From assembly GCF_005144475.1 (NCBI RefSeq), contig NZ_SWJZ01000038.1:1-60231 (forward strand): a stretch of 60,231 bases of DNA, read 5' to 3'. Every line of letters begins with the position of its first letter. Positions within the stretch are counted from its first letter, which is position 1. A program made the translations under genes and the position numbers. Positions 1 through 60,231 of the stretch are shown piece after piece. This stretch comes from Rhodobacter capsulatus (GTDB lineage: Bacteria; Pseudomonadota; Alphaproteobacteria; Rhodobacterales; Rhodobacteraceae). A model generated the notes under the pieces. That model did not search any database. It was not told the origin of the DNA and saw only the letters and a program-made list of their open reading frames with translations.

Positions 1-201
1 ATGCGCGCCGAGGTGCCGGGGCGGCGCGACGCGCGGCAGATCACGCTGTTCGATTCGGTCGGGTTCGCGATCGAGGATTTCTCGGCGCTGCGCTTCGTGC
101 AGGAGCGCATCAGGGGCACCGATTTCTTCGAGCCGCTCGACATGCTCGCCGACCCCGATGACCCCCGCGACCTGTTCGGCATGCTCGATCGGGCAAAGTG
201 A
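1..201 (+). CDS. Ornithine cyclodeaminase family protein, C-terminal fragment
   Basis: Only the last 66 residues lie in the window, so the true start is to the left. The fragment contains ITLFDSVGFAIEDFSALRFV, the conserved C-terminal signature of the ornithine cyclodeaminase/mu-crystallin family (NAD-dependent deaminating cyclisation of ornithine to proline, or related imine reductases). It ends in TGA at 199-201. Without the N-terminal catalytic part, ornithine cyclodeaminase cannot be separated from alanine or tauropine dehydrogenase-like relatives. No downstream gene on the same strand follows closely. Confidence 0.8.
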   Translation: MRAEVPGRRDARQITLFDSVGFAIEDFSALRFVQERIRGTDFFEPLDMLADPDDPRDLFGMLDRAK

Positions 202-520
202 GCCGGAAAACGGCCGCAGGCCCGCGGATCGGGGGCGGGGGGCGCGCCGCAGTGAAGCGGCTTTCTTTCCTCAGCGACCGCGCCAGGCGTCGCGCTGAGA
301 ACGCCTCTCGCGGCGACACGCTCGAATGACCCTTTCAGGGACTTCATGGCATTGGCCTGCGCGCCCGGGTCCTGTGCCAGGCTTCAATCCTGGTGCGGCC
401 CGGCACCAGCTGCACGGCGCGCAGATTTCCGCACCGAAAGATTGCAGTGTCGCCCCTGCAGAAGCTGGTGAGAACCGCCGTGCGCTGGGGCCACCGGAGA
501 GCGACTCAACGCGGCGGAGG
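202..520. other. Gene-free stretch between the cyclodeaminase and ABC-F genes
   Basis: No open frame here has a recognisable family signature, and those crossing it are continuations of antisense frames from the ABC-F gene. The two flanking genes converge on it. I see no clear terminator hairpin with a T-tract and no RNA gene. It may be degenerate sequence, given the transposase scraps nearby. Confidence 0.4.
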
Positions 521-2104
521 TCATGTCTTCAGGTCAATAGTCCTGTCCGGTCGGAGCGATCTGAGGAATTCCGGGTCATGACTGACGACCAGCACCGCCC
601 CGTCATATGCCGTCAATGCCGCTTCCAGGGCGCCGATGCCGTCAAGATCAAGGTGATTGGTCGGCTCGTCCAGGATCAGAAGCGCGGGCGGCGGCGTGCC
701 GCCAAGGACGCAGGCGAGACCCGCCCGCAGTCGCTCGCCCCCGCTCAGATCCGCTGCGCGGCGCAACGCGTCCTCGGCGCGGAACCCGAACCGCGCCAAG
801 GCCGCATGCGCCATATGCGGCGTTGCAGCAGGGTTCAGCCCCAGGAAATTCTCGCGCAGGGGCAGGTCGGCCTTGAGCAAGCCAACATGCTGATCCAGCA
901 TGGCGAATGTGCCGAGGAGGTCCACCCGTCCGCCCTGCGGCGTAAGCTGGCCGGTGATCAGCTTGAGAAGCGTGGTCTTGCCACTGCCATTCGGTCCGGC
1001 GATGACGATCCGTTCGGGGCCGGTGACGGAGAATGACAGATCGCGGATCACCGGACGGTCCGGATCGTGGCCGCCCGTCACATGGTCCAAGCGCAGCACG
1101 GTCTTGCCGGAAGGCAGACCGGTCGGCGCGATCTGCATGCGAAAGGGCTCCAGCACCTCGATCTTTTCGCGCGCGGCGGCAAGTGTCTCTGTCGCCGCGT
1201 GGTGTCGGGCTTCGTGCAGGCGCGCCCCCGCGCCGCCCGAGGCTTCGGCGCGCTCTTTGGCGGCATCCATGAGGAGTTTCGGCTGATCGCCCTTCGCCCT
1301 TGCCTTGCGTCCGGCGCTGTCCTTGCGGGCCTTGCGCTCGGCCGCTTGTTGTGCGCGCCGCGCCGCCTCGGAGAGGGTCTTTTCGGCATGGCTTACGTCT
1401 CGCGACGCGGCGTCCAGCGCGGTTTCCTTTTGCTGCCGAAAGGCGGCGTAATTGCCGCCATATCGGGTCGCCCCAAGCGGCGTGAGCTCGACGATGGCAT
1501 CCATTTCCGCCAACACCTCCCGATCATGGCTTACGATGATTGCCCCGCCTTTCCAGCCGCGCAGAAGATCGATCACCGCCTTGCGTCCGCCCCGGTCGAG
1601 GGTGTTCGTCGGCTCGTCCAGCAGAAGGAAATCGGGCTCCGCCAGGAGCAGCGCCGCAAGAGACGCCCTGCTGCGCTCTCCGCCGGAAAGCGTGGCAAGC
1701 CGGGTCTGTGGCGCGATCGCCAGACCGCAGTTGGCCAGCGCGGCATTGATCCGCGCGGGCAAGGTCCAATCGGCTGCGGCCAGATCCTCAAGGCGCGCCG
1801 CACCCGCCTCGGCACGGCGCAGAAGGTCAAGCGCCGCCTGCACGCCGAAGAGATCCGCGATGGTTTCGTCCGGGTGCTCCATCGCCTCCTGACGCATCAT
1901 GGCCATGGACCCCGTCACGCGGATCTGACCGGAGGCCGGCCGCAGCTGCCCCGCGATCAGCCGCAGAAGCGTGCTCTTGCCGGTGCCGTTGCGGCCCACA
2001 AGGCCGGTGCGCTCGGAGCCGAAGGTCAGGGTCAGGTCGGAGAAAAGCGGCGTGCCGTCAGGGGTGACCCAGGACAGGCCGGAAAGCGAAACATGTGCAG
2101 GCAT
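521..2104 (-). CDS. ABC-F family ATPase (Uup/YheS/ribosomal-protection type)
   Basis: A protein of about 527 residues with two ABC ATPase domains and no membrane segments, the layout of ABC-F translation factors and ribosome-protection proteins. Walker A motifs are GRNGTGKST (residues 37-45) and GPNGSGKTT in the second half. Signatures are LSGGERSR and LSGGERLR, and Walker B regions include LLLDEPTNTLD and LILDEPTNHLD. The interdomain linker is rich in Arg, Lys and Ala and likely helical, as expected for the ABC-F P-site tRNA-interaction motif. The frame is open to 2197, but the Met at 2104 begins directly before the first domain and is preferred. The gene has no partner: an IS3-type scrap lies upstream. 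Whether it is a housekeeping translation factor or a resistance determinant cannot be told from sequence. Confidence 0.88.
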   Translation of the reverse strand: MPAHVSLSGLSWVTPDGTPLFSDLTLTFGSERTGLVGRNGTGKSTLLRLIAGQLRPASGQIRVTGSMAMMRQEAMEHPDETIADLFGVQAALDLLRRAEAGAARLEDLAAADWTLPARINAALANCGLAIAPQTRLATLSGGERSRASLAALLLAEPDFLLLDEPTNTLDRGGRKAVIDLLRGWKGGAIIVSHDREVLAEMDAIVELTPLGATRYGGNYAAFRQQKETALDAASRDVSHAEKTLSEAARRAQQAAERKARKDSAGRKARAKGDQPKLLMDAAKERAEASGGAGARLHEARHHAATETLAAAREKIEVLEPFRMQIAPTGLPSGKTVLRLDHVTGGHDPDRPVIRDLSFSVTGPERIVIAGPNGSGKTTLLKLITGQLTPQGGRVDLLGTFAMLDQHVGLLKADLPLRENFLGLNPAATPHMAHAALARFGFRAEDALRRAADLSGGERLRAGLACVLGGTPPPALLILDEPTNHLDLDGIGALEAALTAYDGAVLVVSHDPEFLRSLRPDRTIDLKT

Positions 2105-2307
2105 GGGACAGGACTTCTCGCAGCGACACCAAAGGGGGGAAGGCGGCGAAGATCCTGTCCATGTCGAAGGCGTCCCCCGGGCTGCGATGCCTTTCAATTT
2201 AGGGGCCTTCGCATCCGTTCACAAGAAGGGACTTGTGGCGTCGATCCGCAGCAACCGAAGACCGGCACCAGAGGCGGAAGACAGCGGCCGCGCCGCGCGG
2301 AGCCGCC

Positions 2308-2409
2308 GTGGATCTCGCCGTCAAAAGCTTCTACAAACCGCGCAGACGGCATTCGAAACTGGGCTACATCAGCCCCATCGAGTTCGAGGCCCGCACTATG
2401 CTAGCTTAA
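2308..2409 (+). pseudogene. IS3-type transposase (OrfB) C-terminal scrap
   Basis: Reading from 2308, 33 codons encode a peptide with FYKPRRRHSKLGYISPIEFE followed by a TAA stop at 2407-2409. This is the typical end of IS3-family OrfB (integrase core C-terminus, consensus FYNxxRRHSxLGYxSPxxFE). No transposase sequence is visible in frame before about 2305, so only the 3' end of an old element survives. It marks the left border of the decayed islet that holds hipBA. Confidence 0.8.
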
Positions 2410-2618
2410 CCCGTTGTCCACGAAACCGGCAGCAGGCCGAAGGGGCGCAGGAATGTGTTGTCCCCCTCGGTCATGAGGACATCCTCGGTCGAGCACGTGA
2501 CCCTGCTGCGCCTCAAAGCCTGGGCGATCCTCCCCGCCAAGGATCAGCCGCGCGACCATCGCTTCTTCCGTTTGCCTGGCCTCGCCGCATGCTGCGCAGG
2601 GAACCGAACGCCCGGTCC

Positions 2619-3936
2619 TCAGATCATCGCGCGGACCCGGGCCGCCCGCCCCATCGCATCGGTCGAGATCGCATGGATCAGCGCGCGCGGACCCTGATCT
2701 CCGACCGCAAGCGCCGCGGATGCAAGCGCGCCGCCAAGACGATCCGTCATGTCCCAAAGCAGCTCGAGCGCCCGGCCCTTGGGCAAGCCGCATGCCCTTC
2801 CCTCAGCCTCGAAATGACGCGGGACGATCTCATCGATGCGGCAATGGCCGTCGATGGACATTGCGAGACGATAGCGCTCGCGCTGCAGACGCCCCGCCTG
2901 AACGACCGGCGCGACGCTCAGGATGTCATGAAGCGGTGCCAGCCTGAACCGGCCACGGCGCCCGAGACGCAAGCTGAAATTCTTCGCATGCCCATCCGAG
3001 GCACCGATCAGGAAGAAAAAGATCTGTGCCCGAAAAAAGGTTTCCCGGTCCGTCCCCGGATCATCGGATTCCCGCAACAGCTCCATGATCTCGCGTATCC
3101 CCGGCCCCCTGATATTTCCGCGACGACGGAAATCCCAGCGCCTGACAGAGGTCTTCCTGCGGGAGGCGCTTGAGAACCTCTCCCCGCCAGATCCGGTCGA
3201 AGCGCTCGACGGCAAGGGCCACCTGCCCGGGCAAGACCAGCTTGGCGACGGACGCGGCGGGCAAGCCGATCTCGCACGCCAGCGTCATGCAGAACAGCTC
3301 GTTTTCGACGCTGTCGCTCCGGTCGATCGCGTCAGGTCCGGGCAGAATGCTTGTCGGCGTCTTGAAGATATGGCTCGTGGGCGTGATGCCGCGTGGCTTC
3401 GCCCAATGCGCGCCGACACGAAGATAGGCGGTCTTTTCCTGCGCCCCGGCAATCGAGATCCTGAAATCGTCGTCCGCGCCCCGCGCAAGCGGGGCCGCGG
3501 CAAGGCTTTTCAGATCCGCAACCATCTCGGCTTCGGGAATTTCACGAAACTGCATGTGCTGATCGGCGGGCTCTTCCTCGGGCGGCAAGAACTGCAGGGC
3601 ACCGACACAATCGCGCCCCAGGATCGACAAGAGCGAAAAGACGTCCTTGCCGGGCGCCCCGAGGCGCGCGACGATCTTTTCCCGCAGCTCGCCTTCGGCA
3701 TCCGGAAGCAGGTTGTCGAAAGCGGCGATGACGGGATCCCCGCGCCACGTGCCTTGTGTCAGCGGCAGGACATTGGCGACCGGAAAGGCCAGATCTGAGT
3801 GAAGCCAGGCGGGGTCATAGCTGAAGCGGATGCCGCCATCCGACGCCCTGACAAGCAGGCCAACCCTTGCGCGATCATACCAGACGGCGGTCTTCGAGCG
3901 CCGCCCCCCCTGTCGAAGGCGTGCTGGTCTTGCCAT
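2619..3936 (-). pseudogene. hipA: HipA-type toxin kinase, frameshifted
   Basis: Two overlapping reverse frames together encode one HipA-like serine/threonine kinase. The first (from ATG 3936) holds the N-terminal HipA domain and the nucleotide-binding lobe, with ISIAGAQEKTAYLRV and EVERFDR-like segments ending near RLPQEDLCQALGFPSSRKYQ. The frame then breaks, and a second frame continues with GPGIREIMELLRES and the catalytic loop ASDGHAKNFSL. The break lies in CAGGGGGCCGGGG (about 3100-3112 on the plus strand); removing one G from the five-G run restores one frame. As written, the first product stops at 3061 without the catalytic Asp. It follows the antitoxin gene with a 1-nt gap. A sequencing error in the homopolymer is the main alternative to a true pseudogene. 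Confidence 0.85.
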
Positions 3937-3937
3937 G

Positions 3938-4198
3938 TCAGAACCGATCCCGATCGGAAAGACGATCGCTGACCGAAAGGTCAGACCCAAGCGCTTCGAG
4001 CAAGCGCAGATAGACATCGAGGCTGACAGACACGCCCCCCGTTTCGATGTCCGAGATCGTCGACTGCGCCGTTCCGGTGGCGGCGGCCAGGTCCTTTTGC
4101 GTCATCTTGCACGCGCGCCTCCGGGCGCGCAGGGCGAAGCCGGCTTGCCGCAGACTTCGGATACAATGCGTGGGCGACTCACTCATGGCCGCAGGCAT
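3938..4198 (-). CDS. hipB: HipB-like XRE antitoxin
   Basis: An 86-residue protein with one Cro/C1-type helix-turn-helix: MTQKDLAAATGTAQSTISDI is the HTH core (about residues 32-51), followed by the usual VSLDVYLRLLEALG segment. HipB-family antitoxins bind their own promoter and neutralise HipA, and the TGA stop is one base before the hipA ATG, which fits translational coupling. A second Met at 4186 is an equally possible start; neither has a strong ribosome-binding site. Because the toxin frame is broken, the antitoxin may now act only as a DNA-binding repressor or be relic sequence. Confidence 0.82.
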   Translation of the reverse strand: MPAAMSESPTHCIRSLRQAGFALRARRRACKMTQKDLAAATGTAQSTISDIETGGVSVSLDVYLRLLEALGSDLSVSDRLSDRDRF

Positions 4199-4248
4199 AG
4201 CCCAGAGGCAATATAATCGAGATATCGTCTGCGGGCTAATTTTCGACC

Positions 4249-5046
4249 TTATCGCTTGGTGGCGATATTTCGGGCATATCGTCCTTGGGAGATAAAGATC
4301 CCCGCGACCGCAACCGCCGCATGGATCCCGATCCCCGGCAACTTCGCTGTGAGAGACGCGATGACCGTGACGCGCCAGCCGGGTTCGATAACGCCCTCGG
4401 GGTCATCGTCTTGCGCCGCCACCCGCACGCGCTGCGCATCTTGGACCTTGGCACTGGCGCCCATCCCGTCAAGGCGCGGGTCGGGCAGCGCACCGCTTTC
4501 CGCGATCAGCCGCTGGCCCGCTTCGCCCGTGTCGCGCACCGCGCGCAGCGCTTGCGTCAGCGCAAAGGCCGCCTCCTGCGCCTTCGACAAGGCCCGCGTT
4601 TCTGCCGTGAGGCTGGACAAGCCCGCCTCGATCTTGCGCGCCTGCAAAAAGCCAAAGAGCAGATTGAAGTGATCGCGGGCAAAGGCGTGCTGATCGACCT
4701 CGGCCCGGTCACGGCCCAGATCGTTCTTGTCCCAGCTGTTGTGCAGCGTCTCGCGTGTGCGGTCGAGAGCGACCGAGGACACGAGCTTCAGGTCGAACCC
4801 GGCGACGCCCAGATGATACATCAGCACGCGATGATAATTGGCGGTGGCTTCAAAACCGATGCGCGCTGGCAGGCCGTATTCCTGCAAGATCGCGATCAGG
4901 CGCATGAAGTCATCGGTGCTGTTGGTGATCGTCAGGCGTCGGCGGCGCCTCTTGCCCGGGACGGCAATCAGCACCTCGTGCCGGGGTTTGGAAAGGCCGA
5001 TGCCTGCCAGAACACGGGCACCCGAAGCATGCTCACCCTTGGTCAT
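4249..5046 (-). pseudogene. IS110-type transposase remnant with unrelated C-terminus
   Basis: ATG 5046 is preceded by GAGGAG. Residues 10-109 match the N-terminal DEDD RuvC-like domain of IS110 transposases, including GFEATANYHRVLMYHLG, DLKLVSSVALDRTRE and LHNSWDKND. The position that normally holds the first catalytic Asp (GIDxSK) reads GIGLSK, with Gly at residue 17. The sequence after KND departs completely from the IS110 pattern: there is no PKDA continuation and no transposase_20 domain with its catalytic Ser. The last 155 residues, including a hydrophobic IHAAVAVAGIFI stretch, match nothing I recognise and may be out-of-frame or foreign sequence. The element is almost certainly inactive. 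Confidence 0.75.
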
Positions 5047-5177
5047 GGCCGGTCTCCTCTGTGGTGTGGTTCGCAAAACCACCATAGAGACCCGGCTATG
5101 ACCGCCTGGCTCGCGCAATTTGGGAGGCTGCGCAGGCGGCCAGAACCTTCAACAGCGTGTCATTCCCGACATGCCAT

Positions 5178-5452
5178 GGCCCGGAATACATCAGCTCCAC
5201 GCTGATCAGCTGGGCCGAGAAGCAGGGCATTGCGCTGAACCACATCCAGCCCGGCAAGCCACAGTGAGACACGCCTATGTCGAGCGTTACAACAGGGCCG
5301 TCCGCGATGACTGGCTCGACCAATACATCTTTGACACCATCGAGGAGGCGCAGCAGATCGCAACCGACTGGCTATGGACTTACCCCAACGAGCGCCGCGA
5401 CATGGGCGTCGGCGGCATGACACCCGCCCGGAAACTGACGATGGCTGCCTGA
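5178..5452 (+). pseudogene. IS3-family transposase 3' remnant with frameshift
   Basis: From 5178 one frame encodes GPEYISSTLISWAEKQGIAL and HIQPGKPQ, the DDE-domain segment of IS3 OrfB, and then hits a TGA. The neighbouring frame continues with AYVERYNRAVRDDWL, the catalytic Glu region, and ends GGMTPARKLTMAA with a stop at 5450-5452. The join near 5262 is therefore a frameshift inside the conserved PQxNAYVERYN motif. The 5' two thirds of the gene is missing. This scrap belongs to a different IS3 subgroup from the one at 2308-2409. Confidence 0.85.
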
Positions 5453-5511
5453 AGTCGACTTCTCTCCCTTGTTAAAATGAGGAGGATGGCCCGCGCAGGG
5501 AATTTCCAACG

Positions 5512-6141
5512 TCATGACGCCCCGGGCGTTCCCCGATCCTGGCTCAAACGCTGCAGGTGACGTTCCAGGATCGCGGCGGCGCCCTTTGCGTCGCGGCGGC
5601 GGATCGCGGCCATGATGCCATGGTGATCGTTGTCGATCCGTGGGCGCCAGCGCGCCCGGTAGTGGATAAGGATATAACGCGCCGCAAGATTTTGCATGTT
5701 CTCGACCGTTTCCAGCAGCCGCGGCATCTCGCAGGCCGCGTAGATCTGCATGTGGAAGGCGCGGTTCATCTCCTCCCAGTCATAGATGTTGGACGCCTGA
5801 TCACAGGCCTCGCGCAGCCGGTCGGCCTCGCGCACCTGCGCAGAGGTCAGATGCGGGACGGAATGCAGAAGCGTCAGCGGCTCCAGCGCCAGACGCATCA
5901 GTTTCAGCTCGCGCTGCGCCAGCGGATCCAGCGGCGCAACCTGCACGCCCTTGTTGTGTTGCGACACCACCAGCCCGCGCGCGGCAAGCTTCAGCAGCGC
6001 CTCGCGCACGGGGACGTGACTGACACCGAATTCCGCCGCCACATAATCCTGCCGCAGACGCTCGCCCGCGATCAGCTCGCCGCGGATGATGCGGCGGGCG
6101 ATTTCGTCGGCGATCAGCTGCGGGGTGGGCGAAACGGGCAT
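5512..6141 (-). CDS. GntR/FCD-type regulator, candidate BioR
   Basis: A protein of about 209 residues with an N-terminal GntR winged helix (RLRQDYVAAEFGVSHVPVREAL, helix-turn-helix core VAAEFGVSHVPVREA) and a C-terminal helical FCD effector domain (EMNRAFHMQIYAAC, NDHHGIMAAI). It is the last gene of the biotin cluster, 42 nt after bioC. BioR, the biotin repressor of alphaproteobacteria, is a GntR-family protein often encoded near bio genes, and a sequence close to its known box (TTATCTATAA) lies upstream of bioB. The BioR assignment is inferred from context. A TTG start at 6168 would add nine residues; the ATG at 6141 is preferred, although neither has an obvious Shine-Dalgarno. Confidence 0.82.
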   Translation of the reverse strand: MPVSPTPQLIADEIARRIIRGELIAGERLRQDYVAAEFGVSHVPVREALLKLAARGLVVSQHNKGVQVAPLDPLAQRELKLMRLALEPLTLLHSVPHLTSAQVREADRLREACDQASNIYDWEEMNRAFHMQIYAACEMPRLLETVENMQNLAARYILIHYRARWRPRIDNDHHGIMAAIRRRDAKGAAAILERHLQRLSQDRGTPGAS

Positions 6142-6183
6142 GAAAGGCGGGATCCGAAGGGATTTCAACGGCGAGAGCGCCGG

Positions 6184-6912
6184 TCAGCACCTGCGCGCCA
6201 TACAGTAAGACGGACGATAGGTCAAAGTTGTCGGTCCGGCCCGGTTCATCTGCCGCATCAGCGCGCGCAGGCCCGGCGCCGACAGATGGCCCGCCCGCAG
6301 CCCGTTCACCCCCGTCGCGCGCAGATGCGCCATCAGCGCGCGGGCGTCGGGGAAGGACAGTTCGAGGCTCTCGTCCCAGGCGGCGAGGACCTGCATCCCC
6401 GCGGGCAGATCGGCGCAAAGACCGTCGGCATCGCGATAGCCGGGTGCCCCGGGCGGCAGGCCCAGCCCGGCCAGTTCGGGAAAGTTCCCCGGCCCGAAAC
6501 TGCTGACCGCCAAGATGCCACCCGGGCGCAGCGCACGGGCGGACTTGTGCAGAAGTGCCGCCGGATCGGCAAGCCATTGCAGCATCGAGGCCGAGGCGAT
6601 CAGATCCAGCTCCGCGGGAAAGCGCAAGGCCGCCGCATCGCCGGGCAGCGCCTGCACCCGGGTTGCATCGGGCCAGCGCAGCACGGGCGGCGGCGCGACA
6701 AGATCGTTCAGCCAGATCTCCTCGGGGGCAAGCCGCGCAAGCTGGCGCGTCAGAAACCCGGTGCCATGGCCCAGTTCCAGCATCCGCGCCGCGGGGGCGA
6801 CGAGCGGTGCGATCCGGGCCGCCAGCCGGTCGGCGATCTGCGCCTGCGCCGTGGCGGCGGTGCCGTAGCTTGCCAGATGACGGGCAAAGCCCGTGGCGAT
6901 GCGCGGGATCAT
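6184..6912 (-). CDS. bioC: Malonyl-ACP O-methyltransferase BioC
   Basis: A 242-residue class I SAM methyltransferase. The SAM-binding motif I is LELGHGTG at residues 45-52, and a later LRPGGILAVSSFG segment fits the core fold. BioC methylates malonyl-ACP so that the fatty acid synthase can extend it to pimeloyl-ACP methyl ester, the first committed step of biotin synthesis. It overlaps bioG by 4 nt (ATGA), and BioG removes the methyl group at the end of that route, so the pair forms a complete pimelate module. It is slightly short for the family. The assignment rests on position plus the methyltransferase core. Confidence 0.85.
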   Translation of the reverse strand: MIPRIATGFARHLASYGTAATAQAQIADRLAARIAPLVAPAARMLELGHGTGFLTRQLARLAPEEIWLNDLVAPPPVLRWPDATRVQALPGDAAALRFPAELDLIASASMLQWLADPAALLHKSARALRPGGILAVSSFGPGNFPELAGLGLPPGAPGYRDADGLCADLPAGMQVLAAWDESLELSFPDARALMAHLRATGVNGLRAGHLSAPGLRALMRQMNRAGPTTLTYRPSYCMARRC

Positions 6913-7505
6913 CCGGTGATCTCCTGCCAGTCGCGCCAGCGGGCGAAGGGGCTGTGGCCGCCCGCGATCCAGTCGATCTCTGCGCCCGGCCAGGCGGCGG
7001 CCATCGCGGCGCGGGGAAAGATGCGATCCCCGGTCGCGGCAAGGATACGGTCGAAAGCCGGGGCGGGGGCGGCCGGGCGGCTGGCCAGCGCGCGCAGTTC
7101 CGCGGCAAGGGCCGCGATCTCGGCCCCGGACGGCACGGCGGCCCCGGCGCGGCGGGAAAATTGGTCAAGGCTCTGCGGGCTCAGCCCGGCAAGGGTGGCG
7201 TCATAGACCGCGGGGCCGATCACCGCGCGCGGATCGGGGGCGCCGCAGATCGCCACGGCGCGCTCTGGCCGCAGCCGCGGCAGATGCCGGGCGGCGACGG
7301 CCACGCCCATCGAATAGGCGACGACGGTCAGGCGGTTGGAGGGGGTCCAAAGCGCCTTTGGCAGGGTTTCGTCGCGATAATCCGACAGCACCAGAACATC
7401 CGCCGCGCCACTCAGATGCCGGAGCGGATCGAGCCCCACCGCCCAGCCCGCGAAGACCAGGATCAGATCCGCGCTTCCCCGCCGTTGCAGCCAGTCTGCC
7501 CGCAT
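6909..7505 (-). CDS. bioG: Pimeloyl-ACP methyl ester esterase BioG
   Basis: A 198-residue alpha/beta hydrolase. It has the FAGWAVGLDPL oxyanion-hole region, a nucleophile elbow AYSMGVA with Ser65, and a C-terminal GGHSPF with the likely catalytic His. This matches BioG, the BioH-equivalent esterase that hydrolyses pimeloyl-ACP methyl ester and ends the BioC-protected chain elongation. The ATG at 7505 overlaps the bioA stop by one base (TGATG), and the TGA overlaps bioC. A bioG in place of bioH is common in alphaproteobacterial bioBFDAGC operons. Confidence 0.88.
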   Translation of the reverse strand: MRADWLQRRGSADLILVFAGWAVGLDPLRHLSGAADVLVLSDYRDETLPKALWTPSNRLTVVAYSMGVAVAARHLPRLRPERAVAICGAPDPRAVIGPAVYDATLAGLSPQSLDQFSRRAGAAVPSGAEIAALAAELRALASRPAAPAPAFDRILAATGDRIFPRAAMAAAWPGAEIDWIAGGHSPFARWRDWQEITG

Positions 7506-8776
7506 CACAGCCCCCCGGCGATCATCCGCATCGCGGCGCTGACGCGGCTCAGATCGTCCGGCCCGATCGTCAGCGGCGGCATCGCGTAAAGAAGCCGGCC
7601 GAAGGGGCGCAGCCAGACGCCGGTTTGCGCGCAAAAGCGGTGGATCGGGTCCAGCGGCAGGGGGGCTTTCATCTCGATCACGCCGATGCCGCCCAGACAG
7701 CGGACATCGGCCACCCCCGCAAACCCGCGCGCAGGCGCCAGCTCTTGCGTGAGCTGCGCCTCGATCCGCCGCGCCTCGGCCGACCAGTCGTGGCCTTGCC
7801 ACAGATCCATCGCCGCCGCCGCCACCGCGCAGGCGAGCGGATTGGCCATGAAGGTCGGCCCGTGCATCAAGGCGCCCACGCGCCCGGCCAGATCGCGGGT
7901 TGCGACCGTCGCGGCAAGGCTCATCATCCCGCCGGTCAGCGCCTTGCCCAGACAAAGGATATCGGGCACCACCCCGGCCTTGTGCAGCGCGAAATCGCTG
8001 CCGGTGCGGCTGAAACCGGTGGCGATCTCGTCGAAGATCAGCGCGATGTCATGGCGGTTACAAAGCGCCCGCAGACCCTGCAGATAGGCGGGGTGGTAGA
8101 AATGCATCCCGCTGGCGCCCTGCACCACCGGCTCGAGGATGAAGGCGGCGATCTGATCGCCATGCCGCTCGAAAAGCGCTTCGACCTCGGCCAGACCGTT
8201 CAGCCGGCCCTCGTCCGGCCAGTCGGCGCCATAGGCCACCGGCGGGCGGGCGACGAAATGTTGCGGCGCGATGGCGCGGCCGAAATGGGCATGCATCCCG
8301 GCCTCCGGGTCGCACAGGCTCATCGCCGTCCAGGTGTCGCCGTGATAGCCGCCGCGCGCCGTGGCCAGACGGGTGCGCCCCCGCCGCCCCTGCGCCAGCT
8401 GCGCCTGAATGGCCATCTTCACCGCCACCTCGACCGCGACCGAGCCGCTGTCGGAGTAAAACACCTGATCCAGCCCCTCGGGCAGGGCCTTGACCAGACG
8501 GCGGGTCAGCTCGATGGCGGGGCGATGCGTCAGCCCGCCGAACATCACATGCGGCAGGGTCGCGGCCTGATCCTGCAGCGCCTTCACCAGCGGCTCGGGC
8601 GCATGGCCGAAGGCGGTGCACCACCAGGACGACATCGCGTCGATCATCCGCCGCCCATCTTCCAGTGTCAGCCAGATCCCCTTGGCGGCGACGATCTTGT
8701 GCTGCGGCGCGGCGGTGAACCGCGCCGTGTAGGGATGCCAGACATGGGCGGCATCAAAGGCCAGATCGTCGGTCAC
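7505..8776 (-). CDS. bioA: Adenosylmethionine-8-amino-7-oxononanoate aminotransferase BioA
   Basis: A 423-residue class III PLP aminotransferase. It contains HVWHPYT near the N-terminus, SSWWCTAFGHA (the BioA-typical WW pair), LIFDEIATGF with the PLP-binding Asp, and LCLGKALTGG with the Schiff-base Lys. The enzyme converts KAPA to DAPA using SAM as amino donor. The start is GTG at 8776, which overlaps the bioD stop (GTGA). A longer open frame upstream is only read-through in frame with bioD sequence. Confidence 0.93.
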   Translation of the reverse strand: MTDDLAFDAAHVWHPYTARFTAAPQHKIVAAKGIWLTLEDGRRMIDAMSSWWCTAFGHAPEPLVKALQDQAATLPHVMFGGLTHRPAIELTRRLVKALPEGLDQVFYSDSGSVAVEVAVKMAIQAQLAQGRRGRTRLATARGGYHGDTWTAMSLCDPEAGMHAHFGRAIAPQHFVARPPVAYGADWPDEGRLNGLAEVEALFERHGDQIAAFILEPVVQGASGMHFYHPAYLQGLRALCNRHDIALIFDEIATGFSRTGSDFALHKAGVVPDILCLGKALTGGMMSLAATVATRDLAGRVGALMHGPTFMANPLACAVAAAAMDLWQGHDWSAEARRIEAQLTQELAPARGFAGVADVRCLGGIGVIEMKAPLPLDPIHRFCAQTGVWLRPFGRLLYAMPPLTIGPDDLSRVSAAMRMIAGGL

Positions 8777-9390
8777 AGCGCCCCCCGGATCATTGTCAGG
8801 TCGATGCCGCGGAAGGCCTTGGCCAGCGTCGCCCGGCTCAGATCGGGCAGGTGCGGCAGACGGCCAAGCGCGGGCAGACCGGCCAGACGGCAGATCGTGT
8901 CCTGACTGTCGCGGACCTCCGCGCCGATGAAGGCCACGCCCAGCACCGGCACGCGGCGGGCGCGCAACGCCTCGATCGTCAGAAGGCTGTGGTTGATCGT
9001 GCCCAAGCTCGTGCGCGCCACCACGATCACCGGCGCCTGCCAGTCCGCCATCTGATCGGCGTAAAGCCTGCGCCCGGCCAGCGGCACCAGCGCGCCGCCC
9101 GCCCCCTCGATGACCAGCGGGCCGGGCAGATCGGGCAGGGGCAGGGGCCCGATCTCGACCCCGTCGAGCGCCGCGGCAAGATGCGGCGAGGCCGGGCTGC
9201 GCAGCCGGTAAGCCTCGGGCAGGGTCGGGCAGCCGGTGAGCCGCGCCACCGTCTCGCGGTCGGTCTCCTCCGCCAGCCCGGCCTGAACCGGTTTCCAATA
9301 GGTGCCCTGCAGCGCCAGCGTCAGCCCGGCGCTGAAGACGGTCTTGCCGATGCCGGTATCGGTGCCGGTGATCACCAGGGCAGAGGTCAT
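8773..9390 (-). CDS. bioD: Dethiobiotin synthetase BioD
   Basis: A 205-residue P-loop protein beginning with the BioD motif GTDTGIGKT (residues 9-17), followed by YWKPVQAG (substrate-binding Lys) and VIEGAGG. It closes the ureido ring of DAPA with CO2 and ATP to give dethiobiotin. Both ends overlap neighbours by 4 nt, with bioF upstream and bioA downstream, which indicates tight translational coupling. Confidence 0.94.
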   Translation of the reverse strand: MTSALVITGTDTGIGKTVFSAGLTLALQGTYWKPVQAGLAEETDRETVARLTGCPTLPEAYRLRSPASPHLAAALDGVEIGPLPLPDLPGPLVIEGAGGALVPLAGRRLYADQMADWQAPVIVVARTSLGTINHSLLTIEALRARRVPVLGVAFIGAEVRDSQDTICRLAGLPALGRLPHLPDLSRATLAKAFRGIDLTMIRGAL

Positions 9391-10520
9391 CGCAGGCCCC
9401 CGATCCGCAGGGTGGCCAGCGCGTCGAACAGCGCGTCAATGTCGGAAAGCTGCAACCCGCCGGTGAGCGAAAGGCGCAGCCGCGCCGTGCCCTTGGGCAC
9501 GGTCGGCGGGCGGATGGCGCGCAGATCGAACCCCGCCTGGTGCAGCGCCTGCGCGGCCTGCAGCGCGGCGAAATCCGTGCCCAGGATCAGCGGCAGGATC
9601 TGGCTTTGCCCCGGGTCCAGCCCGATCTGTGCCGCGCGCAGCTGCGCCTGCGCCCGCAGGGCCGCCGCATGGGCGCGCAGCCCGGGCCGCGCGGGCAAGA
9701 GCCGCAGCGCCGCCCGCACCGCCGCCGCCAGCAAGGGCGAGGGGGCGGTGGCATAGAGGAAGGGCCGGGCGCGGTTCACCAGCGTCTCGATCACCACCCG
9801 ATCGGCGCAGACCAGCGCGCCGCTTGCCCCAAGCGCCTTGCCGCAGGTATGCACGACGATCAGCGCCAGATCGCCCGTCTCGGGCGCCAGACCGCGCCCG
9901 TCGCGGCCGTAAAGCCCGGTCGCATGCGCCTCGTCCAGGATCAACACGGCATCTTCGCGCCGCGCAAGGGCGGCGAAATCGTCCACGGGGGCGAAATCGC
10001 CCTCCATCGAATAAAGCGTCTCAAGCGCGATCCAGACCCGGCCGCGCCCACCCGCCGCCCGCCAGAGCCGGATCTGATCGGCCGCATCCTGCGGGTCATT
10101 GTGGCGAAAGCTGCGCGCCTCGGCCGCGCCCAGCCGCAGCCCCTCATGCGCGCTGGCATGGATCAGCGCATCATGCAGCACCAGATCCCCCGCCATCGGC
10201 AGCGTCGCAAAGACCGCCTGATTGGCCTGAAACCCGCCGCCCATGAAAAGACAGGCCTCGGCGCCGAAAAACGCGGCGGCCTCATGCTCCAGCGCGACAA
10301 ATTCCGGGTCATTGCCGCGCAGAAGCCGCGATCCGCCCGCCCCCACGGCGACCCCGCGCGCCAAAGCCTCGGCCACCGCCTGCGCCAGATCCGCCGAGGC
10401 CCGCAGGCCAAGGTAATCGTTCGAGGCGAAATCAAGCCCCCGCGCCGGGGTCAGCGCCCGCGCCCGCCCGCGTTCGGCCATGCGGGCAAGGCGCTCGGCA
10501 TGGCGGGGATAAGGGCTCAT
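9387..10520 (-). CDS. bioF: 8-amino-7-oxononanoate synthase BioF
   Basis: A 377-residue alpha-oxoamine synthase. Visible features are SNDYLGL (33-39), the GxGGSR motif (61-65), [11 protein letters not shown] with the PLP-ring Asp (196) and [11 protein letters not shown] with the Schiff-base Lys228. It condenses pimeloyl-ACP with L-alanine to form KAPA. It overlaps bioB upstream and bioD downstream by ATGA. Length and motifs are normal for BioF; related enzymes such as ALA synthase are unlikely given the operon. Confidence 0.94.
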
Positions 10521-11464
10521 GCCGCATCCCCGCAGGCGCGCGCCGCCTCGGGTTGCAACCCGAGCTTGGCGAACAGCCGGGCATCGGCGCTGTCATCGGG
10601 GTTTTCGGCGGTCAGAAGCGTGTCGCCGACGAAGATCGAATTCGCCCCGGCAAAGAAGCACATCGCCTGCAGCTCGTCCGACATCGCGCTGCGCCCGGCC
10701 GAAAGCCGCACGTAGGATTTCGGCATCAGGATCCGGGCGGTGGCGATGGTGCGGACCATCTCGATCGGGTCGAGCGGCGCGACATCGGCCAAGGGCGTGT
10801 CGGCCATCGGCATCAGCATGTTGATCGGGACCGACTGCGGCGGCTCGGGCAGATCGGCCAGCGTCTGGAGCATGCTGATGCGGTCCTCGGCGGTCTCGCC
10901 CATGCCGACGATCCCGCCCGAGCAGACATTGATCCCCGCCGCGCGGACGCGGTCCAGCGTGTCGAGCCGGTCGGCAAAGCTGTGGGTGGAGATGACCGAG
11001 GGGTAAAAGCGCTCCGAAGTGTCGATATTGTGGTTGTAGTAATCCAGCCCCGCGGCCTTCAGCTGCCGCACCTGCGCGTCATCCAGCATGCCCAGCGTCA
11101 TGCAGGTTTCCAGCCCGAGCGCCTTCACCCCCTCGACCATCGCCAGAACTGCGGGCATGTCGCGGGCCTTGGGCGAACGCCAGGCCGCGCCCATGCAATA
11201 GCGCGTGGCCCCCGCCTCCTTGGCCTTTTGCGCCTCGGCCAGAACCTTCTGCACCTCCATCAGCTTCGCGGCGGAAAGTTTCGAGCCATTGCGCCCCGAT
11301 TGCGCGCAATAGGCGCAATCCTCGCCGCAGCCGCCGGTCTTGATCGACAGAAGCTTGGCGCACTGGATGCGGTTCGGGTCGAAATTCTGCCGATGCACGC
11401 TTTGCGCGCGGAACAGAAGATCCATCAGCGGCAGGGTGTAAAGGTCTTGGGCTGGGCTTTGCAT
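10517..11464 (-). CDS. bioB: Biotin synthase BioB
   Basis: A 315-residue radical SAM enzyme and first gene of the operon. The SAM-cluster cysteines CxxxCxxC are Cys46, Cys50 and Cys53 in [15 protein letters not shown]. Downstream segments [16 protein letters not shown] and [10 protein letters not shown] carry the other conserved BioB residues, including [2Fe-2S] ligands. The enzyme inserts sulfur into dethiobiotin. The frame is open further upstream, but ATG 11464 has AGGAGG seven bases before it and is the clear start. A candidate BioR box lies 63 nt upstream. Confidence 0.95.
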
Positions 11465-11527
11465 GGCGATCCTCCTGGCTGTCGAGATCAGGGGATCGCA
11501 AATCCGCCGCGGCCTCAATTTTGAAAG

Positions 11528-11537
11528 CTATCTATGA
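11528..11537 (-). promoter_or_regulatory. Candidate BioR operator upstream of bioB
   Basis: CTATCTATGA matches the published BioR box TTATCTATAA at 8 of 10 positions and lies 63 nt before the bioB start. This is where a repressor site for the biotin operon would be expected. Confidence 0.55.
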
Positions 11538-11635
11538 TCCTGCCGCCCGGCCCTGAATTTATCCCTATTCCTGTCAGGCACTTGCCTGTGTTTTCGCCGA
11601 TCCTGCCCGCACCGGTCCTGCGCCTCTCCTGACTA

Positions 11636-11645
11636 TAATATATAA
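11636..11645. promoter_or_regulatory. Second AT-rich BioR-like box or -10 region
   Basis: TAATATATAA matches the BioR consensus at 8 of 10 positions but is also a plausible -10 element by composition. It sits about 100 nt further upstream of bioB than the first box. I found no convincing -35 partner. Confidence 0.3.
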
Positions 11646-11769
11646 TCCGGCACCGGCGGCCGGATCGGCACCGGCGCTTGCCATCGTCAGAGGTGGTGAT
11701 CACCGTGCAGATCTGCGCCTGACAAAAGCGCGGCCGCAGACCCCGCGCAGGAATTGGCTGACGCCGAGG

Positions 11770-12228
11770 TCATGTGGCGATGTCCGCCCCCAGCCGGGCG
11801 AGCCTGGCGACATCGCGGCTGAGGTCGAGATCCCCCGTCTCGAGCGCATGGAGCGGAACCCACCGGACTTCAAGGGCATCATCCCCGGCAACCGGCTCTC
11901 CGGCGACCCAGGAACACAGGACCGCCACCAGGACATGGTGATGACGCAGGGCGCCGGTCTCGTCGCGATCGAACGCATCGACCGCGGTGAAAACCTTCCG
12001 CGCCGTCGCATCTATCCCGGTTTCTTCGAAAAGCTCGCGGAGCGCGGCCTGTTCAAGGGACTCTCCAAGCTCCACCTTGCCGCCGGGAAAACCCCAGGTG
12101 CCGGCCTCGGGCGGGTTTGCGCGCCGCACGAGGAGCACATGCCCCGCCTTGAAAACCGTTGCGATCGTCGCGACGATCGGACGGCGGGCCGCTTGCGCGG
12201 GCTCGATGCCGTGCTTTTCCGCTGCCAT
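11770..12228 (-). CDS. Nudix hydrolase
   Basis: A 152-residue Nudix protein. The Nudix box GX5EX7REUXEEXGU is present as GGKVELGESLEQAALRELFEET at residues 49-70, with GTWGFPGG before it. ADP-ribose, NADH or oxidised nucleotides are typical substrates of such small Nudix enzymes; nothing in the sequence fixes which. The ATG at 12228 has AGAGGG eight bases upstream, so the longer open frame to 12402 is not used. The N-terminal segment up to residue 15 is not conserved. It stands alone between the biotin operon and a lipoprotein gene on the same strand. Confidence 0.9.
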   Translation of the reverse strand: MAAEKHGIEPAQAARRPIVATIATVFKAGHVLLVRRANPPEAGTWGFPGGKVELGESLEQAALRELFEETGIDATARKVFTAVDAFDRDETGALRHHHVLVAVLCSWVAGEPVAGDDALEVRWVPLHALETGDLDLSRDVARLARLGADIAT

Positions 12229-12370
12229 GCGTAACCCTCTGGCAAAGACTGGTTCGACCCTGCCCGACGGAAACGGGGCCGCGTGCAGGACAGCGCATCC
12301 GGCCGGGATTGGCAAATCTTTCGGCGGTGTCGGCCCGCGTTTCACCGGCGGCGCGGGCCGAAGACCGCTG

Positions 12371-12649
12371 TCAGCGATGCGCCAGATACTCCGCCGACAC
12401 ATAGCCCGAGATGCCGGGCTTGTCGGTGAGGAAGACCCGGCACCAGACCTTGCCCTTGCGTGTCACGCAGGCCTGACGGGTCAGGCGCGTGCCATCGGGC
12501 AGGCCGATGATGATCCGGGAGTTGAGGCCCGGGCCCTCGCGCAGCTTGAGCAGATCATCCGGCCCGGCCCCCTTGACCACCGCGCCGGTTCCGACCGCGC
12601 ATCCGGCCGCGAGGATGAGGGCGAAGAGAGCCGCAAAATGAAGTCGCAT
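12371..12649 (-). CDS. Small SH3-domain lipoprotein
   Basis: A 92-residue protein starting MRLHFAALFALILAAGC: a short signal peptide with lipobox LAAG|C (Cys17), so the mature form should be lipid-anchored. The rest is a bacterial SH3 (SH3b) domain: LKLREGPGLNSRIIIGLPDG, then WCRVFL and SGYVSAEYL. Such domains often bind peptidoglycan or partner proteins. The ATG at 12649 is chosen because it gives an exact signal peptide. It diverges from the AfsA-type gene, so the 245-nt gap between them holds both promoters. Confidence 0.82.
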   Translation of the reverse strand: MRLHFAALFALILAAGCAVGTGAVVKGAGPDDLLKLREGPGLNSRIIIGLPDGTRLTRQACVTRKGKVWCRVFLTDKPGISGYVSAEYLAHR

Positions 12650-12822
12650 GATCTGTCCTGACTCGTTTCGTCCTCCATACGACACCGCCGCGCCGAAGGA
12701 CAGCGCAGAGCCGCCCGGCCGCGTCAGGGCCGGGGCGGGGCGATCCCGCCCGCAGGCACCGGCCGCTTGGCACGCCGTCCGCACCTGCGCCGCGCAACGA
12801 ATCTCTTGCCTTAAATCTACAC

Positions 12823-12832
12823 CTAACGTAAG
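12823..12832. promoter_or_regulatory. MerR-regulon operator, site A (before afsA-type gene)
   Basis: CTAACGTAAG is a one-mismatch form of the perfect palindrome CTAACGTTAG found before the MFS gene. The flanks are also shared (ACAC before, AA after). It sits 62 nt before the AfsA-type start, just after a TTGCCT -35-like hexamer at 12806-12811, an arrangement that fits MerR-type activation from within the promoter spacer. Confidence 0.6.
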
Positions 12833-12894
12833 AAGCGATTGTCCGAGGGATCGGGCGAGTGAATTATCGATTTGGCAACGTATGGGAGAGTTGC

Positions 12895-13665
12895 ATGAAA
12901 CTTGTTGTAGGGAACCGGTTCCGCGAATTTGCGCAGGCGACCGATGCGCTTCTGGCGCGGGACGCGCTGGAGGCCTTTGTCGCCGGATCGGCCGGTGACA
13001 TGTATCTGGGGCAGGGCGTGTCGGAAGAAGACGCGCAGATCGTGACTTTGCTGGGGGTCGCCTCCGGGTTGCGCATCCGGCGCGAGGGCACCGGCGAACG
13101 TCGGGCCAGCCGCGAGGTCTCGCACAAGCATCGCATTGAAAATCGGCTCATTTCTCATCCCCGCCCGGTGGATGCGGACATTTTCGAAGCGGATCTTCTG
13201 GTCGATGACCGCAACGAGATCATGTCCGATCATGTGACGGGCTGCCATTTGCAGGGGATGCTTCTGATCGAAGCGACGCGGCAGATGTTCATTGCGGTGG
13301 GGGAAACGCAATATGCCCATCTGGGCGTGCCGCGGAACGGCTATGTCGTCTTTGATCGCATCGAAACCCGGTTCGAGCAATTTGCCTTCCCGTTGCCCGC
13401 GCGGCTGCGCCAGACGGTGACCGAGGCGACGCCCCAGCGCGGCGATCGGGTGAAATTCGCCGCGCAGATCGAGATCTTCCAGCCGCAAGGGCGTGTGGCG
13501 GTGTCCGAGGTGAGCTACACGATCTTCGATGCGGAGGTTCTGGCGCCGAAAGAGCGGAAACTGGCGCAGCGTGCGGTGGAAGCCGCGTTGGGCGCGCAGG
13601 CGGCGGCCGTGGCCAAGCCGGAACGTCGGTCCGCGCAGGCGCAACTGACACGCGCCGAGGCCTGA
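12895..13665 (+). CDS. AfsA-type hotdog protein (butyrolactone synthase-like)
   Basis: A 256-residue protein with the A-factor biosynthesis hotdog signature. KHRIENRLIS (79-88) is followed by SDHVTGCHLQGMLLIEATRQ (111-130), which contains the Glu126 and Arg129 of the family's E-x-x-RQ motif, and LGVPRNGYVVFDRIETRF. AfsA in Streptomyces condenses a beta-ketoacyl-ACP with dihydroxyacetone phosphate on the way to gamma-butyrolactone signals. Streptomyces AfsA is about 300 residues with two repeats; here the second repeat appears shortened or divergent. ATG 12895 follows GGGAGAG; a Met 12 codons upstream lacks this. The next gene, a HAD phosphatase, starts 3 nt after the stop, which fits dephosphorylation of such a product. 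Function as a butyrolactone synthase is inferred; other hotdog condensations are possible. Confidence 0.82.
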   Translation: MKLVVGNRFREFAQATDALLARDALEAFVAGSAGDMYLGQGVSEEDAQIVTLLGVASGLRIRREGTGERRASREVSHKHRIENRLISHPRPVDADIFEADLLVDDRNEIMSDHVTGCHLQGMLLIEATRQMFIAVGETQYAHLGVPRNGYVVFDRIETRFEQFAFPLPARLRQTVTEATPQRGDRVKFAAQIEIFQPQGRVAVSEVSYTIFDAEVLAPKERKLAQRAVEAALGAQAAAVAKPERRSAQAQLTRAEA

Positions 13666-13668
13666 GCC

Positions 13669-14370
13669 ATGATGCAATCAGATTGCAGGGCAGGCGCTTT
13701 CGCCTTCTTCGACGTCGACGAAACGCTCGTCGCCGAAAAGACGATGTTCACGATTCTGGCGCAGATCGGCCATCATCTGCCGGGCTATGACGCACGCGCC
13801 CATGCGGCGGCGACGGTGCAGCTGCGCCGCGACGGCGCCGACCGGGCCCGGGTGAACCGCTTCTTTTACAGCGGCCTGAAGGGGTTGGAGGCGTCCCTGG
13901 TGCGCGCTGTCGCGCAGGATTACGTCGCGGCGCGTCTGGCGGAAAACGCCACCCGCCCGTTTCTGATCGAAGGGGCGGTGGCGCATATGCAGGCGCTGGC
14001 GCGCCGGGGCGTTGCTCCGGTGTTCGTGTCCGGGTCCGCGCGCTGGTTCGTCGAGCCGATCGCGCGGGCGCTGGCGGTTCCGCATGTTCTGGCGACGGAG
14101 CTGGCGGTGGACGACGGCGGCAGGCTGACCGGCGCGCTGGCGGGCGACTGCATGATCGGCCCCGGCAAGCGCCGCGCGGTCGAGACGTTCCTGCAGCGGC
14201 AGGACACCGATGCCGGGGCCTGTTTCGGTCTGGGGGATCATCCGTCAGATGTCGATTTCCTGTCCCTCCTCGGGCATCCGGCCTTTGTCGCCGGGAACGA
14301 GGACGCCGAAGCGATCGCGCGCCGGAATGGCTGGCCGCTGATCCCGAACGCCTGTTTCGAGGAGGTCTGA
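13669..14370 (+). CDS. HAD-superfamily phosphatase (SerB/HAD-IB type)
   Basis: A 233-residue HAD hydrolase. Motif I is FFDVDETLV (nucleophile Asp15, acid Asp17), motif II is VFVSGSARW with its Ser, motif III is the Lys in GPGKRRAVE, and motif IV is GLGDHPSDVDF (Gly189-Asp190 and Asp194). The helical cap between motifs I and II is typical of subfamily IB (phosphoserine phosphatase-like). It is the second gene of the AfsA-type operon. In butyrolactone pathways a phosphatase removes the phosphate derived from dihydroxyacetone phosphate, so a matching role is plausible but inferred. A second Met directly follows the first. Confidence 0.85.
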   Translation: MMQSDCRAGAFAFFDVDETLVAEKTMFTILAQIGHHLPGYDARAHAAATVQLRRDGADRARVNRFFYSGLKGLEASLVRAVAQDYVAARLAENATRPFLIEGAVAHMQALARRGVAPVFVSGSARWFVEPIARALAVPHVLATELAVDDGGRLTGALAGDCMIGPGKRRAVETFLQRQDTDAGACFGLGDHPSDVDFLSLLGHPAFVAGNEDAEAIARRNGWPLIPNACFEEV

Positions 14371-14374
14371 GACG

Positions 14375-14911
14375 ATGCAGATTTACATCCAACGCCTGCC
14401 CCGCATGGTGATCCTCGGGGGGCTCGCCGCCTGGATGAGCATTGCGGCGCTCAACAACATCACGGACACGGCCACCAACCTGTTCCATCTGGACGTGATG
14501 ACCTCCATGGAGCTGCTCAAGCAGGATGCGCTGCTTGGAAACGGGCTGGAATGGCGGGCGCTTGGCCAGGGCTCGGGGGCGATTTTCCTCTCGGGAGTCG
14601 TTCTGTGGCAAATGCTTACCGCGGCGGCCTTGTGGTGGGCGGCGCAGGACGCAGCACGGGGCGTCATCGGGCGTTGCGATGCGGCCAGGCTCTCGTTGTC
14701 GGGAAATCTGGCCCTGTCCATGTTTCTGGCGATGTGGCTGAGCTTCCTCTGCGGCGGGCTCTGGTTCGGCTACTGGATGAAGCAGGGCGCCATACAGGGC
14801 GTCCATCTGAGCCTCGTCATCCTCTCGCTGGCCGCCCTGCACATCATCAATCTGCCCGCGGGCGAACCGCTGCGCCTCTTTCGCAAAAGCGCGGCGGTGC
14901 CCGCCGCCTGA
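14375..14911 (+). CDS. DUF2165-type small integral membrane protein
   Basis: A 178-residue membrane protein with four predicted hydrophobic segments: roughly residues 10-27, 65-88, 108-130 and 140-158. It resembles the DUF2165 family (NITDTATNLFHLDVMTSME and WLSFLCGGLWFGYWM are its typical parts). The start at 14375 follows GAGGAGG and lies 4 nt after the HAD stop, so it belongs to the same transcript. The function is unknown. Position suggests it acts on, shields or exports the lipid-like product of the two upstream enzymes, but this is inference. Confidence 0.8.
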   Translation: MQIYIQRLPRMVILGGLAAWMSIAALNNITDTATNLFHLDVMTSMELLKQDALLGNGLEWRALGQGSGAIFLSGVVLWQMLTAAALWWAAQDAARGVIGRCDAARLSLSGNLALSMFLAMWLSFLCGGLWFGYWMKQGAIQGVHLSLVILSLAALHIINLPAGEPLRLFRKSAAVPAA

Positions 14912-14950
14912 GCCGCCCTTGTCAGGTCGACATTCGTCCGATATCTTCAC

Positions 14951-14960
14951 CTGACGTTAG
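14951..14960. promoter_or_regulatory. MerR-regulon operator, site B (before merR-type gene)
   Basis: CTGACGTTAG, one mismatch from the perfect palindrome, preceded by TTCAC and followed by AAAAGG. It ends 13 nt before the regulator's own start, so autoregulation is expected. Confidence 0.6.
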
Positions 14961-14973
14961 AAAAGGAAAAGAC

Positions 14974-15378
14974 ATGACCGGCACAGCCATGAAGATCGGG
15001 GACCTCGCCAAACGGGCCGGTGTCAGCCATCGTACCATCCACTACTATGAATCGCGCGGCCTGATCGCGCCGATGCAGCGCGACGGCGCCTCGCATCGGA
15101 TGTATGAGGAAGAGGCCCTGCAGCGGCTCGAAAAAATCTCGGCGCTCAAGCATCTTGGGCTTTCGCTTGACGAGATCGAGGAGGTGCTGGATCTCTATTT
15201 CGAAGACACGGAAAGCCACCTTGAGGGCAAGAAACGTGTGATCGAGATCCTCAGGGCGCAGTTGGCGAAAACCGATGCGCAGATCGACGAGCTGGCGCAG
15301 TTCCGCAGCGATCTGATCCGCAACATCCGCCACATGGAACGCCTGTATCAAGAGGCCCATCCCCGGCAAACTGCCTGA
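14974..15378 (+). CDS. MerR-family transcription regulator
   Basis: A 134-residue protein with an N-terminal MerR winged helix: MKIGDLAKRAGVSHRTIHYY (residues 6-25), then ESRGLIAP and a second helical DNA-contact region to residue 75. It ends in an antiparallel coiled-coil helix (about 85-125). It contains no cysteine, so it is unlikely to be a metal or redox sensor, and its C-terminus is too short for a large ligand domain. AAGGAA precedes the ATG. Shared palindromes stand in front of it, the AfsA-type operon and the MFS gene, so it is the likely local regulator, activating or repressing in response to an unknown small molecule. A terminator follows at once. Confidence 0.9.
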   Translation: MTGTAMKIGDLAKRAGVSHRTIHYYESRGLIAPMQRDGASHRMYEEEALQRLEKISALKHLGLSLDEIEEVLDLYFEDTESHLEGKKRVIEILRAQLAKTDAQIDELAQFRSDLIRNIRHMERLYQEAHPRQTA

Positions 15379-15382
15379 CTCC

Positions 15383-15404
15383 AAGGGGCGTCCGCCCCTT
15401 TTTT
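15383..15404 (+). terminator. Rho-independent terminator after merR-type gene
   Basis: AAGGGGCG / CGCCCCTT form a perfect 8-bp stem with a two-base spacer, followed by four more T (six in a row). It lies 4 nt after the stop codon. Confidence 0.9.
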
Positions 15405-15420
15405 ACCCTAAAACCTTCAG

Positions 15421-15430
15421 CTAACGTTAG
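15421..15430. promoter_or_regulatory. MerR-regulon operator, site C (before MFS gene)
   Basis: CTAACGTTAG is a perfect 10-bp palindrome. Its right half runs into TTAGGATAAG, which also supplies the Shine-Dalgarno of the MFS gene eight bases later. TTTACC at 15402-15407 and TAGGAT at 15428-15433 could be -35 and -10 elements with a 20-bp spacer, the stretched spacing of MerR-controlled promoters. Confidence 0.65.
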
Positions 15431-15438
15431 GATAAGAA

Positions 15439-16596
15439 ATGACGTTTCGTCATGCGTCGCTTGTCGTCTTGCTGATGCTCACGGCCCTGATCGTCGTCGG
15501 CCAGCTTTACGTCACCATTCCCCTGACCGGGGCCATCGCCCGCCAGTTTGCAACCGATCCGGCGCTGGCCGCCTGGTCGGGCACGGCCTTCGGCTTTGCC
15601 TATGCCGCCGGGTTCCTGCTCTGGGGCCCGCTCTCCGACCGCGTCGGGCGGCGGTGGGTGCTGGTTCTGGGCCTTGTGTGCACCGGGGCGGTGACCGCCG
15701 CGCTGAGCCAGGCGCAGGGGATCGAGAGCTTTCTGGCCGGGCGGGCCCTGCAGGGCTTCTTCGCCGCGAGCTTCCCGCCGGTTGCGCTCAGCCTTTTGGG
15801 CGAGACCCTGCCGCCCGCCCGGCGTGCCTTTGGCATCTCGCTGATAAGTTTCGCTTTCCTGGCGGCGGCCCCGATTGCCCAGGTCGTCGCGGCCGGGATT
15901 TCGGTCCCGCTCACCGCTTTCATGCTGCTCCTGGCGCCGGCCTATGTCGCGCTGGCGGCGGGGATCGCGCTGGCGCTGCCCGCCGGGACGAAACCGGCGG
16001 CGGTGGCGGCGGCGGGGCAGGACGGCGCGGGGCGGGGCCTGCTTGGCACGCCGCTGATCGTGCTGAGCTGGGGCGCCGCGCTGACCGTGCTGTTCGGTTT
16101 CGTGACCTTTCAGGCCGGCACGGCGGCGGGCCTTGGCGGCGGCTTCGATCCGCAGCTTGTGCGCCTGGTCGGACTGCCGCCGCTCGCGCTCAGCCTCTTT
16201 GCCGCGGCGATTGCCAGACGTCTCGGCGGTCCGGTGACGGTGTCAGGTCTGGGCCTGATCCTGGCCGCGGCGGGGCTTCTGGTGGCGGGGCTCTCCGGTC
16301 CGGTCACGCTGGCTGCGGCGGCGCTGGTCGCGGCCGGGGTCGGGCTTGCGGTGCCGGGGCTGATCGCGACCATCGCCGGGGCGGCGACGCAGACCAACCG
16401 CGGCCTTGCCCTTGCGCTTTACACCTTTGCGCTTTTCGTCGGGGCCAGTGTGGCGCCGCCGGCAAGCACGGTGCTGCAACCCCTTGGGCTCTGGCCGCTT
16501 TACGGGCTTCCGGCGGCCCTGCTGCTGATCGCGGCGCTGGGGCTGGTTCTGGGGCAGCGCCGTCAATCCCCGACCCTGCAACCGATCCAGAATTGA
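15439..16596 (+). CDS. MFS transporter (drug/metabolite exporter type)
   Basis: A 385-residue, 12-segment major facilitator protein. The loop 2-3 motif A is LSDRVGRRWVLVLG (about residues 65-78). The N-terminal half has LAAWSGTAFGFAYAAGFLLWGP, and glycine-rich segments follow through the second half, typical of DHA1-type proton antiporters. It has its own promoter region with the perfect operator and is therefore predicted to be co-controlled with the AfsA-type genes by the MerR protein. Export of the product made by that operon is the natural inference, but a role in import or drug efflux is equally compatible with the family. Confidence 0.87.
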   Translation: MTFRHASLVVLLMLTALIVVGQLYVTIPLTGAIARQFATDPALAAWSGTAFGFAYAAGFLLWGPLSDRVGRRWVLVLGLVCTGAVTAALSQAQGIESFLAGRALQGFFAASFPPVALSLLGETLPPARRAFGISLISFAFLAAAPIAQVVAAGISVPLTAFMLLLAPAYVALAAGIALALPAGTKPAAVAAAGQDGAGRGLLGTPLIVLSWGAALTVLFGFVTFQAGTAAGLGGGFDPQLVRLVGLPPLALSLFAAAIARRLGGPVTVSGLGLILAAAGLLVAGLSGPVTLAAAALVAAGVGLAVPGLIATIAGAATQTNRGLALALYTFALFVGASVAPPASTVLQPLGLWPLYGLPAALLLIAALGLVLGQRRQSPTLQPIQN

Positions 16597-16620
16597 TCCC
16601 GAAACGATAGGAGTTTCCCG

Positions 16621-17190
16621 ATGACTGTCACGTCTCTTCTCTCCGCCGTCTTCCTGCAGGCGATGCTGCCTGCCGATTTCGCCCCCGTCGGCCGCGCCGA
16701 GATCCTGGTCGATGGCCGTCCGGCCGTGCTGACCCGGGCCCAGCCGCTGGACCAGCCCGAACCGAAGCTGGGCGGCGCGCATGTGTCCAGCGTCGAGGCC
16801 GGGGACCGTCTGCTCGGCTATGCGAAGATGACCGCCGAGATGGCCGAAGGACCCTTGCCCGGCAAGGAACGCGCGCAGGAGATCGCGATGCAGTTTCTGC
16901 AGGCGCATGCGCCCGATTTGCGCGCCGCCCATCAGATCCACTGGATCGCCCCGCATGAGGAAATGATCTCTGTTGACGGCAAGCGGCTGATCCTGACCGG
17001 GATGAAGGTCAAGATGCGCAGCACGTTGCCCGACAAGCTGTGGTTCTGGGTGATCGTCGGGCCGGGCGAAGAGGTCATGGTGTTCGAGCGCGACATCTTC
17101 TGGATTTCCCTGCCCGGGCGGCGCCGGACGGAAAAATGGCTGCAGGACGCTTGGCTGGCCGATCACGGCGGGGCCCGGGTTTTCGAGTGA
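16621..17190 (+). CDS. Conserved protein of unknown function
   Basis: A 189-residue protein that I do not recognise. AGGAG stands 9 nt before ATG 16621, 24 nt after the MFS stop, so it is probably cotranscribed. The first 18 residues are mildly hydrophobic (TSLLSAVFLQAMLP) but lack a charged start and a clear cleavage site. The middle has DRLLGYAKMTAEM and PGKERAQEIAMQFLQAHAPDL, and the second half has WFWVIVGPGEEVMVFERDIFW. The sequence is soluble-looking and contains no cysteine or known catalytic motif. Its place at the end of the predicted MerR regulon suggests a link to the same process. Confidence 0.7.
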   Translation: MTVTSLLSAVFLQAMLPADFAPVGRAEILVDGRPAVLTRAQPLDQPEPKLGGAHVSSVEAGDRLLGYAKMTAEMAEGPLPGKERAQEIAMQFLQAHAPDLRAAHQIHWIAPHEEMISVDGKRLILTGMKVKMRSTLPDKLWFWVIVGPGEEVMVFERDIFWISLPGRRRTEKWLQDAWLADHGGARVFE

Positions 17191-17216
17191 GGCCCCCCCG
17201 GCGCATGTCCTTCGGT

Positions 17217-17241
17217 GCAGGCCCGCCCCCCGCGGGCCTGC
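17217..17241. terminator. Strong hairpin between convergent genes
   Basis: GCAGGCCCGC and GCGGGCCTGC form a perfect 10-bp stem with a five-C loop, 26 nt after the upstream stop. There is no T-tract on either side, so termination efficiency is uncertain, but its place between convergent genes fits a bidirectional terminator. Confidence 0.55.
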
Positions 17242-17345
17242 GCAGCGCCGGTTCCCGCCTGAGGGGCATCGAGGATGGCCCTCAGGCATGGCCCCGCGCT
17301 GCGGGGTTATGGCATTCCGCTTGTGGATCGGGCCGGGCGGCGCAG

Positions 17346-18326
17346 TCAGTCGAGGCTTAGGGCGAAATCGTCCTTCGGCAGTCGGTTGACGAACCGCTCG
17401 GCGATTTCGGTGATCACGATATCGGGCTTCAGCGCCGCGATGAAGTCCCAGTCGAGGCTGGTCGACCAGACGAAATGCACGTCGCGGAAGGTTTCCGACA
17501 GCATCGCCGTCAGCAGATGCGGGCGGAATTCGCAAAAGGAATCGCCAAACAGGACAACCCTCTTGGCGATCGCCTGCGGCTGGTCGTTATGGTTGTGCAC
17601 CATGCAGCCGACGAACCGCGGCGTCCCCTTGGCGAGGCCCTCGCTTTCGTTGTAGCGCACCATCTCGTTGTCGGCCTGCCGCTTCGCCTGCCGCAGCACC
17701 CGGCCGAAGCGCGCATGTTCCAGCACCGGCGGCGACAGTTTCGCGCCCAGATCCAGCACCATCTCCTTGCCGGGGCCGGGGCGGGCCTTGCTCAGGTCGC
17801 AAGGCGTGACGCCAAGGCTTTCGCACAGGCGCAGATAGGCGACCTGACAGCCCTCGAAGGTCCAGTGGCTGTCGGTCTTGAAGAAGAACGCATCCGACCC
17901 TTGGGCATCGCCGCCGCCGGGCTCCACCCGCGCCGCCCAGTTGCCGCGATCGCCGCGCAGGTCGGGCAGGATATCGACGCAAAGCGTGTCATCGGGAAAG
18001 GCCCGGGCGAACCGTGCCGCCGGGTGTTGGTCGAAATATCGCAACGGCGCGGTCAGGTGCTGCGGATAGACCGAGATCTTGTCGGGCACGACAAGGTGAC
18101 GATACTGCGCCCCGATCTGCGCGCACCGGGCCGCACGGCCCCGCAGCAGTGTCACCCAGCCCGCAAGTTCCGGGGCCCCGAAATAGCCCGGGTCGGTGTA
18201 GTAGCGGCTGACATCGTTGGAACCGTCCCACAGGAACAACCAGCCATCGCGACCGCGCAGGATGCCGTTTTCCACGGACAGGCTGCCAGTGTCGCTTCTG
18301 CCGGGCGGAAATGTTTCGATACTCAT
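17346..18326 (-). CDS. AlgX/AlgJ-like SGNH-type acetyltransferase
   Basis: A 326-residue protein of the AlgX/AlgJ family (SGNH-like O-acetyltransferases of exopolysaccharides). GRDGWLFLWDGSNDVSRYY (25-43) is the family's N-terminal block; the catalytic pair is Asp152 and His154 in TDSHWTFEG; the nucleophile is Ser263 in LFGDSFCEF. No signal peptide follows ATG 18326, whereas AlgX and AlgJ are periplasmic. The frame stays open to 18515, but the extension is Arg-rich, not a clear export signal. It is not next to an MBOAT membrane partner, so the acyl donor is unclear. A role in acetylating the capsule made further right in the window is possible. Confidence 0.72.
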   Translation of the reverse strand: MSIETFPPGRSDTGSLSVENGILRGRDGWLFLWDGSNDVSRYYTDPGYFGAPELAGWVTLLRGRAARCAQIGAQYRHLVVPDKISVYPQHLTAPLRYFDQHPAARFARAFPDDTLCVDILPDLRGDRGNWAARVEPGGGDAQGSDAFFFKTDSHWTFEGCQVAYLRLCESLGVTPCDLSKARPGPGKEMVLDLGAKLSPPVLEHARFGRVLRQAKRQADNEMVRYNESEGLAKGTPRFVGCMVHNHNDQPQAIAKRVVLFGDSFCEFRPHLLTAMLSETFRDVHFVWSTSLDWDFIAALKPDIVITEIAERFVNRLPKDDFALSLD

Positions 18327-18583
18327 ATGGAGAAGTCCTCTTGCGACTTTTGCGGCGGTCCGGCCGATCGGGTGCCGAAAGCCCGGGGATCTGGCGCGCA
18401 GGGCGGCCAGCCAGTTGCTCGTGACAGGCTGTTGCTGGCGGAACAACGCCGCAAGGCCCCGCGCCGAAGGCAGGGTCACAACCTTGCTGAGTCTGATGTC
18501 CCGATCTCGCCCCATGGCTGCTCTTTTGGGCCTCCGCCTGCGGTTTTCACAATGTCATCTCCACCGGGGACAGACAAGGCTGA

Positions 18584-18615
18584 CAAAAACGGCAGACGGG
18601 AAGCCCGTCTGCCGT
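18584..18615 (-). terminator. Terminator of the serralysin gene
   Basis: ACGGCAGACGGG and CCCGTCTGCCGT form a perfect 12-bp stem with a three-base loop. Read on the minus strand it is followed by TTTTTG, 24 nt after the protease stop codon. Confidence 0.9.
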
Positions 18616-18639
18616 CGAAATGCACCCTGGTGTGGCGCC

Positions 18640-20397
18640 TCAGGCGACCACGAAGAAATCGGCGTTGGTCAGCGCAAGGCCGGTCCCAAGTGTCGCCACA
18701 AGCACCCGGGCGGTTCCGCCGGTGCCATCGGCGTCATACCAAACCGAGCCGGTGTCGGTTTCGTAGATGATCCGGTCCAGCGCATCGGTCGCCAGACCCG
18801 TGGTGTTCTTGGTGAAGGCACTGGCGACCAGCGTGCCGGTGGCCGCGATGCCGCCGAAGACCGACCGGTCGATGCGGATCGTGTCATCGACGACGCTGAA
18901 ATCGGTGATGCGGTCGGCATTGGCCGCGGTCACCGCGACGTTGAACAGGAACGTGTCCTGGCCCGCGCCGCCGATCAGCGTGTCCTGCCCGGTGCTGCCA
19001 TCGATGAAGTCGTTGCCGGTGCTGCCGTCCAGCTTGTCGTTGCCGGCGCCGCCGCGCAAAGTGTCGTTGCCGCCGCGCGACATCAGCGTGTTGTTCGCGT
19101 TGTTGCCCATGAGCAGGTCATTGCCGTTGCCGGTGACGCCGATCTCGATCACCGTGCCGCGGGCAATGCCGACGTTGCCCACCAGACCGGCCAGGTTCGA
19201 GAAGCTGCCGGGGGCGAGATTGAGCGTCTGATTGACGTTCGAGAAGCTGAAATCGATGGTGTCGCGGCCGCCGGCATCATAGATCGTCATCGTCACCGGA
19301 TCGCCGCCATAGGTCGCGGAGGTGCCCGCCACGAGGCTGTCGAACAGCGTTTCCAGATAGCCGCCGACGTTCGAATTCCGGCCATAGACCGTGCTGCCCG
19401 CGGTGGTGGTCGAGGCGCCATACATCGACTGGATCGCGATGATGTCGGCCATCATCGCCGACATGACCCAGGCAAAGGAGACCCCGGTGGTCGGGTTGTC
19501 GTCCTGATCGAAATAGGACATGATCGACAGGTGCCAGCTGTCATTGACGAAGGTCGTATCGTCGGGATAGGTCGCCGAGCCGTTGTAGGCGCCCTGATGG
19601 CCCAGCCCCAGCGCGTGCCCGATCTCGTGGATGTAGGTCTGCAGGCTGTAGCCGTCCATCGTGGTGCCGTAATTGGCGATCCAGGCGGTGTCGATGTTCA
19701 CGAAGGAACTGTTGATCGTCGTGCCGGTGGTGTTCGAGGTCGAATAGGCGCCGGAATCCGAATCGTCGAATTCGATGTCGGCGGTGCCGGTCGTTTCGAC
19801 GAAGACGAGATTGGCCGTGGCGGACCAGGCCTGCAGCGCCCAGCGCGCCAGCTGCTGCCCCTCGGCGGTCAGGTTGTGCAGATCGACGGTGATGACATTG
19901 TCCGACGTGGTGTCGAAGCGGCGCGCCTGCTCGCCATTGCCGGTCCAGAAGCCGTTCACCAGAAAATCGGCCAGAGTGTCGAGCGACGCCGGGGCCACCT
20001 GGGCCGCCGTCAGCGCATAGCTGCCGATATAGGAGCCATATCCCGCCGCTTCGAGGAAATACGTCCCCGAGGTGGTCGCGGTGAAGGTGATCTGCGAATT
20101 GGTGCCGTTGGCATCGTCGTTGTAGGCAATCTGGTTGCCCGCGGCATCGTAAAGTCGCAGATAGGTGTCGCTCAGCGTGCCGCCGTTCAGGTTGAACTGA
20201 TAGGTCTGCCCCGCCACGAGATTGATCCGCACGCCGTCCCGGTCGCCCGAGGCCGCGATCGCCCCGTTGAACGTGTCCCCGACACTCATCGTGTAGGTCG
20301 TGCTGGTCCCTGCACCGGCATCTGCGCCCTCGTTCACCGCCGCGTAAAGAGGCTCTGCCGCGGCAGTGCGCAAAAATTCGCTGATCTGTCGTGTCAT
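18640..20397 (-). CDS. Serralysin-type RTX metalloprotease
   Basis: A 585-residue extracellular zinc protease. Residues 30-130 resemble a PPC (pre-peptidase C-terminal) beta domain. The catalytic zinc motif is HEIGHALGLGH (257-267) and the Met-turn is SIMSYF (291-296), both diagnostic of serralysins. Glycine/aspartate nonapeptide repeats such as GGNDTLRGGAGNDKLDG (from about residue 405) form the calcium-binding beta-roll, and the C-terminus ends in hydrophobic residues. There is no Sec signal, as expected for type I secretion. The PPC domain in front of the protease is less usual. No dedicated exporter is adjacent; the type I operon at 53-58 kb could serve it. Confidence 0.93.
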   Translation of the reverse strand: MTRQISEFLRTAAAEPLYAAVNEGADAGAGTSTTYTMSVGDTFNGAIAASGDRDGVRINLVAGQTYQFNLNGGTLSDTYLRLYDAAGNQIAYNDDANGTNSQITFTATTSGTYFLEAAGYGSYIGSYALTAAQVAPASLDTLADFLVNGFWTGNGEQARRFDTTSDNVITVDLHNLTAEGQQLARWALQAWSATANLVFVETTGTADIEFDDSDSGAYSTSNTTGTTINSSFVNIDTAWIANYGTTMDGYSLQTYIHEIGHALGLGHQGAYNGSATYPDDTTFVNDSWHLSIMSYFDQDDNPTTGVSFAWVMSAMMADIIAIQSMYGASTTTAGSTVYGRNSNVGGYLETLFDSLVAGTSATYGGDPVTMTIYDAGGRDTIDFSFSNVNQTLNLAPGSFSNLAGLVGNVGIARGTVIEIGVTGNGNDLLMGNNANNTLMSRGGNDTLRGGAGNDKLDGSTGNDFIDGSTGQDTLIGGAGQDTFLFNVAVTAANADRITDFSVVDDTIRIDRSVFGGIAATGTLVASAFTKNTTGLATDALDRIIYETDTGSVWYDADGTGGTARVLVATLGTGLALTNADFFVVA

Positions 20398-20431
20398 CGG
20401 TGTATTCCCTTCCCCAATTCTTCAGGCAGGC

Positions 20432-20842
20432 CTATCGGGCAATCGGGCTTGCGTCCCAAAGGCTTTGAAAGAACCCGCTGATCATGCGTGCGTTCAAATC
20501 GCGATCCATCACGCTGAGCGCCCTGGTCTCGCCCGTTTTCCAGTCCTCGCCGGGGTGCCGCCATTCCAGATGCGCGGCAATCCCGTTTTTCTTCAGCCGC
20601 TCGACATGCAGCCGAACGGCGGTTGTCATGTCCGGAGGCGTTTCCGCCTCGACCAGCTCGACCTTGCGGTCCGGCAGGCTGGTCGCGATCACCTCCTGCA
20701 GCAACCCGCACAGATCCGCCACCTCGGCGGTCTGCGGCAGGCAGCTCAGGGCAAGGCCCGGGTCAGCATTGACCTGGACGGGGGCAAGACCTGCGCCCAT
20801 CATCACCAGAACCCTCCCGAATGCGATCAATTGCGTCACCAC
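20432..20842 (-). CDS. Small secreted protein of unknown function before serralysin
   Basis: A 136-residue protein with a hydrophobic N-terminus (LIAFGRVLVMMGAGLAPVQVNA), probably a signal peptide cleaved after VNA. The mature part has two Cys (SCLPQTAEVADLC) and a WRHPGEDWKTGETRALSVMDRD segment. I recognise no family. It ends 34 nt before the protease start and is likely cotranscribed; many secreted proteases are paired with small periplasmic inhibitors, so that is a guess worth testing. The start is odd: a 16-bp tandem duplication places the good-looking upstream ATG (20864) out of frame, leaving GTG 20842. Confidence 0.6.
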   Translation of the reverse strand: MVTQLIAFGRVLVMMGAGLAPVQVNADPGLALSCLPQTAEVADLCGLLQEVIATSLPDRKVELVEAETPPDMTTAVRLHVERLKKNGIAAHLEWRHPGEDWKTGETRALSVMDRDLNARMISGFFQSLWDASPIAR

Positions 20843-20859
20843 CCAATTGCGTCACCACC
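20828..20859. repeat. Perfect 16-bp tandem duplication at a gene start
   Basis: CAATTGCGTCACCACC occurs twice without a gap (20828-20843 and 20844-20859). Because 16 is not a multiple of three, it shifts the frame between ATG 20864 and the downstream coding sequence. Confidence 0.95.
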
Positions 20860-20909
20860 ACCATGGCAGCCTAACTGCCGCAGGGGCACCTGTCTATCCT
20901 GTTGACGGG

Positions 20910-21659
20910 TCAGCGGCTGAAGCAATCGGCGCGGCCATCGGCCTTGATCGTGGCGGCGCCATCGGCGATCTGATTGGCCCGTTTCGACACATACCGCGAG
21001 GGCCGGGCGGCGTTGCGATCTTTCGGATCGGGCAGCACCGCGGCCAGCAGCGCCGCCTGTCGCGGGGTCAGTTTCGCCGGGGTGGTGCGGAAGTAATGGA
21101 AGGCGGCGGCATTGACGCCGAACACGCCCTCGCCGAATTCCGCAACGTTCAGATAGACTTCCAATATCCGCCGCTTGGTCCAGACCGCCTCGACCGCCGG
21201 CGTCAGAAGTGCTTCAAGCGCCTTGCGCAGCCAGCTGCGGCCCTGCCACAGGAAGACGTTCTTCGTCACCTGTTGCGACAGCGTGGAGGCCCCGCGATTG
21301 GCGCCCTTGTCGATCGCCTGCCGGATCGCCCCCATGTCGAAGCCCCAATGGGTGCAGAAATTCGCATCCTCGGCGGCCACGACCGACCGGGCCATCACCG
21401 GGGCGATGTCCTCGAAATCGGTCCATTCCTGATCGAGTTTGCCCAGCCGCTGCTTCTCGCTCCACATCGTGAAGGTCGTCGGCGGGTCCAGCACGTCATA
21501 AAGCACGATCAGCGCCAGATAGGCGGCCAGAATGCCGAGGCTGATCCGCGCCGTCCAGGCCGCCACAAAGCGCAGCGGCGCACGCACAAGCGCCCTGGCA
21601 GAGGCCGCGGGCCCCGGGGGAATCGTCGCTTTGATCGGGTGTTTCCTGCGTGCCGTCAT
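20910..21659 (-). CDS. mtgA: Monofunctional peptidoglycan glycosyltransferase MtgA
   Basis: A 249-residue GT51 enzyme with a single N-terminal membrane anchor (ISLGILAAYLALIVLYDVL, about 35-53). GT51 motifs are VVAAEDANFCTHWGFD with the catalytic Glu, GASTLSQQVTKNVFLW, and KRRILEVYLNVAEFGEGVFG. It polymerises lipid II into glycan strands at the inner membrane and lacks a transpeptidase domain, as MtgA should. The frame is open to 21746, but a terminator for gltB sits at 21715-21736, so a start at 21659 (or a nearby GTG) is preferred. Confidence 0.92.
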   Translation of the reverse strand: MTARRKHPIKATIPPGPAASARALVRAPLRFVAAWTARISLGILAAYLALIVLYDVLDPPTTFTMWSEKQRLGKLDQEWTDFEDIAPVMARSVVAAEDANFCTHWGFDMGAIRQAIDKGANRGASTLSQQVTKNVFLWQGRSWLRKALEALLTPAVEAVWTKRRILEVYLNVAEFGEGVFGVNAAAFHYFRTTPAKLTPRQAALLAAVLPDPKDRNAARPSRYVSKRANQIADGAATIKADGRADCFSR

Positions 21660-21714
21660 GTCGTCATCTGTCACGCCCCGGGGGAGCCGGTCAAGCCGCG
21701 CCCGAATGCGAAAG

Positions 21715-21736
21715 GGCGGGGTCACCGGACCCCGCC
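21715..21736 (-). terminator. Terminator after gltB
   Basis: GGCGGGGTC and GACCCCGCC form a perfect 9-bp stem with a four-base loop; on the minus strand it is followed by CTTTC. It lies 20 nt after the gltB stop. Confidence 0.7.
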
Positions 21737-21756
21737 CCCCTGTCATTTTCGCCCGC

Positions 21757-26291
<4,535 letters not shown>

Positions 26292-26295
<4 letters not shown>

Positions 26296-27029
26296 CTCAA
26301 GGCCTCCTTCGAGGGATGGTCAAGCGACAGATCGGTCATCATCATGTCGCAGTCATATTGCGGTGTGGCGGCGGCGAAATCGGCGTCGCCGGGAAAGGCG
26401 AAGGTCACCGGCCCTTCGGCGGTGGTGACCCGGTCGCCGAAGCCGTTTTCATAGGTCTCGGTCTGGGCAAAGAAGACGCGCATCTGCCGGCTGATCACCT
26501 GCATCCCCTTGCGGGTGGCGACGGTGTTGCCTGCCTCGTCCTCGATCTCCATCTCGAAGACGCAGCGTTCAAGGGGCACGCCGTCAATGCTGGTGCTTTC
26601 GCCGGTCAGCTGGTCGAAGCCCTTGAAGCGTTGCACCCGCCCGGTGCTGGTCCGGGTGATGAAGTCGTAATCGTCGCGGCCCGTCGCCAGAAGCGTGCTG
26701 AACGAGGCATTGTCCGCAGACCCCGCCGCATCCAGCTTTTCCACCGTGCCGTCCTTCAGGCTGACCGATTCCAGCCAGCGGGTTTCCGCATCGGTGCGGC
26801 TGACGAAGAATTCGCCCTCGCCATCGGCGATGGAGACCCATTGATCGCCCGGGGCATCGCCCGCGCAGGTGTAGTAATTCGCCACCTGACAGGCGTGCAT
26901 CTGCACCGTGGTTTGCAGCGTGCAGCCCGGCGGCGGGGTGAATTTGGGCTCTGCCAGCGCGGGCAGGGCGGCGAAAAGCCCCCAGATCGCGGCCAGAATG
27001 CCCCCAAGACCTGCCCAATGCCGAAGCAT
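26292..27029 (-). CDS. Secreted protein of unknown function inside the glt operon
   Basis: A 245-residue protein with a clear signal peptide (MLRHWAGLGGILAAIWGLFAALPALAEP, cleavage after ALA). The mature part has paired Cys residues (GCTLQTTVQMHACQVANYYTC) and a beta-rich body with WLESVSLKDGTVEKLD, VQRFKGFDQLTGES and CVFEMEIEDEAGNTV. I know no function. Its TGA overlaps the gltB ATG and it starts 26 nt after gltD, so it is translated from the same message as the two cytoplasmic GOGAT subunits. It is exported, so a direct part in the enzyme is unlikely. Confidence 0.82.
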
Positions 27030-27055
27030 GGCTTTGTCCTTTCGCGGATTGCGGA

Positions 27056-28489
27056 TCACTCGGCGGCGACGCGACCGGCGCCGTCGAGGTATTTCACCAT
27101 CTCTGCCCCGGCCTCGCGGCCATCGCGGATCGCCCAGACCACAAGCGAGGCCCCGCGCACGATGTCGCCCACGGCATAGACGCCGGGCAGGCTGGTCGCA
27201 TGGGTGCCGAAGCTGGCCTTGACCGTGCCCCAGCGCGTGGTTTCCAGCGCCGAGACATTCCACAAGGCGGGCAGGTCCTCGGGCTCGAAGCCCAGCGCGG
27301 TGATCACCAGATCGGCCGGTTCTTCATAGAGGCCGCCCTCGATCGGTTCGGGGCTTTGACGGCCCGAGGCGTCGGGGGCGCCCAGACGCATGCGCTGCAC
27401 GGTGACGCTGTCGACCGGATTGCCGGAAAACGCCTTCGGCGCCGACAGCCAGACGAATTCCGCGCCTTCTTCCTCGGCATTCGTCACTTCGCGCTGGCTG
27501 CCCGGCATGTTGGCGCGGTCGCGGCGATACAGGCATTTGACCGAGGTCGCGCCCTGACGAATCGCCGTGCGGACGCAGTCCATCGCGGTGTCGCCGCCGC
27601 CGATCACCAGCACGCGCTTGCCGGTGGCGTTCAGCGTGCCGTCGTCGAATTCGGCCACGTCATCGCCGAAGCTCTTCTTGTTCGAGGCGGTCAGATAGTC
27701 GATGGCGCGCACGATCCCCTTGGCTTCCGAACCGGGGTCGGTCAGCGCGCGGGTCTTGTAGACGCCGGTCGCGATCAACACCGCATCATGCTTGCCGCGG
27801 ATCGCGTCAAAGGAAATGTCGGTGCCGACATTGCAGTTCAGCACGAATGCGACGCCGCCCTGTTCCAGCTGGCGGACGCGGTTCATCACCACATCCTTTT
27901 CCAGCTTGAAGCCGGGGATGCCATAGGTCAGCAGCCCGCCCGCGCGGTCGTTGCGGTCATAGACCGTCACCTGCACGCCCGCCCGGCGCAGTACGTCGGC
28001 CGCGGCCAGACCGCCGGGGCCCGCGCCGATGATGCCGACCGATTCCGGCCGCTCGATGGCGGGGGCGATCGGCTTCACCCAGCCGCGCTCCCAAGCCGTG
28101 TCGGTGATGTATTTCTCGATCGCGCCGATGGTCACGGTGCCATGGCCCGAGTTTTCAATGACGCAATTGCCTTCGCACAGACGGTCCTGCGGGCAGATGC
28201 GGCCGCAGATTTCCGGGAAGCTGTTGGTGGTCTGGCTGACCTGATAGGCCTCTTCCAGACGGCCCTCGGCGGTCAGCCGCAGCCAGTCGGGGATGTTGTT
28301 GTGCAGCGGGCAATGCGCGTGGCAATAGGGCACGCCGCATTGGCTGCACCGGCCCGCCTGTTCCGCCGCCTTCGCATCGGCGAATTCGGCGTAGATCTCG
28401 TCGAAGTCATGGGTGCGCGCGGTGGCATCGCGTTTTTCCGGCGTCTCTTTCGCCGTCGTGACGAATTTGAGCATGCGTTGCTGAGCCAT
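27056..28489 (-). CDS. gltD: Glutamate synthase (NADPH) small subunit GltD
   Basis: A 477-residue GOGAT beta subunit. N-terminal cysteines CSQCGVPYCHAHC (48-60) and CGRICPQDRLCEGNC bind two [4Fe-4S] clusters. FAD binds at IIGAGPGGLAAA and NADPH at VIGGGDTAMDC. It transfers electrons from NADPH to GltB. The ATG at 28489 (MAQQRML) is chosen; an open extension of 19 codons lacks conservation. It is the first gene of gltD-secreted protein-gltB, and the 217-nt AT-rich gap upstream should hold the operon promoter. Confidence 0.95.
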   Translation of the reverse strand: MAQQRMLKFVTTAKETPEKRDATARTHDFDEIYAEFADAKAAEQAGRCSQCGVPYCHAHCPLHNNIPDWLRLTAEGRLEEAYQVSQTTNSFPEICGRICPQDRLCEGNCVIENSGHGTVTIGAIEKYITDTAWERGWVKPIAPAIERPESVGIIGAGPGGLAAADVLRRAGVQVTVYDRNDRAGGLLTYGIPGFKLEKDVVMNRVRQLEQGGVAFVLNCNVGTDISFDAIRGKHDAVLIATGVYKTRALTDPGSEAKGIVRAIDYLTASNKKSFGDDVAEFDDGTLNATGKRVLVIGGGDTAMDCVRTAIRQGATSVKCLYRRDRANMPGSQREVTNAEEEGAEFVWLSAPKAFSGNPVDSVTVQRMRLGAPDASGRQSPEPIEGGLYEEPADLVITALGFEPEDLPALWNVSALETTRWGTVKASFGTHATSLPGVYAVGDIVRGASLVVWAIRDGREAGAEMVKYLDGAGRVAAE

Positions 28490-28706
28490 GGCTGCGCCTC
28501 CCACTGGGGTCAATTCGGGAGGCCTTGTTACACCCGGCCCGATCAAAATAAAAGTCAGCAGCTATGACCTTAAATGGGGATTTATCGTCGCAACCGCCCC
28601 TTGATGGGGGTTGAAGGGGAAATAATGCGGCAGCTATGCTTACCTAACGCGAAAAACCGATAAGGATCTTGTGCAAAATCGGGGTGATTCGGTTCTTTTG
28701 GAAAGC
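28490..28706. promoter_or_regulatory. gltD upstream region
   Basis: This stretch is AT-richer than its surroundings and separates the uppP stop from gltD on the same strand. It contains a C/G-rich imperfect hairpin near 28588-28618 and AT-rich segments such as AAAATAAAAG at 28546-28555 that could be part of a leftward promoter. I could not define -35/-10 elements or a known nitrogen-control site. Confidence 0.4.
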
Positions 28707-29501
28707 TCAGACCAGAACGCCCGCCGCGCCCAGTGCCAACAGCACGCCGCCAAAGACGATGCGATAGATCGCGAAGAAGGTGAAGCGATGCGACTGGATG
28801 TAGGTCAGCAGCCATTTCACCGCGACGAAGGCGGTCACGGTGGAGACGGCAAAGCCGATGCCGAGCGCGGTCCAGTCCTCGGCCGGGCCGCCGCCCTTGA
28901 GGGTCTTCAGCAGCTCGTAGCCGGTGGCGGCATACATCGTCGGAATGCCGACGAGGAAAGCGAATTCGGTGGCAGCGGCGCGGTTCGTCGTGCCCATCAG
29001 CATGGCGACAAAGATCGTCGCGCCAGATCGCGAGGTGCCCGGAAACACCCCGGCGATGATCTGCGCCACCCCCACGGCGATGGCGACGCGCAGGGTGATC
29101 GTGGCGCAATCGGGTTTCTTGCCCGCCAGCCATTCGGCCACAATCATCCAGACCCCGCCCAGCACCAGCGCCCAGGCGATCGGCATCACGGTTTCGGGCA
29201 GCTCGAAGCCGAGCTTCTTCACCACCAGCCCCAGAACCGCGGTGATCCCGAAGGCCACGGCAAGCTTGATCAGGTAATCGCGGTTTTCCGGCTGGCCAAG
29301 GCCCAGAAAGAGCCCGGTGATCCGGCGCCAGTAGATCAGCGTCACAGCCAGGATGGCGCCCGCCTGAATCGCGATGTTGTAGGTGTCCGACCGTGCCCCC
29401 AGCCAGGTCTCGGCCAGCAGCAGATGCCCGGTGGAGGAGATCGGCAGGAATTCCGTGATCCCCTCGATCACCCCCAGGACGACATCGGCCAGATAAGACA
29501 A
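28707..29501 (-). CDS. uppP: Undecaprenyl-diphosphatase UppP (BacA)
   Basis: A 264-residue polytopic membrane phosphatase. Signature motifs are EGITEFLPISSTGHL (13-27) with the catalytic Glu, Ser and His, and GVFPGTSRSGATI in the second half. It recycles undecaprenyl diphosphate to the monophosphate carrier used for peptidoglycan and capsule synthesis. The only good start is TTG at 29501, three bases after the stop of the NDUFA9-like gene, with AAGGTG upstream; the two genes look translationally coupled. Confidence 0.93.
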   Translation of the reverse strand: MSYLADVVLGVIEGITEFLPISSTGHLLLAETWLGARSDTYNIAIQAGAILAVTLIYWRRITGLFLGLGQPENRDYLIKLAVAFGITAVLGLVVKKLGFELPETVMPIAWALVLGGVWMIVAEWLAGKKPDCATITLRVAIAVGVAQIIAGVFPGTSRSGATIFVAMLMGTTNRAAATEFAFLVGIPTMYAATGYELLKTLKGGGPAEDWTALGIGFAVSTVTAFVAVKWLLTYIQSHRFTFFAIYRIVFGGVLLALGAAGVLV

Positions 29502-29504
29502 GAC

Positions 29505-30488
29505 TTACACCTTTTTCACGTTCTTGGCCGAAGCCTGGATCGCCTCATATTGCCCATGCGGGCGGAAACGCCAGAGGTAATCGGGCAGCACCGCCGCCAT
29601 CGGCGTCGGCGTGAAGCCCAGATCGGCGAAAGTCTTCGCGGATTTGCCCACCACATTGTGACGGCCGAGGTTCTTCAGCTGGTCGGTGGTCAGGATGCGG
29701 TTGGTGATCAGCCCGCCGGTCAGCCATTGCACGGTATCGCCCAGCGCCGCGGTGGTGCGGGCGACGACATGCGGCAGGCCGATGACGATGTTCTTGCGCC
29801 CGATCACGCTCAGCATCAGCTTCATGATGTCTTCGAAGGTCTCGACATCGGGGCCGCCCAGTTCATAGACCCCCTCGGCCTCGCCCAGGATGCCCTGCAC
29901 CGCGGCGGCGGCGACGTCATCGACATAGACGGGCTGGAATTTCGTCAAAGGCGCGGTGATCGGCAGGAACGGGCCGAATTTCGCCATCGCGGCGAAGCGG
30001 TTGAAGAACCCGTCCTCGGTCCCGAAGATCACCGAGGGGCGCAGGATCACCGCCTTGGGGAAGGATTTCAGCACCGCAAGCTCGCCCCAGCCCTTGGTGC
30101 GGGAATAGGCGCTGTCCGATTCGTTGTCGGCGCCGATCGCGGAGATGTGAACAAGCTTCGCGACGCCCAGCTCGGCGGCGATGCGGGCGATCCGCCCGGC
30201 GCCATCGGCCTGCACGTCCATGAAGGTGTTGCGGCCTTCGTTGACCAGGATGCCGACGCAGTTCACCACCGCATCCGCGCCCTGCATCGCCAGACGCACC
30301 GAGGCATCGTCGCGGATGTTGCAGAAAACCGGTTCGACCTGACCCACGGCGCCATAGGGTTTGACGAACAGCGCCTCGTTCGGACGGCGCACGGCGACGC
30401 GGACGCGCCAGCCCTCTTTCGCCATGCGTCGGGCAATGTAACGCCCCACGAATCCCGAACCGCCGTAGATGGTGACAAGCTTCGACAT
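29505..30488 (-). CDS. Complex I NDUFA9-family (atypical SDR) protein
   Basis: A 327-residue extended/atypical short-chain dehydrogenase. The nucleotide-binding motif is IYGGSGFVGRYIARRM near the N-terminus; HISAIGAD and AYSRTKGWGE occupy the active-site region, where the canonical YxxxK is altered. The family is related to mitochondrial complex I subunit NDUFA9/39 kDa, which holds NADPH as a structural cofactor, and is common in Rhodobacterales. ATG 30488 has GAGGAC upstream. Whether the protein associates with complex I here is unknown. It shares a transcript with uppP. Confidence 0.88.
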   Translation of the reverse strand: MSKLVTIYGGSGFVGRYIARRMAKEGWRVRVAVRRPNEALFVKPYGAVGQVEPVFCNIRDDASVRLAMQGADAVVNCVGILVNEGRNTFMDVQADGAGRIARIAAELGVAKLVHISAIGADNESDSAYSRTKGWGELAVLKSFPKAVILRPSVIFGTEDGFFNRFAAMAKFGPFLPITAPLTKFQPVYVDDVAAAAVQGILGEAEGVYELGGPDVETFEDIMKLMLSVIGRKNIVIGLPHVVARTTAALGDTVQWLTGGLITNRILTTDQLKNLGRHNVVGKSAKTFADLGFTPTPMAAVLPDYLWRFRPHGQYEAIQASAKNVKKV

Positions 30489-30613
30489 CGTTTCCGTCCT
30501 CATTGCATACCGTCGTGCACTGATTTAGCCGCAGGACCCCGGTCAAACAAGCCCTGCGTGGTCAGAGGGTAGGGCATCTGACAGGTCGGTCAAATTTTTC
30601 TTGCGGACCCCTG

Positions 30614-30642
30614 TTGACACTCCCCGCGGGCCCGGCTAAACC
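30614..30642 (+). promoter_or_regulatory. Promoter of tRNA-Leu
   Basis: A consensus -35 TTGACA at 30614-30619, then 17 bp, then TAAACC at 30637-30642 as -10. A GC-containing segment follows and the tRNA begins 16 nt downstream, as expected for a stringently controlled stable-RNA promoter. Confidence 0.75.
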
Positions 30643-30657
30643 CCGGCTCACGAAGAC

Positions 30658-30742
30658 GCCCAGATGGCGGAATTGGTAGACGCGCTGGTTTCAGGTACCA
30701 GTGCCGCAAGGCGTGGAGGTTCGAGTCCTCTTCTGGGCACCA
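30658..30742 (+). tRNA. tRNA-Leu, anticodon CAG
   Basis: The 85-nt sequence folds as a class II tRNA. The acceptor is GCCCAGA/TCTGGGC with discriminator A and an encoded CCA at 30740-30742. The D-loop contains TTGGTAGAC, and the anticodon stem-loop is CTGGT-TTCAGGT-ACCAG, giving anticodon CAG, which reads CUG. A long variable arm (TGCCGCAAGGCG) is typical of leucine tRNA, and the T-loop is GGTTCGAGTCC. Confidence 0.97.
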
Positions 30743-30753
30743 TTCCTACGGCA

Positions 30754-30793
30754 AGCCGTGCAATCTCAATGAGATGCACGGCTTTCTGTTTTT
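30754..30793 (+). terminator. Terminator after tRNA-Leu
   Basis: AGCCGTGC (30754-30761) pairs with GCACGGCT (30776-30783), extended by an inner ATCTCA/TGAGAT stem, and is followed by TTCTGTTTTT. It is an intrinsic terminator 11 nt after the CCA end. Confidence 0.92.
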
Positions 30794-31138
30794 CTGCGCC
30801 CGGCTGTCGTGCAGTGGATCGCGGCGGATCCCGAGCGCAGGTCACCCTGCCTTTCCAAAGATGGTTTCGACCGGCTCTGTCGGCTGCGAAAAGACCGTTG
30901 CGGGCCGCAGGACGGGGCCGACTGCCGCCCCCGATCGACCGGCCGCAAGGTCCCGACGCAAGCCCCCGCGCGACGCCGCGCCCGCAACGCAGACTGCCCC
31001 CTGGGCGTGTCAAACTGGGCGTGTCAGACGGCCATGCCGATCCGACCTCTTCCAAGGTCCGGGCCGAGGCTCATGCCCCCTGTCCTGCCGTTCAGGGCCT
31101 GTCGGCAACCGGTCGATCCGGTTGCGCGACGGCGGCGC
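30794..31138. other. Gene-free stretch between tRNA-Leu and the capsule locus
   Basis: No frame here has a recognisable product. The 3' side of a tRNA gene is a common phage or island attachment site, but I see no second copy of the tRNA end and no integrase in the window. The sulfotransferase gene on the other strand ends at 31139. Confidence 0.45.
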
Positions 31139-31909
31139 TTACTTGCCCAGTTCCGGCCAGACGCAGTCGATCCCGAAGGCAGTGCAGAAGCGCTCGTAAT
31201 CCGGCTGCATGATGTGAAACAGCCGGTCATAGGTCGCCTGCGAGATGTCCTTCAGGGTCGACTTGTTGCTGTGCTTGATCTCGACGAAGCTGTCGTTCCA
31301 GATCGGATCGACGCCGACATGTTCGAACATCCGCCGCACCGTCGTTTTCGGATCGTTGCGCAGTTGCGTGTTGTCGATCACCAGCAGCCGGTCGCCGAAG
31401 ATGCCCGCGTAGCGTTGCGCCTTGGCCATGTACAGGCTGAAGCCGATGATATGCATGTAGTTGCTTTGAATCGCGCCGATGCCCGGCATCATCCTGGCAA
31501 GGTCGCGGTTGAAGAACATGTCCGGGGTCATGTCCAGCAGCGCGGGCACCTTGTTCACCACCTGCAGGTGCCGGAAATGCGAGATCGCGCGCTCGACCGG
31601 GTTGCGGGTGATCAGGATCAGCTTGCCCTTCGGGTTGTAGCGGTCGATCAGCCGCGGCAGCAACGGGGTGTTGCAGGCATCGAAATAGGTCGGGCTGGCA
31701 TCGACATAATGCTGCCCGGCGGGCAGGCCCTCGAAATGGCGGTGATACCAGTCGTCGCCTTCCGCATAGTTCAGCGAGAAATAGTGGATTTCCTTCTGCG
31801 TGCCGGAATGGATCTGCGGATGTTCGGTCAGGATGCGGTGCAAGGCGGTGGTCCCGCCCTTCATCGTGCCGATGATGAAGATGTCGGGCCGGTTGATGAT
31901 CTGGGTCAT
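31139..31909 (-). CDS. Sulfotransferase family protein
   Basis: A 256-residue PAPS-dependent sulfotransferase. The 5'-phosphosulfate loop is GTMKGGTT at residues 14-21, and the 3'-phosphate-binding region is LITRNPVERAISHFRHLQ (about 100-117). Between them lies PQIHSGTQKEIHYFS, a segment conserved in bacterial and heparan-type carbohydrate sulfotransferases. It should transfer sulfate from PAPS to a sugar hydroxyl, probably on the surface polysaccharide made by the following genes. It is downstream of and on the same strand as the giant fusion gene, 140 nt away. Confidence 0.9.
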   Translation of the reverse strand: MTQIINRPDIFIIGTMKGGTTALHRILTEHPQIHSGTQKEIHYFSLNYAEGDDWYHRHFEGLPAGQHYVDASPTYFDACNTPLLPRLIDRYNPKGKLILITRNPVERAISHFRHLQVVNKVPALLDMTPDMFFNRDLARMMPGIGAIQSNYMHIIGFSLYMAKAQRYAGIFGDRLLVIDNTQLRNDPKTTVRRMFEHVGVDPIWNDSFVEIKHSNKSTLKDISQATYDRLFHIMQPDYERFCTAFGIDCVWPELGK

Positions 31910-32049
31910 GCTTCTATTGCCTTAAACTGCCACGGCGACATTGACGGCCCGGGGGCCGGTCTGCCCCCCGGCGGCCGGGAGACCGTGCTTGAGGAGAGAG
32001 GGCGCAGCGGTTTCTGCGCGGGGCGAGTGCGGAAAAGCCGCGAGAGGGG

Positions 32050-35000
32050 TCATGCTTTTCCCGTTCCCGTCAGGCCGAACTGCACCGCCAGCTCGGCAAT
32101 GTAGTCGGCGGCCTTTTGCTGTTGCGCGGCGCCAAGCCCGTGCCGGGTCAGGATGTCGCGCTGCACCGCTTCGATCTCGGCCAGTTGCCTGGCGTCGAAA
32201 TTCGAGATCGTGACGCTGTTCTGATGCCGCCGGTGGATGTTCTTCGAGGCGGTGTTGAAGGCGATCCCGCCCCGTTCCAGCAGCCACAGATAGACCAGCC
32301 AGTCACCGACGAAGCGCACCGATTCCAGCTCGGCGCGATGCTCGCTCAGAACCGCGCGCAGCGCCCCGGCCGCCATCACCACCCCCGAGGCATTCGGGAT
32401 CGTGTTCTTCAGATAGAGCACCTCGGAGATTTCCTCGGCGCCGTCGCGGCAATAGTTCTGCGCCCAATGCGTCGGGCTGATCTTGTCGGTGTAGTAGCGG
32501 TAATTCGCCGCCAGCGGCGTGCCGTTCTCGTCGATCTGCGCCGAGTCGGTATAGGACAGCACCGTCCCCGGTTTCTCGAAGCCGCGCATCGCGGTGGTCA
32601 GGAAATCGGGCTCGGCCAGATCGTCGGCCTCGGCGATCCAGACGTAATCGCCCTGCGTCAGCTCCAGCCCCTTGATCCATTGCCGGAACACGTTGCCCGA
32701 ATTGACCGCGTTCGGGACGATGCGGATCGGCCGTCCGCAGCGCGCGGCAAAGGCGCGGATGCGCTCCAGGCTGTCGTCGGTGGAGCGGTCGTCAAGCACG
32801 ATGATTTCGTAGATCGGGAAATCCTGCGCCAGAACCGACTGCAGCCGGTCCTCGATGTAGCGGCCATAGTTGTAGTTCGGCACGACCACCGAGACCCGCG
32901 GCACATGCCGCCCCGAAAGCCGCAGCAGATCCAGCGTGTATTTGGTGAAATCGGCCTCGGCCTCGATGTAGTCGCGCGCCGCCGTCACCATCTGCCCGCG
33001 CCGCTCGGGGTGGTCGATCAGGCTTTCGACGGCCCGGGCCATCCCGGCCGGGTCCTGACCGCCGACGGCCAGCGCCAGACCGCGCTCGGCCAGCACTTCG
33101 CAGCCGGTGGTGCCCGAGAACATCACGCAGGGCAGACGGGCCGCCATCGCCTCCAGCACGACCGAGGGGAAGGGATCCTCGCGCGAGGACAGCAGGAACA
33201 CGTCCGAGGCGGCATAGAAGGGAACCGGATCCTGTTGCCGGCCCAGGAAGCGCATGTGCTCGGCCACGCCCAGTTCGCGGGCCAGCGCCTCGATCTGCAT
33301 CTGGAAGGGGACGTCGGCATGGCCGATCCAGATGCCCTGCACCTTGCGTCCGACCTCGCGCAGCCGCGCCAGCGCGCGCACGAACAGATCGCCGCCCTTG
33401 CGGTGATCGACATAGCCCACGCCCAGAAGCAGCGTCGTGTCGGCGTCGAGGCCCAGTTCGGCGCGCAGCCGGGCGCGATGCTGCGCCAGCGCGTCCGAGG
33501 AAGCCAGCTCGTGCAGGTAAAGCCCCTGCGGCCGGACCTGCGCCTGCGCCAGCGCGCGGCCCAGATAGGCTTCGAATTGCGCCTGCACCAGCGGCGCCGG
33601 GAAGACGATCTGATCTGCATGATCGGCCGCCAGCGTCATCTGATGACGCAGGCCCATCTGATCATAGACCGAGGCCATCTCGTGGATCAGCGCCACGGTG
33701 CGATAGCCCGCCTCGCGCAGCATCGGCAGGATCTCGGCGCTGACGGTGGTGTTGACGATCGCCACCTGCGCATCTTCGGTGCGCAGCCGCCGCAGCAGGC
33801 GGATGCTGTTCTCGCCCGCCAGCGCCGGATCGTCGAGCACGACGACCTGCGCATATTGCGCATATTGCGTCACCATCTGCCCGCCCTGCAGCAGGAGGAT
33901 CGTCACCTTGAAGCCGTTTTGCGCGTAGTTCCGCGCCAGGTTCAACAACAGGATCTGCGCCCCGTGCGGATGCGCGTCATGGCCGACCAGCGTCACCATC
34001 CGCGGCACTTCGACCGGGTTCAGCGCCGCCCGCGAGGCGTCCAGATAGGCATAGCCATATTTCGTGTCGGGCTCGAGATGCGCGCCCTCGGCCCATTCGT
34101 TCCAGGCATTGACGAAGATCACCCGCTCGTCGGGGGTGCGGGCATCGGCCAGCGTCCGGGTGACGGCGTTTTCCAGCCAGACCCGATACTCGGCCGGGTT
34201 CGAATTGGCAAAGATCGCGCCCTTGTTCTTGCGCCGCGCGGTGTTGTCCCAGGACGGGCAGACCGAGCGGTAAAGCTTGTAGTCGGGCATCGGATAATTG
34301 CGCGAGCGTTCGACATAGGACCGCCAGTCATAGATGATGCCCTCAAACTCGGGCGAGAGCCCCGGCACGCGGTCGGTCAGATTGTCGGGCGCATAGTTGT
34401 TGGGCGGGAATTCCACCGCCGCATCAAAGCCGTATTCCGCCGGATCGACGGTTTCGAAGCTTTGCGGATAGGCCAGATAGATCTCGCCGACGCCGTTCTT
34501 GCGGCACCAGTCGCGCCAGCGCGCCGAGGTCTCGGCGACGTTCGGCATCAGGCTGGGCCGATACAGCAGGATCAGCGGCTTGCCGTCGATGCGGATATAG
34601 CGCGGATCGCGCAGATAGGGCGCCAGCTCGATGATGAAATCCAGATCGTCTTCGGGGCTGTGGTTTTGCGAGATCAGCAGCTCCTGATCCAGCCCGTCCC
34701 AGCGCCGCGACCAGTTCTCGTTCGCCCAGCAGATGCAAAAGGGGAAATCGAGATCGGGGGTGTCCAGCCAGTTCCGCACCGGCTTTTCCAGAAGCCGCTT
34801 GCCGCCGAACCAGTACCAGTAGAAGCAGAAGCCGCCGATGCCGTAAAGCTGCGCCAGCTCGATCTGCTTGCGCTGCACATCGGTATCCAGAAGGTTGTAC
34901 TGGCCCAGTTCCGGCACCGGCTCATGCGGCTGGTGATGACCGGGGAATTGCGGTTGCGCCGGGCCGACATTCGTCCATTCGGTGAAGCCCTTGCCCCACC

Positions 35001-38000
35001 AGGCGTCGTTTTCCGCGATGGCGTGGAACTGCGGCAGGTAAAAGGCGATCAGCCGCGCCTTCGGATGGCTCAGATCGGTGGTCGGACGGCGGGGCACGAA
35101 GGTGTTCGTCTCGGCGATCAGAACCGGCGCGGGCGGCATCGGTTCGGGCGCCACCGGGGCGGGGGCTGCGGGCGCGGGCACCGCTTCGGCGGCGACCGGT
35201 TGCACCGGGTCCGCGGCGGCGACGGGCGCCGCGACGGGCATAGCGACGGGCATCGCGACCGGGGCGGGGGGCACGGGCTGGGCCACCGGCTGGAACTGCG
35301 CCTGTTGCCGCTGGATCGCCTGCAGCTGCGCCGCGACCGCCTCGCGTTCGCGTTTCGCCTCTTGCCAAGCCTGATAGAACTGTGTGCTGCCCAGAAGGAA
35401 GCCGGTCTTGCTCAGCACCTTGTCCTTGAAGCGCAGCTTGCGCGCCATCGGCACCGGCAGGTAATGCCAGACGAACCGCGCCGTCGCCGAGGCCGAGCGG
35501 CGGCTGTTGCGATGGATCCAGCGCGCGCCGGTCACCACCACCCGCATCGGCGCGGTGATCCGCCACGAGGTGCTGGAGCGCAGCATCGCGATCGTCGTCT
35601 CGTGCTGGGCGATCACCCGGTCCAGATGCGCGATGTGGTGATAAAGCGCCTGCATCTGCACATGGTTCTGCTCGCGCTCGCCGATCAGCTGCGTGTCGCG
35701 TTCATGCAGCAGCGCCTGCACATGCGCCAGCTCTCCGGCGCGGGCCTGCAGTTGCTGCAAAATGTCGGTGCGGTCGGCCAGGGTCTGGTCCAGCCGCAGG
35801 CTCCGCTCGGTCAGCTGGCCGCGGGTTTCGGTCAGTTGCCCATGCGCCTCGGCCAGATGTTCGCGCGTCTGCGACAGCTGCCCGCGGGTCTGGGTCAGCT
35901 GGCCCAGCGTCTCGGTCAGCTGGCTCCGGGTCTCGATCAGCTCTCCGTGGGTCTCGCTCAGGTGCTCGCGGGTCTCGACCAGCTGGCCGGAGGTGTCGGA
36001 AAGTTTCGTGCGGGTCTGGCTCAGCTCCTCGCGGGTGCCGGTCAGCTGCGCGAAGGTCTCGGACAGCTTCGTGCGGGTGCCGGTCAGCTCTTCGCGGGTT
36101 TCGGTCAGCAGCCCGCGCGTCTCGGTCAGCAGGCCGCGGGTTTCCGACAGCTGACCGCGGGTATCCAGCAACTGCTCGCGGGTGTCGGTCAGCTGGTCGA
36201 AGGTTTCGGTGAATTTCCCGCGGGTTTCGATCAGCTCCTCGCGGGTGCCGGTCAGCGCCGCCCGGGTTTCGGTCAGCAGCCCGTGGGTTCCGGCCAGCTG
36301 GTCGCGGGTTTCCGACAGCTGCGCCGAGGTGTCGGACAGCTTGACGCGGGTTTCGGTCAGCGCGTCACGGGTTTCGATCAGCCGGTCCTGGGTCTCGGTC
36401 AGCTGGTCGCGGGTTTCGGTCAGCCGCCCGCGGGTTTCGGTCAGCTCCTCGCGGGTGCCGGCCAGATGCTGATGGACGTCGCCAAGGCGGGTTTCGACCG
36501 CCAGCCGTTCGCCCCGTTCGGTGTCCAGAGCCCCGGACACCGCCGCCAGCTGCGCGGTCGTCTCGGCCTTGTCGGCGGCGGCTTCGGTCAGCGCCTGTTC
36601 GGCCGTGTTCAGCCGGGACGCCAGATCGTCGCGCTCCGCTTGCAGATGCTCGATCTGCGTCTGGCTGGCCGCCAGCTTCGCCTCGAGATCGGCCAGACGC
36701 AGCATCAGATCCTGTTCCAGCTGCCAGCGTTCGGTCTCGATGCGGCTGCGTTCCGCCAGACCGGCCTCCAGCTTCGCCCGGGCCTGCGACAGCTGTTCTT
36801 CGAGCTGGGCGATGCGGGTCTGCGTCGCCTCATCCTGGACGGTCCGCTCGGCAGAGCTTTCCTCAAGCCGCTTCGTGGCATCGTCAAGACGCTGCTGCAG
36901 CATCTGGCCAGTGTTGCCAAGTTCCGCCAGCCGCGCATTCAGGGCGTTGATCTCGGTGACCTTTTCGCTCAGCAGGCTTTGCGCCTGCATCAGCTCTTCG
37001 GTCCGCATCCGCACCGCATTCTCGCGTTCCGCCAGCCGCGCGCTCAGATCCGAGATGAAGGACTCGTTCTTGCGGTTCAGCTCGGCAACGGTGCTGTGCA
37101 GCTCCCAGATGCCGCCGACATTGCGGGTCATGTCCTCGTACCGGACCTGCAGGTCGAGATGCTCGGTCTCAAGCGTGCGCAGCGTCGTCTGCACCTGCGC
37201 CAGCAGCCGGTCGGCCTCGCGCTGGGTCGGCAGCGTCAGGCGCTCCATCTCGTCGAGCTGCGCGCGCAGCCCGTCGAAGCGCTCCATCACCTCGGCCTTG
37301 TTCGGATCGGCGCAAAGATCGGCCAGCGCGCGGTAGATCGTCAGCGCCATCCCCGAGGTGAAATCGATCGCTGCAAGCGTGTCGATTTCGCCCTGATGGT
37401 GGCGGTGCTCCTCGGAGATGAAGGAATCCGCCTCTTCGGCGATCTCGTCGATCCGGCCCAGACGCTCCAGCCCGAGATCCCGGCTGAGCCGTTCCGTCTC
37501 GGTCGCCCAGTCCGCCATCAGGCCCGCATAATCGACGAAGCTGCGCCGCAGGCCGCGGCTGAACAGTTCGGCATCCAGCACATGGCGCATCCAGAGCAGC
37601 ACGCCGCGCCGCAGCGGAATCCGGTCGCGGCTTTCCAGCGACCGCGCCACGTCCAGCGGGTTGCGATAAGGCAGGATGACGCGGGTTTCGAACCCTTCCT
37701 CGGACAGCGCGTCAAGGATCGGCTGCGCCAGTCGGCAGACCCGCGGTTCCTTGAGCACCAGACTGTAGCGGCTGCCCTTTTCCGTCCGCAGCCAGCCGCG
37801 CAGGTCGCTGCGATAGGCCGCCAGGACATCTTCGGGCACGGCCTCGAGATCGACATGCGACCAGTCGGACCAGGCGCTGCCGATCTTCGTCAGGAAGTCC
37901 TCGTTGAGCGTGTTCAGAACGAGGGGCTCCCAATGGCCGGTCGGGTTGCTCTCGTTCGCGCCGATCAGCTCGGCGGGCAGGGCATAGCCCGCGATGTTCA

Positions 38001-38202
38001 GCAGGCGGCTGAGCATGCTGGTGCCGGAGCGGTGCATGCCAAGCACAAGCAGGCAGATCGGCGTCGTGCTTTGGGCCTTGCGCTTGCGTCCTGCCGAAGA
38101 CGTGCTTGCCGGAGAGCTGCTTGCCTGCACGGGCCGACGCGACGTGGAGGCTTTTACCGGACTTGCAGCGTTTCCGACATTCTTTGGCCCAAGGTTTTTC
38201 AT
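32050..38202 (-). CDS. Giant multidomain glycosyltransferase with heptad coiled coil
   Basis: A 2,050-residue protein with several enzymes in one chain. Residues 45-330 form a sulfotransferase-like P-loop domain (VLGMHRSGTSMLSRLL). Residues 340-900 are coiled coil, including 32 uninterrupted heptads of the LTETRxQ type (580-803). A Pro/Ala-rich linker follows (about 970-1030). Residues 1050-1390 are a WbsX-type glycoside hydrolase 99-like domain (LIAFYLPQFHAIAEND, NAWNEWAEGAHLEPD). Residues 1397-1745 are GT4 (SSREDPFPSVVLEAMAARLP). From about 1767 to the end is GT2 (VSVVVPNYNYGRYIEDRL, ADD). ATG 38202 has AAAGG upstream. It lies behind the KpsM-like gene. A role in building and modifying the capsule is likely; the sulfotransferase-like domain may be inactive. 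Confidence 0.88.
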   Translation of the reverse strand: MKNLGPKNVGNAASPVKASTSRRPVQASSSPASTSSAGRKRKAQSTTPICLLVLGMHRSGTSMLSRLLNIAGYALPAELIGANESNPTGHWEPLVLNTLNEDFLTKIGSAWSDWSHVDLEAVPEDVLAAYRSDLRGWLRTEKGSRYSLVLKEPRVCRLAQPILDALSEEGFETRVILPYRNPLDVARSLESRDRIPLRRGVLLWMRHVLDAELFSRGLRRSFVDYAGLMADWATETERLSRDLGLERLGRIDEIAEEADSFISEEHRHHQGEIDTLAAIDFTSGMALTIYRALADLCADPNKAEVMERFDGLRAQLDEMERLTLPTQREADRLLAQVQTTLRTLETEHLDLQVRYEDMTRNVGGIWELHSTVAELNRKNESFISDLSARLAERENAVRMRTEELMQAQSLLSEKVTEINALNARLAELGNTGQMLQQRLDDATKRLEESSAERTVQDEATQTRIAQLEEQLSQARAKLEAGLAERSRIETERWQLEQDLMLRLADLEAKLAASQTQIEHLQAERDDLASRLNTAEQALTEAAADKAETTAQLAAVSGALDTERGERLAVETRLGDVHQHLAGTREELTETRGRLTETRDQLTETQDRLIETRDALTETRVKLSDTSAQLSETRDQLAGTHGLLTETRAALTGTREELIETRGKFTETFDQLTDTREQLLDTRGQLSETRGLLTETRGLLTETREELTGTRTKLSETFAQLTGTREELSQTRTKLSDTSGQLVETREHLSETHGELIETRSQLTETLGQLTQTRGQLSQTREHLAEAHGQLTETRGQLTERSLRLDQTLADRTDILQQLQARAGELAHVQALLHERDTQLIGEREQNHVQMQALYHHIAHLDRVIAQHETTIAMLRSSTSWRITAPMRVVVTGARWIHRNSRRSASATARFVWHYLPVPMARKLRFKDKVLSKTGFLLGSTQFYQAWQEAKREREAVAAQLQAIQRQQAQFQPVAQPVPPAPVAMPVAMPVAAPVAAADPVQPVAAEAVPAPAAPAPVAPEPMPPAPVLIAETNTFVPRRPTTDLSHPKARLIAFYLPQFHAIAENDAWWGKGFTEWTNVGPAQPQFPGHHQPHEPVPELGQYNLLDTDVQRKQIELAQLYGIGGFCFYWYWFGGKRLLEKPVRNWLDTPDLDFPFCICWANENWSRRWDGLDQELLISQNHSPEDDLDFIIELAPYLRDPRYIRIDGKPLILLYRPSLMPNVAETSARWRDWCRKNGVGEIYLAYPQSFETVDPAEYGFDAAVEFPPNNYAPDNLTDRVPGLSPEFEGIIYDWRSYVERSRNYPMPDYKLYRSVCPSWDNTARRKNKGAIFANSNPAEYRVWLENAVTRTLADARTPDERVIFVNAWNEWAEGAHLEPDTKYGYAYLDASRAALNPVEVPRMVTLVGHDAHPHGAQILLLNLARNYAQNGFKVTILLLQGGQMVTQYAQYAQVVVLDDPALAGENSIRLLRRLRTEDAQVAIVNTTVSAEILPMLREAGYRTVALIHEMASVYDQMGLRHQMTLAADHADQIVFPAPLVQAQFEAYLGRALAQAQVRPQGLYLHELASSDALAQHRARLRAELGLDADTTLLLGVGYVDHRKGGDLFVRALARLREVGRKVQGIWIGHADVPFQMQIEALARELGVAEHMRFLGRQQDPVPFYAASDVFLLSSREDPFPSVVLEAMAARLPCVMFSGTTGCEVLAERGLALAVGGQDPAGMARAVESLIDHPERRGQMVTAARDYIEAEADFTKYTLDLLRLSGRHVPRVSVVVPNYNYGRYIEDRLQSVLAQDFPIYEIIVLDDRSTDDSLERIRAFAARCGRPIRIVPNAVNSGNVFRQWIKGLELTQGDYVWIAEADDLAEPDFLTTAMRGFEKPGTVLSYTDSAQIDENGTPLAANYRYYTDKISPTHWAQNYCRDGAEEISEVLYLKNTIPNASGVVMAAGALRAVLSEHRAELESVRFVGDWLVYLWLLERGGIAFNTASKNIHRRHQNSVTISNFDARQLAEIEAVQRDILTRHGLGAAQQQKAADYIAELAVQFGLTGTGKA
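35794..36465 (-). repeat. 32 tandem 21-bp units encoding LTETRxQ heptads
   Basis: 672 bp of in-frame repeats, each unit seven codons, with Leu at position 1, Thr at 4 and mostly Arg at 5. Units diverge (ETR, GTR, DTS, ETF) but the register never slips. A continuous 224-residue helix of about 33 nm is implied. Confidence 0.95.
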
Positions 38203-38340
38203 GCTTTGCCTTTGCTGTAATTCCGATATTCGGGCGTGCGGCAACTGTGTCCGGCTGAAAATCGGGTGTAACGGGACCGGGCACGCCGTCAAGTCTGTTT
38301 GCGTCATTGCAGCGCCGTTCCGCGCTGCTTGCCCTGAGTT

Positions 38341-39144
38341 TCAGCGTTCCGAGAGGATTTTGCGGTGGTGACGATGCAACAGGATCATCCCCAGCGCGCC
38401 GATCAGCAGCGAAACCCCGTAGACGTAGGTTTCGGAAACATAGACCGCGTCATAAGTGTCATAAATGCCCTTGCGCATCATCATGACGACATGGGTCGGC
38501 GGCACCAGCAGGCTGATGATCCGCACCGGTTCGGGCATGTTGTCGATCAGGAACAGCACCCCCGCCACCAGGAACATCGGCCGGTTCAGCACCGCCCAGA
38601 CCATCTGCCAGGCCGGAAAGGTGCTCATCAGATAGCAGTTCAGCAATCCGACCGCGGTGCCCAGCGCGATGAGCATGCCCCAGGCGCGGCCAAGCGCCAG
38701 GAAATCGAGGTTGATCTGGCTGTGCTGCATGGCGATGGCGACGGCGATGACGATGGCGAAGACCTGCAGCTGCGTCAGCGTCGTCAGGATCAGCCGCGCC
38801 GCGATCGCGTCGATGTAGGTCACGCTTGGATAGGCCAGCAACGCCTTGGAAAAGCGGATCGACATCGCGACGTTGATCGAGATCGCGTTGTAGGCGGTCA
38901 GCGTCAGATACCCGCTGGCGTAGAACAGGATGAAGCTCTGCCCCAGCGGCGGCTTGTGCACGATCATCGAGAACACCACCGAAAGCAGCGCGATGGCCGC
39001 CACTGGTTCCGCGACGGTCCAGAAATAGCCGCCGATGGACTTGCCGTAGGTCGTCGTCATCTCGCGCAGGATCAGCGCGAAGACGGCGCGGGCGCCGATC
39101 AGCCTGCCCCGGTTGGTCCGGACGGAAACTGCGGCTTTTGCCAT
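38341..39144 (-). CDS. Capsule export ABC permease (KpsM-like)
   Basis: A 267-residue ABC-2 type permease with six hydrophobic segments. It starts with an Arg-rich cytoplasmic tail and the LILREMTTTYGKSIGGYFW amphipathic region typical of KpsM/CtrC/Wzm-type polysaccharide exporters, and ends with HRHHRKILSER. With the divergent KpsE-like and KpsT-like proteins it should form a group 2-type capsule exporter. It is transcribed away from them; only about 58 nt separates the two starts. The giant glycosyltransferase follows 138 nt downstream. Confidence 0.9.
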   Translation of the reverse strand: MAKAAVSVRTNRGRLIGARAVFALILREMTTTYGKSIGGYFWTVAEPVAAIALLSVVFSMIVHKPPLGQSFILFYASGYLTLTAYNAISINVAMSIRFSKALLAYPSVTYIDAIAARLILTTLTQLQVFAIVIAVAIAMQHSQINLDFLALGRAWGMLIALGTAVGLLNCYLMSTFPAWQMVWAVLNRPMFLVAGVLFLIDNMPEPVRIISLLVPPTHVVMMMRKGIYDTYDAVYVSETYVYGVSLLIGALGMILLHRHHRKILSER

Positions 39145-39202
39145 GGAAACGGGCCTCCGAGGGGGGGTTCAGCGAGAATTTCCTAGTGCTTTTTTGCTTG
39201 CA

Positions 39203-40456
39203 ATGCGAGGGACAAATAACCATGAGTTGCGTCACCTCGATGGCGCGACGGGAGTAAGGGCGATTAACAAGCAGCTGTCGGAAGCGGCCGATGCCGCGGT
39301 CAAACGCGCACCGAAGCCGATCCCAAATCCGGCTGCGGCAAGGCCGCGGTTCCGGCACAAGGTTCTGTTGTCCAGCTTTGTCCTGGGCGTCGTCGCCCCG
39401 ACCGTTCTGGCCGTCGTCTATCTGTATCTGATCGCCGCCGATCAATATGCCTCGAAGGTGGGCTTCACCGTCCATTCCGAAGACATGAGTTCCGCCGGTG
39501 CGCTGCTGGGCGGGCTGTCGATGCTGACGCAAAGCAGCTCCTCGGATGCCGAGGTGGTCTACGAATTCATCCAGAGCCGCACCCTGGTCGAGCGGATCAA
39601 CCGCAAGATCGATCTGGCGCAGGTGTTTTCGCGTCCCGCCTTCGATCCGGTCTTCACTTATGACCCCGACGGCACGATCGAGGATCTGGTCGACTACTGG
39701 CAGCGGATGGTGCGGATTTCCTATGCCTCGAACAGCGGCCTGATCGAAGTCGAGAGCCGCGCCTTCACCCGCGAGGATGCCCTGGCGATCGCCCGCGAGA
39801 TCGTCGCGGAATCGACCGCGGTGATCAACGAGATGTCGGCGATCGCCCGCGAGGATGCCACCCGCTACGCGCGCGAAGAACTGGCCGTGGCGATCGAGCG
39901 GCTGAAACAGGCGCGCGAGGAACGCACCCGGTTCCGCTCGAAGACCCGGCTGATCGATCCGGCGGCGGATGTGCAGGGGCAGATGGGGCTGATGACCTCG
40001 CTCGAGCAGCAGCTGGCGCAGGCCTATATCGACCTGAACCTGACGCTGGAAACCTCCTCGGGCGACGATCCGCGGGTGTCGCAGTCGCGCCGCCGCATCG
40101 ACGTGATCCAGACGCTGATCGAACAGGAAAAAAGCAAGTTCGGCATGGGGGACACGGAAAACCCCGATGTGGAATCGACCGAGGATTACCCGACGCTGAT
40201 GGCCGAATACGAACGGCTGAGCGTCGATGTCGAATATGCGAATTCGGCCTATCTGGCGGCGATGGCCTCGCTCGATTCGGCCAAGGCCGAGGCGCAGCGG
40301 CAAAGCCGCTATCTGGCCAGCTACACGACGCCCTCGATGGCCGAGGCCTCGACCTATCCGCGGCGCGGTCTGATTGCCGGGCTGACGGCGGTGTTCCTGA
40401 CGCTGGCCTGGTCGATCTGCGTCCTGATCTTCTACAGTCTGCGCGACAGGCGCTGA
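39203..40456 (+). CDS. Capsule export inner-membrane protein (KpsE/CtrB-like)
   Basis: About 417 residues: a Pro/Ala-rich N-terminal tail, a membrane segment (VLLSSFVLGVVAPTVLAVVYL, first half quoted), a long periplasmic part with coiled-coil helices (AIERLKQAREERTRFRSKTR; LEQQLAQAYIDLNLTLE) and a second membrane segment near the C-terminus (LTAVFLTLAWSICVLIFYSL). This is the polysaccharide co-polymerase architecture of KpsE/CtrB, linking the ABC exporter to the outer-membrane channel. The start is uncertain: ATG 39203 avoids overlap with the divergent kpsM-like gene but lacks a good Shine-Dalgarno. No KpsD/CtrA-like outer-membrane partner is visible in the window. Confidence 0.9.
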   Translation: MRGTNNHELRHLDGATGVRAINKQLSEAADAAVKRAPKPIPNPAAARPRFRHKVLLSSFVLGVVAPTVLAVVYLYLIAADQYASKVGFTVHSEDMSSAGALLGGLSMLTQSSSSDAEVVYEFIQSRTLVERINRKIDLAQVFSRPAFDPVFTYDPDGTIEDLVDYWQRMVRISYASNSGLIEVESRAFTREDALAIAREIVAESTAVINEMSAIAREDATRYAREELAVAIERLKQAREERTRFRSKTRLIDPAADVQGQMGLMTSLEQQLAQAYIDLNLTLETSSGDDPRVSQSRRRIDVIQTLIEQEKSKFGMGDTENPDVESTEDYPTLMAEYERLSVDVEYANSAYLAAMASLDSAKAEAQRQSRYLASYTTPSMAEASTYPRRGLIAGLTAVFLTLAWSICVLIFYSLRDRR

Positions 40457-40460
40457 GCCG

Positions 40461-41144
40461 ATGATCGAGCTGCGGAGCCTGAACAAGACCTTCCGGCTGA
40501 ACGGGGTGTCGAAAACGGTCGCGCGCGACATCAACTTCGTCTTTCCGACGGGCGAGGCGGTGGCGCTTCTGGGCGGCAATGGCGCGGGCAAATCCACCAT
40601 GCTCAGCATGATCGCGGGCACGGTCGAGCCGGACAGCGGCGAGGTGCTTTCGGACGGGTCGGTGTCCTGGCCGATCGGCTTTGCCGGCAGCTTTCACGGC
40701 GATCTGACCGGGGCGCAGAACGTGCGCTTCATCGCCCGGGTCTACGGCATCGACACCGACGAGGCGATCCGCTTCTGCCGCGACTTCGCCGATCTGGGCC
40801 AGCATTTCCACCTGCCGACGCGGACCTATTCCTCGGGGATGCGGTCCCGGCTGGCCTTTGCCATGTCGATGGCCGTGCCCTTCGACACCTATCTGATCGA
40901 CGAGGTGATGTCGGTCGGCGACACCTCGTTCAAGTCGAAGTGCCAATCCTTCATGCAGGAGCGGCTGAAGACCTCGAGCGCGATCATCGTCTCGCACCAG
41001 TTCGGGGAACTCAAGCGGCTCTGCGCCTCGGGGGTCTATCTGGAGGGCGGGCAGCTTTATTACTACCCCGAGGTCGGCCAGGCGATCGAGCATTACCAGA
41101 AGGCGATGCAGCGCAACGCCGCCCGGACGCCCGGCGGCGTCTGA
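40461..41144 (+). CDS. Capsule export ATPase (KpsT-like)
   Basis: A 227-residue ABC ATPase. Walker A is GGNGAGKST (38-46), the signature is YSSGMRSRLAFAMSM, and Walker B is YLIDEVMSVGD, the wording typical of KpsT/CtrD/RfbE polysaccharide exporters. It energises export of the lipid-linked polysaccharide with the KpsM-like permease. It starts 4 nt after the KpsE-like gene, clearly in one transcript. Confidence 0.93.
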   Translation: MIELRSLNKTFRLNGVSKTVARDINFVFPTGEAVALLGGNGAGKSTMLSMIAGTVEPDSGEVLSDGSVSWPIGFAGSFHGDLTGAQNVRFIARVYGIDTDEAIRFCRDFADLGQHFHLPTRTYSSGMRSRLAFAMSMAVPFDTYLIDEVMSVGDTSFKSKCQSFMQERLKTSSAIIVSHQFGELKRLCASGVYLEGGQLYYYPEVGQAIEHYQKAMQRNAARTPGGV

Positions 41145-41244
41145 GATCCGTTGCCGATCCGCGGTCCCGGGCGCGCGCCGCTGTGCGGGCATCTTTACCT
41201 TCCCGCGGGAAAGCTGGGGCCGTTCATCACCCGCGGAGATCACC

Positions 41245-42360
41245 ATGGCCGATCAAACCCCGCTTCTGGGGCTGCCCCTCCTCCTGCCGTCGCAGGCGCA
41301 AAAGCATGTCACCCACAACGAGGCGCTGAGCCTGCTCGATGCGATCGTGCAGCTTGCGGTGCTGGACCGGACGCTGACGGTGCCGCCCGCCTCGCCGCAG
41401 ACCGGCGACCGCCACATCGTCGCCGCGGGCGGGGCGGCGGCCTGGACCGGGCAGGACGGGGCGGTAGCGCTCTGGACCGGCAGCGGCTGGCTCTTCGCGG
41501 TGCCGCAGCCGGGCTGGACGGCGCGGGATCTGTCCGACGGGGCGTTGCTGATGTTCGACGGCAGCGCCTGGGGGCTGGCGCCGGTCGAGACCGACAACCT
41601 GCCCGGGCTGGGCATCAATACCAGCCATGACGCCACGAACCGGCTGGCGGTCCAGGCCGCGGCGACGCTGCTCAGTCACGAGGGCGCGGGGCATCAGCTG
41701 AAGCTCAACAAGGCGCTGCCCACCGATACCGCAAGCCTGCTGTTCCAGACCTCCTGGTCGGGCCGGGCCGAGATGGGCACGACGGGCAGCGACAGTTTCG
41801 CGATCAAGGTCAGCGCCGATGGCACGGCCTGGAAGACCGCGTTCAGCTTTGCCGGAGCGACGGGGCTGGTGTCGGGCCTGGCGGTGCAGCAGTCGCGGAC
41901 CGATGTGACGGCGGGGCGGCTGATGCGGGCGGATTGGGGCTACGGGCCGGGCAATCTGCTGGGCACGGTGGCGCAAAGCGCGGGCGTGCCGACGGGGGCG
42001 GTGCTGGAGCGCGGCACCACCACGAACGGCGACTACATCCGTTTCGCCGATGGCACGCAGATCTGTTTCGCGCAGCGCTCGCTCGGCTCGATCATCGCGC
42101 AGGGCGCGGGGTCCTTTGCCGCGCCCTACAGGACCGCCGATGTCAGCTGGACCTACCCCAAGGTCTTCGTCGCCGCGCCGGTGGTGATCTGCCGCGGCGT
42201 GGCGCCGACCGGCCTGACCCAGGACCGGCGCAGCTGCGCGGGTTGCGTCGGCGATCTGGATGCCACGGCGGCGGCGGGCATCCATGTCGTGCGGCTGGGC
42301 GGTGCGGCCAATGCCGATGTCTTCAAGGCCGATCTGATCGCCCTCGGCCGCTGGGTCTAA
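41245..42360 (+). CDS. DUF2793 spike/fibre-type protein
   Basis: A 371-residue protein. Residues 1-150 match DUF2793: LGLPLLLPSQAQKHVTHNEA, then TGDRHIVAAGG and WTGQDGAVALWTGSGWLF. A spacer and a C-terminal beta-rich domain with NGDYIRFADGTQICFAQRS follow, similar to phage tail-fibre or carbohydrate-binding ends. DUF2793 proteins occur in phages and gene-transfer-agent loci of alphaproteobacteria; in Rhodobacter capsulatus, GTA head-spike genes bind the capsule and lie near capsule genes. Here the gene follows the capsule exporter (100 nt after kpsT) and ends with a 4-nt convergent overlap with a glycosyltransferase. A GTA or phage spike role is inferred. Confidence 0.8.
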   Translation: MADQTPLLGLPLLLPSQAQKHVTHNEALSLLDAIVQLAVLDRTLTVPPASPQTGDRHIVAAGGAAAWTGQDGAVALWTGSGWLFAVPQPGWTARDLSDGALLMFDGSAWGLAPVETDNLPGLGINTSHDATNRLAVQAAATLLSHEGAGHQLKLNKALPTDTASLLFQTSWSGRAEMGTTGSDSFAIKVSADGTAWKTAFSFAGATGLVSGLAVQQSRTDVTAGRLMRADWGYGPGNLLGTVAQSAGVPTGAVLERGTTTNGDYIRFADGTQICFAQRSLGSIIAQGAGSFAAPYRTADVSWTYPKVFVAAPVVICRGVAPTGLTQDRRSCAGCVGDLDATAAAGIHVVRLGGAANADVFKADLIALGRWV

Positions 42361-43277
42361 AGCCGTCGCAGCAGCGCCCCGGCATAAAGGGAAAGCTGCC
42401 CGCGCAGGCCTTGCCGGTAAAAGCCCGCGCGGCGGATCGCGGCAAGGCTTTGCAGCGGCGGCAGGGCGCGGGCCTGTTCAAAGGCGCTCAGCAGGGCGCG
42501 GTTTTCCGGCGTCAGCAGATCCTCGATCGTGCGCAGCGCGGCGATGTTGCGTTTGCACCAGTCGGAAAACCGCCCCGTCACCAGCATATGCGCCCGCATC
42601 AGCGTGGCCAGCGCGCCGCGGTTCGCGCCGATCACATTGCCCTCGTGCTGACGATAAAGCAGATGCGGCGTGTTGTCGAAGATCACCCGGCCGCCGATGC
42701 CGGTGATCACCTGATAGATCCACCAGTCATGGATCACCGTATCGGTGGTGCGCAGGGCGGCGGCACGGATCGCCTCGGCCCCGGCGCGGTTGAGCACCAT
42801 CGTATTGCCGCCCGCGATGTTCTGCACCAAAGCATGCGCAAAAGAGGCGGGCCGGGGGGCGCCGCGAGAGAGCCGGTGCCCGGTCAGGTCCTCGTTCACC
42901 TCGAAGGAGCGGCCGCAGTAAAGCGCCGGTTGCCCGTCGGGCAAAGGCGCCAGCGCCGCCGCCGCGACCTGCAGTTTTTCCGGCAGCCAGACATCGTCCT
43001 GATCGGAAATCGCCCAAAGATCGGTTTCGACCGGCAGGCGCAGCAGCGACAGGAAATTCTGCGCCGCCCCGGCCCGCGGCCCGGCCCGCAGCGTGACGGC
43101 GATCTCGGGATGGGCGGCGGCCCAGTCGGTCAGCACCTGCACCGTCGCATCGGTCGAGCCGTCATCGCTGACGATCAGCCTTGCGGGCACAAGACTTTGC
43201 GCGGCGAAACTGTCGAGCTGCGGCACCAGCCGGGTTGCCCCGTTCCAGGTCGCCATCAGGATCGTGACCGAGGCCAC
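42357..43277 (-). CDS. Family 2 glycosyltransferase
   Basis: A 306-residue GT-A fold enzyme. ILMATWNGATRLVPQLDS opens the nucleotide-sugar domain, VSDDGSTDAT is the family's SDDGSxD motif, and ISDQDDVWLPEKL contains the metal-binding DQDD (the DXD equivalent) typical of rhamnosyltransferase-like GT2 proteins. GTG 43277 has GAGGGG upstream. It lies 6 nt after rmlA in the leftward rml operon, so dTDP-rhamnose is the likely donor. The stop overlaps that of the DUF2793 gene on the other strand. Confidence 0.9.
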   Translation of the reverse strand: MASVTILMATWNGATRLVPQLDSFAAQSLVPARLIVSDDGSTDATVQVLTDWAAAHPEIAVTLRAGPRAGAAQNFLSLLRLPVETDLWAISDQDDVWLPEKLQVAAAALAPLPDGQPALYCGRSFEVNEDLTGHRLSRGAPRPASFAHALVQNIAGGNTMVLNRAGAEAIRAAALRTTDTVIHDWWIYQVITGIGGRVIFDNTPHLLYRQHEGNVIGANRGALATLMRAHMLVTGRFSDWCKRNIAALRTIEDLLTPENRALLSAFEQARALPPLQSLAAIRRAGFYRQGLRGQLSLYAGALLRRL

Positions 43278-43283
43278 CGCCCC

Positions 43284-44159
43284 TCACCCTTCCAGCAGCT
43301 TGCGCAGATAATCGCCGTAATCGTTCTTGCCGAACAGCTTCGCCCGGGCGCGCAGGCCCTCGGCATCGATCCAGCCGCGTTCAAAGGCGATCTCGTCCGG
43401 GCTGCCGGTCTGCAGGCCCTGCCGTTTTTCCAGCGTGCGGACGAAATTGCCCGCATCCAGCAGGCTGCCATGCGTGCCGGTATCAAGCCAGGCATAGCCG
43501 CGGCCCATCGGACAGACCCGCAGGCTGCCCTCGGCCAGATACATTTCCAGAAGCGTGACGATTTCCAGCTCGCCCCGCGCCGAGGGCGTGACCTTGCGGG
43601 CGCGTTCGGGGGCGCTGCCATCGAGGAAGTAAAGCCCGGTCACCGCAAAGTTCGACGGCGGCACCGGCGGTTTTTCGATGATCGCCCGGACCTTGCCCTC
43701 GGTGTCGAAATCCACCACACCATAGCGTTCCGGATCGGCGACGCGATAGCCGAAGACGGTGCCGCCGGTCGCATGGGCATCGGCCTCGGCCAGCAGCGCC
43801 GAAAGCCCGTGGCCGAAAAAGATGTTGTCGCCCAGCACCATCGCCGAGGGGGCGCCGTCCAGGAATTCCTCGGCCAGGATATAGGCCTGCGCCAGACCGT
43901 CGGGCGAGGGCTGCGCGATATAGGTCAGGCTGAGACCCCATTGCGAACCGTCGCCCAGCGTGCGCTTGAACTGCTCCTGATCGATCGGCGTGGTGATGAT
44001 CGCGATCTCGCGGATCCCCGCCAGCATCAGCACCGAGAGCGGATAATAGACCATCGGCTTGTCATAGATCGGCAGAAGCTGCTTCGAGACGCCGATGGTG
44101 ATCGGATAAAGCCGCGTGCCCGAGCCCCCGGCCAGAATGATACCCTTGCGTGTCGTCAT
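43284..44159 (-). CDS. rmlA: Glucose-1-phosphate thymidylyltransferase RmlA
   Basis: A 291-residue nucleotidyltransferase with GGSGTRLYP (11-19), SKQLLPIYDKPMVYYPLS and VLGDNIFFGHG, all standard for RmlA. It makes dTDP-glucose from glucose-1-phosphate and dTTP, the first step to dTDP-L-rhamnose. The ATG lies one base after the rmlD stop. The order rmlC-rmlB-sulfotransferase-rmlD-rmlA-GT2 on one strand makes a tight operon. Confidence 0.96.
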   Translation of the reverse strand: MTTRKGIILAGGSGTRLYPITIGVSKQLLPIYDKPMVYYPLSVLMLAGIREIAIITTPIDQEQFKRTLGDGSQWGLSLTYIAQPSPDGLAQAYILAEEFLDGAPSAMVLGDNIFFGHGLSALLAEADAHATGGTVFGYRVADPERYGVVDFDTEGKVRAIIEKPPVPPSNFAVTGLYFLDGSAPERARKVTPSARGELEIVTLLEMYLAEGSLRVCPMGRGYAWLDTGTHGSLLDAGNFVRTLEKRQGLQTGSPDEIAFERGWIDAEGLRARAKLFGKNDYGDYLRKLLEG

Positions 44160-44160
44160 T

Positions 44161-45006
44161 TCAAATCTCCAGTTCTTTCAAAACTTTGGAAAGACCGACC
44201 TGCCAGTCGGGCGGGGCGATGCCGAAATCGCGCGTCAGCGCCGTGCAGTCCATCCGGCTGTTGAGCGGGCGCAGCGCAGGCGTCGGATAGGCCGCGGTCG
44301 GAATGCCCGTCACCGCCACCTTGCGCCCGGCCCGGGCAAAGATCTCGCGGGCGAAATCGGCCCAGCTGACCCAGGGGCTGCCGCCGAAATGATAGGTGCC
44401 GCCGGGCTGTCCGGCGACCATCTTCTGCGCCATGATGACCAGCGCCGCCGCGATGTCGGCCGCGGGGGTCGGACCGCCGATCTGGTCTTCGACCACGTTC
44501 AGCGCGTCGCGGCTCTCGCTCAGCCGCAGCATGGTCTTCACGAAATTCGCCCCATGCGCGGAAAACACCCAGGAGGTGCGCAGGATCGCCGCAGCGCCGC
44601 CCGCCGCGCGGACGCCCTGTTCCCCGGCCAGCTTGCTGCGGCCATAGGCATTTTGCGGCGCCACCGGATCGGTCTCGACCCAGGGCGCGCTGCCCGCGCC
44701 GGAAAAGACGTAATCGGTCGAGACATGCAGGAAGGGGATGCCCCTTGCCGCCGCCGCCCGGGCCATCGCCGCGGGGGCATCGCCATTCACCACCGTCGCC
44801 GCGGCTTCCTCGGCCTCGGCCTTGTCCACCGCGGTCCAGGCGGCGGCATTGATCACCGCCGCGGCGTCGCTGTCGCGGATCGCGGCCGCGCAGGCCTCGG
44901 GATCGGCAAGATCGGCCTGCTCGCGTCCCAGAAACACGGCCTGCGGCAGCTGGCGTTGCAATTCTGTCGCGACCTGACCCGTCCGACCAAACACGAGAAC
45001 CTTCAT
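44161..45006 (-). CDS. rmlD: dTDP-4-dehydrorhamnose reductase RmlD
   Basis: A 281-residue extended SDR. Visible parts are VFGRTGQVA (cofactor loop), STDYVFSG, and the catalytic YGRSK. GGTYHFGG and ALRPLNSRMDCTAL near the end are typical of RmlD. It performs the last reduction to dTDP-L-rhamnose. It begins two bases after the sulfotransferase-like gene. A longer open frame upstream only reads through neighbouring genes. Confidence 0.94.
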   Translation of the reverse strand: MKVLVFGRTGQVATELQRQLPQAVFLGREQADLADPEACAAAIRDSDAAAVINAAAWTAVDKAEAEEAAATVVNGDAPAAMARAAAARGIPFLHVSTDYVFSGAGSAPWVETDPVAPQNAYGRSKLAGEQGVRAAGGAAAILRTSWVFSAHGANFVKTMLRLSESRDALNVVEDQIGGPTPAADIAAALVIMAQKMVAGQPGGTYHFGGSPWVSWADFAREIFARAGRKVAVTGIPTAAYPTPALRPLNSRMDCTALTRDFGIAPPDWQVGLSKVLKELEI

Positions 45007-45008
45007 TT

Positions 45009-45686
45009 TCAGCCCCTGACCCGAGTGTTGAAACGCATGTCGAGCCCGTCGAACAGACCCGGTTGACCGATCGCCCGCGCGAAGGCGGGCAGGATGTCGC
45101 CCTCTTCGGCGCAAATCCGGTCGTAATCCAGCACCACCGGCGTGCCGATCCCCTGCCAGAAGGCCAGGATCGCCGCGGTGTCGTAATACCAGGCGCCATC
45201 GGTGCTGTGATCGTCGGGCAGCGCCTTTTGCAGGTCCCAGTTGCCGGTCTTGCGCAGCTGATCGGCGCGCGAAGCCCGCCAGTCGTCCGGATTGCGCAGG
45301 GCGATCAGCGGCACGATCCGCGCAAAGCCTGCGGCAAGGCTGCTTTGCAGCGCAAAGGCCTCGAGCGGCGTGCGCAGCAGGCAGAATTCCTCGCTGCTGA
45401 TGATCATGTCCGGGGCGGTCCCGCGCATCGCCGCGATCTCGGCGGGAACCGCGGCAAGCCGGGCCAGATCGGGCAGCGGCTCGCCAAGGCTTACCCGCGG
45501 GGTCGAGCGGATCTCGGGACGCAGGAAGGTGTTCGCCAGGGACCAGGCGTTCGATTTGGAATGAACCGCAATACCCGCCGCCCGCAGCGGGCCGGTCGAA
45601 CGCTGCAACGCCCGCTGGATCGAGGTCGTCCCGGTCTTGTGGGTGCCGACATGCAGCCAGAGCGTGCCCGTTCCCGCGTGGTTCAC
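45009..45686 (-). CDS. Sulfotransferase-like protein within the rml operon
   Basis: A 225-residue P-loop protein beginning near [17 protein letters not shown] (11-27), the PAPS 5'-phosphosulfate loop of sulfotransferases. The 3'-phosphate region may be [20 protein letters not shown]. It is short, and conserved blocks beyond these two are weak, so it may use another donor or serve a related role. GTG 45686 overlaps the rmlB stop (GTGA), and it ends two bases before rmlD, so it is embedded in the rhamnose operon. With the enzyme at 31.1-31.9 kb it suggests a sulfated polysaccharide. Confidence 0.8.
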
Positions 45687-46732
45687 CCCTTGACCCCCAA
45701 TCGCTGGCCGACGCCGTCGCGGTTCTGCAACGCCCGCCACCAGCTTTCGTTCGCCAGATACCAGTCGACGGTGCGTTCCAGCCCCTCTTCGACCGTGACC
45801 GAGGGCCGCCAGCCCAGTTCGGTGCGGATCCGCGTCGGGTCGATCGCATAACGGGCGTCATGGCCGGGGCGATCGGTGACGAAGGTGATCTGATCGGCAT
45901 AGCTGCCCGCGGCCTTCGGGCGCTTGCGGTCGAGGATCGCGCAGAGGGTGCGGACCAGTTCGAGGTTGGTGCGCTCGTTCTCGCCGCCGATGTTGTAACT
46001 GCGCCCGACCGCGCCCTTTTCGACCACGGTCAGCAGCGCATCGGCGTGATCCTCGACATAAAGCCAGTCGCGGATGTTCGAGCCGTCGCCATAGATCGGC
46101 AGCGCCTTGCCCGCCAGCGCGTTCAGGATGATCACCGGGATCAGCTTTTCCGGGAAATGGAACGGCCCGTAATTGTTCGAGCAATTCGTCAGCACCACGG
46201 GCAGGCCATAGGTCTCGTGCCAGGCGCGGACCAGATGATCCGAGCCCGCCTTCGAGGCCGAATAGGGGCTGCGCGGATCATAGGGCGTGTCTTCGGTGAA
46301 CTTGACCGCGGGGTCATGCGGCAGGGACCCGAAGACCTCGTCGGTGGAGATGTGATGGAAGCGGAAGCTCTCGGGACGACCGCGGCCTTCCCAATGCTGC
46401 CGGGCGGCCTGCAGCATCTGATAGGTGCCCATCACATTCGTCTCGATGAAGACGCCCGGCCCGTCGATCGAGCGGTCGACATGGCTTTCCGCCGCCAGAT
46501 GCATCACCGCATCGGGCTGATGGCGGTCCAGAATGGCGGCGATGGCGGCGCCGTCGCGGATGTCGGCCTGTTCAAACGCATAAAGCGGCGCGCTGGCGAC
46601 CGAGGCGACGTTGTCGAGACAGGCGGCATAGGTCAGGGCATCGACATTGACCACGGCATGACCGCGCGCGATCGCCAGACGCACCACCGCGGAGCCGATG
46701 AACCCTGCCCCCCCGGTCACGAGAATCTTCAT
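45683..46732 (-). CDS. rmlB: dTDP-glucose 4,6-dehydratase RmlB
   Basis: A 349-residue SDR with the NAD motif GGAGFIG (7-13), [24 protein letters not shown] and the catalytic YSASK. It converts dTDP-glucose to the 4-keto-6-deoxy sugar. The start is set at ATG 46732 (MKILVTGG); an ATG four codons upstream is the alternative. It overlaps the downstream sulfotransferase-like gene by 4 nt. Confidence 0.96.
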
Positions 46733-46820
46733 GGCAAATTCCATTTCTTCTGGTTTGAAACAGGCTTACTTGCGCAGATTGCAAAGGACAACCGACCTTT
46801 GCAATCCTGTCGGTGTGGTC

Positions 46821-47384
46821 TCAGCCCTGCCAGGTGAAGGCGCTGTCGAAATCGGCGATCCGCCCCGCGACCGCATCCTTGGCCGACAGCACCGGCTCCA
46901 GATCGCCCATGCCCCAGTCGATGCCGATATCGGGGTCGTTCCAGATCAGCGCGCCCTCGGTTTCCGGGTGATAGTAATCCGAGCATTTGTAGATGATCTC
47001 GGTTTCCGGCGCGCGGGTGACGAAGCCATGCGCGAAGCCCTTGGGCACCAGCAGTTGACGGCCGTTTTCAAAGCTCAGCTCGGCGCCGAACCACTGCCCG
47101 TAGGTGGGCGAGCCCTTGCGGATGTCGACCGCGACATCGAAAAGACAGCCCTTGCCGCAGCGCACCAGCTTGTCCTGCGCATGCGGGGGGGTCTGGAAAT
47201 GCAGGCCGCGGATCGTGCCCACGGTCATCGACAGCGAATGGTTGTCCTGCACGAAGACGGTGTCGATCCCGTGCTCGGCCAGCGCCTTGGCCGAGTAGCT
47301 TTCGGAGAAGAAGCCCCGGTGGTCGCCGAAGCGGCGGGGGGTGATCAGTTTGACACCGGCAAGCGGCGTGTCTTCGACGAGCAT
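46821..47384 (-). CDS. rmlC: dTDP-4-dehydrorhamnose 3,5-epimerase RmlC
   Basis: A 187-residue cupin epimerase with RRFGDHRGFFSESY, FVQDNHSLS, and the catalytic His in GLHFQTPP. The IYKCSDYYHPETEG segment is the usual C-terminal active-site block. It epimerises C3 and C5 on the way to dTDP-L-rhamnose. GAGGAC precedes ATG 47384. It is the first gene of the leftward rml operon, so the operon promoter lies in or before the short gap after the RTX gene. Confidence 0.95.
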   Translation of the reverse strand: MLVEDTPLAGVKLITPRRFGDHRGFFSESYSAKALAEHGIDTVFVQDNHSLSMTVGTIRGLHFQTPPHAQDKLVRCGKGCLFDVAVDIRKGSPTYGQWFGAELSFENGRQLLVPKGFAHGFVTRAPETEIIYKCSDYYHPETEGALIWNDPDIGIDWGMGDLEPVLSAKDAVAGRIADFDSAFTWQG

Positions 47385-47468
47385 CGCGGTCCTCGTTGCA
47401 AGATGGGTTCCGCGCCTGCTTAACAATTGCTTGCGCCAAAGTCACCCGGCCTGTCGCAAGCCCCGTCG

Positions 47469-50108
47469 TCAGACCAGCAGGTAATGCGTCTCGCCGCCGA
47501 TCTGAATCGTCAGCCGCTGCAGGCTTTCGGCATCCACCACCGTCCAGACCGCGGCGCCGGTCGGGCGATGGATGAGCTGCACGTCCCGCACCGCGGCGTC
47601 ACCGCCCAGATTGACCCATCGGAGCCCGAACTCGCCGATCTGCGCCCCGGCGCGGGTGAAGACAAGCCGGTCGTCGGCGCCGTAATCGGAGATCCAGTCG
47701 GTGCCCGCCCCGGCCGAGCCGTCATGCAGGAAGACATCCTTGCCCAGCCCGCCGGTCAGCAGGTCGTTGCCGCTCTCGCCGAAAAGCCAGTCGTCGCCGT
47801 CGCCGCCGTCAAGCAGGTCGGCGCCGCTGCCGCCGCGCAGGGTGTCGTTGCCGCTGTCGCCGCGCAGGGTGTCGGCCCCCGCGCCGCCCCAAAGCGCGTC
47901 ATCGCCGCCGCCGCCCGACAGGCTGTCGGCCAGATCTTCGGGCGTGCCGGTTTCCATCCCGCCATAAAGGCTGTCATTGCCCGATCCGCCCAGAAGCGTG
48001 TCGGCCCCGGCGCCGCCGCTGAGCAGATTGACCCCGGCGCCGCCCTCGATCCGGTCGTTGCCCGCGTCGCCCCGCAGCGTGTCGTCCCCCGCGTCGCCCA
48101 AAAGCGTGTCATTGCCCGCGCCGCCGCCAAGGAAGTCGTTGCCCTCGCCGCCCGAAAGCCGATCGTCGTCGCCACCGCCGTTCAGGTTGTCGTTGCCCGC
48201 CCCGCCCAGCAGCGTGTCGCGGCCGATGTCGCCCAGCAGCCTGTCGGCGCCGCCATCGCCGACGAGGGAATCGTCGCCCGTCGCGCCGTTGAGCACGTCG
48301 ATGTCCTCGCCGCCGGTCAGCGTGTCATTGCCGTTGCCGCCGTTCATCCGGTTCGCGCCCTCGCCCCCGACCAGGGAATCGTCGCCGTCATTGCCCGCGA
48401 TCGTGTCATTGCCGCTGTCGCCGAAAATCACGTCATTGCCGCCACCGCCCTGGATCATGTCGCTTGACTCGAGGCCGCGGATCGTGTCGGCCCGGCTGCT
48501 GCCGATCAGGGTGTCGCGGCCGATCGTGCCGGACAACGCGCCGCCGCCGCTGCCCGCCACGATCCGCTCGCCCTGCAGCTCGCCCAGCATCAGCAGCCGG
48601 TCGGGCAGGCCGAAGCTCAGCCCGGCCCAGATGTCGCTCAGCGCCAGCGGCCGCCCGGTCGCGGAAACGATCTCGATCTCGGTGCCGCCAAAGGACAGCA
48701 GCAGGCCGCGGTCGGTGGGCGTGGCGATCAGCTGCGCGGTCGAGCGCAGCATCGGCAGGCCGCTGAGATCGATGCGGTCGCCGGGGCTGTAATCCATCAC
48801 ATATTGCCGATTGACGGAGCTGCGGATCACGAACGTGTCGTTGCCCGCGCCGCCGAACATCACCGTGCTGCCCGGGCCCGAGACCAGAACGTCCTCGCCC
48901 GCGAGCCCCATCAGCGTGTCGCCGCCGCTGGTGTTGGCCACCAGCAGATCATCAAGCGCGGAGCCGTCGCGGCGCAGGCTGCCGCTGGGGGCGCCGTTCA
49001 CCGTCACGCCCAGAGCGGCCAGATCGATGCGCAACAGGCTCAGCCCGGATTGGGCGCCCGAGGCGACGAAAATCTGCAGCTCGGTGCCGACCAGGGTCAT
49101 CGCCACGGTGGTGATGTCCTGCAGGCCAAGCCCGGTGCCGTCCTCCAGGGTCTGCAGCTGCACCAGCCGCCCGTCGGGCAGAAGCGTGAACAGGGTCAGC
49201 CCGTCATCGCCGCCGCCAGCCACCACGAAGACCCGGCCCCGCACGGCGATCGCCTCCAGAGCGGTGATCGTGCCGAAGCGGCTGTCGAGCGTGTCCATCA
49301 GGTGATCGGTCGGGCGCAGGCTGCCGGTCGCGGTCAGTTCCATCACCGAAATCGTGCCGCTGCCGCCCGCGCCCAAAAGCACGAAGGTCTTGCCGAAGGC
49401 GGCGATCGTGGTCATCACGGTGGGGTCGTTCACGCCCAGCCCGTTCGACGCCCCGAGCGTGCCGACCTGCACCAGCGCGCCATTGGCGCCGACGCGATAG
49501 CTGGCGACACCGTCGAAGCCGCAATCGGCGCGCAGCAGGAACTCCTGTCCGGCCACCGCCACCATCTCGAGCAGCACCTGCCCGCCGACCGTCCCGCCCG
49601 AGGGGCTGGCGGTGCCCGAAACCCAGCGCGGAATGCCGTCGGCGTCGATCGCATAGCCGTTCAACACCCCGCTGATCGCGTCGGAAACATAGATCATGTC
49701 GGCGCCACTGGCGATTTCCGCCGTCAGCAGGCCGTTTTGCAGCCACGGGGAATGCGCGTCGTTCAGCCGGATCGTCGTCTGGCGGCCCAGATCGCCGGAG
49801 GCGTCGGAATTGCTGCTCAGCAGATCGCCGCCCTGGGTGACGCCAAAGATGATCCGAGTGTAGCCGTTGAACGTGGCCCAGGACAGATCCAGCGCCGCCA
49901 TCCCGGCAAGGCTGCCCGGGAAGTAGAAACTGTCGGCGACGCTTGGCACGGCGCCGGCGCCGATCCGCCAGGCCAGGATGCCGCCATTGCTGCCGGTCAC
50001 GCTGTAAAGGAAGGTTCCCGAAGCCGTCGCGACGATTTCGAGTCGTTCGATATTCGTGTCGAGCAGGGAGAACCCGGACTCGACCCGTCTTGTGAAAGCA
50101 ATCCGCAT
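47469..50108 (-). CDS. RTX calcium-binding protein with N-terminal propeller-like domain
   Basis: An 879-residue acidic protein. Residues 1-410 contain repeated beta segments (FLYSVTGSNGGILAWRIG, TRIIFGVTQGGDLLSS, MIYVSDAISGVLNGYAI, VFVVAGGGDDGLTLF) spaced like blades of a beta-propeller. Residues about 516-803 are a long RTX array of GGxGNDxLxG nonapeptides that bind calcium after secretion. No protease or lipase motif is visible. There is no Sec signal, consistent with type I secretion, and no exporter is adjacent. GGGGGG stands upstream of ATG 50108. It could be a calcium-stabilised surface or matrix protein. Confidence 0.88.
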   Translation of the reverse strand: MRIAFTRRVESGFSLLDTNIERLEIVATASGTFLYSVTGSNGGILAWRIGAGAVPSVADSFYFPGSLAGMAALDLSWATFNGYTRIIFGVTQGGDLLSSNSDASGDLGRQTTIRLNDAHSPWLQNGLLTAEIASGADMIYVSDAISGVLNGYAIDADGIPRWVSGTASPSGGTVGGQVLLEMVAVAGQEFLLRADCGFDGVASYRVGANGALVQVGTLGASNGLGVNDPTVMTTIAAFGKTFVLLGAGGSGTISVMELTATGSLRPTDHLMDTLDSRFGTITALEAIAVRGRVFVVAGGGDDGLTLFTLLPDGRLVQLQTLEDGTGLGLQDITTVAMTLVGTELQIFVASGAQSGLSLLRIDLAALGVTVNGAPSGSLRRDGSALDDLLVANTSGGDTLMGLAGEDVLVSGPGSTVMFGGAGNDTFVIRSSVNRQYVMDYSPGDRIDLSGLPMLRSTAQLIATPTDRGLLLSFGGTEIEIVSATGRPLALSDIWAGLSFGLPDRLLMLGELQGERIVAGSGGGALSGTIGRDTLIGSSRADTIRGLESSDMIQGGGGNDVIFGDSGNDTIAGNDGDDSLVGGEGANRMNGGNGNDTLTGGEDIDVLNGATGDDSLVGDGGADRLLGDIGRDTLLGGAGNDNLNGGGDDDRLSGGEGNDFLGGGAGNDTLLGDAGDDTLRGDAGNDRIEGGAGVNLLSGGAGADTLLGGSGNDSLYGGMETGTPEDLADSLSGGGGDDALWGGAGADTLRGDSGNDTLRGGSGADLLDGGDGDDWLFGESGNDLLTGGLGKDVFLHDGSAGAGTDWISDYGADDRLVFTRAGAQIGEFGLRWVNLGGDAAVRDVQLIHRPTGAAVWTVVDAESLQRLTIQIGGETHYLLV

Positions 50109-50317
50109 CGCACACCCCCCAAGATGAGCAGGGGCAGGCTCTGCCGTCGCGTCGTCCCGGCCGTGTCGCGATCACGGCGAAATTATGACTCTTGGACGCA
50201 ATTTTGCGCAAATCGCCAATCTGGAAACGGTCCGTTTCGGCGCCAACCTTGGCCGGTCTCGGCGCGATCCTGTCGCTCGGTGCTTGCCAAGCGCGCAAGG
50301 ACGGGTCTAATCGGCGC

Positions 50318-51565
50318 ATGACCCAATTTGCCCTTGCCGCCCTTGCCGCCACCCGCGCCCTGCGCACGCTCTTCGAGCCGACGCCCTTGCAGCGCAACGA
50401 TTTCCTGTCCAAACGCTACGAGGCCGAGATCTGGCTGAAGCGCGAAGACCTGACGCCGGTGCGCAGCTACAAGCTGCGCGGCGCCTTCACCGCGATGCGC
50501 AAGCTGCTGGAGATCACCCCCGAGGCGCGGCAGTTCGTCTGTGCCAGCGCGGGCAATCACGCGCAGGGCGTGGCCTTTGCCTGCCGCCATTTCGGCGTGC
50601 AGGGGACGATCTTCATGCCGGTGACGACGCCGCAGCAGAAGATCGACAAGACCCGCACCTTTGGCGGCGATGCGGTCGAGATCGTGCTGACGGGCGATTA
50701 TTTCGATCAGACGCTGGCGGCCTCGCAGAAATTCTGTGCCGAGGCGGGGGCGCATTTCCTCTCGCCCTTCGACGACGAGAACGTGATCGAGGGCCAGGCC
50801 TCGGTGGGGGTCGAGATCCTCGATCAGCTTGGCCGCGCGCCCGATCTGGTCATTCTGCCGGTGGGCGGCGGCGGTCTGGCGGCGGGGGTGACGGGCTATC
50901 TGCGCGCGACGGCACCGCAGACGGGCTATCGCTTCGTCGAGCCGCAGGGCGGCGCCAGCCTGACCGCGGCGGTGACGGCGGGAACGCCGGTGACGCTCAA
51001 GCATGTCAACAGCTTTGTCGATGGCGCGGCGGTGGCGCGGATCGGGGCCTTGCCGCTTGCGGCGCTGGATTGGGTGACCCCCGAAGAAATCCTGCTGGCG
51101 CCGGAAGATCGCATCTGCCTGACCATGCTCGAGATGCTGAACCACGAGGGGATCGTGCTGGAACCGGCCGGGGCGCTGGCGCTGAACGTGCTGCCCGAAC
51201 TGGCCGAGCAGATCCGCGGCAAGACCGTGGTCTGCGTGACGTCGGGGGGGAATTTCGATTTCGAGCGGCTGCCCGAGGTCAAGGAACGGGCGCAGCGCTA
51301 TTCCGGACTGAAGAAATATTTCATCCTGCGGATGCCGCAGCGGCCGGGGGCGTTGCGCGAATTCCTGTCGATGCTGGGGCCGGAAGACGACATCGCGCGG
51401 TTCGAATATCTGAAGAAATCCGCCCGCAACTTCGGCTCGGTGCTGATCGGCATCGAGACGAAGCAGGCGGGCGCCTTCGATGCGCTGACGCAAAAGCTGG
51501 ATGCCGCGGGCTTTGATTACCGCGACATCACCGACGATTCCGCGATCGCCGAATTCCTGATCTGA
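50318..51565 (+). CDS. ilvA: Threonine ammonia-lyase IlvA
   Basis: A 415-residue fold-type II PLP enzyme. The PLP Lys lies in VRSYKLRGAF (SYKxRGA), SAGNHAQGVAF is the phosphate-side loop, and GGGGLAAGV is the glycine loop. One ACT-like regulatory domain (about 325-415, starting RYSGLKKYFILRMPQRPGA) follows, so this is the shorter biosynthetic form with a single regulatory segment. It deaminates threonine to 2-oxobutanoate for isoleucine. ATG 50318 starts at MTQFALAAL; the frame is open further upstream but not conserved. It is a single gene flanked by genes on the other strand. Confidence 0.93.
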   Translation: MTQFALAALAATRALRTLFEPTPLQRNDFLSKRYEAEIWLKREDLTPVRSYKLRGAFTAMRKLLEITPEARQFVCASAGNHAQGVAFACRHFGVQGTIFMPVTTPQQKIDKTRTFGGDAVEIVLTGDYFDQTLAASQKFCAEAGAHFLSPFDDENVIEGQASVGVEILDQLGRAPDLVILPVGGGGLAAGVTGYLRATAPQTGYRFVEPQGGASLTAAVTAGTPVTLKHVNSFVDGAAVARIGALPLAALDWVTPEEILLAPEDRICLTMLEMLNHEGIVLEPAGALALNVLPELAEQIRGKTVVCVTSGGNFDFERLPEVKERAQRYSGLKKYFILRMPQRPGALREFLSMLGPEDDIARFEYLKKSARNFGSVLIGIETKQAGAFDALTQKLDAAGFDYRDITDDSAIAEFLI

Positions 51566-51568
51566 GCC

Positions 51569-51898
51569 TCAGGCGGCGGACAGGAATTCGTCGACCCGGC
51601 CCATGAAGATGTCCTTCGAGCGGCCGTAACAGTCGAGCACGGCGGGAATGTCCACCGTCGCGGCATTGCCCGCGGCGCAGCGGCGTTCGCCGTCCTGACA
51701 GATCGCCCCGAAGTCGCGAAAGCCCAGATTCCAGGCCGACCCCTTGAGGAAATGCAGCTCGTCGCCCAGCTTGTCCGGCTTGCGGCCCAGGTTCATCACC
51801 ACATTCTCGACCTCGTCGAGAAACAGCTCGAGCACTTCGGCAAACCCTTCGGCGCCGATTTCGGATCGCAACTCGGCGACCCGTTCCCAATCGATCAT
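51569..51898 (-). CDS. Orphan Hpt (histidine phosphotransfer) protein
   Basis: A 109-residue single-domain Hpt protein. The phosphorylatable His49 is in DELHFLKGSAWNLGF, matching HxxKGSAxxLG of the family, and the rest is helical. ATG 51898 has GGAGGG in front. It shuttles phosphate between a hybrid kinase and a response regulator but has no kinase beside it. The divergent neighbour is a response regulator with a PP2C output, the obvious partner candidate. It converges with ilvA (3 nt apart). Confidence 0.88.
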   Translation of the reverse strand: MIDWERVAELRSEIGAEGFAEVLELFLDEVENVVMNLGRKPDKLGDELHFLKGSAWNLGFRDFGAICQDGERRCAAGNAATVDIPAVLDCYGRSKDIFMGRVDEFLSAA

Positions 51899-52027
51899 AG
51901 TTCCCTCCACAGAGCCCTTTTCTTCACCACAGCGAAAGGCTACGGGCCATTCCTTGCGGAAGCTTTAACCCCCGATCAGGATTACGGCGATTCACCTGTT
52001 CTTAAGGTCGATCGCGCAAGGTGCGCC

Positions 52028-53335
52028 ATGCATAGTGCCGGTGAGCCCGTGACAGATCCGATTTCAGACCGTCCAGATCCGACCTCAGCTTCCGAGCCCG
52101 CCCCCGTGCCGCGCCGGGTTCTGGTCGTGGACGACAGCAAGATGCAGCGTCGCATCCTGTCCGCCCTGCTCTCGCGGTCGGGCTACGAGGTGCTGGAGGC
52201 GGGCACGGCAGAAGAGGCGCTGGAAATCTGCGACCGGATCGAGCCCGATTTCGTGCTGTCCGACTGGATGATGCCCGGCATGTCGGGGATCGAATTCTGT
52301 CACAAGTTCCGCGCCATGCCGCGCGAGGGCTACGGCTATTTCATCCTTCTGACCTCGAAGACCGAAAAGCATGACGTGGCCGAGGGGCTGCAAAGCGGCG
52401 CCGATGATTTTCTGGCCAAGCCGGTGAATGGTGACGAGCTGCGGGCCCGGCTGATGGCGGGCGAACGCATCCTGACCATGGAACATGCGATGAAGGAGAA
52501 GAACCGGCAGCTTTCCTCGGCGCTGGGCGAGTTGCAGTCGCTTTACGATTCGATCAACCGGGATCTGGTCGAGGCCTGCAAGCTGCAGCAAAGTCTGGTC
52601 AAGGAACGCCACCGCAGCTTCGGCAATGCGCAGGTGTCGCTGACGCTGCGGCCTTCGGGCCATGTCGGCGGCGATCTGGTCGGCTTCTTCCCGATCAACA
52701 TCCGCCGCGTCGGGCTTTACGGCATCGACGTCTCGGGGCATGGCATCACCTCGGCGCTGATGACGGCGCGGCTGGCGGGCTATCTGTCGGGCACCTCGCC
52801 CGAACAGAACATCGCCCTGATCCAGACCGAATTCGGCTTTTACGACGGCCGCGACCCGGCCGATCTGGCGGCTTATCTGAACACCCTCGTGCTCGAGGAA
52901 ATGCAGACCGACAGCTATTTCACCCTGATCTATGCCGATGTGGACCTGATTTCCGGCAAGGTCGCGCTGGTGCAGGCGGGCCATCCGCATCCGGCGGTGC
53001 TGCGCGCCGATGGCTCGGTGGAATTTCTGGGCGATGGCGGCCTGCCCGTCGGGCTGATCGAGGGGGCGAGCTACGAAACCGTCACCACCCGGCTTGCGCC
53101 CGGGGACCGGCTGTTTCTGGGCTCGGACGGCATCACCGAGGCGGAACCGCCGCGGCGGCCGCAGATCGGCGAGGAGGGGCTGGCGATGCTGCTCAAGCGG
53201 CTGAACCTGCTGCGCGGCCCGGCCTTTCTGGATGCGCTTTACTGGGAATTGCAGCGCATGACCTCGGACAACCTGGCCGACGATGTGTCGGCGGTGCTGT
53301 TCGAATTCTACGGCGCCAAGGAAAACGTCGGTTAA
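52028..53335 (+). CDS. Response regulator with PP2C/RsbU-type phosphatase output
   Basis: A 435-residue protein. Residues 29-150 are a receiver domain (VLVVDDSKMQ with Asp35/36, phospho-acceptor Asp79 in LSDWMMPGMSG, Lys in FLAKPVNG). A coiled-coil linker (150-190) leads to a PP2C/SpoIIE phosphatase domain (VGGDLVGF, GIDVSGHGITSALM, LGSDGITEAEPP). Such proteins dephosphorylate an anti-sigma-factor antagonist in partner-switching systems; in Rhodobacter capsulatus the RbaY protein of the RbaVW system has this architecture. It is divergent from the orphan Hpt protein. The start at 52028 has only a weak AAGG site. Its stop overlaps the HlyD-like stop. Confidence 0.9.
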   Translation: MHSAGEPVTDPISDRPDPTSASEPAPVPRRVLVVDDSKMQRRILSALLSRSGYEVLEAGTAEEALEICDRIEPDFVLSDWMMPGMSGIEFCHKFRAMPREGYGYFILLTSKTEKHDVAEGLQSGADDFLAKPVNGDELRARLMAGERILTMEHAMKEKNRQLSSALGELQSLYDSINRDLVEACKLQQSLVKERHRSFGNAQVSLTLRPSGHVGGDLVGFFPINIRRVGLYGIDVSGHGITSALMTARLAGYLSGTSPEQNIALIQTEFGFYDGRDPADLAAYLNTLVLEEMQTDSYFTLIYADVDLISGKVALVQAGHPHPAVLRADGSVEFLGDGGLPVGLIEGASYETVTTRLAPGDRLFLGSDGITEAEPPRRPQIGEEGLAMLLKRLNLLRGPAFLDALYWELQRMTSDNLADDVSAVLFEFYGAKENVG

Positions 53336-54504
53336 GGCTCGCGCAGCGCCTCGCGCGATTTGTAAAGCGGCTTGAGCAGATAGTGCAGCACGGTCTTTTC
53401 GCCGGTGTGCAGTTCCACCGTCGCCTGCATCCCGGGCCGGATTTCAAGACGGCGCTGCCGTTCGGTCATATGCGCCAGATCGACCCGCAGCGTCACCTTG
53501 TAATAGGGTTCGGCATCGGGCTTCTGTTCGTCCTTGAACGTGTCGGCCGAAACGAAATGCACCGCGCCCTGCAGGCTGCCGTAAATCGTGTAATCATAAG
53601 CCGACAGCTTGATCGTCGCCGCCTGTCCCAGCTTCACGTTGGCGATGTCCTGCGGCGCGATCCGGGCGTCGATGAACAGTTCTTCATCCAGCGGGATGAT
53701 TTCCAGGATCTCCTCGCCCGGCCGCACGACGCCGCCGATCGTCGTCACCGAGAGCTTGTTGACGATCCCGTGCATCGGCGAGGTCAGCGTGGTCCGCGTC
53801 AGCTGATCTTCCGACAGTTTCAGCTGCTGGCGCAACGTGCCCAGCTTTTCCAGCGTCTCGGAATAGTCCGAGGCGCGTTCCAGCTCCGCCTTGGTGACGA
53901 TGTCGTTCAGCTGCGCCTCGGCATCGGAAAAGGCCTTGCGCGCCTTGGTCACCTCGATCAGCGGCGCGACATCGCGTTCGAACATCTTTTCCAGCATGTC
54001 GCGCTCGGCCTTGGCCTGTTTCAGGATCGCCGCGGCACCCTTCTTGCGCGAGGAAAAATCGCTCAGCCGCGCCAGCAGCAGCGCGCTTTCCGACTTCACG
54101 ATCTCGGGGACAAGCCGATCCTGCTCCTCGCTCGGCACGAATTCATCCAGCCCGTTCATCTCGGCCTCGAGCCGCAGCTGCCGGATTTCCAGCGCCGCGA
54201 TCTGCGCCTGCAGATCATCGACCTGGGTCCGATACGAGGTCTCGTGCAGCCGCCCCAGCACCGTGCCGGGCGAGACCTCGTCGCCCTCGGACACATTGAG
54301 TTCCGCCAGAATCCCGCCTTCCAGGTTCTGGATGATCTGCGGCTTCGAGGAGGAGACGATCTCTCCGGGGCCGCGCACGATCTGGTCGATGCGGGCATAG
54401 GCGGACCAGACCAGAAAGGCCAGGATCGACAGGCCGATCAGCCAGATCGTCCAGCTCATCCGCCGCGCCGCCGTGGTCACCGCCGCAGGATCGACGGTGC
54501 TCAT
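53332..54504 (-). CDS. Type I secretion membrane fusion protein (HlyD/LapC-like)
   Basis: A 390-residue HlyD-family adaptor. One membrane anchor (SWTIWLIGLSILAFLVWSAY, 17-36) is followed by a lipoyl-like half domain (IIQNLEGGILAELNVSEGDEV), long periplasmic coiled coils (ALLLARLSDFSSRKKGAAAI; KARKAFSDAEAQL), and a beta-barrel end with the RLEIRPGMQATVELHTGEK motif typical of type I adaptors. It joins the ABC protein to the TolC-like channel. It overlaps the ABC gene by 4 nt and is the last gene of the adhesin operon. Confidence 0.93.
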   Translation of the reverse strand: MSTVDPAAVTTAARRMSWTIWLIGLSILAFLVWSAYARIDQIVRGPGEIVSSSKPQIIQNLEGGILAELNVSEGDEVSPGTVLGRLHETSYRTQVDDLQAQIAALEIRQLRLEAEMNGLDEFVPSEEQDRLVPEIVKSESALLLARLSDFSSRKKGAAAILKQAKAERDMLEKMFERDVAPLIEVTKARKAFSDAEAQLNDIVTKAELERASDYSETLEKLGTLRQQLKLSEDQLTRTTLTSPMHGIVNKLSVTTIGGVVRPGEEILEIIPLDEELFIDARIAPQDIANVKLGQAATIKLSAYDYTIYGSLQGAVHFVSADTFKDEQKPDAEPYYKVTLRVDLAHMTERQRRLEIRPGMQATVELHTGEKTVLHYLLKPLYKSREALREP

Positions 54505-56750
54505 TTCGGCCCCCCGGCCTTCGCCTTGGTCAGATGCGCCAGCACCGCATCGCGCGGGCCATCGACCGCCATCCGGCCGTTTTGCAAGATCAGCGTGCGG
54601 GCGGTCAGCGCCAGGATCGGCACCCGATGCGTCGCGATGATCGCCGTGCGCCCGTCCAGCCAGGTTTCCAATCGGCTCACCAGCGTGGTTTCGAGCGTGG
54701 TGTCCAGCGCCGCGGTGGGTTCATCAAGGATCACCACCGTCGGATCCTGCAGCCAGAGCCGCGCCCAGCCGATCGACTGGCGCTGCCCGACCGAAAGCCC
54801 CTCGCCGCCGTCGCGGATCGGCAGATCAAGGCCCTTCGGATGGCCGCGCAGGAACGGCCCCAGCCCGGCAAAATCCAGCGCGCGGTAAAGCCGGTCCTCG
54901 TCGCGTTCCAGCTGCGTCAGGTTCAGGTTGTCGCGCAACGTGCCGGAAAACAGCCGCACGTCCTGCGACAGATACCCCACCGCCCGGCGCAGATCGCGCG
55001 GATGCAGCTGGCCGATATCGACACCATCCAGCAGGATCCGCCCGGCCGTCGGTTCGTAAACCCCGGCCAGCAGCTTCAGCAGCGTCGATTTCCCCGAGCC
55101 GTTCGAGCCCAGAATGGCGACCCTCTGCCCGGGCGGAATGCGCAGCGCGGCAATGTCCACCGTCGCCGAGGACTCGGGATCGTATTTGAATTCCAGCCCG
55201 CGCAGCTCGTATTCGCCCTCGATCCGCTCGGCGCGCAGATAGCTGCGGCTGGCGGCCTGCACCTGATCGGCCCCGGCGATTTCCTCAAGACCCTGCAGCG
55301 CAGCCTTCACATTGGCCCAGCGCGCCATCGTTCCCGCCAGCTGCGTCAGCGGCGCCAGCGTGCGCGAGGTCAAAAGCCCGATCGCGATGATCGCGCCCAC
55401 GGTGAATTCGCCCTCGAAGACCATATAGGCGCCGACCATCACCGCGGTCACATAGGTCGCCTGCTGCACCATCTGCGCCCAATAGGTCAGGGCCGAGGCC
55501 AGCTTGCGGCTTTCCGAGGATTTCACCGCCGAAAGCGTCGTCAGCTCTTCCCAGACCCGCTTGAACCGGTCGGCGCCGCGCTGGGTGGCCACCGTTTCAT
55601 GTTCATAGATCGCCTCGTGCAGAAGCTTCGCCGCCCGGGCGGAGGCGCCCTGCGTCGATTGCGTGATCTTCATCATCCTGCCCTGCATCAGGAAGCCGGG
55701 CACCACCATCAGGATGGCGCCCGCCAGCAGCACCCAGACCAGATTGCCGCCGATCGAGGCGACAAGGGCGAGGAAGATGAAGATGAAGGGAATGTCGGCG
55801 ATCGTGCCGATCGTCGAGGCGGTAAAGAACTCCCGCACCGAGGAAAATTCCCGCATCGCGGAAAACAGCTGGCTGGGCGAGCGCCGCCCGGGCGCCGCCT
55901 TCATCCCCAGAAGCCGGTCCATCAGCAGGCCCTGCACCGTCAGCTCGATCTTGCGCCCGGCCAGATCCATCAACCCCGACCGGGCGAGTTTCAGCGCCAT
56001 TTCAAGGACAAGCGCCAGCAGCGCGCCCAGCGCCAGCACCCAGAGCGTCGCCTCGGACTTGTGCGGAATGACGCGGTCATAGACCTGCATCGAGAACATC
56101 GAGACCGCGACGGCCAGGATATTGGCAAACAGCGAGCCCAGCGCCACTTCGACAAAGGCGCGGCGTTGCGCCTTGAACGCGCCCCAGAACCAGTGCTCGG
56201 GCGAGGTGTCGGGGGCGTGGCGTTGTTCGAGCTGGCGCAGCGAAGTGCGGGCGCGGATGATCTTGCCGGAAAAGAACGGCGCGAATTCGGCCAGCGCCAC
56301 TTCGGCGCGCTGATCGGGGCAGGTCTTGTCATAGACGAACAGCAGCTCGGCTTCCTGCCGGATCACCAGAACGAGCTGCCCCGAGGTCATCTGCGCCAGC
56401 GCCGGCCATTGCCCGGGCGAGAGCCGGGCGATCTCCTCGACCGCGGCGGTCATCCCCGCGACCCGCAGCACCGCGGCGATATGTTCGGGCTGAACTTCCC
56501 CCGCTTCGGCGCCGGTGACGGCGGCGGTGGCCTCTCCGACGGCCAGAAGCATCTGTTCCAGAATGTCGGCGGCGGGCACCTGCGCGCCCAGAAGCGCGGC
56601 ATAGGCCGAGGCCAGTTCCGCCCGCGCCCGTGCCCGTCCGGGGGCCCTCGGCGCGCTGGGCATGGCGGGGACGGCTTTGGGCAAAGCGCCATCGGACGCC
56701 CCGCTGACACGGGCCGCGTTCAGATCGAAGGCTATCACCCGGTCTGCCAA
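54501..56750 (-). CDS. Type I secretion ABC transporter (LapB-like)
   Basis: A 749-residue permease-ATPase fusion. Residues about 60-200 resemble the degenerate C39-like domain found in exporters of large RTX adhesins: no catalytic Cys-His pair is evident. Six membrane segments follow, then an ABC ATPase with GSNGSGKST, LSVGQRQSIGWARL and VVILDEPTAALD. It exports the adhesin in one step with its HlyD- and TolC-type partners. The start is TTG 56750, close behind GGGAG; a GTG four codons later is possible. It lies 14 nt after the TolC-like gene. Confidence 0.92.
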   Translation of the reverse strand: MADRVIAFDLNAARVSGASDGALPKAVPAMPSAPRAPGRARARAELASAYAALLGAQVPAADILEQMLLAVGEATAAVTGAEAGEVQPEHIAAVLRVAGMTAAVEEIARLSPGQWPALAQMTSGQLVLVIRQEAELLFVYDKTCPDQRAEVALAEFAPFFSGKIIRARTSLRQLEQRHAPDTSPEHWFWGAFKAQRRAFVEVALGSLFANILAVAVSMFSMQVYDRVIPHKSEATLWVLALGALLALVLEMALKLARSGLMDLAGRKIELTVQGLLMDRLLGMKAAPGRRSPSQLFSAMREFSSVREFFTASTIGTIADIPFIFIFLALVASIGGNLVWVLLAGAILMVVPGFLMQGRMMKITQSTQGASARAAKLLHEAIYEHETVATQRGADRFKRVWEELTTLSAVKSSESRKLASALTYWAQMVQQATYVTAVMVGAYMVFEGEFTVGAIIAIGLLTSRTLAPLTQLAGTMARWANVKAALQGLEEIAGADQVQAASRSYLRAERIEGEYELRGLEFKYDPESSATVDIAALRIPPGQRVAILGSNGSGKSTLLKLLAGVYEPTAGRILLDGVDIGQLHPRDLRRAVGYLSQDVRLFSGTLRDNLNLTQLERDEDRLYRALDFAGLGPFLRGHPKGLDLPIRDGGEGLSVGQRQSIGWARLWLQDPTVVILDEPTAALDTTLETTLVSRLETWLDGRTAIIATHRVPILALTARTLILQNGRMAVDGPRDAVLAHLTKAKAGGPK

Positions 56751-56764
56751 GCTCCCGCACCGTT

Positions 56765-58105
56765 TCAGATATTGCTGCCGTCCACCAATATCCCGTGTTT
56801 ACGCGCGATTTCCAGCTCTATCAGCGCGATGTCATACTTCAGCCCGGCCTGCGCATGGGCCATCTGCGCATGGCTTTCATACATGCTCACCAGATCCATC
56901 AGCGACCGCCGTCCCATCTTGTATTGTTCGGTGAACATCTCCAGCCCGGCGGCGGTTTCCGCCACCACCGCGCCGTCGCGGGCCTCCCGCGCGGCAAGCG
57001 CGGCGATCTTGGCGCGCAGCGACGCCACTTCCTGCGCCTCGGTCTGTTCGGTCCGCGCCACCCGGGCCGTGGCCGCCTCGCGCGCGGCCTCGACCGCTTC
57101 CAGCTGCGCCCTGGTGCCGAAGCCCAGCATCTGGTCGATGCCAAGCGTCAGGCCGATGTCGCTGTCGCCACTGCCGGTGCTGGCCTCGGCGCCCAGCTTC
57201 GGCAGATGCCCGGCGCGGCCGATCCGCGCCTCGGCCTCGGCCCTTTCCGCCTCGGCGCGCGATTTCGTCACCGAAAGCGCCCCGGGCAGGGGCTCGGGCA
57301 GGGCCAGATCGTTCATCCCGGCAAGCCCGTCGAGCGGCGCCGACGTCATCGCGCGCAGCTGCGCCATCGCCGCCGTGGCGGTGTCGCGATCGGCTTGCGC
57401 CGTCGCCCGCATCTCGGAGAGTTTTTGCGCCAGCACCCGGGCCTCGGTGCCATCCGACAGCCCGCCTTCGACGCGGATCTGCATGATCTCGTTGAAATCG
57501 CCCAGTTTCGCCACCGAGAGATCGGCCACCGCCGCCTGTTCGCGGGCCTTCAGCGCGTTGATGTAGGCCCGCAGCCCCTCGGCCACAGTATCGTTCATCT
57601 CGGCCGAAAGCGACACGGCCGCCACTTCGACATCGGCCGCCGCCGCCTCGCGTTCGGCCCGTTTCGCGCCATTGTCCCACAAGGTCTGGCTGATCAGCAG
57701 CTCGGCCGCCAGATCGCCCAGCCGCGTCAGGCTGAGGCTGGGCCCGATCCGCGGCAACCAGTTCTTCGAGGTCGCCTGCGCCGTCAGCCGCGCCACCCGC
57801 AGCTCGGCCTTGGCCGTGCCCTTGGCGTCGCGCAGCACCGCCTCGGCCACCTGCGCATAGGGGCCGGCGCCGGGCAGAACCGAAACCCGGCCCGCCAGCT
57901 CGGCGATGATCGCAGAGGTCTCGGCCGTCGTCCCCGGCTTGCCCGCCACGAGGCCGGCCGTCGCAGGAGAGAAGGCCGAGCGGCCGGTGGGGAAGGGGGT
58001 TCCTTCCAGACAGCCGCTCGTCGTCATCGCAATCAGTGCCGCCGCCGACATCCGGGCCACGGTGGAGGCCCGGAAAAGCGGCGCGAAGCTGCCATTCCGG
58101 GTCAT
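56765..58105 (-). CDS. TolC-family outer-membrane channel lipoprotein
   Basis: A 446-residue TolC-like protein. The N-terminus has a signal peptide ending in a lipobox-like TTSGC, so it is probably lipid-anchored. Two homologous helical halves (AELRVARLTAQATSKNWLPRIG and AEARIGRAGHLPKLGAEAS, partial) show the LPxIG/LPKLG turn typical of TolC repeats. It forms the outer-membrane tunnel of the type I machine. It lies 10 nt after the adhesin gene and 14 nt before the LapB-like gene, within the same operon. Confidence 0.9.
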   Translation of the reverse strand: MTRNGSFAPLFRASTVARMSAAALIAMTTSGCLEGTPFPTGRSAFSPATAGLVAGKPGTTAETSAIIAELAGRVSVLPGAGPYAQVAEAVLRDAKGTAKAELRVARLTAQATSKNWLPRIGPSLSLTRLGDLAAELLISQTLWDNGAKRAEREAAAADVEVAAVSLSAEMNDTVAEGLRAYINALKAREQAAVADLSVAKLGDFNEIMQIRVEGGLSDGTEARVLAQKLSEMRATAQADRDTATAAMAQLRAMTSAPLDGLAGMNDLALPEPLPGALSVTKSRAEAERAEAEARIGRAGHLPKLGAEASTGSGDSDIGLTLGIDQMLGFGTRAQLEAVEAAREAATARVARTEQTEAQEVASLRAKIAALAAREARDGAVVAETAAGLEMFTEQYKMGRRSLMDLVSMYESHAQMAHAQAGLKYDIALIELEIARKHGILVDGSNI

Positions 58106-58115
58106 CGGGGCACCG

Positions 58116-60231
58116 TCAGATCGTGACGTTGGTGATCGAGTCGTCGATCAGGATGCGGTGTCCCTCGTCGCCCAGCGTGTAGATGCTGTAGCTGTGGCCG
58201 TCGAGCGACGCCGTCTCGCCGGTGTCGGTGGCGCCCAGCGCGGTGACGCGGTCGTTGGCATCGCCGCGGACGATCAGGTCGTTGTCGCCGCCGGTCAGCG
58301 TCTGCAGCTGCTCGGCGGTGATCGTCAGATCGACCGAGGCGTGATGCAGGTCGATCGATCCGAAGTCGAACTGGGTCAGTCCGCTGTTGTTCAGATCCAT
58401 CGTCACGCTGCCGTTCGGGCTGACGACCAGCAGGGTCGACATCTCGTTTCCGGCGGTGTCGCTGTCGGTGACGACGAGGAACTGACCATCCGGCACCCGG
58501 TTGAACGAATAGTATTCGTCGTCGCTGGGCGTGCTCATCGGCTCGCTGTCACGCATCAGGATCACGGTGCCATCCGCGGTCACGGTCTGGATCACGTAAT
58601 GATCGCTTTCGCTGACATCGGCGTAAAGGCCGCGGGTGCCGTTGCCGTTGTTGGTCACGTCGCCGATCACCGGCGCATCCGGGGCCACCAGATCATAGCT
58701 GAAGTTGCCCGAGGTCGTCGCGGTGTTCTGCGCCGCATCGGTGGCCACGGCCGTGTAACCCATCGCGCCGGAGCCGCCCGGCAGATCGGTCGTGGTGAAG
58801 ACCGCGGTCCAGGTGCCGTCGCCCTGGGCGGTGACGGTGCGGGTGGCGCCATTCTCCAGCGTCACCACCACCGTCGCTCCGGCTTCGACCGTGCCCGAGA
58901 TCGCAAATCCGCTCTGCGCCTCGGTCCGGTTCACCACGTTGTCGTTCGTCACCGTGCTGAAGGCATGGAAGTTGCGCACCAGCGGATCGACGTCGATCAG
59001 ACTGGTCTGGGTCGTGGTGTTGCCATAGGGATCGGTGGCGTTCACCGTCAGCGGCAGGTTGTTCGTCTCGGTCGTGGGCAGGTCCGAAGCCGGGATCTGA
59101 GCCGACCAGGTGCCGTCCGAATTCACCGAGGCGACGACGATCCGGCCCGAGGCCAGTTGCACGGTGACGACGGATCCGGCTTCGACGGTGCCTTCGATCT
59201 GCAGCCCGCTCGCGGCCTCGGCGCCGTTCACCACGCCATCGGTGCCGGGCGTGTCGGTCCAGTGCGAGATCGGCGAGACCTCGGTATCGACATCAATCAG
59301 ATGCGTCGTGGTGGCGGTATTGCCCGCAAGGTCGGTCGCGGTGACCCTGGCCTCGGCGGTATAGGTGCCCGCGGCATATTCGCTGGAACTGAAGGAGGTG
59401 CTCCAGCGGCCATTCGCATCGGCGGTCACGCTGCGCGAGCCGGTGCCGAAACTGACCACCACCGAGGCTCCGGCCTCGGCCGTTCCGGTCAGCACCAGAT
59501 CGCCCGCGGCGCGTTCGGCGCCGCTGACCAGATCGTCACCGCCCGCCAGCCCGTTGTCGAAGCGGACGGTGGTTTCGGTGTCCACCACCAGCGTGTCGCT
59601 CAGCGTGGTCACGTTGCCGTGGATGTCGGTCGCGGTGACCACCATCCCCTGGCTGTAGGTGCCCGCCGGCACGTCGGAGGTCGGGAAGGTCACGCTCCAG
59701 GTGCCATCCCCGCCGACGGTGGCGGTCTGTTCGTGACCGCTGATCACGACGCGGATCGTCGCCCCCGGCTCGCTGGTGCCGCGGATGGTGACGCCATCGG
59801 CATGTTCGGCGGCGTTTTCGATGTCGCCGGTCGATTGCGTGCCATCGGTGATTTCCACCGGCGGACGCGTCATGTCGATCAGGTAATCGGGGCCGTCGAG
59901 ATTGTAGACGGTGCCACCGGGCGCGGTGACCACCACGCTCGAGGAATAATCGCCATCCGCCGGGAAGGTCGAGCCGGCGAAGGTCACCGACCAGGTGCCG
60001 CTGGCGCCGACGGTGGCCGTCATGGTTTCGCCGCCCAGCGTCACCACCACGGTCGAGCCCGCCTGCGCCGTCCCCGAAACCGTCGCTTCCGCTTCGGTAT
60101 TCGTGGTCAGCGTCGCCGGATCGCGATCATCAACGGTCGGCGTCGGGTCCGTGGGATCGGTCGGGTCCGTGGGATCGGTCGGGTCCGTCGGGTCCGTGGG
60201 ATCGGTCGGGTCCGTGGGATCGGTCGGGTCC
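58116..60231 (-). CDS. Large Ig-repeat adhesin, C-terminal part (type I substrate)
   Basis: The frame has no stop up to the right edge, so the N-terminus lies outside; 704 residues are visible. After a (DPT)n linker come at least five Ig-like domains of about 95-100 residues with the repeated pattern GTxEAGxxVxVxL...TxxxDGTWxxxF...TDxxGNxxT. A C-terminal domain (TAEQLQTLTGGDNDLIVRGD; YTLGDEGHRILIDDSI) resembles the secretion end of BapA/LapA-type adhesins. It heads the operon adhesin-TolC-LapB-HlyD. It should mediate surface attachment or biofilm formation. No LapD/LapG release system is visible in the window. Confidence 0.88.
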   Translation of the reverse strand, partial: DPTDPTDPTDPTDPTDPTDPTDPTDPTDPTPTVDDRDPATLTTNTEAEATVSGTAQAGSTVVVTLGGETMTATVGASGTWSVTFAGSTFPADGDYSSSVVVTAPGGTVYNLDGPDYLIDMTRPPVEITDGTQSTGDIENAAEHADGVTIRGTSEPGATIRVVISGHEQTATVGGDGTWSVTFPTSDVPAGTYSQGMVVTATDIHGNVTTLSDTLVVDTETTVRFDNGLAGGDDLVSGAERAAGDLVLTGTAEAGASVVVSFGTGSRSVTADANGRWSTSFSSSEYAAGTYTAEARVTATDLAGNTATTTHLIDVDTEVSPISHWTDTPGTDGVVNGAEAASGLQIEGTVEAGSVVTVQLASGRIVVASVNSDGTWSAQIPASDLPTTETNNLPLTVNATDPYGNTTTQTSLIDVDPLVRNFHAFSTVTNDNVVNRTEAQSGFAISGTVEAGATVVVTLENGATRTVTAQGDGTWTAVFTTTDLPGGSGAMGYTAVATDAAQNTATTSGNFSYDLVAPDAPVIGDVTNNGNGTRGLYADVSESDHYVIQTVTADGTVILMRDSEPMSTPSDDEYYSFNRVPDGQFLVVTDSDTAGNEMSTLLVVSPNGSVTMDLNNSGLTQFDFGSIDLHHASVDLTITAEQLQTLTGGDNDLIVRGDANDRVTALGATDTGETASLDGHSYSIYTLGDEGHRILIDDSITNVTI
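60141..60231 (-). repeat. Tandem 9/18-bp repeats encoding (DPT)n
   Basis: GGATCGGTCGGGTCCGTG-type units repeat to the window edge and encode alternating Asp-Pro-Thr triplets on the minus strand. One 9-bp register change near 60186-60195 indicates past expansion or contraction. The array continues beyond the window. Confidence 0.9.

Follow-up and report, generated by a model that had tools for sequence, protein, structure and literature searches.

Enzymes of the AfsA family are the textbook makers of Streptomyces hormones and signals, and in the gamma-butyrolactone systems of that genus a receptor of the TetR/ScbR type lies beside the synthase. The three Streptomyces ScbA/BarX loci that we examined (L046-L048) have an ScbR-type receptor in this position, an AfsA-family enzyme with two hotdogs, a HAD-IB hydrolase in the same gene run (3/3) and a gene of the acyl-CoA dehydrogenase family. 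AfsA systems have already been published in Gram-negative bacteria, in Ruegeria pomeroyi (PMC7426152) and, for gladiofungin and gladiostatin, in Burkholderia (PMC7756420, PMC7756379). The accounts of Burkholderia gladioli place an AfsA-like (PBS) domain at the end of a polyketide synthase line, together with a phosphatase gene (PMC7756420, PMC7756379), and the gladiostatin domain is reported to carry out the DHAP condensation in vitro (PMC7756379). The closest known system to the locus described here is the afsA cluster of R. pomeroyi, which is reported to be required for diffusible killing, for immunity and for its own transcription; in the afsA mutant 21 of 4,252 genes changed, 10 of them within the cluster, and the authors left the killing molecule open (PMC7426152).

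We analysed a 60,231-nucleotide stretch of Rhodobacter capsulatus DNA, here called the window, which contains a compact gene cluster of a seldom-encountered kind. Its probable function is the production and export, under local control, of a small butenolide-like compound akin to Streptomyces A-factor, possibly one directed against competitors. The locus occupies 12895-17190 and comprises afsA, a HAD-IB phosphatase gene, a DUF2165 gene, merR, an MFS transporter gene and a gene for a protein without a family, P6, all on the forward strand; the preliminary description began at 12795, which takes in some 100 bases of DNA upstream of afsA. The first three genes (12895-14911) are separated by gaps of only 3 and 4 bases and hence very likely form one operon. 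A search of positions 9000-21000 against Rfam gave zero matches, terminators were predicted three times against 3.4 expected, which is no evidence for real ones, and no AfsA relatives were found in phage records.

The afsA-like gene (12895..13665, +) encodes 256 aa and matches PF03756 at 62 bits (cut-off 24, E 7.7e-17), with nothing else in Pfam at E<=0.1. It carries E126-A-T-R129-Q130, and the AfsA-type hotdog with an E-x-x-RQ motif proposed beforehand is borne out. An AlphaFold2 model (mean pLDDT 94.0, pTM 0.87) has one hotdog domain, preceded by a conserved alpha/beta segment, roughly 65 residues long, at the N terminus. In an alignment of the window protein with those of 47 of the 63 scan loci (most of the 16 left out had shorter or near-duplicate matches), D112, H113, H118, E126, R129 and Q130, which fall in DHxxGxH..GM...E..RQ, are invariant in all 48 members. 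PF03756 is the sole Pfam match of each of these 48 at E<=0.01, and the question of AfsA versus FabA/FabZ is settled for AfsA: a FabA/FabZ identity of the 256-aa protein is rejected, there being no FabA/FabZ match in Pfam, and FabZ appears as a distant relative only in a search against PDB sequences (best E 4.5e-4). Against the ScbA/BarX gamma-butyrolactone synthase equivalog NF041195 the protein scores 20.5 bits, with a cut-off of 200. Evidence is mixed as to which half of a two-hotdog AfsA the single hotdog resembles, since hhalign points to the first half and the NCBIfam stretches of L010 and L016 lie in the second. Three further members of the family (G099, G147, G173) have AfsA proteins that belong to a different cluster and appear by eye to have two hotdogs. 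On homology, the product of afsA is a probable synthase of a phosphorylated butenolide.

The HAD-IB protein (13669..14370, +) matches PF12710 at 89.9 bits, TIGR01490 at 113.5 bits (cut-off 98.3) and TIGR01488 at 73 bits (cut-off 45). HAD phosphatases are recognized by a scheme of four motifs, all of which, as previously claimed, are present (FDVDET, VSGS, K167 and GDHPSD), and by family membership the enzyme probably takes the phosphate off the butenolide. The DUF2165 membrane protein (14375..14911, +; PF09933, 63.2 bits) very likely belongs to the same operon, as stated before, 4 bases downstream; that it might be an immunity protein or an export helper is a guess. P6 (16621..17190, +) matches no family above cut-off, its best match below it being PF16244 (YcdB/YcdC, E 0.024). 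FERDI and R-x-TE-x-WL are invariant in all 13 rows of its alignment, and its model (mean pLDDT 80.8) runs four strands, a helix and four strands; this predicted order and the sub-threshold match suggest that P6 possibly has a PepSY/YcdB-like fold, and it is perhaps membrane-anchored or periplasmic.

The merR gene (14974..15378, +) encodes 134 aa from that start and exceeds the cut-offs for PF13411 (74.6 bits), PF00376 and PF09278, which cover the helix-turn-helix and DNA-binding part. Metal and redox MerR proteins such as CueR, ZntR and SoxR typically sense through cysteines; this protein has none, in agreement with the preliminary description, its scores for ZntR, CueR, MerR and SoxR are all below cut-off, and we reject such a function. 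MerR is the sole regulator among the six genes and four neighbours scanned, which include no receptor of the TetR/ScbR type. The MFS protein (15439..16596, +; PF07690, 103.4 bits), whose gene lies with merR and P6 next to the operon as described before, is by family a probable exporter. The earlier suggestion that the locus produces a related small molecule and moves it has good support by analogy; the further suggestion, that MerR senses this molecule as its receptor, fares less well, the protein being short, free of cysteine and without a separate ligand domain.

The window is one of 68 AfsA loci compared (with L010, L011, L012, L015 and L049-L111), among which independent counts are lower because of duplicate entries (L015 and L066, of equal length, are apparently one contig; Pseudovibrio exalbescens and Kiloniella laminariae each occur twice), and the absence of a gene close to a contig end (L100 among others) is insecure because ORFs open there are unlisted. 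HAD-IB genes lie downstream of afsA within 4 kb in 61 loci, or 62 counting L107, where HAD is upstream; for plasmid records with a HAD match, neighbourhoods were examined in 5 of 10. DUF2165 and P6 occur in an identical 12 of the 68 loci, in five gene orders and each time with an MFS gene (11 in one BLAST cluster, that of L054 more distant), and a related merR stands beside the cluster in nine of these 12 full loci. Conservation of the neighbours, as the preliminary description expected it, therefore holds across families and classes but not within the genus, where P6 occurs in none of 17 other genomes and a merR orthologue in one. The congener L043 has merR (88%), the MFS gene (82%) and three copies of the box described below, without afsA, HAD, DUF2165 and most of P6; it has also kept the stretch 12791-12842, around the first box, without the genes. 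Elsewhere merR adjoins P6 without afsA in two more genomes (L129, L130), and MFS and P6 occur together without afsA on an Oligella plasmid (L045).

The 19-bp box, WATCTWCANYTNACGTWAG, which the preliminary description lacked, precedes afsA, merR and the MFS gene on the forward strand. Box 1 (AATCTACACCTAACGTAAG, 12814..12832), 62 bases before the afsA start, and box 2 (14942..14960), before merR, have no mismatch to this sequence, and box 3 (15412..15430), near the MFS start codon, has one; a shortened version of the box, searched with up to one mismatch, gives three matches in the window where 0.04 would be expected. At up to two mismatches, the 4.22-Mb genome holds no site beyond these three, in a search that presumes a single consensus to catch every MerR target, and at this threshold a wide MerR regulon acting through the box is rejected. 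A further ten sites differ at exactly three positions; two of these lie in the window (box 3 read on the back strand is one), and a reversed control pattern gives eight sites at up to three mismatches. The confinement of the box to the locus makes the circuit look local and weakens the term 'signalling' applied to it earlier. Six of the 12 full loci, the window counted, have the box, including Pseudovibrio and Salipiger loci, and six have none at up to two mismatches (L054, L057, L061, L095, L100, L108); where P6 stands apart, the box precedes it (L053, L130). AfsA loci of other types give one match in 52 loci and 854,600 bases. A sigma-70-like promoter before merR (TTGTCA-17-TATCTT, 14919..14947, +; a consensus match only) has its second hexamer in box 2, whose ACGT portion comes right after it, and the afsA boxes of L043, L052 and L053 come directly after TTGACW; our guess is that the box mediates repression. 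The boxes mark just the synthesis, merR and MFS promoters, which bears on the putative receptor role of MerR.

The cluster on the megaplasmid of R. pomeroyi DSS-3 (SPOA0342 region) resembles this locus in having an AfsA of the same build (33-35% identical) with HAD-IB and MFS genes, in its patchy distribution and in a published effect of afsA mostly on its own cluster (PMC7426152). It differs in having LysR regulators, unknowns of 203 and 281 aa, a tautomerase, an aldo/keto reductase and a carboxymuconolactone decarboxylase where the R. capsulatus cluster has merR, DUF2165 and P6. Neither the LysR nor the 203-aa-unknown neighbour cluster, present in 25 and 24 of the 68 loci, includes the window; because LysR and both unknowns are missing here, the R. 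pomeroyi phenotype may not carry over. Its AfsA also sits in another clade of a tree made by a quick method from 51 rows (the 48-member alignment with L010, L011 and L012), whose types are our own labels, 12 rows being 'other'. Unlike ScbA/BarX loci, the R. capsulatus cluster has one hotdog, a MerR and no reductase; the gladiofungin and gladiostatin cluster descriptions, as far as they are at hand, mention no merR, DUF2165 or P6 (PMC7756420, PMC7756379). Sensor kinases and c-di-GMP proteins neighbour the sister AfsA-HAD branch, with a CHASE5 histidine kinase in L067 and L069 and response-regulator-GGDEF-EAL proteins in L066, L078 and L083, which favours signalling there; the Kiloniella and Gilvimarinus kinase loci share the AfsA-HAD core but have two-component and c-di-GMP neighbours where R. 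capsulatus has merR.

We are inclined, with some reserve, to regard the locus as a self-contained acyl-butenolide unit yielding an interference compound under feedback rather than a global signal. The AfsA-like enzyme would join a beta-ketoacyl thioester from fatty-acid synthesis to dihydroxyacetone phosphate, HAD-IB would remove the phosphate to give a 2-acyl-3-hydroxymethyl-butenolide, predicted to stay unreduced since none of the six genes encodes a reductase, and the MFS protein would export it. MerR would bind the three boxes and so close a local loop over synthesis, itself and export (plus P6), and the product would be diffusible and serve for interference, with feedback and protection of the producer. 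Two points make such a compound likelier than a signal for global quorum sensing: the box is without further targets, and merR with MFS or P6 occurs in genomes that have no synthase. An autoinducer to which distant genes respond, either by way of weaker MerR sites or by a different receptor, is nonetheless an unlikely but serious contender: Streptomyces AfsA enzymes make signals (see also PMC7756379) and the sister loci adjoin kinases and GGDEF-EAL proteins, against which stand the empty genome-wide search and the narrow effect of afsA loss in R. pomeroyi (21 genes, 10 in its own cluster; PMC7426152).

The synthase-free genomes would also suit two mere neighbours, an afsA-HAD-DUF2165 synthesis operon and an independent merR-MFS-P6 efflux or response module for some other toxic compound; we find this doubtful, given the same box before afsA, merR and MFS, and before P6 in two other genomes, and the joint occurrence of DUF2165 and P6 whatever the gene order. 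Most improbable is another hotdog activity in the metabolism of lipids or polyketides, for example as a thioesterase or dehydratase, with no butenolide made. The single hotdog with its extra N-terminal part, the score far below the ScbA/BarX cut-off and FabZ as the nearest solved relative by sequence speak for it; the uniform PF03756 matches, the frequent HAD partner, which fits a phosphorylated product, and the DHAP reaction of the gladiostatin domain (PMC7756379) speak against it.

AfsA is known as a hormone maker of Streptomyces, yet a Gram-negative relative in R. pomeroyi is reported to be required for killing competitors (PMC7426152). The R. capsulatus locus is a very compact version, with one each of synthase, phosphatase, membrane protein, regulator, exporter and unknown, and, its candidate operators being mapped, the product and the question of signal or weapon become directly testable. 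The box before afsA, merR and MFS and its restriction to the locus are newly described, and DUF2165 and P6, both uncharacterized proteins, gain a context. We tentatively raise a further idea: in Gram-negative bacteria an AfsA-made molecule may have a short MerR as its direct receptor, acting in concert with a PepSY-like P6, MFS and DUF2165, and merR with MFS or P6 may be a portable response module, carried also by synthase-free genomes for eavesdropping or resistance. If true, MerR as a butenolide receptor would be a new type of butenolide sensing in Gram-negative bacteria.

Six genes, all on the plus strand, occupy positions 12895-17190 of the window. The first, afsA (12895-13665), matches PF03756 (AfsA, Pfam) with 62 bits against a cut-off of 24, and is followed after 3 bases by a HAD-IB phosphatase gene (13669-14370; Pfam HAD, 89.9 bits; NCBIfam TIGR01490, over cut-off) and, after a further 4 bases, by a DUF2165 gene (14375-14911; Pfam, 63.2 bits). 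The set is completed by merR (14974-15378; Pfam MerR_1, 74.6 bits), an MFS gene (15439-16596; Pfam MFS_1, 103.4 bits) and P6 (16621-17190), whose sole Pfam match, YcdB/YcdC, is sub-threshold (E 0.024). Near the cluster, on the minus strand, a Pfam scan places a serralysin-type metallopeptidase with calcium-binding repeats (18640-20397).

The preliminary description had taken the 256-aa afsA product for an AfsA-type protein rather than a FabA/FabZ-like one, and this is borne out by an alignment of 48 members (the window and 47 of 63 loci from a genome scan): at E<=0.01 each of the 48 has PF03756 as its sole Pfam match. Invariant positions include H77, K78, D112, H113, G116, H118, M122, E126, R129 and Q130. 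A FabZ identity was rejected because Pfam matches AfsA alone; FabZ appears among PDB-sequence relatives, where the AfsA profile found at E<=1 four FabZ-like entries (best E 4.5e-4), as expected from the hotdog fold common to both, two unrelated, chance-like entries and no solved AfsA relative. The AlphaFold2 model is confident (mean pLDDT 94.0, pTM 0.87) and predicts a small alpha/beta part at the N-terminus, some 65 residues long, followed by a single hotdog. When profiles were compared with three ScbA/BarX proteins, this hotdog aligned with the first half of those proteins (probability 94.4, E 8.4e-8); NCBIfam places the matching stretches of two relatives in the second half. Against the NCBIfam ScbA/BarX equivalog the afsA protein scored 20.5 bits, below the cut-off of 200. 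Two Streptomyces plasmids encode AfsA proteins that are built alike, with a single hotdog, in one case beside KASIII, a phosphopantetheine-binding protein and HAD, and in the other beside a carboxylmethyltransferase and a PEP/pyruvate-binding protein.

Counting the source genome in each case, PF03756 was detected in 4 of the 295 family genomes and 4 of the 385 class genomes; of 292 genomes in the order, 2 gave a match to the afsA protein itself. The other three members in the family are by eye two-hotdog proteins in an unrelated-looking cluster, with TrpF/TrpA-like paralogues, an FAD oxidoreductase and an MFS gene (also by eye) as neighbours. For P6 the counts are 2 of 398 phylum genomes and 4 of 385 class genomes, again including the source genome; among 17 other genomes of the genus, none has P6 and one has a merR orthologue.

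A single scan of a genome collection recovered the 63 AfsA loci, whose titles place them in the alpha-, beta- and gammaproteobacteria or, for four, the actinobacteria; these, the window and four more loci form a compared set of 68. In 61 of the 68, HAD-IB is located on the same strand, 3' of AfsA and no more than 4 kb away; in 37 the distance is 150 bases at most or the genes overlap. DUF2165 and P6 are carried by the same 12 loci: the window, Salipiger mucosus, four Pseudovibrio, Pseudochrobactrum, Salinarimonas ramus, an alphaproteobacterial MAG (L061), two Neisseriaceae MAGs and a Photobacterium. All 12 have an MFS gene nearby, 11 in one BLAST cluster and one (L054) a more distant relative about 4 kb off. 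Since seven keep the window's order and the remaining five show four further orders, the set has been shuffled yet held together. A related merR is present in nine; two (L095, L108) have a divergent, different MerR-like gene in its place (weak MerR-type matches), and the remaining one (L100) is cut by a contig end. As recorded, merR of S. mucosus (L049:11072-11462) and afsA of Photobacterium sp. JCM 19050 (L108:8977-9743) are frame-broken, through sequencing error or decay.

In an AfsA tree of 51 rows, made by a quick method, the window, Salipiger and Pseudovibrio form one group of six rows (SH-aLRT 98). Window-type neighbourhoods (11 rows) required 2 changes on the tree against a shuffled mean of 10.0, neighbourhoods resembling the Ruegeria pomeroyi afsA cluster (19 rows) 5 against 15.4, a third type (9 rows) 2 against 8.4, and all others (12 rows) 7 against 10.9. 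Hosts of the third type include Kiloniella, Gilvimarinus, Marinimicrobium and Azospirillum. Its loci carry CHASE5 histidine kinases (verified in L067 and L069), response-regulator-GGDEF-EAL proteins (L066, L078, L083) and, at 13 loci by clustering, a solute-binding-like protein, the one checked being barely over cut-off. Domains of such neighbours were checked in these five loci, L063 and L070, the kinases being CHASE5 or hybrid; L072, L075, L096 and others were placed in the kinase-linked group by BLAST cluster. In L066, AfsA stands beside such neighbours without HAD. AfsA loci of this kind, with or without HAD, suggest an undescribed two-component/c-di-GMP branch.

A 19-bp box, WATCTWCANYTNACGTWAG, lies 5' of afsA, merR and MFS, and a sigma-70-like promoter (TTGTCA-17-TATCTT) is predicted to overlap the merR copy. 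With one mismatch allowed, the short form CASCTRACGTWAG occurs three times in the window against 0.04 expected. The whole 4.22-Mb genome holds three box sites at up to 2 mismatches, all at this locus, and ten more at exactly 3; a reversed control pattern gave 8 at up to 3. The window, L043 (a congener's locus), L049-L053 and L130 (a merR/P6 locus) together contain 21 sites at up to 2 mismatches, including one before P6 in L130 and another before P6 in L053, where P6 is relocated away from MFS. As the consensus was built from the window and its relatives, their high scores are partly by construction; independent evidence comes from the genome-wide count and from AfsA loci of other types, with one site in 52 loci (854,600 bases). 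Because six full-set loci (L054, L057, L061, L095, L100, L108) have no site at up to 2 mismatches, the motif in its exact form is a feature of the window's clade and L130; in L057 one site with 3 mismatches lies at merR and another at MFS. A Deinococcus plasmid carries, beside an oxidoreductase gene, a MerR that shares 53% identity with that of the window, and dyads like TGACGTNNACGTCA, seen by eye before both genes, may be a fuller form of the box.

Response genes also occur without the synthase. The congener locus L043 (genome G901) retains merR (88% identity to the window), MFS (82%), all three boxes, the neighbouring SH3-domain gene about 7 kb away and, as an orphan, a 52-base piece of the region upstream of afsA (window 12791-12842); of P6 roughly the first 75 bases alone are recognisable, and no afsA, HAD or DUF2165 was found in the 19.9 kb examined. 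As the remnant promoter and P6 stump persist, loss of the missing genes seems likelier than their never having been there. Between the SH3 gene and merR (L043:4715-8965) lies a lanthipeptide-synthetase-like combination of LanC-like and kinase-like protein, preceded by a 236-aa ORF, repetitive by eye. In two further genomes, G321 and G405, merR adjoins P6 with no AfsA gene in the 15 kb and 3 kb read; by handle number in the 385-genome class sample, neither is among the PF03756 matches. MFS adjoins P6 on an Oligella ureolytica plasmid, where the P6 relative (44% identical) follows the MFS gene and a MarR gene; the plasmid is conjugative and also carries sul2. These cases indicate that merR, MFS and P6 can be of use where the synthase is absent. 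Protection or eavesdropping would be in keeping with this, and the MerR ligand may also be some other compound.

The open-licence literature, searched with MerR but not DUF2165 among the topics, yielded no description of a merR/DUF2165/P6-type cluster. For the R. pomeroyi afsA cluster, Sharpe et al. 2020 (PMC7426152) report from transposon mutants that it is required for diffusible killing and that immunity also needs some of its genes; afsA loss changed 21 of 4,252 genes, 10 of these within the cluster, and the authors leave open whether the product is toxin or signal. The AfsA-like domain of gladiostatin synthesis condenses 3-ketothioesters with DHAP in vitro, with putative phosphatases as possible partners (PMC7756379); gladiofungin production stops on deletion of this domain (PMC7756420), and glaP of the gladiofungin/gladiostatin cluster is a HAD phosphatase gene (PMC10574677).

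By homology, AfsA and the phosphatase would yield a dephosphorylated 2-acyl-3-hydroxymethyl-butenolide, predicted to remain unreduced because no reductase is among the six genes. Such a butenolide should be reactive, and this would be in keeping with its export and its control at the locus. MerR is a plausible candidate receptor for the AfsA product, a role to be treated with caution because the protein is short, without cysteine and without a separate ligand domain. A signalling role is possible in the AfsA family, and the link of sister loci to kinases speaks for it. For the window's cluster, the local confinement of the box and the pattern in which synthesis genes are lost weigh in favour of an interference compound with feedback rather than a global signal.
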